40,887 nucleotides of DNA from assembly GCA_016180645.1 (NCBI GenBank), contig JACPAV010000007.1:1-40887 (forward strand), read 5' to 3'. Numbering within the stretch: the first letter of the stretch is position 1; the number at the start of each line of letters is the position of its first letter. Position numbers and translations under genes: made by a program. Of this stretch, positions 1-40,887 are shown in pieces. Under the pieces are notes generated by a model. It did not search any database, had not been told where the DNA came from, and worked only from the letters and a program-made list of their open reading frames with translations. Source of the stretch: Nitrospirota bacterium. Lineage in GTDB: Bacteria > JACPQY01.

Positions 1-79
1 ACACCTTGCGCCTCTGGTTCCCTCGGGCAATCACGTGATACAGGAGTCCCGGCGCAAGCGGACGGAGTTGGCGAGCCAC
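1..79 (-). CDS. REP-associated tyrosine transposase (RAYT), N-terminal fragment cut by window edge
   Basis: On the minus strand a GTG at 79 opens a frame running off the left edge. It reads MARQLRPLAPGLLYHV and then IARGNQRRKV. This is the signature start of the Y1 single-strand transposase family linked to REP sequences, whose members begin with a PLR-x-x-PG-x-x-YHV-x-x-RGN-x-R pattern. The family's catalytic HUH and Tyr residues would lie beyond the window. RAYTs excise and insert small palindromic REP elements, and three REP-like elements occur in this window. Only 26 codons are visible, so an intact gene cannot be told from a remnant. Confidence 0.75.
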   Translation of the reverse strand, partial: MARQLRPLAPGLLYHVIARGNQRRKV

Positions 80-165
80 GGCAGCCACCCTGCATGTTCA
101 TCCCCACATTGTCAAGATACAAATGTCTGACCCTATTTCCCATCCCTATTTCCTACCGGCGGGGA
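80..165 (-). other. Upstream region of the RAYT gene
   Basis: Non-coding. Read on the minus strand it holds a short direct repeat (GGAAATAGG, then GGAAATAGGG), the string GGGTCAGACATTTG and a TTGACA hexamer at 115-110. No convincing -10 box lies 16-18 bases from the TTGACA. Leaders of this kind are often seen ahead of RAYT genes, but that comparison is from memory and no promoter is claimed. Confidence 0.35.
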
Positions 166-822
166 CTACTTGGTGGAGGTCGAGGGAGAGGGTTTGCTGA
201 GGACGCGGACGAGGACGTCTTTGAAGAAATTCTTCCAAGCTTCCCATGATGCCTCCGCAGGCACCTCCTCAAGCAGGAGCCCAAGCAGCGGCTTGGCGCC
301 GAAGAAAATGACCATGAGACCGAGAGCGGAGGCGATCACTTTCTCCGGATCGGTTTTCTGAAGCATCTCGGCCTTCATCGCGCCGCGGAGGAGCTCGATG
401 GTGCGTCGAACTTGGAAGGTGAAAATCTCCGGATGGCGTCGTTTGATCTCCTCGAAATACTCGCCGCCGTTGGCCGACTCGCGGAGGATGATGCGCATCA
501 CCTTTTCGCTCGACTTGTAGAGCTCGAAATTCCGATCGAAAATTTCGAGGGCGAGCGTCATCGGTTCGGTGATATTTGAAAGGGCCTTTTCCGTTTCGGA
601 GGCAATCCGCAGGATGAGTGACTCCAGCACGGCGATGTAGAGTCCTTCCTTGCTGCCGAAATGATAATAGATCATCGCCTTGTTCACGTCGGCGTTCCTG
701 GCGATGACGTCGATTCGAGAACCTTCGAGACCGACTTCCGAGAACACATCGGCCGCCGCGCTGAGAATGCGTTCCCGCGTGCCGACCGGCTCGGCGGGGT
801 GTGGGGCGGGGGAGATCGTCAC
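166..822 (-). CDS. TetR/AcrR-family transcriptional regulator
   Basis: A 218-residue one-domain repressor. The N-terminal helix-turn-helix is typical of TetR: it starts at about residue 15 with GTRERILSAA, continues through FSEVGLEGSRIDVIARNADV and ends with the recognition-helix pattern KAMIYYHFGSKEGLY near residues 48-62. The C-terminal two thirds are helical and variable, as expected for a ligand-binding and dimer domain. The start is a GTG without a clear Shine-Dalgarno; it sits 18 bases after the Rieske stop, so the gene is probably co-transcribed with the ferredoxin and peroxiredoxin. The ligand is unknown. Control of its own operon is a reasonable inference. Confidence 0.9.
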   Translation of the reverse strand: MTISPAPHPAEPVGTRERILSAAADVFSEVGLEGSRIDVIARNADVNKAMIYYHFGSKEGLYIAVLESLILRIASETEKALSNITEPMTLALEIFDRNFELYKSSEKVMRIILRESANGGEYFEEIKRRHPEIFTFQVRRTIELLRGAMKAEMLQKTDPEKVIASALGLMVIFFGAKPLLGLLLEEVPAEASWEAWKNFFKDVLVRVLSKPSPSTSTK

Positions 823-840
823 GCGGAGGAAAAAGCGAGA

Positions 841-1149
841 TCAAATCTCGATGAGAACGGCATCCCCTTCCTGCTTCACGGGGTACATTTTCGCCTCGAT
901 TATCTCGTTCATCGTGCACTTCCCGGCATCGGCCAGATCGAACTCCCATCCATGCCAGGGACAGGTGACGACCGAGCCCTGGATTTCGCCCTCACCGAGG
1001 GGACCGCCCTTGTGCGGGCAGATGTTCCGAAGGGCGTAGATGCACGCCCCCACTTTGTAGAGGGCCACTTCGGTGCCGTTCACGCTGACCAGCTTTCCCT
1101 GGTTTTCTTGGATCTCAGCCAGAATTGCCACTTTGACGAAATCTGCCAT
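841..1149 (-). CDS. Rieske [2Fe-2S] ferredoxin, small soluble type
   Basis: A 102-residue soluble electron carrier of the dioxygenase-ferredoxin / NirD-like Rieske family. Both cluster-binding boxes are intact: CPHKGG (Cys44, His46) and CPWHGWEFD (Cys63, His66). The start is the ATG at 1149, preceded by a good GGGAGG; a longer reading from 1176 has no such site. No oxygenase is nearby. It follows the predicted selenoprotein peroxiredoxin and precedes TetR on the same strand, so a role in redox or oxidative-stress electron transfer is plausible but unproven. The 165-base gap to the peroxiredoxin contains REP-like element copy 1. Confidence 0.9.
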   Translation of the reverse strand: MADFVKVAILAEIQENQGKLVSVNGTEVALYKVGACIYALRNICPHKGGPLGEGEIQGSVVTCPWHGWEFDLADAGKCTMNEIIEAKMYPVKQEGDAVLIEI

Positions 1150-1188
1150 GTTGCACCTCCCAGATTCCGAGTACATCCTACAGATTGC

Positions 1189-1247
1189 GTAGGGGAGGGT
1201 CTTTAGACCCTCCGCGCAAGAGGGAGCATCTGAAGATGCTCCCCTAC
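1189..1247. repeat. REP/BIME-like double palindrome, copy 1
   Basis: A 59-bp element bounded by GTAG and CTAC. It holds two hairpins: GGAGGGTCT / AGACCCTCC with a TT loop, and GGGAGCATCT / AGATGCTCCC with a GA loop, joined by an 8-base linker. It is inverted relative to copies 2 and 3. It lies between the peroxiredoxin and Rieske genes and could modulate expression across that gap. Confidence 0.85.
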
Positions 1248-1314
1248 TCGAACACAGTCGAAAATCGGCGGGGACGGGCGTCCGCCTGTCCCCCCAACTT
1301 CTGACTATCTCGAC

Positions 1315-1893
1315 TTACGCCTGCTTCTCGAAAAATTCCATCGGCTTTTTCGTGTCGATCGCCTTCGCGCCCTTGTGCCAATTGGCCGGGCAGACCTCGC
1401 CGTGCTCCTTGTTGTATTGGAGAGCATCCAGCACGCGCAGAACCTCGGAGGGGTTCCGCCCGATGGCCAACTGCTGGACCACCTGGTACTGGAGCACGCC
1501 GTCCGGATCGATGAGGAAGAGGCCTCGGAAAGCCGCCCCCAGATCTTCCTTCAGGACGCCGAAGGCCCGGCTCACCTCTTTGGTGAAATCGGCGAGGATC
1601 GGGATCTCCACGCCTTTGATGCCGCCCTTTTTCGTGTCCACTTCCATCCAAGCCTTGTGGCTGAACTTGCTGTCTGTGGAGCAGGCCACGACTTCACAAT
1701 TCCGCTTCTTGAACTCCGCGCTCTCGCCCGAGAACGCCAATAGTTCCGTAGGTCACACGAAGGTGAAATCGAGCGGATAGAACCAAAGGCAAAGCCACTT
1801 GCCCTTGAAATCGCTCGATGAATAGCTCTTGAACTCGCCCTTCACGACTCCATCGAGCTTGAAGTCCGGGGCTTTCTGTCCCACTTGAATCAT
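1315..1893 (-). CDS. Selenocysteine-containing typical 2-Cys peroxiredoxin (AhpC/Prx1 class)
   Basis: The frame runs from the ATG at 1893 (AAGGAGG eight bases upstream) to a TAA at 1317-1315, giving 192 residues if the single in-frame TGA at 1755-1753 is read through. Codon 47 is that TGA, inside PLDFTFV-U-PTELLAFSGES. In this family the residue there is the peroxidatic Cys of the VCPTE motif. Everything else is family-like: the N-terminal IQVGQKAPDFKLDGV, the length, and a C-terminal resolving Cys168 in EVCPANW. A SECIS-like hairpin begins 15 bases after the TGA. Peroxiredoxins reduce H2O2, organic peroxides or peroxynitrite; selenium at this position is known from rare bacterial members. 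A conventional gene caller would report only the 141-codon 3' piece (from 1740) or a pseudogene. A TGC-to-TGA sequencing error is the main alternative. Confidence 0.88.
1718..1755 (-). promoter_or_regulatory. UGA (Sec) codon with bacterial SECIS-like hairpin
   Basis: The UGA occupies 1755-1753. After 15 bases the transcript can form a perfect 8-bp stem, GCGUUCUC / GAGAGCGC (one G-U pair), closed by the 4-base loop GGGC (1729-1726). The loop starts 23 bases after the UGA and its first two bases are G. That fits the usual description of bacterial SECIS elements: a stem-loop just downstream of the UGA with a G among the first two loop bases. A G-G mismatch followed by two more possible pairs extends the stem below. 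SelB would bind here. Confidence 0.8.
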
Positions 1894-1956
1894 GAACGTA
1901 ACCTCCTTAACGATGGACCAACGCGTATTTTTTCAGGATGCTTGATCCCTGCCAAC

Positions 1957-1985
1957 CAATTACCAGAGGGTGCCCCGCAGGTCAA
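1957..1985 (-). promoter_or_regulatory. Possible promoter for the peroxiredoxin operon
   Basis: On the minus strand TTGACC (1985-1980) is followed after 17 bases by TGG-TAATTG (TAATTG at 1962-1957), about 70 bases ahead of the peroxiredoxin start. The -35 box is good and the -10 box poor (3 of 6). The divergent position before the Cys-rich lipoprotein gene makes a promoter here likely, but the exact boxes are uncertain. Confidence 0.3.
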
Positions 1986-2088
1986 GCTTGTGGACCCCGG
2001 CCGGAACAGTTCGGATCGGTTCGCTCAGCTCGGGGCCCTCGATCCCGACGTTGATTTCCCCAGGCACTTGGATGAAAGTGGGATCGGT

Positions 2089-3636
2089 GTGAGAGCTTAT
2101 CGTCTGAAACGGCTCATGTTCGTGGCTCTTTTCCTTTCGCTCACTGCGGTGGGTCTCGTCTGCACCAAAGAGGAGTCTCCCAAGATCGTGACGGTATTCG
2201 GTGAGGGAGACTACTCGACCGGTAAGAAATCGGCCTCGGCCTTTGAGGATTTCATTCGATCTTTCGTGGCGGCTTTGTCGTCGGTCTGTGGCGGACCGGA
2301 TTCGGTGGGCCTGTGTCTGCTGGCCGAGTTCTGCGAGACGGTGAATCGTGTGCCTCTCGACCATTTGATCACGGGTCCGGAAATCCAGTCGATTTCCGGG
2401 TCGATCCGGATCGGGCGGTCGGCCTTCCATGAGGCGAACGCGAAGCGATACGCGGATGCCTTTGACAACCTCCAAATGGCGCTGTCCTCCGGCCATGTCG
2501 AGGCGTTGGCCGATTCGACGTGGAACGATGTTTTCGCGCTTCCCCTCCTGACCGGGGTCCAGAAAGACGGCGATCCATGTTTCTCTGTCGATGAGTGCGA
2601 GCGGGGTCTGGTCTGCAATCTGGTCGGCTGTCCCGGCCGATGTCAGCGGCTACCCGGCGCCGGGGAACCCTGTCTGCCTGAATTTCTTGCCGAGGAGCAA
2701 GAGTCGATCCTTTCCTTTGCAAGCTCCGGAACCGTCGAAGTGGAGCAGTGCGATGCATCGTCCACATGCGATGAAAAGACGAGCACCTGCGTGGCGCGCA
2801 GGGTTCAAGGAGATCCATGCCTCGATTCGGGCGGGTGCGTGAAGTCACTCTACTGCCGTTCGGGCCGATGCGTTTCGTTCAAGGAAGCCGGCGGGTCCTG
2901 TGTGAATCGGGTGGATCGTTGCGCCCTGGGATTGACGTGTCGAGAAGGGGCCTGCAAGCCGCCGGCGAAAGAGGGCGAGCCGTGTTCCGGGAGTCCTTCC
3001 GCGTGCACGGCGGGTCTCATCTGTCGTGCCGGCGGTTGCCGCTTGCCGGGGGTTGAGGGCGAGCCGTGCGCCCGTCTCAACGAAGATCTCGATTTTGCCC
3101 AATGCCAAACTGGGCTGACCTGTTCTGCGGAAGGAAAGTGTTCCGCAAAACTTGGCGCCGGAACGGAATGCAACCGGATCGATGTGTGCAAGGGATATTG
3201 CGACGGTCTGTTCGCCTCCGGCAAAGGGACCTGCCGCGATGCCTTTCCTTCCGCGGGGGAAGCCTGCGGCGCCGAGGGCGAGTGCGAGTTTTGTGCCCAG
3301 TGCGATGGAAAAACGAAGATCTGCTTGGCCGTGGGGATCGGCGCCGCGTGCATGAAGGATTCCGACTGCGCCGGGGATGAACTCGCCTGCGATGCGGCGT
3401 CCTCCCGATGCGCGATCAAGCCGGTGCTCGGCGAGGCCTGTGATCCAAACGTGGGATGCTCATCCGACTTCTACTGCGGGCCGGACGGGGCCTGTCGGGC
3501 GGGAGACCGGTTCCGGTACGAATCCTGTGCCTATGATAGCCAGTGTGTGAGCGACCATTGCGAAGGGAGATCGTGCGCGGGGGGGGCGTGCCGTCCCCCG
3601 GAAATCCCGGCGGCCGCGAAGATCCCCGCCCGATAG
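2089..3636 (+). CDS. Cysteine-rich repeat lipoprotein/secreted protein
   Basis: About 515 residues. The GTG at 2089 gives a basic N-terminus (RAYRLKRL) and then a hydrophobic signal core ending in VGLVCTKEES; the ATG at 2116 is the alternative. The frame stays open back to 1885, but that part would overlap the divergent peroxiredoxin leader and has no signal-like character. The lipobox is imperfect (Val before Cys). After a region of about 150 residues come some ten Cys modules of roughly 28 residues, each ending in GEPC, GDPC or a variant, with inner CxxGLxCxxGxC spacing. Such Dickkopf/EB-module-like Cys-rich proteins are common in Myxococcota-type genomes. The function is unknown; disulfide-stabilised surface exposure is inferred. 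An 8-G run lies at 3579-3586. Confidence 0.75.
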   Translation: MRAYRLKRLMFVALFLSLTAVGLVCTKEESPKIVTVFGEGDYSTGKKSASAFEDFIRSFVAALSSVCGGPDSVGLCLLAEFCETVNRVPLDHLITGPEIQSISGSIRIGRSAFHEANAKRYADAFDNLQMALSSGHVEALADSTWNDVFALPLLTGVQKDGDPCFSVDECERGLVCNLVGCPGRCQRLPGAGEPCLPEFLAEEQESILSFASSGTVEVEQCDASSTCDEKTSTCVARRVQGDPCLDSGGCVKSLYCRSGRCVSFKEAGGSCVNRVDRCALGLTCREGACKPPAKEGEPCSGSPSACTAGLICRAGGCRLPGVEGEPCARLNEDLDFAQCQTGLTCSAEGKCSAKLGAGTECNRIDVCKGYCDGLFASGKGTCRDAFPSAGEACGAEGECEFCAQCDGKTKICLAVGIGAACMKDSDCAGDELACDAASSRCAIKPVLGEACDPNVGCSSDFYCGPDGACRAGDRFRYESCAYDSQCVSDHCEGRSCAGGACRPPEIPAAAKIPAR

Positions 3637-3645
3637 ATCCGTTGC

Positions 3646-3673
3646 TTGACAGCGATGAGGTCTCTTTTATAAG
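3646..3673 (+). promoter_or_regulatory. Sigma70-type promoter of the FG-GAP/tra-like operon
   Basis: TTGACA (3646-3651, perfect -35) and TATAAG (3668-3673, 5 of 6 for -10) are separated by 16 bases in the gap after the Cys-rich gene. The predicted transcript would start near 3680, leaving a leader of about 100 bases before the 3781 start. This is the clearest promoter in the window. It could drive the run of plus-strand genes to 12972. Confidence 0.75.
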
Positions 3674-3780
3674 ATAGCCGAACCAAGACGGGCAAAGCGA
3701 GGGCCGCGTCGGGGCCAAGGGGGCGACCGGGCGGAAACAAGGGGAGACGGAAAGGAAATGCGGGATCGGGAGCCTGCCCA

Positions 3781-6759
3781 ATGCATCTCATGTGGGGAAA
3801 CCACCGAACATTCATCCTTGCCCTATTTCTTGCCGCGTGTGAGTCGCGGGAGGAGGCCGGCTTGGGGGTCAAGATTTCGGGTCCCTCGCAGGCGCGCAAT
3901 GGAGATCGAGTGACATTGCGGACGGAGGTGGGCCTCTCCGGAGTCGATGTCGCCGCGGATTTTTCTTCTCTCGACACCAAGTTTGATGCCTCCAACGTCT
4001 CGACCCAGGATGTGGGGAACGGGATCTACGAGATCGGCTATGTTATTTCGACGTCCAACGCCCGTCCCGACGGCACCTACCTGATTTCCATCGGGTTGAA
4101 GATCGGGGGGGGGGATGGAATCGTAGTTCGCGGGACTCACGCCATCGCCTTGTCCAATGCCATTCCCCGCGCCGGAACCGTTCAGGCCGATGCGCGGTCC
4201 GCACGCATCGCGGCTTTTGCCTCGAAGGATACTGTTTTCGGTTTCGAGGTGGACGTGACCACCGCGCTGCTCTTCGGGGGAATGGACATCGTGGCCCCGA
4301 AGGCCGATCCGACCTCGATGGCCGCCATTTCCAATGCCTACTTGTATCAAGATGCGGACCTGGACGGAAAGGTGAGCGCGGCCGACAAGCTCCTGGCGCA
4401 AGCGAGCCCCCGAACTTCGGGTGCCGAGGACTTTGTCGTTGAACTTCGCGCCGATCCCAAGCTTTCTCTTACCACGGGACGATCGGCATTCGTGGTCGCG
4501 GTCGATGCCGCATGCTCATCCACCGCTCTTTTGGGAAAGACCCTCAAACTTACGGTACCCAAGGATCGCCTCTACCTCACGGGTCCCAACAATGAGGCGG
4601 CCGACATTGGCGGCGTTTTGCCGATCGAAGTGGACGTCACCGGCTCATCGCCCTTCGAAAAACTCTGGTCCACGACGCTCGGCATCCTTCCGGCGACGAT
4701 CGACTTTGGCGCGAGCACCGACATCAACGGCGATTCCACCCAGGAGTTGATGCTGCTGTCCGCAAAATCCCGCTATCTATGGATTCTTCGCAGTCCGTCC
4801 TTGACGTCCTTCGAAAGCGTTGAACGCTACGATCTGGGAGTGACCGGGCTGGTAGATGTATCGTTTGTGGATATCGACCAGGATGAGATCCTGGACGTGG
4901 CGGCGAGTTCGAACGTGACCCGGGGCCTCACGATTCTCCTCTCGAAGGAAAACTTCAAGCCGCGTTCCTTCAACCTGCGGCCGAAGAACACGGCTCTCCT
5001 GATCGCCAAAGGGTTCACGGACGCGAACGGTGATGGCGTATGGGATGCCGTGACGCTCGATCAAAAGCGCTCGACGCTCGTCATCGCCACCGGCAAGTTC
5101 GATTCTACGACCGGCTTCTCCCTATCCCCGCTCGCCGAAACGGCGACAGGCCTGACCGGAGTCACGGCGTTCGGTTCGGCGGACGTGACAGGCGACGGCG
5201 CCTCCGACGTCGTCCTCGCGACGACGGGGCTTCTGGAAGGGGCCCTCCATATCTACACGGCCCCCAAGAAGGACGGGCAGTACGAGCTTCTGAACAAGAT
5301 CGGCGGCCTTCCCCGGATCGATCTCCTACGTTTAGCGGACCTCCAGGGGGACGGATTTGTGGAGGCCGTGGTGGTGAATCGCCAGGGCGCGCTCCGGATC
5401 GTGGAGATCACCCCCGAGGGACTCTCGAACACGGTCCTCTCCCGAAACGACCTCGTCGATCCCACGCGGTTGGAACTCGTCCAGCTCGATCAGGAGATCA
5501 TGGACCTCGTCACCCTGGAGAAATCCGGCAGTCTTGTGCGCACGATGTTCTTGAACGCTTCCGGCAGGGTGGCGAAGGAGACGTCGGTCGACCTGTCGAG
5601 TGCATCGAGTGCGCAGATTTCATCCGCCGGGGGATTCATGTTCGCGGACTTGGATGGGAACCAGGCGCCCGATCTGGTGCTGAGTGAATCGAACCGCCTG
5701 TCGGTCTTCAAAGGCATCGGAACGGCGTGGTCTTTCCGGTTCAGGACATCCGCGGATCCCTCGCCCTCGGGCGTGGGACTCCTCTCCACCGCGGGAAAAG
5801 TGGAAAGGGTTGTGGTTCCAGACAAGACGAACAGCAAAGTTTACGTGTACGAAGTCGGAAGCTCCGGAGGCTTGGGAGCCATTCTCAAGACGCTGGACAC
5901 GGCGGCAGGCGGGCTGAGTCTGAAGACGGGCGTTTTTGCGGGTGGAGTTTCGGAAGACCTCGCTTTGCTTCAGTCGGGTGGATCCATTGCCATTTTGAAA
6001 GGAGCTGATTTTTCGACGTCCGGAACGCTGACTGCCGGTTCCTCCTCAAAAGGATTGCGACTCGGCGACGTGAACAAAGACGGCCGCATGGATCTGATTT
6101 CGGCGGATCCAGATGGGTCGTCGGCTTCCTATTTTATCAGCGGCGGAGCGGGAAGTTTCGCTAAGTTCACGGTCAGTCTCCTCTCGGGACCTGAGGACGT
6201 GCTGATGAGCGTGGACATCGATGGAAACGGGATGTTGGACCTTGTGAGCGCCCATCCGACGGCGCGGTTGATTGGATTTGTGACGGGGGACCCGTCAACC
6301 GGCAGCTATGGGGCGCCTCGCTCGATTCCGGTGAAGGGAGTGCCGGTCCGGCTGGGCGCCGGGGACGTGGACGGCGATGGGAAAACGGACGTGATCGTCG
6401 GCCGGAAGGACGGCGTTTTGGACGTCTATTCTGTCGGGGGAGCCGAAGGGCTTTCCCTGGCGCGTTCGATCGATCTTGGCGGAGAGGCGACCCAACTCTA
6501 CGTGGACGATTTCGATTTGGACGGGCGGGCGGACATCCTCGCGCTGCTCCAGGCGGGGTCCCGTGAGCCGCTGTCCTCGATCCTGCTCCTGAAGAGCCGT
6601 GGAGCGGGGGAGTTTTGCGCGCCCGCGGTTTTTCCAGCCCCTTCGGATCCGAGTGACTTCGCGCTGGGCGACTTGGACTTGGACGGAGCGACGGACCTCG
6701 TCATTCTCGGGAATGCGGACAAAGACGTGGAAGGCTACCGGAATACCTTCCTGGACTAG
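3781..6759 (+). CDS. FG-GAP/VCBS beta-propeller lipoprotein
   Basis: A 992-residue protein with signal peptide and lipobox (FILALFLAAC, lipidation at Cys20). The start is supported by GGGAG eight bases upstream. After a roughly 280-residue N-terminal domain come at least ten FG-GAP calcium-loop repeats such as DINGDSTQ, DVTGDGASD, DVNKDGRMD, DIDGNGMLD, DVDGDGKTD and DLDLDGATD. These build integrin-alpha-like propellers that bind Ca2+ and often mediate adhesion. It is the first gene after the strong promoter; the next gene follows 47 bases later. A run of 10 Gs (4105-4114) encodes Gly-Gly-Gly and could be slippage-prone. Attachment to the outer membrane is inferred; the ligand is unknown. Confidence 0.85.
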   Translation: MHLMWGNHRTFILALFLAACESREEAGLGVKISGPSQARNGDRVTLRTEVGLSGVDVAADFSSLDTKFDASNVSTQDVGNGIYEIGYVISTSNARPDGTYLISIGLKIGGGDGIVVRGTHAIALSNAIPRAGTVQADARSARIAAFASKDTVFGFEVDVTTALLFGGMDIVAPKADPTSMAAISNAYLYQDADLDGKVSAADKLLAQASPRTSGAEDFVVELRADPKLSLTTGRSAFVVAVDAACSSTALLGKTLKLTVPKDRLYLTGPNNEAADIGGVLPIEVDVTGSSPFEKLWSTTLGILPATIDFGASTDINGDSTQELMLLSAKSRYLWILRSPSLTSFESVERYDLGVTGLVDVSFVDIDQDEILDVAASSNVTRGLTILLSKENFKPRSFNLRPKNTALLIAKGFTDANGDGVWDAVTLDQKRSTLVIATGKFDSTTGFSLSPLAETATGLTGVTAFGSADVTGDGASDVVLATTGLLEGALHIYTAPKKDGQYELLNKIGGLPRIDLLRLADLQGDGFVEAVVVNRQGALRIVEITPEGLSNTVLSRNDLVDPTRLELVQLDQEIMDLVTLEKSGSLVRTMFLNASGRVAKETSVDLSSASSAQISSAGGFMFADLDGNQAPDLVLSESNRLSVFKGIGTAWSFRFRTSADPSPSGVGLLSTAGKVERVVVPDKTNSKVYVYEVGSSGGLGAILKTLDTAAGGLSLKTGVFAGGVSEDLALLQSGGSIAILKGADFSTSGTLTAGSSSKGLRLGDVNKDGRMDLISADPDGSSASYFISGGAGSFAKFTVSLLSGPEDVLMSVDIDGNGMLDLVSAHPTARLIGFVTGDPSTGSYGAPRSIPVKGVPVRLGAGDVDGDGKTDVIVGRKDGVLDVYSVGGAEGLSLARSIDLGGEATQLYVDDFDLDGRADILALLQAGSREPLSSILLLKSRGAGEFCAPAVFPAPSDPSDFALGDLDLDGATDLVILGNADKDVEGYRNTFLD
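4105..4114. repeat. Homopolymer G10 tract in the FG-GAP lipoprotein gene
   Basis: Ten consecutive G in frame as ATC GGG GGG GGG GAT. A change of one base would shift the frame near residue 111 and abolish the propeller. Confidence 0.9.
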
Positions 6760-6806
6760 GCGGAGATGGTGCGTGAGGGCTTGATAATGGATATTACGAC
6801 TGAGAC

Positions 6807-7595
6807 ATGAAACTTGAAGGGCTTTTGATCTTCTCTTCCCTCCTACTTGCGCTTTGCGCCTTGCGTCCTGCGTCCGGCCACGCGTTCACGCCGTTCAGCC
6901 CGTCCAATCTGCTGAGGGACGGTGAGGGACTGGTCGGCCTCGATGGAGGACTGGTCAACGAAACGCTCAACGTGACGGGAAGTTTCGGCACGGGGGCGGC
7001 CAGGACCCGTTACGAACTCAGGGGCGTGGCGTTGGGTGGCGTGGGGGGTTACGGTTTTACGGACCGGATGGACGGATACCTCCGGTTCGGAGCGATGGTG
7101 TCGCCTTCATGGGGCGACAAGGAAAAATCGAACGCTCTCGTGGGCGGGGTCGGATGCCGGTACATGATCGCCGGGAGCCGGGCGGCGGAACTCGGCCTGT
7201 TCGGGGATGTGGAGTTCATCTCGGCTGCTGAAAACGACACGAACCTGACGATCGGAAACGTGAACGCGCCGGGCCGTGTGGAGCTGAGGAATCTCATCAA
7301 CGTGACTCTCGGGATCGGCCCTCAGTGGTGGTGGAGGGTCGGGGCGCAGAAGTACATCATGCCCTCCCTCTACGCCTTCTTCAGTCCCCGATTCGTCGGG
7401 AGCGGCCTCTATCGTCAGGCCGGGGCGTCCGCGGACACGCCGGCGAAAGAGCTGGACGACATCGAGGCGAGCGCCAAACAACTGGCGGGCTTCGGCGGCT
7501 CGGTCGGTTTGGATCTCCGAACGGTGATCTTTCGATCGAACGTCCGCTGGCTCGGCGCGCTCGGCGGCGCCCTCAGCGTGGAAGTGCCGTTCTGA
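6807..7595 (+). CDS. Predicted outer-membrane beta-barrel protein
   Basis: A 262-residue protein with a Sec signal peptide (hydrophobic core at about residues 5-20, likely cleavage after PASGHA). The body alternates short amphipathic strands and Gly-rich turns (GVGGYGFTDRMDGYLRFGAM) and ends in LSVEVPF. A terminal aromatic residue of this kind is the usual BAM recognition mark of barrels. No family is recognised. It sits between the FG-GAP lipoprotein and the TraV-like gene, with gaps of about 50 bases, so it is probably part of the same operon and could be an outer-membrane partner of the secretion genes. Codons 14-22 are built from a 7-bp tandem repeat. Confidence 0.65.
   Translation: MKLEGLLIFSSLLLALCALRPASGHAFTPFSPSNLLRDGEGLVGLDGGLVNETLNVTGSFGTGAARTRYELRGVALGGVGGYGFTDRMDGYLRFGAMVSPSWGDKEKSNALVGGVGCRYMIAGSRAAELGLFGDVEFISAAENDTNLTIGNVNAPGRVELRNLINVTLGIGPQWWWRVGAQKYIMPSLYAFFSPRFVGSGLYRQAGASADTPAKELDDIEASAKQLAGFGGSVGLDLRTVIFRSNVRWLGALGGALSVEVPF
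6846..6873. repeat. Degenerate heptanucleotide tandem repeat (CTTGCGY type)
   Basis: Four 7-bp units: CTTGCGC, TTTGCGC, CTTGCGT, CCTGCGT. They lie inside the signal-peptide codons of the barrel gene. Confidence 0.8.
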
Positions 7596-7599
7596 AATC

Positions 7600-7634
7600 G
7601 TGAAGAGTGATGGGTGAACAGTGAAGTGAAGGAA
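7600..7634. repeat. Degenerate heptanucleotide tandem repeat (GTGAWGR type)
   Basis: Units GTGAAGA, GTGATGG, GTGAACA, GTGAAGT and a decayed fifth (GAAGGAA) fill the gap before the TraV-like start. The first 19 bases are an inverted copy, 17 of 19 matching, of 7739-7757, so the two islands could pair around the gene's start. Confidence 0.8.
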
Positions 7635-7646
7635 GAAGGAGGAACA

Positions 7647-8150
7647 ATGAACAGGAAAGAAATCGTTGATCGGTCGATCGCCGGGGCTTGCCGCGCCGCG
7701 CACGCGGCCGGACTACTCGTTGCTTTTCTCATCACCCTTCACTCATCACTCGTCACGCGCCTCGCCTTCGCGGGCGAGGCGGCGGCGGGCCGCAAAGCCC
7801 CCCAGATGGAGCTGAAATGCGACCAAGTGGGAGAGACCTTGCGATGTGAATCGGAAGGAATGAAATTCGAAATGGTGCCGCCCCGGGATGCCGATCTCCC
7901 CAAAGCTTCCGGCCGCGACTTGAAAGAGGCCTACGTGAAAGGATACAAGCGCGGCCTGCAAGAAGCGGCCACACTCCGCGAAGAACTGACCCAGGCGGAG
8001 CACTACGTTTGGAAACGACCGATCGTCCAAAAAGTGTGGATGCCCCCGATGATCGTGTCCGGCGTCTTCCTGCCGGGGCACCACGAATTCGTCCTGCTCA
8101 AACCTGGCGAATGGAACCTGGCTCAAGACACAGCGAAGGAGGAAAAATGA
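7647..8150 (+). CDS. TraV-like component of an F-type type IV secretion system
   Basis: A 167-residue exported protein. The start is the ATG at 7647, with GGAGG four bases upstream. The signal peptide is long, cleaved near AFA-GEA (residue 43), and there is no lipobox Cys. The mature part has a Cys pair (Cys58, Cys67) in MELKCDQVGETLRCES, a helical linker, and a C-terminal stretch IVQKVWMPPMIVSGVFLPGH followed by HEFVLLKPGEW. This resembles the C-terminal pattern of TraV outer-membrane proteins (VWIAPY..D..G.FH.....V..GxW), and TraV also carries N-terminal Cys pairs. The stop overlaps the pilin start (ATGA). The assignment rests on that pattern plus neighbouring TraA-, TraL- and TraE-like genes; missing lipidation is a difference from F TraV. 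Confidence 0.5.
   Translation: MNRKEIVDRSIAGACRAAHAAGLLVAFLITLHSSLVTRLAFAGEAAAGRKAPQMELKCDQVGETLRCESEGMKFEMVPPRDADLPKASGRDLKEAYVKGYKRGLQEAATLREELTQAEHYVWKRPIVQKVWMPPMIVSGVFLPGHHEFVLLKPGEWNLAQDTAKEEK
7730..7764. repeat. Degenerate heptanucleotide tandem repeat (CWTCACN type)
   Basis: Units CATCACC, CTTCACT, CATCACT, CGTCACG, CGCCTCG. They encode LITLHSSLVTRL of the TraV-like signal peptide. Nearly the same peptide, LITLHSSLIT, occurs in the signal of the giant lipoprotein, from the same repeat type. Confidence 0.85.
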
Positions 8151-8533
8151 TCAAGAAATTTACAGCGCTTAGCTTTTGGCAATCAGGCGCAAGGGTTTAC
8201 CATCAAGCGCCTGACGTGTGGCCCGCAGCCTTCAGCCTGTTGCTGGCCGCATCCGGCCTTCTGCTCGCATGCGCCGCCTGGGCGGCGGGGCCAGAAGACG
8301 CCGGCTTGGCCGCGACCCAGCAGGTGACCGGTGTCGCCTGCGGAGTCATCGGCCTTGTACAGGGCGTCGTCGGTAAGATGCTTGCATTCATTTTCCTGGC
8401 AGCAGGAGCGGTTGCGGCTTTCGCGGGCAAGTGGGCCTACGTGGCGGGCGGAATCGGCGGCGGACTTCTCTTGATCGTTGGGCCAAAGATCCTCGCGACC
8501 GCCTTTGAGACTGCCCAAAACTGCCCCCCCTGA
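8147..8533 (+). CDS. VirB2/TraA-like pilin (conjugative-type major pilin candidate)
   Basis: A 128-residue precursor. AAGGAGG lies four bases before the ATG, and the start overlaps the previous stop. An unusually long leader (hydrophobic core 27-45) ends near ACAAWAAG at residue 48. The mature protein is about 80 residues, with two hydrophobic helices (about 76-93 and 99-113) separated by a short basic turn GKWAY. This is the architecture of VirB2/TrbC/TraA pilins. Two Cys remain in the mature chain (65 and 126). The order TraV-like, pilin, TraL, TraE supports the call. The stop codon lies in the loop of a strong hairpin. Sequence identity in this family is usually low, so topology and context carry the assignment. 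Confidence 0.7.
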   Translation: MIKKFTALSFWQSGARVYHQAPDVWPAAFSLLLAASGLLLACAAWAAGPEDAGLAATQQVTGVACGVIGLVQGVVGKMLAFIFLAAGAVAAFAGKWAYVAGGIGGGLLLIVGPKILATAFETAQNCPP

Positions 8534-8558
8534 CACGAGGTGGGGGGCAGTCCTCGTG
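8520..8558 (+). promoter_or_regulatory. Two mutually exclusive hairpins at the pilin stop codon
   Basis: Hairpin A pairs ACTGCCCCCC (8520-8529) with GGGGGGCAGT (8542-8551); the TGA stop lies in its loop. Hairpin B pairs CACGAGG (8534-8540, in the loop of A) with CCTCGTG (8552-8558). Both are perfect and they exclude each other. No U-tract follows, so this is not a standard intrinsic terminator. Protecting or processing the pilin mRNA, or limiting read-through, are options. Confidence 0.6.
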
Positions 8559-8617
8559 GCCCGTTGAACCACCCGCGAACTATGAAAATGCTGCGCAAAT
8601 TATCCAGCGATTGAAGC

Positions 8618-11386
8618 ATGAGCAAGCATTCTCGAAGCAGCATGAATGGACTTGGGTCCTCCCAGCACTCTGGGTTCCTAGAGCGAAGCGTCAGGCCATA
8701 CCTTGCTCTGTCCGTATTGGTATTGGCGTGCGACAGCAAAGAAACACCTACAAGTGCTGAATCACTCGCGCTGGAGCCTACTGAAGTTGCCCCCGACCAG
8801 TCCACCGTCCAAACAGGTAAGGAGACAATTGCTGAAGTAACGTTGACCGATTTCCCACAAGACCCGAGTGCTGACACTTCAGCCTCTTTCGCGTTCCAAA
8901 GTTCAGGTGGCGGAAAGTTCGAGTGCCGGTTGGACGGTGCGCAGTGGGAACCGTGCGCTTCTCCAAACAAATACGAAGAACTGGCAGAGGGGGAACACGT
9001 GTTCGAGGTAAGGGCGGCGTCAAGCGATGGAGTGACTGGTTCATCACCGGCCAAGTACGTGTGGCTGGTCGATTCTGCTTTGCCTCGGGTATTGGTCGAA
9101 ACCAAACCCAACAAGATTTCTGACGCCAATTCCGCCTCATTTGTCTTTTCCTGCACCAAGGCAGAGTGTTCGTTCAAATGCTCTATTGACGGGGGTGAAT
9201 TGCTGCCTTGCGCATCCCCTTGGAACGTTGCAGAGCTTTCCGAAGGTAAGCATCAGGCAACAATCGAAGTTTACGTCCAGGAAGGGCAGAGGAAAGGTGA
9301 ATCTTTTTCCTACGAATGGCTCGTCGATCTGTCCGCTCCCAATTTCTTGACATTCAGCGTTGTGAGCGAAGGAGAAAGCGGCTACGGCGCTTCTCCCACA
9401 CGTGGTGAGTTTGCCTCAATAGCCGTGGGATCGGACGGCGTTGCTCATCTGGCCTACTACGACTCCGATGCAGATGATCTGAGATACGCTACGAACCCTG
9501 GAGGAGTATGGAGAACTGAAATTCTCTCCGCCAAAGGTAATGTGGGCACGGCAACTTCGCTGGTCCTTGATGCCGACTCCAAAGTCCATATCTTCTTCCG
9601 AGATGAGACCAATAAGGACCTGAAGCACATTTCGAACAAGGCGGGCGCTTGGGCCGAGGAGGTGATTGACGCTATGGATGACACCGGCTATTGCCCATCT
9701 GCCAGGCTTGCCCCGGATGGGAAACCGGCCGTGGCTTTTGTGAGGCATGTTACTTCCGAGTATGAGCCTTCCTACCAGTTGAGATTCGCCAGCGGCGTTT
9801 TGGGGCCGTGGGTTTCCGAGTTGGTGGATATGACCTCCGGTGGGCTGCTGTGCGGGGCCAGCTTGGCTTTCGATACCGGGGGTCTTCCTCATGTCGTCTA
9901 CGGTGGCGGTGTATCCTTTCAGTTGAAGCACGCGATGAAAAGCCTGGGCAATTGGGCGGCTACTCCCATTCCGAACTCACTGGGGGCCAGTGGAAATGCA
10001 TCTGCGGCGTTCGACAAACAGGGGAACCTTCACGTGTCCCACTACGGTGCTGGAGTCTCCTACTCGATCCGGAGCGCCTTCGACGGCTCCTGGACCACCG
10101 GCCAAGTTATAGGTGGCTATTGGGGCCGGGACGGAAGCGGATTGGCTACCGCGCCCGACGGTTCGGTAGACATGGCCTACTCTGGGAATCTTCAAGAGTT
10201 CAAGGTCTACTATCGAACGAACGCGAGCGGTGCATGGCTGACCGATACGCTCGATGACAAGGATGGTGGAAGACTTTCATTGGCGGTTGACAAGAATGTG
10301 AAGGCCCACATAGCCTACTATCGGCAGAAGCAGCACCATCTGGCATACGTAACGAACCTCACGGGTCCTTGGCTCACAACGGTTGTGGACGGGGCCGGCA
10401 TGGTGGGGGAGTTCGTGCGGGTAGCCCGGGACAAGGATGGGTACCTGCATTTCATTTACTACGGTCGCAGCGCAGGGCAAATCAGAGATATTTACTCTTC
10501 GGGCAGCCAAACTTACTTGTTTTGGCCCGCAGGCTCGAACGGGGTGGTGGATGTCGTTGGCTCCACGGGCGAAGGACTGTCCGTGGTAGGTGAAAAGACC
10601 GGCGTTCTCCATGCTGCCTACTTCGACTCGAAGTCCGGAGATCTCAGGTATGCGAGCAACGCCTCCGGGAAGTGGCAGCCGGTGACGGTAGACTCCGATG
10701 GCGACGTGGGTAGGAACCCCGCACTGGATGTGGAAGTGGATGGTTCCGTTTTCATCAGCTACTACGATGCCTCGAAGGGCGACCTCAAGATTGCGGAACG
10801 CCAGACAGGCTCTGAGGCGTGGAGTGTAGGCGTAATCGACGCAGACGGGGACGTTGGAAAGTACAGCTCCCTTCGAGTCGGCCAGGATGGGCGGGTTCAC
10901 ATTGCATATTATGATTCCTCAAAGAAGAGGCTTCGGTACGCCGTTCGAGAAAACGGCTCTTGGACTACCAGCGCGTTCGAATCCGAGGCGGGTTCGGACA
11001 TTGGTATGTGGCCGTCTCTAGACTTGGGACCTGACGGCGTTGTTCATATTACGTATTGCAACGCGACAAAGAAGGACATGCTGTATGCGTATGGCCCAGG
11101 CAAAGACTGGAAAATAGAGAGCGTGGATTTTGCCGGTGATGTGGGTTCCCACGGTTTCATGCGCACGGATAACCTTGGGTTTGTTCATGTCACCTACCGC
11201 GACGAAACAAATGGGGCGCTGAAGTACGCAACGAATCGTCGGGGGAAATGGGAAATCGTTCAAGTACAATCCAAGGAAAATGCCGGGCTTCAAAGCTCCT
11301 TCGTAATCGGTGACGACGGTGTTCTCGACGCTGCATACTACGCGGCTAGTACATCTGCCGTTGTACATACGAGAATCCAGCCATGA
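8618..11386 (+). CDS. Large lipoprotein with Ig-like domains and two predicted 7-bladed propellers
   Basis: A 922-residue protein with an N-terminal signal and lipobox (SVLVLACDS, Cys38). Residues of about 70-240 hold two Ig-like domains of the type FECRLDGAQWEPCASP with paired Cys. From about 265 to the end run 14 repeats of some 45-50 residues. Each has a strand pattern like DGxxHIAYYDSxxxxLRYA followed by G-x-W; fourteen repeats suggest two seven-bladed propellers. The gene separates pilin from traL, which are adjacent in F-type operons. Its base composition is visibly more AT-rich and its codon choice more relaxed than its neighbours. That points to insertion of a transferred gene, or to a dedicated accessory surface protein. 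Function unknown; adhesion or glycan binding is a guess. Confidence 0.8.
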   Translation: MSKHSRSSMNGLGSSQHSGFLERSVRPYLALSVLVLACDSKETPTSAESLALEPTEVAPDQSTVQTGKETIAEVTLTDFPQDPSADTSASFAFQSSGGGKFECRLDGAQWEPCASPNKYEELAEGEHVFEVRAASSDGVTGSSPAKYVWLVDSALPRVLVETKPNKISDANSASFVFSCTKAECSFKCSIDGGELLPCASPWNVAELSEGKHQATIEVYVQEGQRKGESFSYEWLVDLSAPNFLTFSVVSEGESGYGASPTRGEFASIAVGSDGVAHLAYYDSDADDLRYATNPGGVWRTEILSAKGNVGTATSLVLDADSKVHIFFRDETNKDLKHISNKAGAWAEEVIDAMDDTGYCPSARLAPDGKPAVAFVRHVTSEYEPSYQLRFASGVLGPWVSELVDMTSGGLLCGASLAFDTGGLPHVVYGGGVSFQLKHAMKSLGNWAATPIPNSLGASGNASAAFDKQGNLHVSHYGAGVSYSIRSAFDGSWTTGQVIGGYWGRDGSGLATAPDGSVDMAYSGNLQEFKVYYRTNASGAWLTDTLDDKDGGRLSLAVDKNVKAHIAYYRQKQHHLAYVTNLTGPWLTTVVDGAGMVGEFVRVARDKDGYLHFIYYGRSAGQIRDIYSSGSQTYLFWPAGSNGVVDVVGSTGEGLSVVGEKTGVLHAAYFDSKSGDLRYASNASGKWQPVTVDSDGDVGRNPALDVEVDGSVFISYYDASKGDLKIAERQTGSEAWSVGVIDADGDVGKYSSLRVGQDGRVHIAYYDSSKKRLRYAVRENGSWTTSAFESEAGSDIGMWPSLDLGPDGVVHITYCNATKKDMLYAYGPGKDWKIESVDFAGDVGSHGFMRTDNLGFVHVTYRDETNGALKYATNRRGKWEIVQVQSKENAGLQSSFVIGDDGVLDAAYYAASTSAVVHTRIQP

Positions 11387-11409
11387 GCCGGCCCCCTGAA
11401 AACTCCCAA

Positions 11410-11458
11410 TTTGCATCCTACTCTTTGCGCCTCACGCCACACTCCTCACCTCTCACGA
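11410..11458. repeat. Degenerate heptanucleotide tandem repeat upstream of traL
   Basis: Seven 7-bp units (TTTGCAT, CCTACTC, TTTGCGC, CTCACGC, CACACTC, CTCACCT, CTCACGA) mix the TTTGCGC and CTCAC types. They end four bases before the traL ATG, where a Shine-Dalgarno would be expected; none is visible. Confidence 0.75.
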
Positions 11459-11462
11459 TTCC

Positions 11463-11741
11463 ATGGCCCTGAAAGTCCATCCCAATATCGACAAACCCAT
11501 CACGGTGCTGGGTTTGGAGCCTGAAGAATGGGCGGTGCTGCCCGCCACCATGGGGCTGGTGAACCTGCTGACCGGGTCCGCCGTGCTGGCCATCGTCTTG
11601 AGCCTGGCCTCGGTGGTGGCCATCAAGAGAATCAAAAAGGGAAAACCGCCCGGCTACCTGGTCCACTTTCTTTATCGCCTCGGCCTGCCGGTGAAGGGTT
11701 GGCCCCGCGCCCGGCGCGGTGATTGGAGATACAACTCATGA
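11463..11741 (+). CDS. traL: TraL-like type IV secretion protein
   Basis: A 92-residue inner-membrane protein matching the TraL family in length and layout: a short N-terminal segment with a DKP motif (NIDKPITVLGLEPEEW), one long hydrophobic region at about residues 27-54, then a basic turn and the C-terminal pattern KKGKPPGYLVHFLYRLGLP. TraL is a small VirB3-like subunit of F-type conjugation machines. Its TGA stop overlaps the traE ATG (ATGA), so translation is coupled. The start codon lacks a clear ribosome site and follows a 7-bp repeat island. Confidence 0.75.
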   Translation: MALKVHPNIDKPITVLGLEPEEWAVLPATMGLVNLLTGSAVLAIVLSLASVVAIKRIKKGKPPGYLVHFLYRLGLPVKGWPRARRGDWRYNS

Positions 11742-12370
11742 CGCAACCGCGGTTGCCGAAGTTTTGGGAGGTGTGGGGGGAGGCGGAGGCGAGATACAAC
11801 GTGGTGCGGCTGTATGCGGCGTCCGTCACCGTGCTGGCCGCCTTGCTGGTGGGGGTCGTCGCCTACATGGCGGGGAAGCCGACGCCCGTTCTGATCGTAC
11901 CGGGTGCGGAAGAGGCGTCCATTCTCAAACCGGGCCGGATGACGGAGACCTACGTCGAGGATACGGCCAAGTCGTTTGTTCTTTCGTTCGCGAATTGGAA
12001 CTACTCCACGGTGGACCAGTCCTTCCAGTCGGTCCGGGCAATGATGGATCGCGCGATTTTGGCTGAGTTCGATCTCCGCGCCGCGGATCGCATCGAGGAG
12101 ATCCGCCGGAACCAGATCTCCGAGTCGTTCCACCCGTCGGCTGTCAAGCTCTCCTCCCAAGAAGGAGATCGCTATGTTGTACATCTTGAGGGCATCAAGG
12201 AAACCTACGTGGGGACGAAGCCGGTTTGGTCGGGCGGGTACTACTACGACCTGGTGATGAAGAAGAAGGCGCCCACTCTATCCGATCCGCGTGCCCTCGC
12301 CGTGGTGAAGTTGAGCCAGGGGGAAATGAAGCCGATGGCTCAGGCGGGAACCGGGTCTTCCACTCCGTAA
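11738..12370 (+). CDS. traE: TraE-like (VirB8-fold) type IV secretion protein
   Basis: A 210-residue protein with one N-terminal membrane helix (about residues 26-45) and a periplasmic domain, as in TraE, the F-type counterpart of VirB8. The N-terminal stretch PKFWEVWGEAEARYNVVRLY, then the helix and a GKPTPVLIVPG exit, follow the family pattern; so does the later LSFANWNYSTVDQSFQSVR segment. The start is the ATG at 11738 with GGAG upstream; it overlaps the traL stop by four bases. TraK, TraB and the ATPase TraC, which normally follow, are absent here; the next gene is unrelated in appearance. Confidence 0.8.
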   Translation: MTQPRLPKFWEVWGEAEARYNVVRLYAASVTVLAALLVGVVAYMAGKPTPVLIVPGAEEASILKPGRMTETYVEDTAKSFVLSFANWNYSTVDQSFQSVRAMMDRAILAEFDLRAADRIEEIRRNQISESFHPSAVKLSSQEGDRYVVHLEGIKETYVGTKPVWSGGYYYDLVMKKKAPTLSDPRALAVVKLSQGEMKPMAQAGTGSSTP

Positions 12371-12426
12371 GGTCATTGCCCCGAAGGATATTGCAGCAGC
12401 TGCGGGGCTGAGATACAGTCCGGGAC

Positions 12427-12972
12427 ATGCTGAAGACCACGGTCCTCGTCGTGGGGAGCTTCTCCGTTCAGTTCTTGGTTCATCTCCTCGTCTTTCATTT
12501 CCGAACGATTCGGAACCGGTTCAAGACCATTTTGGGCATCGCGTGGGGGGGCTTGGCCCTTTATGGCATCCTGTATTTCACGACGCCCAACGAGGGACTC
12601 TGGTTTGTAGCGGAGGCGACCGCCGCGCCCGTGTCGAATCCATGGATCCTGGCCGGTCACTTTCTGCTGGGGGTGCTCCTCTACGCCTTCTTCTTCATGG
12701 GCTATCTCGAATTCTATTTCACGGCGGACCGGTCCATCAGTTTCCGGATCATGATGATGGCGGAAGATGCTCCGGGGAAAACGATTCGATACGAAGAGCT
12801 GGTGAAGACTATAGATCCGAATTCAATCATAGACTGGCGTTTGGACGATCTGGTGTATGGCGGGTATCTCACGCGGCAGGATAAGAGTTATTCGATCACG
12901 CGCAAAGGGTATGTTACGCAGAAGTTCTATCGGTTTGCGGTGAAGTTCCTGAATCTGGGTGGGTATCACTAG
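12427..12972 (+). CDS. Membrane protein with C-terminal winged-helix-like domain
   Basis: A 181-residue protein not recognised as a named family. Hydrophobic segments at about residues 4-24, 35-51 and 73-97 suggest three membrane helices. The soluble C-terminal 80 residues (SISFRIMMMAEDAPGKTIRY, then a segment ending in YSITRKGYVTQKFYRF) look like a winged helix: a helix pair, then a beta-hairpin around YLTRQDKSYSITRKG. It follows traE by 56 bases on the same strand, and REP-like copy 2 follows it, so it probably ends the operon. A membrane-tethered regulator or an envelope protein are both possible. Confidence 0.6.
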   Translation: MLKTTVLVVGSFSVQFLVHLLVFHFRTIRNRFKTILGIAWGGLALYGILYFTTPNEGLWFVAEATAAPVSNPWILAGHFLLGVLLYAFFFMGYLEFYFTADRSISFRIMMMAEDAPGKTIRYEELVKTIDPNSIIDWRLDDLVYGGYLTRQDKSYSITRKGYVTQKFYRFAVKFLNLGGYH

Positions 12973-12981
12973 ATCAAGTTT

Positions 12982-13038
12982 GTAGGGGAGCATCTTCAGA
13001 TGCTCCCGGTTTGGGAGGGTCTAAAGACCCTCCCCTAC
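12982..13038. repeat. REP/BIME-like double palindrome, copy 2
   Basis: A 57-bp element: GTAG foot, hairpin GGGAGCATCT-TC-AGATGCTCCC, a short linker, hairpin GGGAGGGTCT-AA-AGACCCTCCC, CTAC foot. It lies between convergent genes (12427-12972 plus, 13068-13868 minus) and could terminate or stabilise both transcripts. Confidence 0.9.
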
Positions 13039-13067
13039 GAGGGAGCTCTCTACCTATGCAGGTCGGG

Positions 13068-13868
13068 TCACTCCGGAGTAGGCTCCAGAAGGGAGCGGCG
13101 GATTTCTTCGAAGACTTCCGACGCGTAAAGCAGGCCGAGGTGGCCGAGGTTCTTGAGCTCTACGTTTCGTCCAAGTCCGGGGAGCCGGGCGTTGCGGGGT
13201 GGATGGATCGCCCAATCATGGATGGAATAGATCGAAACCATCCGCGTGCCGTTGGTGGATTCCTTGTTGAGGTCTTCCAGAAGAGGATTTCCCGGTGTGA
13301 GTTCCTTGGGAATCTGGCCCACGCCGAATGTCGATATTTTCGTGCCTTGATTGGGCGAACCGAGCGTGACGAGTGCATGCACGTGTTTCTTGCCGCCCAG
13401 TTTCGTAACGTAGTAGCGCGACACGATCCCCCCCAGGCTGTGCCCGATGAGATCGAAGCTGGTGGTTCGGGTTCGGCGCATCACCTTCTCCGCAAAGTGC
13501 TTGAGGCGGACGGCCCGCCCGTGAACCCCGCCAAACACGGGAAGCAGATTGAGAGTGAAGATGTTCTTCCAGCCGGAAGCCCGGAGCCGTCCAATCAACG
13601 GATAGAAGGCTGATCGGTTGTGGCCGAAACCGTGAACGAGAATTACGGGACGACGAACCGCCGCATCTGCCGAGACGTTCTTTCGTCCATACACCCAACC
13701 GAAGGGATACAGCCACAGGAATGAGCCGAGCATCAGCGCCTCTTTGAAATTGGTCCAGACGAACTCCCGGGCCTTCTCGGGCCTTCCCGACGCCACGTAG
13801 TCAAGGAGATTCACGAGATCCTTTTGTACGCGCGTCTTGACCTCGTCGATTCCGTCTTCGATACCCAT
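13068..13868 (-). CDS. Lipase-like alpha/beta hydrolase
   Basis: A 266-residue predicted triacylglycerol-lipase-type hydrolase. The oxyanion segment VILVHGFGHN lies at residues 75-84. The nucleophile elbow GHSLG is at 142-146 (Ser144), followed by the GGIVSRYYVTKLGG helix common in bacterial lipases. Later segments LVTLGSPNQGT, SIYSIHDWAIHPP and LKNLGHLGLL supply likely catalytic Asp and His. The N-terminus has a hydrophobic stretch near residues 46-60 but no classical signal, so a membrane-associated enzyme is possible. The gene is separated from the upstream minus-strand operon by a structured 213-base gap. Confidence 0.85.
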   Translation of the reverse strand: MGIEDGIDEVKTRVQKDLVNLLDYVASGRPEKAREFVWTNFKEALMLGSFLWLYPFGWVYGRKNVSADAAVRRPVILVHGFGHNRSAFYPLIGRLRASGWKNIFTLNLLPVFGGVHGRAVRLKHFAEKVMRRTRTTSFDLIGHSLGGIVSRYYVTKLGGKKHVHALVTLGSPNQGTKISTFGVGQIPKELTPGNPLLEDLNKESTNGTRMVSIYSIHDWAIHPPRNARLPGLGRNVELKNLGHLGLLYASEVFEEIRRSLLEPTPE

Positions 13869-14014
13869 TTTGGACTCTACTATTCTATAACTTATGACGC
13901 AGTGCGTCTAGCACCGAGACTACTACCTGTAGGCTTCCGCCTTGGAAGAGTCAACTTATAGTAGGACTGGAGCCATCCTATAGAGGCTAAGAGCCTCTAA
14001 CAGAATGCCGATTC
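13869..14014. other. Structured intergenic region rich in inverted repeats
   Basis: No gene seen. It holds several perfect short inverted repeats: GACGCA-G-TGCGTC, CTACTAT paired with ATAGTAG, TAGGA paired with TCCTA, and TAGAGGCT / AGCCTCTA (13981-13999, 3-base loop). It adjoins REP-like copy 3 and should contain the lipase promoter, which was not identified. Confidence 0.5.
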
Positions 14015-14085
14015 GTAGGGGAGCATCTTCAGATGCTCCCTCTTGTCGGGAGGGTCTGAAGACCCTCCCCTACGCATTCTGTTAG
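13997..14085. repeat. REP/BIME-like double palindrome, copy 3, with a 12-bp outer inverted repeat
   Basis: The core 14015-14073 is a 59-bp element: GTAG foot, GGGAGCATCT-TC-AGATGCTCCC, linker TCTTGTC, GGGAGGGTCT-GA-AGACCCTCCC, CTAC foot. It is flanked by CTAACAGAATGC (13997-14008) and GCATTCTGTTAG (14074-14085), a perfect 12-bp outer inverted repeat. The right arm overlaps the stop codon of the OmpA-like gene, so the element forms the 3' end of the long minus-strand operon. Confidence 0.9.
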
Positions 14086-14585
14086 CAGAACTGGAGGAGG
14101 ATGCGCACCCGGTCGGACGCGGCGCGTTCAGCTGTGCCTGTGACGGCACGAACCGGGGGTTCCTCGGCCCTTGCCTTGATCCGCTTGTCCAGGTTCTCGC
14201 AGCCAACGGTCCGACCGGTGGAGTCGCAGGTGCTTCTCATTTGCATGATGAGGTAGTTCCGGGCGGTGCCGGCCCGGTTGCGGGCGAGCTTCTCATCCCG
14301 CCCGGCTTCCGCCGACGAAAGTGAGGCGCCACCGACCAGCAAGACGGAGACGTGGGGCTGCTTGGTGAGAACGCGGCCAAGGCGCCGAAGCGTCGAGACG
14401 GATTCGCCCTTCAAGTCCGCCGAGCCTGCCGGGAAGATCAGGCCGGCTTTGATCTCCAGCGCGAGCGTGTTATCCACCGAAACCCAAGCCACTTCACCGA
14501 AGGATTGTTGGAGCTCGCGGAGCAGCGGGCTTTCATCGATGGCGAGCGAGACCAGCGCGGTGACCCAGAGGATTGGATTCAACAT
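14082..14585 (-). CDS. Divergent OmpA/MotB-like C-terminal domain protein
   Basis: A 167-residue protein. A short hydrophobic start (MLNPILWVTALVSLAI) could be a signal or anchor. Residues of about 45-125 follow the OmpA C-terminal peptidoglycan-binding pattern: LIFPAGSADLKGESVSTLRR, a VSVLLVGGASLSS strand-turn, then EKLARNRAGTARNYLI, which matches the family's LSxxRAxxVxxYL helix. The usual GHTD motif is degenerate (GGAS), so peptidoglycan binding is uncertain. The start lies three bases after the transglycosylase stop, so the two are co-translated; together they suggest a cell-wall-associated pair. The C-terminal 40 residues carry a Cys pair and have no recognised match. Confidence 0.6.
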   Translation of the reverse strand: MLNPILWVTALVSLAIDESPLLRELQQSFGEVAWVSVDNTLALEIKAGLIFPAGSADLKGESVSTLRRLGRVLTKQPHVSVLLVGGASLSSAEAGRDEKLARNRAGTARNYLIMQMRSTCDSTGRTVGCENLDKRIKARAEEPPVRAVTGTAERAASDRVRILLQFC

Positions 14586-14588
14586 GCC

Positions 14589-15170
14589 CTAGGCCTCTTC
14601 CCAGCAGATTTGGAGATCGAAACCGGCCTTCACCCACTCCCGCAGAACGCCCATGCTGTAATCCCGGCCGATTTCCGCATTGCCGGTATGATATTTCCCC
14701 ACGGCTTTCAGGAAGTCGAGAGGGTGAAAGTCGAGCAGGCGTCGAAGAATGCGGGCGCCGGTTTCCACATTGCGGTACGGGTTGAGGAGATCGGCGATGG
14801 AGAGCCCGTAGCGCGATTTCCAGATTGTGTAACTTACCTGCATGAGGCCGACATCCACGTTGGACTTGGCCCGGATGGCGGACGTGAGGGCATGGTCGCG
14901 GCTGGGGGGGAACACAGCCTGACCGTCCACGTTGAGCGCAAAGGGGCGCAGCCCACTTTCACGACGGGCAATGGCGTAGAGGAGTTTGGGGCTGATGCCG
15001 TTGTTCAGGCCTGCTCGGGTGAAGGGGTCGCCGCAGATCTCACCGGCGCGAATCTGCATGGGTGTTCCGTTCGCCGCCCCCGAAGCGGAGCGGATGGGGG
15101 CGGCCAGTGGGACCCCGGGGAGACCGGAGACGACGGCAAATAGGAAGAAAGTGAAACAGAAAATGCGCAC
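14589..15170 (-). CDS. Lytic transglycosylase, VirB1/IagB-like (SLT domain)
   Basis: A 193-residue secreted muramidase-type enzyme. The GTG at 15170 with GGGAG upstream gives a good signal peptide (MRIFCFTFFLFAVVSG..., cleavage near residue 24); a longer frame to 15395 would overlap the next gene and lacks a signal. The SLT catalytic Glu is Glu71 in AIARRESGL, followed by VDVGLMQVSY (GLMQ motif) and NPYRNVETGARIL. A small stand-alone enzyme of this type, with a Cys near the N-terminal side, is typical of peptidoglycan-opening subunits of type III and type IV secretion systems. This fits the TraV/TraA/TraL/TraE-like genes nearby, although it lies in a different operon. Confidence 0.85.
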   Translation of the reverse strand: MRIFCFTFFLFAVVSGLPGVPLAAPIRSASGAANGTPMQIRAGEICGDPFTRAGLNNGISPKLLYAIARRESGLRPFALNVDGQAVFPPSRDHALTSAIRAKSNVDVGLMQVSYTIWKSRYGLSIADLLNPYRNVETGARILRRLLDFHPLDFLKAVGKYHTGNAEIGRDYSMGVLREWVKAGFDLQICWEEA

Positions 15171-15219
15171 GAAAGCTCCCAAGTATTGTGGTGAATTATA
15201 GACGTTGTGTTGTCTGTGG

Positions 15220-15657
15220 TCAAACGGACTTGGCGCTTCGGTTTTTGCGACGCCTCCGCATGACGATGAAAACTCCAACAAGGACAACTGCCGGAACGAT
15301 CCAGGCCCATGGCGGCACGCCGCCGACTCGAAGGGGATACGAAAAGTATTCCGTCGCCCCCAGCGTGGAGAGATTGACACGGAGGATGTAATCACCGGAT
15401 TTCATGTCTCCCGGGAGCCGGCCCAGAACGGCGTCGAAGGATTTGGTCTCTTCGCCTTTCAGGTCCACCAGCCCGATGCCACGATGCTGAAGCCAGTGGC
15501 CTCCCCGGTCCTCCATGGCGGACACCCTGAACCAGCGCGGGAATACGGTGGGATTGCGAACTTCGGCCTGTACGACTAGCGGCTCACCCGGACTGAGACG
15601 CTCGGGTCCGCCCAGGTGGTATTCAAGTTGGCCGAGAGTACCGGTTTTCTCGAACAC
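15220..15657 (-). CDS. C-terminally anchored membrane protein (unknown)
   Basis: A 145-residue protein. Residues 1-110 look like a beta-sandwich (VVQAEVRNPTVFPRWFRVSA, then SGDYILRVNLSTLG). A single membrane helix (WAWIVPAVVLVGVFIV) and a basic tail RRRRKNR follow. The beta domain would be expected outside the cytoplasm, yet no signal peptide is visible. The start is a GTG with AAGG only one base away, which is a poor site. The frame is the same as that of the upstream coiled-coil gene and is separated from it by one TGA (15669-15667) plus three codons. The gene could be an N-terminally truncated remnant, a re-initiation product, or one half of an interrupted gene. Confidence 0.5.
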   Translation of the reverse strand: MFEKTGTLGQLEYHLGGPERLSPGEPLVVQAEVRNPTVFPRWFRVSAMEDRGGHWLQHRGIGLVDLKGEETKSFDAVLGRLPGDMKSGDYILRVNLSTLGATEYFSYPLRVGGVPPWAWIVPAVVLVGVFIVMRRRRKNRSAKSV

Positions 15658-15666
15658 CCTTGCGGG

Positions 15667-16068
15667 TCAGGCGGCCTTGCGCTCGAGGTTTTCCACGCGC
15701 CGCGTCAGATTCTGGATGGCCGCGTCTTGCTCCAGCCGGTCCTTCCCGACAAACTCGGCAATTTGACGCATCGAGGTCTCAATATTGCCCAAGCGCACGG
15801 AATGCTCCCGAAGACTCTCACCATGTTCCCGAAGGATCTGACCGTGTTCCCGAAGGATCTGGCGGTGTTCGGAGAGTTCGGACTTGATCGCGCCGAGTTC
15901 CGACTTGATGCCATCCAGCTCGCCGAGCTTGCCCTTGATGAGGCCGAGTTCCGACTTGATGCCATCCAACTCGCCGAGCTTGCCCTTGATGTGGCCGAGT
16001 TCACCCAGCATGGCTTGGAGGAGTTCGTTCGTTTGGGCGAGGCCGTTTCCCTTGCTCCCCTTGGTCAT
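15667..16068 (-). CDS. Coiled-coil protein with internal repeats
   Basis: A 133-residue, almost wholly helical protein. Residues of about 20-63 contain a 17-residue repeat (LGELDGIKSELGLIKGK and its second copy) encoded by a 51-bp direct repeat (15901 and 15952). Residues 64-90 contain a 7-residue repeat, HGQILRE, encoded by 21-bp-spaced copies. No signal peptide or Cys is seen. It resembles short tail-fibre-like or structural coiled coils of unknown role. It follows the giant lipoprotein by 42 bases on the same strand. Repeat number could vary between strains by slippage. Confidence 0.7.
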   Translation of the reverse strand: MTKGSKGNGLAQTNELLQAMLGELGHIKGKLGELDGIKSELGLIKGKLGELDGIKSELGAIKSELSEHRQILREHGQILREHGESLREHSVRLGNIETSMRQIAEFVGKDRLEQDAAIQNLTRRVENLERKAA

Positions 16069-16110
16069 GTGGAAATCCTAGCGCAACAGGGGACCGAATT
16101 CAATACGGGG

Positions 16111-19100
16111 TCAGTTCCCGGTGCGGGCGGCGTTCTTTTGGAAGGTGGGCCAGGAATGGGAAGCGGTGCCGCTGCCGGCCACGGTGATTTCGAAGACGTA
16201 GATCTTGTCGTCCGCGGAACCGACCACGAGCTCGAGGTTGGAATCCGCGTCCAGGTTGGCCAGCGTCGGTGAGGAAAGGGCCGCTGTTCCCGCGACGATC
16301 GGCCAGCCGTCCGCTTCGGTATTACCATTGGCGACTTCCCTCGCCGTGATCTGTCCGTTCGGCCGGGCGATGACGACTTCCTGAGTTCCGTCGTTGTCGA
16401 CATCGGCGAGCATGGGTGAGGCGGTCAAGACCCCGAGACCGGTGACGGGCCAGTTCGAGGCGCCTGAGGCGTTGGAGCCGGTGGAGCCGTCTAGAATATA
16501 GACCTCGCCCGCCTGTGTGGCCACGATGATTTCCAGCGGAGGGGAGGCGCCGAGGACGTTGGCTACGGCGACGGAAGCCGTAATGGACGGCGCGCCCGCT
16601 ATCGTGCGGGTTGTGACCGCGCAGGAGGCGGTATCCAAGATATGAATCTTGCCGTCATTCGAGGCCACGATGATCTCCAGCGCGCCGTCGGCATCCACGT
16701 TGGCCACGACCGGTGAATTATTGAGGGCGGCGGACGAGCCGCCGTCCACATCCGCATTGCCTCCACAGACGGACGAATCCAGGCCCGTCGCTCCGGTCAG
16801 AATGCGGATTTGGCCGTTGCCCGTTCCCACGATCACTTCGTTTCCGGCCGAACCGCCGACATCCGCGATGGCCGGCGCCGCATTGGTTCCGGAAATTCCC
16901 GCAAAGGTCCTGGACCACTGCGTCGCGCCCGTCCCGAATTCCACCGCATAGACGACCATGTCTCCGGCGCTGGTGCCGTGGACGACGACTTCGACGGCGC
17001 CGTCGCCGTCGATATTGCCCACCGCGGGAGTGGAGTTCGCTCCCACGCCCGCGAGTGCGATGGTCGGCGTGGCCGACGCGGTGTTGTGCTCGAAGAAGTG
17101 GAGGTTTCCGTCGGACGCGGCGATGGCGAACTCTCCCTGAGCGTCGCCGGTGGCCAGATTCCCTCCGGCGGCGGATCCGGCCGTTACGCTGCCGCCGAGC
17201 GCGGTGGGCCCGAACACGTCGGTATCCGTATTCGTGAGTGTGTAGAGATTTGTGCCGGCCCCTTCGGCGGAGGCAGCGATGATTTCGCAGATGACGCTCG
17301 TGCTGTTGCAGGAATCGGCGCCGGTGTCCAGATTCATGACGAGCGGCGCGTTGGATACGTCCGCCGCCGGAGCGGTCGATCTCGGCCACTGGTTGCCCCC
17401 GGGGCACGGGCCCTCCCGGCCGAAGACGATCTCCACGGAAGGCGGGGAGGAGTAGGATGCGCTGTTGCCGGCGGGGTCGCTGGCGGTGATGACGATGGGA
17501 CGGTTCGGCTGAGTCGTTTCGGTTCCCGCTATGGTGTAGGAGTAGGAAAGATCCATTTCGTTGTTGCCGGCGTCGTCCGAGCAGGCGGCGAGGCAGGAGG
17601 CGGCATTTCCGTCCACCGTCACGGACGGACTGGGCGCCCCGCAGGCAAAGGCCGTCTGGGCGCACCGGATCCCTTCGCCTTGGATGGTGAAATCGATCTG
17701 GATCACGTCGCACTTGGCGAGGGGGGTCGCGGCAACGGGCGTGTAGACGAGGTTGGCGAAGACGGGCGCCGTCGTATCCACCCGCATGGTGTTGCCCGAG
17801 GAGTAGGTGACTTCGTTGTAGACGACATCGCGCACGATGATCTTGTATTGATAGCAACTCCCTCCGGCCACCGCATCCACGAAGGAGCTGCCGCACGTTC
17901 CCTGCGTGGAGAGGGGATTGAACGCCCCGGGGGCCGCGCATGTACCGTCCGCCTGGATGGCGGCCACGCTGCGCTGAAGTTCGCAGCTTCCGATCCCGGA
18001 GACCGGGGGACCGCCGGCGTCGACTCCGGTGCCCCAGGTGATGGTCGGTCCGGTGGAGCTTGAGTCTCCGTTGGTGTAGCTGATCGATCCGCCGGCGGGT
18101 GCCGCGAGGTCCCGAATGACGCTGAAGCTGTTGGTCGACGAGTTTCCGGCTTTGTCATTGCAGGTGACTGTGGAGGCGGCGCTGAACGTGCTGGCCGGGC
18201 CGAGTACCGCATCTTCCCAATTGTAGGTTTGCTGGTAGGGCGTGGCTGAATCTACGGCGCCCGCTGAAACCGTGGCCAGAAAGGTTACATTGTCCATTCC
18301 GCCCGAATCCGTTGCGCCGACGGTGACGATGAAGCTTCCATCCGTCGAGTTGTTGTTGTACCAGACCGTCGTGGTGGAGACGGCCTGTTGGTTGATATCC
18401 GGATTCTCGGCGATGGTGGGTGCCGGGCAGGTGGGGTTGGTGGTGTCGATGACGAGATCGGGCGCCATGGCGGCGGAGTCGGCCGATTCGTTTCCGGCTG
18501 TGTCGGCTGAGCGGGCGACGACATTGGCGTAGGACGCCGGGCCGAGGGCCGAGCTGGTGCAGGACCACGCGCCACCTCCGCCGGAGGTGACGGAACAACG
18601 CTGAGTTCCGCCGATGTAGAGGCGAATGGTGGTCGTGGCCGGCCCGGTCCCGTTGAAGAGGGGGGTTGTGGCGTTGGTGATATTGTCCGTTGTGGAGGAA
18701 CCGGAATCGCTTCCGGGGTCCAGGTCCGGTGCGGCGGGAGCGACCGGCGCGGTGGTGTCGATAGTGACGTTTAAGGACGGCGAGTCCGGCCCTTCGTTTC
18801 CGGCTGCATCCACGGAGCGGGCGATCACCGTGTGGGTGGCCTCACCGAGGGCGGTGCTCGTGCAATTGGTGTAGTCGCCCAGCCCGGTTGTGTCCACGGT
18901 GCAACGGAGGGTATCGGGGCCGGTGGTATAGATTCTGACCTGCCCCGGGGGGGGGGCAGCGCTGGCCGTCAGGTTCTCGAAGGACGGCGTCGTGTCATTT
19001 GTGATGTTGTCCGTGGAGGAGCTGCCAGAATCGCTGGCGGCCATGAGGTCCGGCGCCGAAGCCGGGGCGGCCGGCGCCGTGGTGTCGATCACCAGATCGG

Positions 19101-22100
19101 GCGACAGGGCGGCCGAGGCTGCCGATTCGTTTCCGGCGGCATCCCTGGTGCGGGCGACGACGTCGTTGTACGTGGCCTCGGCAATGGCGACTCCCGGCGT
19201 ACAGGCCGAATAGGCGCCGAAGCCGTCCGTCGTGTCCGTGCAGCGAACGGATCCGCCGACGTAGACCCGGACGATTGTGTTGATCGGCCCGGTGCCGCCG
19301 AAAGTGGGTGTGGTATCCGTGGTGATGTTGTCCGCGCTCGATTTTCCGGAGTCGCTTGCGGCTTGGAGGTCGGGCGTGCCCGGCGCAGCCGGGCCGGTGG
19401 TATCGATTTGGATCGGATTGAGGGTGGGCGAATCCGCCGATTCGTTTCCGGCGAGATCGACGGAGCGAGCGGCGGCCGAGTAGCTGTTTTCGGTGAGGGC
19501 GCTGCTGGTGCAGGACCAAGCGCCAGCGCCGCCGGCGGTGGTTTCGCACACCTGGGCCGCATTGAGGTAGAGGCGGACTTTCTCGTTAAAGGGGGCGCCC
19601 GTGCCGGAGAAACCCGGGGTCGTGATGTTGGTGATGTTGTCTATGCTGGACGTGCCGCTATCGCTTGCCGCGTCGAGATCGGGGGCTCCCGTGGGGACGG
19701 CCAGCGCCGTCGTGTCGATCGTCACGCTGAGGGTGGCGGAGTCGGTGCCTTCGTTCCCGGCGAGATCGACCGAGCGTGCCGTGAAGCTATAGGTCGCTTC
19801 GCCCAGAACGGAGCTGGTGCATGCGCTGTAGTCTCCGGCGCCGTTCGTATCGACGGTGCAGCGGAGCGTGAGCGGTCCCGCTGTGTAGAGTCGCACCTGT
19901 CCGTTCGGCACCGCGCTGCCGGTGAGGTTTTGGAACGTGGGTGTGGTCAAATTGGTGTAGTCGTCCGACGAGGAGGTACCGGAATCGCTTGCCGCGGTCA
20001 TGTCCGGCGCGGACGCCGGAGCCGCCGGCGCCAAAGTGTCGATCGTAAGGCTCAGACTAAGAACGGAATCCGGAGAGATGTTGCCGGCGAGATCCACGTT
20101 GCGCGCGGTGACCGTGTACGCTGCGTCTCCCAGCGCGGGCGCGGCCGTGCATGCCGAGTACAAACCGGTGCCGTCCGTCGTCACGGTGCAGATCGGGCTG
20201 CCGGTGGCGTACAGGGTGACGTAGGCGTTGGTGTCCGCCCCGGAGCCCGAGAGTGTGGGCGTGTTGTCGCTGGTGGTGTTATCCGTGGCGGATTTCCCGC
20301 TGTCGCTGGCGGCGTCGAGGTCCGGAGCGGCGGTGGGACCGGCGGCGGGCGCGGTGGTATCGATCACGAGATTCGGCGACATGGCGGGCGAGTCGGTCGA
20401 GGAGTTTCCCGCGAGGTCGACTGATCGCGCCGTGATGGTATAGGTGCCGTCGGCGAGCGCGGGGGCGAGTGCGCATCCGGAGTAAGTTCCCCCTCCGAGG
20501 GCGGTCACGCTGCATTTCTTGACGCCATCGACGAAGACTCCCACGACTTCCAAGGGGGGCGCGCCGGAACCGGAGAACGTGGGCGTGGTGGTCTTGGTTA
20601 TGTTGTCCGTGCTGGAAGCGCCGGTATCACTGGCGGCGTCGAGGTCCGGCGCGGCGGTGGGGGCCGGCGCGGGGGCGACCGTGTCCAGTGTGATGCTGAG
20701 TGCCGGGGAATCGGGAGATTCGTTTCCGGCGGTGTCCACGGAACGGGCGGTGATGGTGTACACCACGGCGGCTCCGCCGGCGAGGGCCGGGCTGATCGTG
20801 CAACCGGAGTAGTTTCCGCCTATGTCCGACGTGACTGCACAGTTTCCGTAGGTACCGTTCCAATAGATTCGTACGCTCGTATTGGCGGGGGCTCCGCTTC
20901 CGAGGAACGTGGGGGTTGTGATGTTGGTGATATCGTCCGTGTTGAAGGTGCCCGAGTCGCTGGCGGGATCGAGGTCTGGGGCGGAAATGGGCGTTCCCGG
21001 CGGAGAGGTATCGTAGACCCAGAGGGTATTGTCGAGGAGGCCGGCGTTTCCGGCGAGATCGGTCATGGCGAGCCGCACGGTGTAGGTTGTTCCGTCGATC
21101 AGCGTATCGTTGGGATCGGACGAGACGCCGGTGACGCCGCAAGCAGAGGAGCTGAGGTCCCCGCCGACGAGGTTCGGCGCGCACGATTTGGCGCCCGCGC
21201 TTTCGAAGGTTGCGTTGAACGTGATGATGTGAGGGCTGAATATGTCCGCCGGTCCCGCCGTGCGCGTGAAAGTAATTTTGACCGTGCCCGAGATCGCGTT
21301 TTCGGGAATGTTGAATGCCGTGGTAATCGTCGCGTTATCCGCTCCGCTCGCGGCCGGCGCGGTGAGAGAGGGGGCGGGAACTTCTGTGTCGAACGTAATT
21401 GCGCCGGCGGTTACGGCGGAGGCGTTGACATTACCTGCGCCGTCGCGGGTCCAGACGTACATGGTTACGGAAGCGGGTGGACTCCCCGTTCCGCTCATCG
21501 AGACGCTGGTGGGTTCCGGAGTGGTCCATGTGGTGCCGCCGGTGCAGGAGGATGAGGTCGGCTGGGTCGTTTGGGTATCGCTCAGGCACCAACCCGAAAT
21601 GCCGCTGGTCGCGTCCGACTCTCCGGCGATCGTGGCGTTGATCGGATTGCTGTTGGAATACGTGGCTGCGTTCTGCCCGGCGGCGGGAGAGGGATCGGCG
21701 ACCGTCAGGGTCATGCCGCTCGTGGGCGCCGTGAGATCCAGCGTGATCGCGTCGGATACTGTTCCCACGTTGACATTCCCCGCGCCGTCGCGAACCCAGA
21801 CGTAGATCGTCTTGGCGGCGTCGCCACCGCTCAGCGTGAACGTGGTGGGTTCGATGCCGACGAAGCAGGCGTTGGTGGCGGCGGGTTGGGTGGACTGGGT
21901 TTCGCTGAGGCACCAGCCGGAGATTCCCGATTCGGCGTCGGTATCTCCCGTGACGGAGGCGGTGACGGGATTCGTGTTGGTGTAGGTATCGACTTGGGCT
22001 GCGAATTTGGAGGGGTCGGACGCGTCGAGCGCTGGATTGCCGGGCACCGCTTGATCCAGAGTGATGGCAAAGGACACCGCGGGGAGGGCGTTCACGTTCC

Positions 22101-25100
22101 CGGCCGCATCTCTCACCCAGAGATAGACCGTCTTGAGGCCGTTGCCCGCGGTGAGGGAGAACGTGGCGGGGGCGGGGGTGGTCCACCCTGTGCCGCCGTT
22201 GCAGGTGGCGGCCGTGGGCTGGGCGGCTTGAGTTTCGCTCACGCACCAGCGGTCGACTGCGAGATTGTCCGTTGCCGTAATCGACGTGTTCACAGGGTTT
22301 GCGTTTGTGGTTGCACCTTGTCCAGTGAAAGTGGTCGGGTCCGCCAGGCTCAGGATGGGAGTTCCGGGTGCCGTGGCGTCGAGGGTGATCGAAGCGCTTC
22401 CGGCGGCGGCGCTGACGTTGCCGGCGGAGTCTTTGAACCAGGCGTAGACCGTCTTGCAGTTTGGTACGGCGCAGTCACCGACCGAGAGCGAGAAGGTCGT
22501 CGGTTCCGGAGTCGCCCACGTGCCGCTCGGGCAGGTCGTCTCCGACGCGGCCGCCGCATTTTCCGTCAGGCACCATCGAACGACATCTCCGCTCTCGCCC
22601 GTGATCGTGGCGGACACAGGATTGTCGTTGGTGTAGGTGGCGGTGGTGGGAGTCGGATCGGCGAGGGCGAGCGAAGCATTGGGGGGGGCCGTCCGATCGA
22701 GCGTGATGGATCCCGAGCTTTGAGTGGTGTTGATTTGGCCGGCGGCATCCTGCACCCAGACGTAGACGGTTCGGGCGCCTTCGGTGCTCGTGGGCAGTGT
22801 GTATGTGGTGGGTTTCAGGGCGACCCACGCGCCGGACGGGCAGGTGGCGGCTGTTGCAATCGCAGGATCATCCGTGACGCACCATTTGACGACGTCGGGT
22901 GTATCGGTGAATGCCAGGGTGAGCGAAGTGTTGGGGCAGGGGCCCACGGCGCAATTGTTGGTGACGGTGGTGCTGCCACTTTCCGGATCGGTGAAGGTGA
23001 TGGCAATGGGGTCGTTCGGCGGGCCGGTGTCGAGTGTTATCGTGTCCGTGGCGGCGGCCGTGCTGACGTTTCCCGCGCCGTCGCGCAGCCAGAGGCGGGC
23101 CGTCTTGAGGACGTCGCCCGCGGTGAGGACGTTGACCCCGTCGGACTGGGGCGTCGGGGCCGCGAGATTCCAGCCGGTGCCGTCGACCGGGCCGCTGGCG
23201 GCGAGACAGGAACCGGCTGTGGGTATTCCGGCATTCTCGGTAAGGCAATAGCCTGAGACTCCACTGGCGGCATCTGCCGCGCCTGCGATGCTGACCGAGA
23301 CGGACCGTTCGTCACTGAGCACTTGGCTGGACGTTGTCCGATCGGTGATATCCACCGTCAGGCCCGTCCCCCCCCCCGCTGGAGCGGTGGAGTCGAGGGT
23401 GATTTGCGCGCAGGTGGCGCCCGGGCAGGCCGTACCCGCGCTGACGTTTCCGGCATTGTCCTTGAGCCAGACGTAAACGGACTTGAGGCCGTCCGCGCCG
23501 GTGAGGGTGCAGCCGGAGGCGCCCGGCGGCAGTGCGGAGGTCGTCCAGTTTGAAAACGTCGGGATGCATTGACCCGTGCAGGTTGATTCGGGGGGCGCTC
23601 CCGCGGTTTCTCTCAAGCACCATCCTGCGATGCCATTCGCGTCGCTGCCGCCGGTGATGGAGACGTCCACGGTGGCGGTATTCGTGTAGGTGGTGGTGAC
23701 CTGGCCGGTGAAAGAGGACGCCGGCGGATCGGCCAGGGAAGCGGCGGTGGGATCGGCCGGCGGCGTGTTGTCGATACGGATGCGCTCCGGATCCGTGTCC
23801 GCCATCGTGGCGGTGTTTGAGTTTCCTTTGACGCCGGCCTGATTGGTGCAGTCGTTAGCCGCGGCGCCCCGGCCGACGGCGGGGGTGGCTTGGTCGCAGG
23901 CGGTGACGGTGAGGAGCTTGTTGCCGTCCGCCGTCATGGCGCCCGCAGCGGGCAGGGTGGTCGAACCTTCGTAGATTGCGGTGTCCAGATCCACGTAGCA
24001 GACCCGGTTGAGGACCACGGTGCCGCCGGCGGTGACGATCGGGGAGAGATCGACCGTCACGTAGCCGTCCACCCCCAGCAGCGTCATGTCGTCGGTCACC
24101 ATCACGGTCAGGGTAAGTTGGTCGCCTGCCTTGTAGTAAAGGCTGGTCTGCGGGAGAACGAGTGCACAGGGAGTCGAAGTGAAGTTGTCGTTGCTCTTGG
24201 AATGGACGATGCCGGGCGGTTCGATGACCGGTTTTTTTCCGTCGAAGAAGTATCCCGGCGGAGCGGTGGGCGGTCCACCGCTCGATGGGGGGTAGTATTT
24301 GGAGCTGGGACCCGTGGCTCCGACTGATCGCATCGCGACGTAGTAGAGGGAATTGGGGGGCAGAATGGGGGGACCGTCTACGACGGCGCTGATCGCGGTT
24401 CCTGAGATTCCGGTCTTCGGACTGGGCGCGACGTTGTAGGGGGGTTCGCCGCCGACAAAGGCCGTCGGCTTGTAGTGGATTTCGTATGTGGCGGGGTTGG
24501 TTGCTGTGCCGCCGACGTCCGGGGGAGACCACCGGACGACGATCTGGGTTTCCGTTCCGCCGTTGGCATTGCCGAGGATGGTGGACGTATTCAACACGGT
24601 CGGGGCGGGGAAGGGGGTGGTGGCGGATGTGATTACGCTGTAGTCGCCTACGTTGCCGGCGACTCCCGATTGAACGGCTTGGACGGCGAAATAGAACACC
24701 TTGTCGATATTCACGCCGCGGATGATGATCGGGAGAGCGCTGGACGGAACGTTCTGGATGGGGGCGTCGCATGTTCCGCTCAGGGCGTCGCAGCCGTCGC
24801 CCGTGATGCCGCCGACGGAGTTGGGCGGGACATCCGTGCCATCCATGGGCACCGAGCCGTCGAAGTCATAGTAGAGGGTGTACTGACTTGCGCCGGTCAC
24901 GGTGCTCCAGTTGACCAGGAAGCAGGCGATGCGTTGCGGAGCGTTGGTGGGGTTGGAGCAGGTTTTTCCGCTCACGACGTCGCCCACCAGCATCGGAGTG
25001 ATGGTGAGCGTCGGCCGGGCCAGCGGGATGAGGCTTTGGTTGGAGGCGTAGGGGCTCTCGGTGCTTGTGGCGAACGCTTTGACGGAGAAGTGGTACTGCA

Positions 25101-28100
25101 CGCCGGATGTGAGGCCGGTCAGCGTGAGGTCGGTCTTGGTGGACGGGATCGGTCCGAGGCCGCCGGCCGTGCTCGCGCCGGCTGCGCAAGGGTCACCTGC
25201 CGCCGCGGCGAGGCTCTCGCAGGTGGCGGAAACAGCTTCGCAGGTGGCGGCCACGCCGCCTTCTCCGGTCGTTTGAACGTACGGTGCGCCGGCGGTGTCC
25301 GTGTCATAGAAGACTCTGTAGCAGGTTGCTCCGGTGACTGCATTCCAGTCCACCTTGGTATTCACGACGCCGTCGATGACGCTGGCTCCCGTTTCGCCGG
25401 TTACAGCGAAACCGGTTGGCGTATCGAGGCCGGAGGTGGTGGTCTTCTCGGGTGAGAGGGCGCTCTCCCCCTCGCCATTCTCAAGCGCGCAGCCTGAGCC
25501 GCCCGTCAAGCAATCGCCGTCGTCCTTCATTGCCGAAATGGCGAGGTAGAACGTGGTCGGGGTGGAGCCGCTGGGGAGGTTGAACGTTTGAGTGGTGGTG
25601 GAGCCGGAGGTGATTACGTGGGGCGAGGCGCCTTCCTGGAACTGCGTGCCGGTGTACGGGGTGCCGGAGTTGGTGTCGTAGTAGATGCGGTAGCCCGTGG
25701 CGTCTTTGACGCTGCACCATGTCAATTGGACTTGAGTTCCGTTGGCTGTGGCCGAGAAACAGAGGGGGGTGGAAAGGGGGATAGCGTTTACGGTGGGCGG
25801 GCTGGAGCCATTGAGGTCGGCAAAATCGCTATGGTTGCCGCCCGCCTCGGCCACCGCGCTGAAGCAGTAGCTTTCACCGACCGCCAATTGATCGCCGTTC
25901 TTGAGACAGGTCAGGGTGATGTTGGACGACGCGGTAGTGACGCCGCCGGAGATGCCGTTGCAGGCATCGGCATCCGCATTGTAGTTCGTGGTCCAGGCGC
26001 CGGCATTGTCTCGGGTGACGGCGGTACACGCGGCGGCTGTCTCGCGGCGGTAGTAGACGCGGTAGCTCAGCCCTGACAGACCCGTCAGGGCGTTCCACGT
26101 GAGGGTGGCCTGGCTGGTGGCGGTGGTGACCTTGAGGTTCGTGGGCGTGGCAATCAGCGTTCGGGCGGAGCCGGAGTTGGTGGCCAGGTCGCTTTCCCCG
26201 CTTTCGGCGTCATCGCTCCCGGGCGGTCCTGGAACGATCGCGTAGGAGTCATTGATCGTGTTGGCCGCGGACACGGCATAGTAGTAGGTCTTGTCGGCTT
26301 GGAGACCGGAAAGTGTGAACGTGCAAAGCGTGGGTGCGCCGGAGACGCAGCCGGCCGCCACGGGTTCGCGCACAATCGGGGAGGTTCCTTCGGCGGCCCC
26401 GATGCCGGTGTAGGGCGCTCCCGCGGAATCCGTATCGTAGTAGATCTTGATTTTGTCGACGCCATTGGAATTCGTGGTGGTCCAGTCCGTGTTGAATTGG
26501 AAGGTGAGAGTAGAGGCGGTCAGCTTGGCCGTGCTGCCCGCGCCTGCGCCCACGAAGGTCGGATCGACGACCCCTGTCGGCACGGCGATCGGGATGCCTT
26601 CCCGATTGGGAAGAAAGGGGTCGCCGCAGTTGTTGACGGTGGAGTTGGCGCCGGGGTCGGGGGTCAGTTCGCAGGGGTCGTCGGCCCCTGCCGGCGCGGG
26701 AGGGGAGGCCGGCAGCGGGGGGGCGCCCTTTACCGCTACGATGCCGAAACAGTATCGAGTGCCGTTCACCAGGTCGATTCCACTGCCATCCTTGGTGGCG
26801 GTGTAGGACGTGGAGGTCGAGGTGATCACCTTTTTCGGAACGTCGGGTGGGCAACCGTCTGCATCCTCGGCATCGACAAAAACCTGGTAGCTGTCCGCCC
26901 CGGTCACGGGGTCCCACGTCATGACGGCCTTTCCCGTTCCCAGGGTTACGGCGAAGTTGGCGACCCTCGGGAGGAGCGTGGTGAGTCCGATTTCATCCAT
27001 CGGATCGCTTTCGTCGCCCGCGGTGGTGACCGCAGCGGCGGCCAGATAGTAGGAACTGTTCGAGGGGAGGCCGCTCAGGGCGCATCGCTCGTTGATGCCG
27101 TTGTTGATGCAGGACGTGTTGACGAGTGTCGACGCTCCTTCGGTGGCGCCGGTCCCTTTGTAGTCGGAAATCTTGAGCGTTCCGGCGCGAGAGGCGGTGT
27201 CGTAACCCACTTTGTACGTGGGACAGGCTTCACCCGACGCACACGATCCGTAGGATGGGCAGATGGCCAGCGGGCACACCCCGCGCTGCCACTCGAAGAC
27301 GAGCCGGGCGGCCTCGATGTCCTTTTCATGTTTGTCGACATAGGAGGCCATCACCGGTTTGGCCAGCGGCGTGGCGGCATCGTTTGTTTGATTGCTTCTT
27401 CCGCTGCCGTTCACGGCGACGGTCGAGAAGTAGGCGGTTTGACCGTTTGAGGGGAACGACGCTCCCACGGGGATGGCCCGCGTTTCGGGACAGACGCCGG
27501 CAGCCGTGGTGCCGCAACCTGGGGTGCCTGCGACAGCGCAGAGCGTCATGGAGGCGCAGGAGGTGGTGACGACGTTGGAGACCGGTTTCGCGAGGTGGTC
27601 TTCGGCGAGGGACACATTGTTCCAACGGATTTCATAACCGCCGGTGGCGCCCGTGACGGCGTTCCAACTCAACTCGACTCGACCGGTTCGGCCTTTCGCG
27701 ATGAAATTGGCCGGCTTGTCGATGGGCAGCACGGTGATCTGTGAAGAGAGGCTGCTGTCGGTCCGCGCGTCCGTTCCGCTCCGGAGAGCGGAGACAACCG
27801 CATAGTAAGCCGAACTGTTGGCGAGGCTGGGGAGCGTGGCGCATCGGGAGGTTCCCGCAATGGCTGCCGGACAAGTGGCGGTGACCGGTGTGCCACACCC
27901 TGCATCGGCCGGGCAGCTTGACGTGGAAGTTTCCATGGCCAGCAGACACGAAGTGTAGACACCGCTCGACGTGCCGTACTGAATCTTGTAGCAATCCGCC
28001 TTGTCCACCGCGTCCCACTTCACCGGGCCTTGGCCGGTCAGGTGAGCGGGGCCGAGCGCGTTTGAGAGGGAGAGGAGTCCGAAGCCCGTGGGCGCGGCCA

Positions 28101-30210
28101 GCGGGGTCACGATAACCTGATCGCTCAGCCGTCCTTCCGTTCCGTCGGAATTCGAAGCGGAAACCCTCAAGTAGTAGGTGGTCGCATTGATCAGTTTCGT
28201 GAGTGTGGCCGAGGTGGACGCCGCCGCGATGGGGGACGGGCCTTCACCGGCGCCCGTGCCGGCATATTTGGCCGGATCATTCGTGCCACTGGCCGTGCTG
28301 TAGTACACCTTGTACTGGACCGCTCCCGGGATGCTGAGCCATTTGAGGGAGGCTGCGGCCGTGGAGCCGGCGACGGTGAGCGCGGGGCGATCGGGCGGGG
28401 AGAGCCGGGTTTTCACCGAGGTGAGATCGCTCTCCGAGCCGGTGTCGATCACGGCTGTCATGGCGATCTTGAGGGTAACGTTGGGTGCGAGCCCGGTGAC
28501 CGTGACTTTGCACGGCGTGGTCGCGCAGGCGGCGGCGTTGTTTTCGGTTTTCAGCGGAATTCCGAGGACGGACTCCGCCGCGGTTGGGAACGCCGCGAGA
28601 GGACCGGTCGGCCCCACGCCCGCGGGAGGCGTTGAAGTCGCAAAGAAACGATAGCCGGTCGCCTTGTCCACTTTATCGAACGTAAAGGTGACGGCGAGGG
28701 AATCGCTGGGCAGGTCTACGCCCAGGGTGTCCACGACGTTCGGCGGCACGGCGAGCGGCGTGGAGGAGACTTCCTTGGAATAGGCGCTCTGAGCGAGATT
28801 GTTCTGCGCGCGGACACTGAAGAAATATTCTTTGCCGTTGTCGAGTCCCGTCACCACCGCCGTGGTGTCCTTCGTGATGAGCGGACCGGGATCGTCCTTT
28901 TCTCCGCAGGAGAGATCGTAGCAACTGTCGTCGGTCTTTCGCGCGGCCGTTCCGTAGAAAACGGCATAGCGAGTTTCATAGGCGGCGGCGAGCGCGCTGC
29001 CCGGCTCGACGCCTTCCGGCAGTTCCGGCGTGATCAGCACGGGGTCCCAACTGATTTCGACGCGCCCGGTGCGGCCTTTGGCCTTCACATTTTGGGGGGT
29101 GGGATAGGGCACAGCCACCGGCCGTTCATCGCCGTAGTTGCTTTCCGAGTTGGTCGATCGGTTGGACGCTCGAACGGTGACGTAGTATTTCGTGCCCTTC
29201 CGAACACCGGCCAGCCGGAGTTCGATTTTGCCCCCGACCGTGGCGGTTGAGGGCGTGAGAGGGGAAATTTTGTCTCCGATCCGTCCGTTGTAAGGCGGTC
29301 CCGGCCCGTCCACGTCGAAGTACACTTTGTAATCCGTAGCCCGCTCGACGGGATCGAACGTGAGGATCATGGTGGCGTCTTCGATCTTGGCCTCAGGAAG
29401 GGTGGGTTGCCGGATCGTCGTGGCCGAAGAAACATCCGAGTACAGGCTCGCTTCGTTGTCGCTCAGCGCGATGAATTTGAACTGGTACTCGGTGTCGTCC
29501 GTCCATTCGAAAGTCGTCGTTCCGGCTTCGCAGTCGTCCCCCCCGGGCGGCAGGGAAACGGCGGTCTTGCGTGTCAAGCAGACGGCCTCAAACGACTCGG
29601 AGGACGATTCCTTGGCGCAGACCCAATAACGAGCGGCGGTGGGGATGGTATTCCAGGCCAGCTCCGCGGATTTCGTGCGGCCGGTGACGCAGGCCTTGCT
29701 GTCATTTTGTTCGCAGCGGGACCACGTGGGTGTGACGCCCGTCATCGTGGGTTGGAGCTGGACCACGCCGACGTCCGTCACGCCGCCGGCGTTGATGGTG
29801 GTTCGTTTTCCTCCAAGGTAGAGGGGCTCATTTCCCGCTCGCGCTCGGATCACGACATCCACTTCGCCGCCCGGCGCCGTGATGACGGCCGAGGCCTTGC
29901 GGTCGTCGAAGCGGAACGATTGGCGGAAGATGGCTTTGGCAGCCAGCGGATCATCGGGGGGGGCGTTGCAGTCCACCTTCTGATTTTCCGGTGCTCGCTG
30001 CGGACTCGGTTCGAAGATCAGGACATCGAGCGTGTCCGGCTTGGCGGCGGCGGCCTGTTCGCGAATCTCGATCCGGAAGGACAGCTCGGTGTTGCCCCCG
30101 TCGGACTTCCCGCCGAAGCAGCTCGCAAACGTGATGAGTGAGGAGTGAAGAGTGATGAGAAGGAGGCGGCGAAGAGGTTCGGCGATCGGCCCTTCTTTCA
30201 CTTCACTCAT
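16111..30210 (-). CDS. Giant (4699-residue) modular lipoprotein: FnIII, Ig-like and FG-GAP domains
   Basis: A single uninterrupted 14.1-kb gene. The signal peptide ends LITFASCFGG (lipidation candidate Cys31; Phe at -3 is unusual). From about residue 150 to 1975 there are some 15 FnIII-like domains, with recurring YYDT..G..YTGTGxxEGxSP loops. About 2150-2940 hold seven Cys-containing Ig-like modules with the cue WCLTEN/WCLSETQ...W...DxAGNV...ITLD. About 3060-3930 hold eight Ig-like modules beginning APDLDAASDSGxSxxDNITN. About 4270-4699 form an FG-GAP propeller ending HSWPTFQKNAARTGN. Surface adhesin or matrix roles are typical for such proteins. It starts 23 bases after the FecR gene, so the two are probably co-expressed. 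Two 10-base and two 8-base G/C runs lie inside. The start lies in a 7-bp repeat island and lacks a clear ribosome site. Confidence 0.9.
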   Translation of the reverse strand: MSEVKEGPIAEPLRRLLLITLHSSLITFASCFGGKSDGGNTELSFRIEIREQAAAAKPDTLDVLIFEPSPQRAPENQKVDCNAPPDDPLAAKAIFRQSFRFDDRKASAVITAPGGEVDVVIRARAGNEPLYLGGKRTTINAGGVTDVGVVQLQPTMTGVTPTWSRCEQNDSKACVTGRTKSAELAWNTIPTAARYWVCAKESSSESFEAVCLTRKTAVSLPPGGDDCEAGTTTFEWTDDTEYQFKFIALSDNEASLYSDVSSATTIRQPTLPEAKIEDATMILTFDPVERATDYKVYFDVDGPGPPYNGRIGDKISPLTPSTATVGGKIELRLAGVRKGTKYYVTVRASNRSTNSESNYGDERPVAVPYPTPQNVKAKGRTGRVEISWDPVLITPELPEGVEPGSALAAAYETRYAVFYGTAARKTDDSCYDLSCGEKDDPGPLITKDTTAVVTGLDNGKEYFFSVRAQNNLAQSAYSKEVSSTPLAVPPNVVDTLGVDLPSDSLAVTFTFDKVDKATGYRFFATSTPPAGVGPTGPLAAFPTAAESVLGIPLKTENNAAACATTPCKVTVTGLAPNVTLKIAMTAVIDTGSESDLTSVKTRLSPPDRPALTVAGSTAAASLKWLSIPGAVQYKVYYSTASGTNDPAKYAGTGAGEGPSPIAAASTSATLTKLINATTYYLRVSASNSDGTEGRLSDQVIVTPLAAPTGFGLLSLSNALGPAHLTGQGPVKWDAVDKADCYKIQYGTSSGVYTSCLLAMETSTSSCPADAGCGTPVTATCPAAIAGTSRCATLPSLANSSAYYAVVSALRSGTDARTDSSLSSQITVLPIDKPANFIAKGRTGRVELSWNAVTGATGGYEIRWNNVSLAEDHLAKPVSNVVTTSCASMTLCAVAGTPGCGTTAAGVCPETRAIPVGASFPSNGQTAYFSTVAVNGSGRSNQTNDAATPLAKPVMASYVDKHEKDIEAARLVFEWQRGVCPLAICPSYGSCASGEACPTYKVGYDTASRAGTLKISDYKGTGATEGASTLVNTSCINNGINERCALSGLPSNSSYYLAAAAVTTAGDESDPMDEIGLTTLLPRVANFAVTLGTGKAVMTWDPVTGADSYQVFVDAEDADGCPPDVPKKVITSTSTSYTATKDGSGIDLVNGTRYCFGIVAVKGAPPLPASPPAPAGADDPCELTPDPGANSTVNNCGDPFLPNREGIPIAVPTGVVDPTFVGAGAGSTAKLTASTLTFQFNTDWTTTNSNGVDKIKIYYDTDSAGAPYTGIGAAEGTSPIVREPVAAGCVSGAPTLCTFTLSGLQADKTYYYAVSAANTINDSYAIVPGPPGSDDAESGESDLATNSGSARTLIATPTNLKVTTATSQATLTWNALTGLSGLSYRVYYRRETAAACTAVTRDNAGAWTTNYNADADACNGISGGVTTASSNITLTCLKNGDQLAVGESYCFSAVAEAGGNHSDFADLNGSSPPTVNAIPLSTPLCFSATANGTQVQLTWCSVKDATGYRIYYDTNSGTPYTGTQFQEGASPHVITSGSTTTQTFNLPSGSTPTTFYLAISAMKDDGDCLTGGSGCALENGEGESALSPEKTTTSGLDTPTGFAVTGETGASVIDGVVNTKVDWNAVTGATCYRVFYDTDTAGAPYVQTTGEGGVAATCEAVSATCESLAAAAGDPCAAGASTAGGLGPIPSTKTDLTLTGLTSGVQYHFSVKAFATSTESPYASNQSLIPLARPTLTITPMLVGDVVSGKTCSNPTNAPQRIACFLVNWSTVTGASQYTLYYDFDGSVPMDGTDVPPNSVGGITGDGCDALSGTCDAPIQNVPSSALPIIIRGVNIDKVFYFAVQAVQSGVAGNVGDYSVITSATTPFPAPTVLNTSTILGNANGGTETQIVVRWSPPDVGGTATNPATYEIHYKPTAFVGGEPPYNVAPSPKTGISGTAISAVVDGPPILPPNSLYYVAMRSVGATGPSSKYYPPSSGGPPTAPPGYFFDGKKPVIEPPGIVHSKSNDNFTSTPCALVLPQTSLYYKAGDQLTLTVMVTDDMTLLGVDGYVTVDLSPIVTAGGTVVLNRVCYVDLDTAIYEGSTTLPAAGAMTADGNKLLTVTACDQATPAVGRGAAANDCTNQAGVKGNSNTATMADTDPERIRIDNTPPADPTAASLADPPASSFTGQVTTTYTNTATVDVSITGGSDANGIAGWCLRETAGAPPESTCTGQCIPTFSNWTTSALPPGASGCTLTGADGLKSVYVWLKDNAGNVSAGTACPGATCAQITLDSTAPAGGGTGLTVDITDRTTSSQVLSDERSVSVSIAGAADAASGVSGYCLTENAGIPTAGSCLAASGPVDGTGWNLAAPTPQSDGVNVLTAGDVLKTARLWLRDGAGNVSTAAATDTITLDTGPPNDPIAITFTDPESGSTTVTNNCAVGPCPNTSLTLAFTDTPDVVKWCVTDDPAIATAATCPSGAWVALKPTTYTLPTSTEGARTVYVWVQDAAGQINTTQSSGSITLDRTAPPNASLALADPTPTTATYTNDNPVSATITGESGDVVRWCLTENAAAASETTCPSGTWATPEPTTFSLSVGDCAVPNCKTVYAWFKDSAGNVSAAAGSASITLDATAPGTPILSLADPTTFTGQGATTNANPVNTSITATDNLAVDRWCVSETQAAQPTAATCNGGTGWTTPAPATFSLTAGNGLKTVYLWVRDAAGNVNALPAVSFAITLDQAVPGNPALDASDPSKFAAQVDTYTNTNPVTASVTGDTDAESGISGWCLSETQSTQPAATNACFVGIEPTTFTLSGGDAAKTIYVWVRDGAGNVNVGTVSDAITLDLTAPTSGMTLTVADPSPAAGQNAATYSNSNPINATIAGESDATSGISGWCLSDTQTTQPTSSSCTGGTTWTTPEPTSVSMSGTGSPPASVTMYVWTRDGAGNVNASAVTAGAITFDTEVPAPSLTAPAASGADNATITTAFNIPENAISGTVKITFTRTAGPADIFSPHIITFNATFESAGAKSCAPNLVGGDLSSSACGVTGVSSDPNDTLIDGTTYTVRLAMTDLAGNAGLLDNTLWVYDTSPPGTPISAPDLDPASDSGTFNTDDITNITTPTFLGSGAPANTSVRIYWNGTYGNCAVTSDIGGNYSGCTISPALAGGAAVVYTITARSVDTAGNESPDSPALSITLDTVAPAPAPTAAPDLDAASDTGASSTDNITKTTTPTFSGSGAPPLEVVGVFVDGVKKCSVTALGGGTYSGCALAPALADGTYTITARSVDLAGNSSTDSPAMSPNLVIDTTAPAAGPTAAPDLDAASDSGKSATDNTTSDNTPTLSGSGADTNAYVTLYATGSPICTVTTDGTGLYSACTAAPALGDAAYTVTARNVDLAGNISPDSVLSLSLTIDTLAPAAPASAPDMTAASDSGTSSSDDYTNLTTPTFQNLTGSAVPNGQVRLYTAGPLTLRCTVDTNGAGDYSACTSSVLGEATYSFTARSVDLAGNEGTDSATLSVTIDTTALAVPTGAPDLDAASDSGTSSIDNITNITTPGFSGTGAPFNEKVRLYLNAAQVCETTAGGAGAWSCTSSALTENSYSAAARSVDLAGNESADSPTLNPIQIDTTGPAAPGTPDLQAASDSGKSSADNITTDTTPTFGGTGPINTIVRVYVGGSVRCTDTTDGFGAYSACTPGVAIAEATYNDVVARTRDAAGNESAASAALSPDLVIDTTAPAAPASAPDLMAASDSGSSSTDNITNDTTPSFENLTASAAPPPGQVRIYTTGPDTLRCTVDTTGLGDYTNCTSTALGEATHTVIARSVDAAGNEGPDSPSLNVTIDTTAPVAPAAPDLDPGSDSGSSTTDNITNATTPLFNGTGPATTTIRLYIGGTQRCSVTSGGGGAWSCTSSALGPASYANVVARSADTAGNESADSAAMAPDLVIDTTNPTCPAPTIAENPDINQQAVSTTTVWYNNNSTDGSFIVTVGATDSGGMDNVTFLATVSAGAVDSATPYQQTYNWEDAVLGPASTFSAASTVTCNDKAGNSSTNSFSVIRDLAAPAGGSISYTNGDSSSTGPTITWGTGVDAGGPPVSGIGSCELQRSVAAIQADGTCAAPGAFNPLSTQGTCGSSFVDAVAGGSCYQYKIIVRDVVYNEVTYSSGNTMRVDTTAPVFANLVYTPVAATPLAKCDVIQIDFTIQGEGIRCAQTAFACGAPSPSVTVDGNAASCLAACSDDAGNNEMDLSYSYTIAGTETTQPNRPIVITASDPAGNSASYSSPPSVEIVFGREGPCPGGNQWPRSTAPAADVSNAPLVMNLDTGADSCNSTSVICEIIAASAEGAGTNLYTLTNTDTDVFGPTALGGSVTAGSAAGGNLATGDAQGEFAIAASDGNLHFFEHNTASATPTIALAGVGANSTPAVGNIDGDGAVEVVVHGTSAGDMVVYAVEFGTGATQWSRTFAGISGTNAAPAIADVGGSAGNEVIVGTGNGQIRILTGATGLDSSVCGGNADVDGGSSAALNNSPVVANVDADGALEIIVASNDGKIHILDTASCAVTTRTIAGAPSITASVAVANVLGASPPLEIIVATQAGEVYILDGSTGSNASGASNWPVTGLGVLTASPMLADVDNDGTQEVVIARPNGQITAREVANGNTEADGWPIVAGTAALSSPTLANLDADSNLELVVGSADDKIYVFEITVAGSGTASHSWPTFQKNAARTGN
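18947..18956. repeat. Homopolymer tract G10 (C10 in the coding strand of the giant gene)
   Basis: Encodes Ala-Pro-Pro-Pro in frame, followed on the coding strand by GGGG. A one-base change would truncate the protein within an Ig-like module at about residue 3755, losing the FG-GAP end. Confidence 0.9.
23368..23377. repeat. Homopolymer tract C10 (G10 in the coding strand of the giant gene)
   Basis: Encodes Ala-Gly-Gly-Gly in frame at about residue 2280, between two Cys-containing Ig-like modules. Confidence 0.9.
30131..30158. repeat. Degenerate heptanucleotide tandem repeat in the giant gene's signal peptide
   Basis: Plus-strand units GTGATGA, GTGAGGA, GTGAAGA, GTGATGA. On the coding strand they give LITLHSSLIT. 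They form an imperfect inverted pair with the island at 30201-30228. Confidence 0.85.
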
Positions 30211-30228
30211 TACACTTCACGCATCACG
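30201..30228. repeat. Degenerate heptanucleotide tandem repeat at the start of the giant gene
   Basis: Units CTTCACT, CATTACA, CTTCACG, CATCACG cover the giant gene's start codon region and the gap to FecR. The island pairs imperfectly with 30131-30158 across the first codons, the same layout as around the TraV-like start. Confidence 0.8.
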
Positions 30229-30233
30229 CCCGG

Positions 30234-31070
30234 TTACCATCGGATCTCCAGCGTCCCTTTCGTGGGGTCCTGCTTGGCTTGGGGGACGGCCCCCGGAGCC
30301 TGCGGTGGGTCCACGAGACTGTCGAGCAGGGCCTGGCGCGCAATCGAGGAACCTGTGGCCAGGGGGCTCGGCAAGCTCAGAGGGCTCATCGCCGGAGTGA
30401 TGTCCGGACTGAACTTCACTTCGGTCTGTTCCCGCATGGTTCCGAGAGTTTGATCGGACGGCACGTGGCCCGGAGCCGGGGGTTGCCCCTCCCGAACCTC
30501 CGACTGTTCCATCGTGCCGAGCGTCACCGTTCCCGGAGCGGACGGATCGTTGTTGGTCACCGTCACGCGACCTTCGATGACGAGAACCTGCGTTTCGCCC
30601 GTATCCGGATCGACGCTGACGATGAGGTGAGTGCCGCGGACGCCGATGGTGGCCGTGGCGGTTTTCACCTCGAATCGATTTCCATAAGCTTTGAGTTTTG
30701 TGATGATCGCCCGGAGCGTGCCGCCGATGAGATTGAGCACCGCCGAACGCGAGCCGCGCGCGGCGTCGTAGTCAAACGCTCCGAAGTCGAGCGTGGCGTT
30801 GGAGCCGAGGAGAAGGATCGATTCATCCTTCATCACGATTCTGATTTTTCCGGCGGGACCGGTGCGCACGCGATCGCCTGCGCGAATGATATCGCCCTGC
30901 CGGATGGTGCGCGCCTCCCCGCCGCCACCCAGTTCGACTGTGGCTTCGCCCTCGATGGCCACCACGGTTCCGATGGCGCTCGATTGGGCCTGGGCGGCGA
31001 GCGGAAATCCCATCGCAATAAGACAGAAAGCGAAGAGACCGGTAACTTTGAGCAGAACTTGACCTTTCAT
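30234..31070 (-). CDS. FecR-domain secreted protein
   Basis: A 278-residue protein with a Sec signal (cleavage near PLAAQAQ, residue 29). The ATG at 31070 has GGGAGGAG upstream, which rules out an earlier in-frame ATG. Residues of about 32-165 are a FecR domain: GTVVAIEGEATVELGGGGEA, then GDIIRAGDRVRTG, LLLGSNATLDFG and TATATIGVRGTHLIV. In the classical system FecR relays signals to an ECF sigma factor, but stand-alone FecR-domain proteins are frequent in surface-protein loci. No sigma factor gene is adjacent. The C-terminal 100 residues are Pro-rich with a repeated VTLGTMEQSEV / QTLGTMREQTEV motif. It heads the operon of the giant lipoprotein. Confidence 0.85.
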   Translation of the reverse strand: MKGQVLLKVTGLFAFCLIAMGFPLAAQAQSSAIGTVVAIEGEATVELGGGGEARTIRQGDIIRAGDRVRTGPAGKIRIVMKDESILLLGSNATLDFGAFDYDAARGSRSAVLNLIGGTLRAIITKLKAYGNRFEVKTATATIGVRGTHLIVSVDPDTGETQVLVIEGRVTVTNNDPSAPGTVTLGTMEQSEVREGQPPAPGHVPSDQTLGTMREQTEVKFSPDITPAMSPLSLPSPLATGSSIARQALLDSLVDPPQAPGAVPQAKQDPTKGTLEIRW

Positions 31071-31104
31071 ATCTCCTCCCTTACCTTGGCAATTAACGTG
31101 CCAC

Positions 31105-31158
31105 GCGATTGCGGATCGCACGTAAACATAAATATATTAAACATATTACAGCAATCGC
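31105..31158 (-). promoter_or_regulatory. AT-rich promoter region of the FecR/giant operon flanked by an 8-bp inverted repeat
   Basis: An unusually AT-rich stretch in this GC-rich window. On the minus strand TTGCTG (31154-31149) and TATGTT (31130-31125) are 18 bases apart, a modest sigma70 match. The perfect inverted repeat GCGATTGC (31105-31112) / GCAATCGC (31151-31158) brackets it and could be an operator. Confidence 0.4.
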
Positions 31159-31294
31159 CATGTGATGCGCGACACGCCGCCGATCCGATTGGGGCCTGCG
31201 AAGCTCCGTCACTACATTTTGGGTAACTTTTTTTACACCGGGGCTGAGAAGGCAATTTGGAAGTTGAATCAAGTTGTTAAGATCGTGATGGGAA

Positions 31295-31798
31295 TCACAT
31301 CCCGCCTGCGGCTTGGACGGGAGGCACCAGGAATAGTTCGGCTCCCGGTTTCAGCCAGTCTTTCTGGTCGAAAGTGACGGAACGATCGACCATCACTTCG
31401 CCGTTTGGACCGAGAGTGGTTCGGAAGCGTATGACGGAAGGTCTTCCGGATGCGATGGCCCGACCCTCCGCGTCATAGGTTGCGGAAGGATCGCAGGGAC
31501 ACGCAAGGACTTGATCGGTGGGTTTCCACTCCAACCGGCATGCCGGGGATGTGGCGGGTGCGAATCCGGGGGGGGGGCATGCAGGATCCAAGGAGAAGAC
31601 CCGCCCCGTTTTTTTCACGACGAGGACCGGATGGTCTTTCGGTCCGCGCAGCACCGGTGTGTTCTCCGCGAAGGAATCCGGGAAGCCTACGACAAATCGG
31701 GGAGAGGGCGGGATGAATCGGAGGGACAGGAAGCCGATGGTGAGGATAACGGCGACAGCGACGGCAGACACTACGCTGGCGCGCCCGTTTGTGTTCAC
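31295..31798 (-). CDS. Membrane-anchored Rieske-like protein lacking both His ligands
   Basis: About 167 residues from the GTG at 31798, with one N-terminal membrane helix (VVSAVAVAVILTIGFLSL). The fold cues match QcrA/PetC-type Rieske proteins: FVVGFPDSFAENTPV, a VLVVKKTGRVFSLD strand pair, then the two cluster boxes. Box 1 reads CPPPGFAPATSPACRLEW where Cys-Thr-His-Leu-Gly-Cys is expected; box 2 reads CPCDPSATYDAEGRAI where CPCHGSxFDxxGxV is expected. All four Cys persist but both ligand His are replaced (by Pro and Asp), so a normal Rieske cluster should not form. A run of 10 Cs lies in box 1. The gene is divergent from radA with 36 bases between; no Shine-Dalgarno is visible and the start is uncertain. 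Confidence 0.65.
   Translation of the reverse strand: MNTNGRASVVSAVAVAVILTIGFLSLRFIPPSPRFVVGFPDSFAENTPVLRGPKDHPVLVVKKTGRVFSLDPACPPPGFAPATSPACRLEWKPTDQVLACPCDPSATYDAEGRAIASGRPSVIRFRTTLGPNGEVMVDRSVTFDQKDWLKPGAELFLVPPVQAAGGM
31568..31577. repeat. Homopolymer tract G10 (C10 in the Rieske-like coding strand)
   Basis: Encodes Cys-Pro-Pro-Pro at the first pseudo-ligand box, in frame. A one-base change would remove box 2. Confidence 0.9.
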
Positions 31799-31834
31799 GA
31801 GATTGATTTTATACAGTCCGAGCGGGTTCGCAAC

Positions 31835-33190
31835 GTGAAGACGAAGACCGTGTTCATCTGCCAGTCGTGCGGGGGCCAGGCTCCGAGGTGGACGGGACAA
31901 TGTCGCTCTTGCGGCCAGTGGAACACGCTTGTTGAGGAGATAGGCGAGAGGCGGGAGGCGAGAGGCGGAAGGGAGAAGGCGGGTTCGATCCGGCCCGTGC
32001 GGCTGGATGAAGTCAAACTCAGCGAGACGCCGCGAATGGCCACGGAGCTGGCCGAATTCGACCGAGTGCTTGGGGGGGGGATGGTGCCGGCTTCGGCGGT
32101 TCTCATCGGGGGCGAGCCGGGGATCGGGAAATCCACGCTGCTCCTGCAACTCGTGCACTGCGCCGGAAAAAACGGCAGACCCGCTTTGTACATCACCGGG
32201 GAAGAATCTTTGGAACAGATCAAGCTGCGAGGGGATCGCGTCGGAGTGACGGGGTCCACTGCCCTGTTTCTTTCAACCACGGCCGTGGAGGATGTGATCG
32301 AGGCCATTGCGCAGACGAAACCGGGCGTGGTGGTGGTGGATTCCATCCAGGTCCTCCGTCACCCCGAGTTGGAATCCGCGGCGGGGACGGTCGGCCAGAT
32401 TCGGGAAGTTTCCAATCTCCTGATCGAGCAGGCCAAGACGCGGGGGTTTGTTCTTTTTCTGGTGGGCCACGTGACGAAGGAGGGGGCCATCGCTGGGCCG
32501 AAGATCCTCGAACACATGGTGGACACCGTGTTATATTTTGAAGGGGAGCGGAACGGTCCGTACAGGCTGCTCCGTTCGGTCAAGAACCGGTTCGGCCCGA
32601 CGCATGAGATCGCGTTGTTTGAAATGCAGGCGGAAGGTCTGAAGGAGGTGAAGGAGCCATCCGCGTTTTTCCTCTCCCAGCGGTCGGTCGGTTCGCCGGG
32701 CAGCGTGGTCACGGTGACGATGAAAGGAACGCGGCCGCTCCTCGTGGAAGTCCAGGCGCTGACGAGTCCGGCGGGATACGGTTTTTCCCAGCGGACGTCG
32801 ATTGGAGTAGATCGCAATCGGACGTCGCTCCTGATTGCCGTCCTGGAGAAATTGGCTGGAATGTCCCTGGGGTCCAATGACATCTTTGTGAACGTGGCCG
32901 GGGGCGTGGAGATCGAGGAGCCGGCCGCCGACCTCGCGGTAGCCGTGGCCATCGGATCGAGTTTCAGGAACAAGGCGCTCGCGGCGGAGACGGCGGTGTG
33001 CGGGGAGCTGGGGTTGGCCGGAGAGGTGCGAACCGTGAGCCACTTGGAATCGAGAATCAGGGAGGCGGCCAGGCTCGGTTTCAAGAAGATGTTGGTTCCT
33101 CGATCGAAGGCCCTCCCTTCCGTGGCCGGTCTTGAAGTTCTGCCGGTGGCTCACGTGGATGAGGCCCTCGCCGAGGTCCTGGGGTCGTAG
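31835..33190 (+). CDS. radA: DNA repair protein RadA/Sms
   Basis: A 451-residue ATP-driven branch-migration factor in recombination. A four-Cys zinc finger (C9, C12, C23, C26), Walker A GGEPGIGKST (92-101), Walker B VVVVDS (165-170) and the RadA-specific KNRFG motif (250-254) are all present. A Lon-protease-like C-terminal domain follows (GGVEIEEPAADLAVAVAI). The GTG at 31835 begins MKTKTVFICQSCG, the usual start; the open frame further upstream is not RadA-like. The linker between the zinc finger and ATPase (EIGERREARGGREKAG) is made by a 7-bp tandem repeat. A 9-G run (32072-32080) encodes Gly80-82. Confidence 0.95.
   Translation: MKTKTVFICQSCGGQAPRWTGQCRSCGQWNTLVEEIGERREARGGREKAGSIRPVRLDEVKLSETPRMATELAEFDRVLGGGMVPASAVLIGGEPGIGKSTLLLQLVHCAGKNGRPALYITGEESLEQIKLRGDRVGVTGSTALFLSTTAVEDVIEAIAQTKPGVVVVDSIQVLRHPELESAAGTVGQIREVSNLLIEQAKTRGFVLFLVGHVTKEGAIAGPKILEHMVDTVLYFEGERNGPYRLLRSVKNRFGPTHEIALFEMQAEGLKEVKEPSAFFLSQRSVGSPGSVVTVTMKGTRPLLVEVQALTSPAGYGFSQRTSIGVDRNRTSLLIAVLEKLAGMSLGSNDIFVNVAGGVEIEEPAADLAVAVAIGSSFRNKALAAETAVCGELGLAGEVRTVSHLESRIREAARLGFKKMLVPRSKALPSVAGLEVLPVAHVDEALAEVLGS
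31942..31983. repeat. Degenerate heptanucleotide tandem repeat (AGGCGRG type) in the radA linker
   Basis: Six units: AGGCGAG, AGGCGGG, AGGCGAG, AGGCGGA, AGGGAGA, AGGCGGG. Six units make 42 bases (14 codons), so the frame is kept. Confidence 0.85.
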
Positions 33191-33198
33191 TTTCCCGC

Positions 33199-33771
33199 TT
33201 GCGGCGGATCACCTTTTACGGCCTTCTCTTTCTCGTCTCCTACGGGCTGCTTCGAGTCGGTTGCATCGAGGGGGCGGTCAGTCCGGATCGGCTGGCGGTC
33301 CTCTATGCCGGAGTGTTGGTCCCTCTGGCTCTGGCGCTGACACTGGTCGTGGCCGTCTTGATTTTCGGGGGACTGGCGCTTGCGCGTCGCGTTTCCTGGC
33401 CCCACGTCCGGTGGTATTTCGTGGATGGCTGGCTGGCCTCCGCTCTCGTCCTGGCGCTTGTCCTCGCGCTCCTGACGATTCCCCTCCGGAACACGATGCA
33501 GCTCGGGTCTGTAGGGGTGGTGCGGCTCCTCGTGGATCGGGCGATTCCGAAGGGCGTTGCCGCCCCACAGCGAGAAGCGGCTTGGCGGGTTTTCGAGCGG
33601 TTCTGGACGGGGAGGTTTCTGCCGGCGGTTGCTTCGAAGAACACGCCGGATTGGGAGCGGGCGATGGAATTGCTGGATGATTTCCTGGTGGCGTTTGGCG
33701 ACGGCATTCAGCCGGGCGAATTGGAGCGATTGGAGCGGGAGGTGGAAGCGGTCCTCCCTCCGGCCCGTTAA
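33199..33771 (+). CDS. Small membrane protein (unknown)
   Basis: A 190-residue protein starting at a TTG eight bases after the radA stop; no ATG lies near the N-terminus. Three hydrophobic segments (about residues 5-20, 34-62 and 75-94) are followed by a soluble helical C-terminus of about 90 residues (RAMELLDDFLVAFGDGIQ, ending LEREVEAVLPPAR). No family is recognised. Its stop overlaps the stop of the convergent hydrolase gene on the other strand within TTAA. Co-transcription with radA is likely. Confidence 0.65.
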   Translation: MRRITFYGLLFLVSYGLLRVGCIEGAVSPDRLAVLYAGVLVPLALALTLVVAVLIFGGLALARRVSWPHVRWYFVDGWLASALVLALVLALLTIPLRNTMQLGSVGVVRLLVDRAIPKGVAAPQREAAWRVFERFWTGRFLPAVASKNTPDWERAMELLDDFLVAFGDGIQPGELERLEREVEAVLPPAR

Positions 33772-34409
33772 GTCAGCTTCAGGAAATCGGACATTGTGGC
33801 GGAGGTGAGGTAAGGGTTTTCGCGTTTCTCATCCGCCAGGGTGGAGGTGGGCTTGTCCGCGTAGTGGTGGCCGGGCAGGAGGACGATTTGATCGGGAAGG
33901 TCCCGGAGCTTCTTCATGGTGTGATACATTTCTTCGTCGCTCCCTCCCGGAAGATCGGTCCGACCGCAATTCCGGATGAAGAGCGTATCCCCCGACACCA
34001 GCGAATTCCGCACCAGGAAGCACTGTGATCCCTTCGTATGGCCCGGGGTGTGCATGAAGGTGATTTCCAGCCGGCCCAAGGTGAGCGTTTCACCGCCTTC
34101 GGTTCGGCGCAGGTCGCCCGTCATGCCCTTTAGGAATCCCGCCTCGCTTTTGTGGACGTGAACGCGAGCGGCGCGGAGTTCGAGGAGCGGTTCCACGCCG
34201 TTCACGTGATCGAAATGGGCGTGGGTGACGAGGATGTGCTCGATTCGATACTCGGCCACTTCGGCGGCGCGGATGATTGCCTCGATGTCCCACGCGGGAT
34301 CGACGATGGCGGCGAGGTGGGTTTCCGGACAACCGATCAGGTAGACGAAATTCTGCATCGGCCCGAGCTCCAATTGCCGGATGAATACTTCGTCAGGCTT
34401 CGGCTTCAT
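33768..34409 (-). CDS. Metallo-beta-lactamase-fold hydrolase, glyoxalase II-like
   Basis: A 213-residue hydrolase. The zinc-binding motif THAHFDH lies at residues 62-68, with further ligands at His124 (HTPGHT), Asp141 (SGDTLF) and His181 (LPGHHYA). This set and GRTDLPGGS fit the glyoxalase II / YcbL-type subfamily, which hydrolyses thioesters such as S-lactoylglutathione. The length is that of the short YcbL-like members without the glutathione-binding C-terminal domain. The ATG at 34409 has GGAG upstream and overlaps the recJ 3' end by 17 bases, so it is translationally coupled to recJ. Confidence 0.9.
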   Translation of the reverse strand: MKPKPDEVFIRQLELGPMQNFVYLIGCPETHLAAIVDPAWDIEAIIRAAEVAEYRIEHILVTHAHFDHVNGVEPLLELRAARVHVHKSEAGFLKGMTGDLRRTEGGETLTLGRLEITFMHTPGHTKGSQCFLVRNSLVSGDTLFIRNCGRTDLPGGSDEEMYHTMKKLRDLPDQIVLLPGHHYADKPTSTLADEKRENPYLTSATMSDFLKLT

Positions 34410-36171
34410 ACGCTCTCCACTGACGTACTCTGAGCCCCAGGGTTGATTCTCCGCGCCACACGCGCTTTTCAAGCGTAAACGCCACGTCTGCGCGACGCGG
34501 GAATTCCGGCGGGGCTTCCTCGATGGCCCTCATCGTGCCTTCCATCGTACGCGCGCCGCGCCGCAGGCTCAAGAGGAGCATCCGACTCCGGAGCGTTCGA
34601 GAAAGCCTGATCTCAACGTCCGGCGCGAAGAAAACGGGTCGTGGGTTTCCCTCGCCGAACGGTTCGAGCCGTTCGATTTCGTCGACTTTTTCACCGGAGA
34701 TCTCCTCGAGGGGAAGCCGTTCATCCAGCCAGAAGGGGCCTGGCTCCACATGTTCCAGGGCGGCCCGGACTTCGGCATCGAAAGCGGAACGAAACGCCGG
34801 GATCTGGGTGGATGCGACGGTCAGACCGGCGGCCTGTTTGTGGCCGCCGAACTTGACGAGATGCGATCCGCACGCGGCGAGGACACGAACGATATCGAGG
34901 CCGGGAACCGAGCGAACGGAAGCTTTTCCCACGCCGTCCCGCACGGCGATGAGCACGGCGGGTCGATGAAAGCGTTCGACCACGCGGGCGGCAACGATCC
35001 CGATGACGCCGGGATGCCAGTCCTCTGAGGCCAGAACCAGGCCGGCGGAGTCTTCGGCCACCTGGGCCATCGCGCCGGCGATGTGATCCTCTTCGATCGC
35101 CTGGCGCCGCTGATTTTCGCGGTCCAGTTCGCCGGCCAGCGAGTCCGCCTCTTCGGGGTCGAGGGCGGTGAGCAGCCGAAGCGCGCGACCGGCGTCCCCG
35201 AGGCGTCCCGCCGCGTTGATGCGGGGAGCGAGGTAGAAGGCCAGGGCATGAGCGCGGAGGTTTGCGGGATCCACACGGGCTTTGCCCATGAGAGCGCGGA
35301 GGCCGGGCTTGGAGGTTCCAGCCATCACAGAGAGTCCATGGTGGACGAGGATCCGATTCGCTCCTCGAAGCGGAACGACGTCTGCTACCGTGGCCAGCGC
35401 CACCAAGTCGAGATGCTGTCGGAGATTGGGCGGCGCCGAGCTCCCGAATCGGCCGTCTTCCTTGAGACATTGTCGGAGGGCGGAGAGGAAGAGAAATGTC
35501 AGCGCGGTGGAGCAAAGACCTTGATCGGGATATCCGGAATCGGGCTTCTTGGGATTAAGGAGCGCGAACGCAGGCGGCGCTTCGGCGCCGACTTCATGGT
35601 GGTCGAGGACCACCACGTCCATCCCGAGCGATCGCGCGTGGCGGATTTCCTCGATGTTGGTGGTGCCGCAATCGGCGGTGAGGAGAAGACCCACGCCCCG
35701 GGCATGGAGGGCATCGACCGCCGTGCGATTCATTCCATAGCCGTCACGCTCTCGATCGGGAATGTAAGTTTCGATCGGCTCGTTGATGGCTCGAAAAAAC
35801 CAGACACACAGCGCGGCCGACGAAATTCCGTCCACATCGTAATCTCCGAGAATGCCGATGCGTTCGCCTTTGTGGATGGCCCGCGCCGCCCGTTCGGCGG
35901 CTTCCCGCATCCCGTTCAGCAGAGTCGGGTGAGGCAGATCCTCCAGGCGGGGATTGAGGAAGGTGTGGGCTGTTTCTGATTTCGTCATCCCGCGCGCACA
36001 AAGAAGGCGCGCCTGGAAGAGTGAGCGATCGAGCTCGGTGGAGAGATGCGCGGCCGCCTGGGGATCGATTTCACGAAAACGCCACGGTCGGGACCGGCGA
36101 TCCGGCCCCGGTTCAGAGCGGACCGGGGACGGTGAGGCTATCGTCCCGAGATCGCGATCCGTTTCTTCCAC
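34393..36171 (-). CDS. recJ: Single-stranded-DNA-specific exonuclease RecJ
   Basis: A 592-residue 5'-3' exonuclease of recombination and mismatch repair. The DHH-phosphoesterase motifs are intact: GDYDVDGISSAAL (Asp110, Asp112 and Asp114 region), TADCGT (166-171) and VVLDHHE (DHH at 190-192). The DHHA1 segment with GGHKQAAGLTV is also present, and a C-terminal OB-like domain starts after about residue 480. Length is normal for the family. The start overlaps the end of secF by 34 bases, and the order yajC-secD-secF-recJ is one found in several delta-type proteobacteria. Confidence 0.95.
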   Translation of the reverse strand: MEETDRDLGTIASPSPVRSEPGPDRRSRPWRFREIDPQAAAHLSTELDRSLFQARLLCARGMTKSETAHTFLNPRLEDLPHPTLLNGMREAAERAARAIHKGERIGILGDYDVDGISSAALCVWFFRAINEPIETYIPDRERDGYGMNRTAVDALHARGVGLLLTADCGTTNIEEIRHARSLGMDVVVLDHHEVGAEAPPAFALLNPKKPDSGYPDQGLCSTALTFLFLSALRQCLKEDGRFGSSAPPNLRQHLDLVALATVADVVPLRGANRILVHHGLSVMAGTSKPGLRALMGKARVDPANLRAHALAFYLAPRINAAGRLGDAGRALRLLTALDPEEADSLAGELDRENQRRQAIEEDHIAGAMAQVAEDSAGLVLASEDWHPGVIGIVAARVVERFHRPAVLIAVRDGVGKASVRSVPGLDIVRVLAACGSHLVKFGGHKQAAGLTVASTQIPAFRSAFDAEVRAALEHVEPGPFWLDERLPLEEISGEKVDEIERLEPFGEGNPRPVFFAPDVEIRLSRTLRSRMLLLSLRRGARTMEGTMRAIEEAPPEFPRRADVAFTLEKRVWRGESTLGLRVRQWRAYEAEA

Positions 36172-37046
36172 ACGAGGAGAATCGGACTGGCGATGAAGAC
36201 CGAGGAGTAGGTGCCCGTGATGACGCCCACGAGCATGGCGAACGAAAAGTCCTTCACGGCCTGGCCGCCGAAAAAGTAGAGCGTGGCCGAGACGAAGAAG
36301 ACCGTCAGACTGGTAAGGACGGTGCGGGAGAGCGTTTCGTTCACGCTCTTGTTGATGATGGTTTCCATGGGGTCCTTCCGGAGCTTTCGCATATTTTCGC
36401 GGATGCGGTCGTACACCACGATGGTGTCGTTCACCGAGAAGCCGATCACCGTCAGGATGGCGGCGATGGTGGTGATATTGGTTTCGAAGCCGCCCAGGAG
36501 GAGCGCACCGCCGGTGATCAGGGCGTCATGAATCAGAGCCACCACCGCGCCGAGACCGAAGACCCAGTGGAACCGGAATGCAAGGTAGATCAGGATTCCG
36601 ACGTTGGCGAAGATGAAGGCGAGGGCGCCCTTCCGGCTCAAATCTCTTCCGACTTTGGGGCCCACGGTTTCCGTCCGACGGACCTCGTAGGGGGCCTCGG
36701 GAAAACCGGCCTGGAGCGCGGATTCCACTTTGTCGAGCGACGTCTCGACATCGCCGGCCGCCCCCTTCATCTTGAGCAGGAATTCGGAACCGTGCTCGGA
36801 GGCGATGGTCTGAACGCTGAGCTCGGGCAGCCCGGCGACACCCAGTTTCGAGCGAACGTCGCCGATCCCGATCGATTTCTCGAATCGAATCTGGAGCTCG
36901 ATGCCTCCGGTGAAATCGATTCCGGGATTCAGACCATTTCGCAGGCCGACGCCGCCGAAAGCCGCGGCAATGGCAAGTCCCGAAAAGACAAGACAGATTC
37001 GGGTTCTCTTGACGAAATCGATGCTGGTTTTCGGAAAGGAAACCAT
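36138..37046 (-). CDS. secF: Protein translocase subunit SecF
   Basis: A 302-residue inner-membrane protein of the RND-like SecDF complex, which uses proton flow to help pull preproteins across the membrane. It shows the N-terminal helix, the periplasmic domain beginning NPGIDFTGGIELQIRFEKS, and the five-helix block with GFSVNDTIVVYDRIRENMR, the family hallmark. Its start overlaps the secD stop by one base (TGATG), so the two are co-translated. Confidence 0.95.
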   Translation of the reverse strand: MVSFPKTSIDFVKRTRICLVFSGLAIAAAFGGVGLRNGLNPGIDFTGGIELQIRFEKSIGIGDVRSKLGVAGLPELSVQTIASEHGSEFLLKMKGAAGDVETSLDKVESALQAGFPEAPYEVRRTETVGPKVGRDLSRKGALAFIFANVGILIYLAFRFHWVFGLGAVVALIHDALITGGALLLGGFETNITTIAAILTVIGFSVNDTIVVYDRIRENMRKLRKDPMETIINKSVNETLSRTVLTSLTVFFVSATLYFFGGQAVKDFSFAMLVGVITGTYSSVFIASPILLVWKKRIAISGR

Positions 37047-38710
37047 CAGACGCTTACCTTGCGGATCCCGAATTTATCCATGATGAAATTTTGCAGGGTT
37101 CGGCACACGAATACGGCGGTGAACATGTTGGCGAGAAGGCCCACGCTGAGCGTCACGGCGAATCCGCGGATCGGTCCCGTTCCAAACTGGAACAGGATCA
37201 CCGACGTGATAAGCGTGGTGATGTTGGCGTCCAGAATGGTGAGGAAGGCGCGTTTGTAACCCGCATCCGTCGCGGCCCGCCCCCCCTTGCCCAGGCCGAG
37301 CTCCTCCTTGATGCGCTCGAAGATGAGAATGTTGGCATCGACGGACATGCCGATGGTCAGCGCGATCCCGGCGAGGCCCGGCAGGGTCAGCGTGGCCTTG
37401 AAGAGCGTGAGGCAGGCCGCGATCAGGGCCAGGGAGAAGCCCACGGCGACGACCGCGATGATTCCCGATAGCCGGTAGTAGAAAAGCATGAAGACGGCCA
37501 CGAGCGCCGCTCCCACCGCCATGGCGTAGAGGCCGTTGCGGATGGAGTCCTGACCGAGAGAAGGACCGACGATCCGCCGTTCCGCGATCTTGACGGGCGC
37601 GGGGAGCGCCCCGGAGCGGAGGACGATCGCGAGGTCGTGCGCCTCATCGGTGCTGAAGCTGCCGGTGATCTGGGCGTGTCCCCCTTCGATCTTTTCGTTG
37701 ATGCGGGGGGCGGAGTAGACCGTTTCGTCCAGGACGATGGCGAGTTGATCGCCCACGTGCTCGCCCGTGAAGTCCGCGAACAGCTTTCCACCCTTCTTAT
37801 TAAACGTGAGCGACACGTACGGCACGCTGAACTGATCGAAGTTCACCCGCGCGTCGTCGAGATCCTCCCCGGTCAAGGCCGCCACTTTCCGGACGAGCAC
37901 GGGAAATCGTGTCACGCGCCCCGTACTCTGATCTTCATCACGCTGGTACAACACTTGGGCATCGTCCGGGATAATTCCCTTGAGCGCCTCATTGAGGAGG
38001 TGGATGTCGTCGGTGACTTTCGGATCGGCCTGCGAGGTCTTGGCGATTTCGCTCTGGAGATCCACTTTTCCCATTGCCTCTTGGTCGAGGAGTTTGAAAT
38101 CGAGTTTCGCCGTTCGGCCGATGATATCTTCCGCGCGGCGGGGATCCTTCAGGCCGGGGAGTTGGATGGCTACCTTGTCGTCGCCCTGCCTCTGGATGGT
38201 GGGCTCGGACACGCCGAACGCATCGATTCGGTTCCGCATCATTTCGAGCGATTGATCCATGCTCGACTGCCGGATCCGGAGAGCCTCCGCGCCGGTGAGT
38301 TCCAGCTCGAACTCGACTTTGCCTTCCGATGCCGTCAGAGGATTCCGCTTGAAGATCGGATATTCATTTTCGATCAGCGTGCCGAGCATTTTTTCCGAAG
38401 CATCGTTGGTGACGATGACGGCGCGCGTGGAGGTCGGTCGCTCCTTGATCTTGAACTCGTAGCTTTTTTCCTGGGCGGCGTTTCCGAGGATTTGCAGGTT
38501 ACGATCAACGCTGGATGTGAGGGCTTCTTCGAGCTGGACTTCGAGGAGAAGGTACGTGCCGCCCTGGAGATCGAGACCGAGTTTGACTCGGTCCTTGTAA
38601 AACTTCCGCTGCCACCAGTCCGGGAGGGGCTGGACCGCGGTCGGGACCAGGAGATACGCGCAGACGAGGACACTGAGAAGAATGAGACCGAAACGGACCG
38701 GATAGTTCAC
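37046..38710 (-). CDS. secD: Protein translocase subunit SecD
   Basis: A 554-residue partner of SecF. It has the first helix, the VKLGLDLQGGTYLLLEV motif, a large periplasmic P1 head domain with the SMDQSLEMMRNRIDAFGVSE segment, and the C-terminal five helices with IGMSVDANILIFERIKEEL. Length and motif order are standard. It follows yajC by 12 bases. SecDF and YajC assist SecYEG in export of proteins such as the many exported proteins in this window. Confidence 0.95.
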   Translation of the reverse strand: MNYPVRFGLILLSVLVCAYLLVPTAVQPLPDWWQRKFYKDRVKLGLDLQGGTYLLLEVQLEEALTSSVDRNLQILGNAAQEKSYEFKIKERPTSTRAVIVTNDASEKMLGTLIENEYPIFKRNPLTASEGKVEFELELTGAEALRIRQSSMDQSLEMMRNRIDAFGVSEPTIQRQGDDKVAIQLPGLKDPRRAEDIIGRTAKLDFKLLDQEAMGKVDLQSEIAKTSQADPKVTDDIHLLNEALKGIIPDDAQVLYQRDEDQSTGRVTRFPVLVRKVAALTGEDLDDARVNFDQFSVPYVSLTFNKKGGKLFADFTGEHVGDQLAIVLDETVYSAPRINEKIEGGHAQITGSFSTDEAHDLAIVLRSGALPAPVKIAERRIVGPSLGQDSIRNGLYAMAVGAALVAVFMLFYYRLSGIIAVVAVGFSLALIAACLTLFKATLTLPGLAGIALTIGMSVDANILIFERIKEELGLGKGGRAATDAGYKRAFLTILDANITTLITSVILFQFGTGPIRGFAVTLSVGLLANMFTAVFVCRTLQNFIMDKFGIRKVSV

Positions 38711-38722
38711 GCGGTGAGGAAC

Positions 38723-39115
38723 CTACTTCTTGTCCGCCGGCGCGGCCGTCTTGCCGGAATCCGGCTGTCTCTTCTCTTTGACGACGGAGACTTGGTCGCG
38801 ATTGACGCGGATGACGACGCGATCGGCGATCTCCAAGTGCAAGATGTCGTCCGTGACCTGCGCGATCCTGGCGTGGATACCCGAGGACGTCACAACATTG
38901 TCTCCTTTAGACAGCGATTTGAGCATCTCCTGCTGCTGCTTGGCCTTCTTCTGCTGGGGGCGGATCATGAGGAAGTAGAAGATAACGATGATGAACAGAA
39001 TGGGCGCCATCGAGATGAGAAGCGCTTCAGGTCCACTCTTCCCCTCGGGAGGAGGGGCCATGCCGGTCAGGAGAGGCAGCGCGGCCAGGGTGACAAGCAA
39101 GCGTAATGGGTTCAT
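38723..39115 (-). CDS. yajC: Preprotein translocase subunit YajC
   Basis: A 130-residue protein with an N-terminal signal-like segment, then the YajC membrane helix ILFIIVIFYFLMIRPQQKKAK and the SLSKGDNVVTSSGIHARIAQV small beta domain. It is first in the yajC-secD-secF-recJ run. The leading hydrophobic segment (LRLLVTLAALPLLTGMAPPP) is an addition beyond the shortest family members but is common in delta-type genomes. A promoter is expected in the 101-base divergent gap; TTGACT at 39149-39144 is a candidate -35, without a good -10. Confidence 0.95.
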   Translation of the reverse strand: MNPLRLLVTLAALPLLTGMAPPPEGKSGPEALLISMAPILFIIVIFYFLMIRPQQKKAKQQQEMLKSLSKGDNVVTSSGIHARIAQVTDDILHLEIADRVVIRVNRDQVSVVKEKRQPDSGKTAAPADKK

Positions 39116-39216
39116 GTGGGGATCATCCGTAGCACAAACAGGGAGTCAAAACAATCGGAACGTCGGTCGTCTCCGCAGTGGCCCCGAAAGGTCGGCGGGC
39201 GTAGAATGCCCGTCCC

Positions 39217-40038
39217 ATGCGCCGCCTTGTCCTTGCGTTGACGGCACTTATCGTGACCTCCCCCTCGGAGGCGCGGGCGGAGGACCTCTTGAAGTACGAT
39301 GTCCGGATCGACGTGCCCGTGACGCTCCTCGCGACGGGCGGCATCGTCGGCTCGGAGCTATGGAGGAAGTCGCAGGGAGTCAACGAGTGCCGCTGGTGCG
39401 GATCGAACGCGCTTGACGAGGCCGTTCGGGAGCGATGGCGATGGTCGGACGACCACGCGGCGAATTGGGCGAGCGATATTGCGGGATTCGGCGCCCTGCC
39501 GCTCGCGGCGGCGGGAACGATGGCTTTCGCTGCCCGTCGAGAAGAACGTTTGGGCGAAATGCTTTCAAATGTTCTCATCGTAACGGAATCGACGATGCTG
39601 GCGGGCAATCTCAGCCAGACCGTCAAGATCACCGTCCGGCGCGAGCGCCCGTTCGTTCACGCGCTTTCCCAGGAGGACAAGGCGAGAACCGCCAAGCCGC
39701 ACGACAACAATGCCTCGTTCTATTCGGGGCACGTGAGTTTTGCTTTTGCCCTTGCCGTATCGAGTGGGACTGTGGCCACCTTGCGCGGATACGAAGCGGC
39801 GCCCTGGGTGTGGGGAGGAGGCTTGGCCGTGGCGGCCTCCGTACCGTATTTCCGGATGGCGGCGGATCGGCACTATTTCACGGATGGGATGGCGGGGGCC
39901 GTCGTGGGCTCCGGCGTCGGATTCGCGGTACCCTATTTCTTCCATCGCCGAAGGGCGGACGAAACCGGACCGAGAATGAGGATTGCGTTCCTGCCGGCGC
40001 CGGGCGGCGGGAGAATATCCGCTGGGATGACATGGTAA
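39217..40038 (+). CDS. PAP2-family (phosphatidic acid phosphatase type 2) phosphatase
   Basis: A 273-residue membrane phosphatase. All three catalytic motifs are intact: K137-x6-RP (KITVRRERP), the SFYSGH box (167-172) and R213-x5-H219-x3-D223 (RMAADRHYFTD). A Sec signal precedes (cleavage near EARAED). Family members dephosphorylate lipid phosphates such as phosphatidate or undecaprenyl pyrophosphate on the periplasmic side; the substrate here cannot be told. TAGAAT fifteen bases before the ATG is a possible -10, but no matching -35 is clear. The 3' end overlaps the longer possible start of the next gene. Confidence 0.9.
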   Translation: MRRLVLALTALIVTSPSEARAEDLLKYDVRIDVPVTLLATGGIVGSELWRKSQGVNECRWCGSNALDEAVRERWRWSDDHAANWASDIAGFGALPLAAAGTMAFAARREERLGEMLSNVLIVTESTMLAGNLSQTVKITVRRERPFVHALSQEDKARTAKPHDNNASFYSGHVSFAFALAVSSGTVATLRGYEAAPWVWGGGLAVAASVPYFRMAADRHYFTDGMAGAVVGSGVGFAVPYFFHRRRADETGPRMRIAFLPAPGGGRISAGMTW

Positions 40039-40066
40039 ACATCTTGGAGGACGGCCAAATAAAATC

Positions 40067-40089
40067 CCCTCCCCCTCGAAGGGGGAGGG
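40067..40089. repeat. GC-rich palindrome CCCTCCCCCT / AGGGGGAGGG
   Basis: A perfect 10-bp inverted repeat with a 3-base CGA centre, just before the likely start of the last gene. Its right side supplies the purine-rich ribosome site, so the hairpin could mask translation. Confidence 0.75.
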
Positions 40090-40100
40090 TGAGGGTGGGG

Positions 40101-40859
40101 GTGAAGGTCGGCTTGGTGGGATTCGCCGTCTTGGTGCCACTCACTTGGTCGCCGCCCGCGCGCGCGGAACTTTTCATCGAAGGCTACGGCGGCAAGGCAT
40201 GGCACTTCCCGGGGCGATTCACCTACGAGACCACCTTTCGAGAAACGAGGGATACCGACGGCGCTCGCGGACAGGTCGATTCCGGTGAAACGGCGAGAGC
40301 GAGTGTGGGCGGCGCCGAGTGGGATGACTTCTCGCTCGAACCGCCGATCTACTACGGATACCGCGGGGGATACTTCCTCGCCTCGGCTCCCCGATTCGGT
40401 TTGGCTTTCGACCTCATCCACAGCAAAGCGAGGCTGAACCGATTCCCAGCCGCGGATGCTTCATCGTCGGCGGTTCGCCCACCGGCGTTGACGAAATTCG
40501 AAATCTCGCACGGACTCAATCTTCTCATGGCCGTGGCGTTCGTCCGCACGGATCCGATGCGGATTCCCAGGAGTCGGTCGATGACTTGGCGAATCTATTC
40601 GGGGGTGGGGATTGGCCCGGCGGTCCCGCACCCGGAAGTCGAACTGGCCGGAGTGCTACATCAGGGGTACGAGTTCGATGGGAACGACTGGAGCGGCGAA
40701 CTGATCGGCGGGCTTCGGCTTCAAATCTGGAAAGGGCTTTCGCTGTATACGGAGTACAAGTTCAGCGGCATTCATCTGGATCTTCGCATCCCCGGCGGCT
40801 CGGCCGTCACGAACATCTACTCCCACCACCTCGCCCTCGGCACCGGCTGGTCGTTCTAG
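40101..40859 (+). CDS. Predicted outer-membrane beta-barrel protein
   Basis: A 252-residue protein when started at the GTG at 40101. That start gives a clean signal peptide (MKVGLVGFAVLVPLTWSPPARA) and follows a purine-rich GAGGGTGGGG. The ATG at 40032, which overlaps the PAP2 stop, would add 23 residues of hydrophilic, palindrome-encoded sequence and is less likely. The mature part has alternating strands with aromatic ends (IYYGYRGGYFLA, GLSLYTEYKFSGIHL) and finishes SHHLALGTGWSF, with the terminal Phe typical of barrels. It resembles OmpW/PagL-size 8-strand barrels, but no specific family is claimed. It is probably co-transcribed with the PAP2 gene. Confidence 0.7.
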   Translation: MKVGLVGFAVLVPLTWSPPARAELFIEGYGGKAWHFPGRFTYETTFRETRDTDGARGQVDSGETARASVGGAEWDDFSLEPPIYYGYRGGYFLASAPRFGLAFDLIHSKARLNRFPAADASSSAVRPPALTKFEISHGLNLLMAVAFVRTDPMRIPRSRSMTWRIYSGVGIGPAVPHPEVELAGVLHQGYEFDGNDWSGELIGGLRLQIWKGLSLYTEYKFSGIHLDLRIPGGSAVTNIYSHHLALGTGWSF

Positions 40860-40887
40860 TTCCCGCAGGAGGGACGGGTTCACCGCG

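Follow-up and report, generated by a model that had tools for sequence, protein, structure and literature searches.

Can a peroxiredoxin gene with a TGA at its catalytic codon be read through as a selenoprotein gene, and, if so, where does its product belong among the peroxiredoxins? This question is raised by a gene in the window, i.e., the whole stretch of 40,887 nucleotides analysed here, from the draft genome of a Nitrospirota bacterium (4.7 Mb, 65 contigs, 97% complete). The window begins at base 1 of contig C7, and the gene lies close to this contig end. The best overall explanation, to which we give a probability of about 95% on the grounds of sequence comparison, is that the gene encodes a typical 2-Cys peroxiredoxin in which SelB would insert selenocysteine (Sec) at position 47, with resolution by Cys168 and recycling by thioredoxin and thioredoxin reductase.

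The peroxiredoxin gene and its neighbours

The features of the locus discussed in the following are:

1315 to 1893, minus strand: gene for a predicted Sec-containing typical 2-Cys peroxiredoxin, 192 residues plus TAA (AhpC-TSA 1.3e-37, 1-cysPrx_C, full-length match to solved thioredoxin peroxidases)
1753 to 1755, minus strand: in-frame TGA (codon 47) in place of the peroxidatic Cys in the PxxxTxxU motif; the same codon is TGA in at least 120 homologues
1390 to 1392, minus strand: codon for Cys168, the resolving Cys of GEVCPANW (position calculated from 1893)
1894 to 1908, minus strand: ribosome-binding site AAGGAGGT, upstream of the peroxiredoxin ATG
1711 to 1746, minus strand: bSECIS-type hairpin with upper stem 1737-1730/1725-1718, loop GGGC 1729-1726 and outer arm 1746-1742/1715-1711
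1189 to 1293, no strand: intergenic palindromes between the peroxiredoxin and Rieske genes
841 to 1149, minus strand: Rieske [2Fe-2S] ferredoxin or NirD-like gene, next downstream of the peroxiredoxin; the ORF is open from 1176, and a better ribosome site precedes its ATG at 1149; association with the peroxiredoxin not established
166 to 822, minus strand: gene for a TetR-family regulator, downstream of the Rieske gene at a distance of 18 bp

The peroxiredoxin frame, from 1893 to 1315 on the minus strand, is 193 codons long with its TAA stop and encodes 192 residues, and codon 47 (1755-1753) is its sole in-frame TGA. Its 5' end reads AAGGAGGT-TACGTTC-ATG, with a strong ribosome site seven bases ahead of the ATG, and its cysteines are at positions 35, 66, 71 and 168, the last within GEVCPANW. 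Frame, TGA at the catalytic Cys, ribosome site and resolving Cys168 had all been named in a preliminary description of this DNA, and each was reproduced. By standard stop-codon rules, the gene would be cut at residue 46.

The protein matches both solved thioredoxin peroxidases and human PRDX2 from end to end (phmmer 3e-63, 7e-62). The motif of typical 2-Cys enzymes, PxxxT(S)xxC plus an Arg, is present with Sec in place of C, as P40-L-D-F-T44-F-V-U47 and R123, in the context ...YPLDFTFV-U-PTEL (or DFTFV-U-PTELLAFSGESAEFK), and the C-terminal resolving Cys that characterizes the class, Cys168, is aligned in all Sec members of the protein's clade (see below). With human PRDX2 and the schistosome thioredoxin peroxidase the protein shares the full-length sequence (phmmer 3e-63), the peroxidatic loop, Arg123, the resolving Cys in GEVCPANW and the C-terminal arm, whereas the peroxidatic residue is Cys in those enzymes and would be Sec here. 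The C-terminus is FF in the window protein, and YF, as is usual, in the eukaryotic typical 2-Cys peroxiredoxins. These traits assign the protein to the typical 2-Cys (Prx1/AhpC) class, for which peroxidase activity and an obligate homodimer or decamer are predicted.

The preliminary description also placed the gene in an operon with the Rieske ferredoxin and the TetR regulator. A single regulated operon of this kind, in which the Rieske protein would supply electrons to the selenoenzyme, appears improbable. The three genes do share strand and order, but the gap of 138 bp between the peroxiredoxin stop and the Rieske gene (165 bp if the latter starts at the ATG at 1149) is taken up by strong palindromes together with a dispersed repeat, and a standard thioredoxin reductase gene is present in the genome (trxB, 403 bits). 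Neither Rieske nor TetR relatives were found near other Sec homologues, many of these loci being represented with only 1.5 kb of flank; the pairing is hardly conserved. One weak case of co-occurrence came to light: at locus L171 (G092, Planctomycetota sample), a Cys-type peroxiredoxin homologue is preceded, at about 0.2 kb, by a Rieske relative (36% identical), an arrangement that may hint at an occasional association of the two genes. A functional link between peroxiredoxin and Rieske protein is not supported.

The first half of the gap (1177-1247) is one copy of the dispersed repeat, which matches the genome at 44 other places. This repeat is a palindromic, REP/MITE-like intergenic element of about 67 bp (GTAGGGGAGGGTCTTTAGACCCTCC...GGGAGCATCTGAAGATGCTCCCCTAC) with 45 genome matches in all, and its core palindrome recurs twice more in the window, at 12986-13007 and 14019-14040.

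The hairpin and the Sec machinery

Behind the TGA, the 8-bp stem with a GGGC loop noticed earlier was found as described, at 1737-1718: this upper stem begins 15 nt after the UGA, the loop lies 23 nt after it, and an outer 5-bp arm lengthens the hairpin, for an MFE of -18.6 kcal/mol. The published rules for bSECIS elements are a loop of 3-9 nt, a stem of 4-16 bp, a G in the first two loop positions and a spacing of 16-37 nt, at an MFE of -7.5 or lower (PMC13188914, Fig. 2), and the window hairpin, with its GGGC loop, 8 bp and spacing of 23, agrees with all four published rules (PMC13188914). Taken alone, the hairpin is only moderately significant, because 11 out of 500 synonymous-codon shuffles of the same peptide contain a hairpin that obeys the bSECIS rules and folds as low (the window being better than 489; z -2.3). 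Nine Sec relatives have shuffle z values below zero throughout (-0.6 to -2.7), and those of 25 Cys homologues are around zero (-1.35 to +1.16). The register of the hairpin is not conserved even in the closest relatives among the matches listed; alternative hairpins, read by eye, are UCCGAC-AGUCU-GUCGGA in L064 and CUCCGAC-AGGUU-GCCGGAG in L161 and L053. As the hairpins stand in different registers, covariation across relatives was set aside as evidence. A scan of the window against Rfam gave no match at gathering score.

The preliminary description inferred that the organism decodes Sec and proposed a search for selA, selB, selC and selD. The full set is present in the same genome: selA (556 bits), selB (369.8 bits, above its cut-off), selD (356.9 bits, itself carrying a TGA) and tRNA-Sec (73.3 bits, above the Rfam threshold, and also called by ARAGORN, with a TCA anticodon). 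Together with the homologous TGA in at least 120 peroxiredoxins, including those of the nearest relatives, this machinery backs the inference. A true selB also occurs in each of the five further genomes that carry the nearest Sec homologues among the matches listed. The sister genome G001 (same family, 84% complete), which is the only other genome of the phylum in the set searched (two phylum species in total), has no selB above the cut-off and no close peroxiredoxin homologue, and for this reason the Sec trait may be patchy within the phylum.

Two other TGA-containing genes were seen in the source genome. In selD (L015, G000:C5:71685-72605), the TGA is at L015 1531-1533 within the motif RCAG-U-AGK and is followed by a strong hairpin with a GGA loop at a spacing of 20 nt. 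The second encodes a Bcp/PrxQ-type peroxiredoxin (L021, G000:C15:69332-69709) with the TGA at L021 1630-1632, in the peroxidatic site DTPG-U-TAEG, and a 7-bp hairpin behind it with a GUU loop at a spacing of 17 nt. Both spacings were counted from printed folds, and both loops start with G.

A mechanism can be proposed from these components, with its chemical steps taken over by analogy from the peroxiredoxin family. SelB, loaded with Sec-tRNA(UCA), would recognise the hairpin that closely follows the UGA, and would insert Sec at position 47. The Sec47 selenolate would then attack H2O2 or organic hydroperoxides, and the partner subunit's Cys168 would convert the resulting selenenic acid to a selenenylsulfide, for which thioredoxin and thioredoxin reductase are the presumed reductants.

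Relation to PrxU and to other peroxiredoxins

Sec peroxiredoxins had been called rare in the preliminary description, a claim contradicted by a TGA-specific motif scan, F-(T/S)-F-(V/I/M)-UGA-P-T-E, of about 85,000 genomes, which returned at least 120 stretches. All the matches listed are peroxiredoxin relatives, as judged by a BLAST match to the window protein, and they span Bacillota, Chloroflexota, Myxococcota, Calditrichota, Planctomycetota and others; the homologous codon is TGA in L161 (61%), L053 (57%), L137, L055 and L064, and TGC or TGT in 25 Cys homologues. The viral contigs searched held no peroxiredoxin relative and no match to the TGA motif. In the literature, the original description of the Sec peroxiredoxin PrxU is that from Eubacterium acidaminophilum (Sohling et al. 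2001, as cited in PMC9312934), and Zhang et al. (2006) reported 12 Sec peroxiredoxins and inferred five Cys-to-Sec conversion events (PMC1794560). On account of the motif matches and these two reports, Sec peroxiredoxins are a known, widespread and common kind, of which the window gene is a further one.

It is quite improbable that horizontal transfer brought in the gene, along with its SECIS, as an ordinary PrxU family member. The PrxU-group Sec peroxiredoxins are widespread, the window protein is 37-48% identical to them, and it shares with PrxU (NF040737) the AhpC-TSA fold, the UGA-encoded Sec at the peroxidatic site of PxxxTxxU and the bSECIS hairpin behind the UGA. However, it scores 173.6 bits against the model NF040737, below the curated cut-off of 270, and both the tree and the AU tests place it outside the PrxU-type Sec clade. 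Moreover, it has the resolving Cys, which is missing in 100 of the 113 Sec rows of the other group among the matches listed, and its hairpin is in a different register, with the loop 23 nt past the UGA as opposed to the usual 17.

The maximum-likelihood tree, built from 82 proteins, has two parts. One is a large all-Sec group, whose member L093 reaches 376 bits with the NCBIfam PrxU model; the other is a 33-row clade with support 98/93, made up of 23 Cys and 10 Sec members, in which the window protein stands among Cys enzymes of Planctomycetota, within the typical 2-Cys peroxiredoxins. Sec appears in this clade at separate places, namely the window protein with L064, L161 and L053 (88/83), L137 with L055, L023 with L095, L079, and L046, whose position is unsure because of its long branch. 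Across the whole tree six changes are needed, at least four of them forced by well-supported branches; these counts are rough, since a single phylum sample supplied most of the Cys rows, and the Sec rows are those of the matches listed. A single origin is rejected for all Sec rows (AU p 4e-5) and also for the ten Sec rows of the window's clade (AU p 1e-6), which implies that Cys and Sec have been exchanged repeatedly, with unrelated hairpins. Each of the ten Sec rows in the window's clade retains the resolving Cys, against only 13 of the 113 in the other group among the matches listed.

By parsimony, Cys would be the ancestral state in the window's clade, and its Sec codon was most likely gained inside this clade of Cys-type 2-Cys peroxiredoxins, separately from the PrxU family. 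Going one step further, we consider it probable, with some reserve, that typical 2-Cys peroxiredoxins changed from Cys to Sec independently on at least four to five occasions, in every case with a new SECIS arising from coding sequence and with the resolving Cys retained, giving rise to a Sec/Cys "hybrid" branch outside PrxU that is nameless in current annotation models. The exchange is of the same type, and in the same superfamily, as those of Zhang et al. 2006 (PMC1794560), but it sits in a typical 2-Cys clade of Planctomycetota-like sequences together with a sparsely sampled phylum.

What is modestly new about the window gene is that it falls outside PrxU, in a clade with repeated exchange of Cys and Sec. 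It provides a clean selenoprotein gene from a very sparsely sampled phylum, out of reach of the named PrxU model, and the surrounding clade lends itself to comparisons between otherwise similar enzymes that have either Cys or Sec at one site, and to studies of how a SECIS originates within coding sequence.

Other readings of codon 47 and other genes of the window

Two readings would dispense with Sec altogether. According to the first, the gene is a pseudogene or carries a sequencing error, a Cys codon TGC or TGT having been mutated to, or read as, TGA. A single base separates these codons, and the genome is a draft. Nevertheless, we regard this reading as highly improbable: the TGA falls exactly on the catalytic codon, the remainder of the frame is intact and has a strong ribosome site, the same TGA is found in independent genomes of the nearest relatives and in at least 120 homologues, and the genome has the full Sec machinery. 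The second, a genome-wide reassignment of UGA (e.g., to Trp or Gly), found no supporting point and is practically negligible, because UGA is a normal stop in the window (7 of the 17 clear genes end in TGA), the other 16 clear window genes contain no in-frame TGA in about 10,000 codons, Trp is TGG throughout the window genes, and the residue replaced is the catalytic Cys. In sum, the Sec machinery, the TGA in selD, the second TGA peroxiredoxin and the use of UGA as a normal stop elsewhere make both readings very unlikely, and leave insertion of Sec at codon 47 as the preferred one.

Elsewhere in the window, positions 16111-30210 (minus strand) encode a protein of 4,699 residues, probably a giant surface protein, whose domains include fibronectin III and eight Big_13 Ig-like ones and whose C-terminal part resembles a beta-propeller. 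Positions 11463-12370 (plus strand) hold TraL- and TraE-like genes of an F-type conjugation or type IV secretion apparatus, here in a sparsely sampled phylum.
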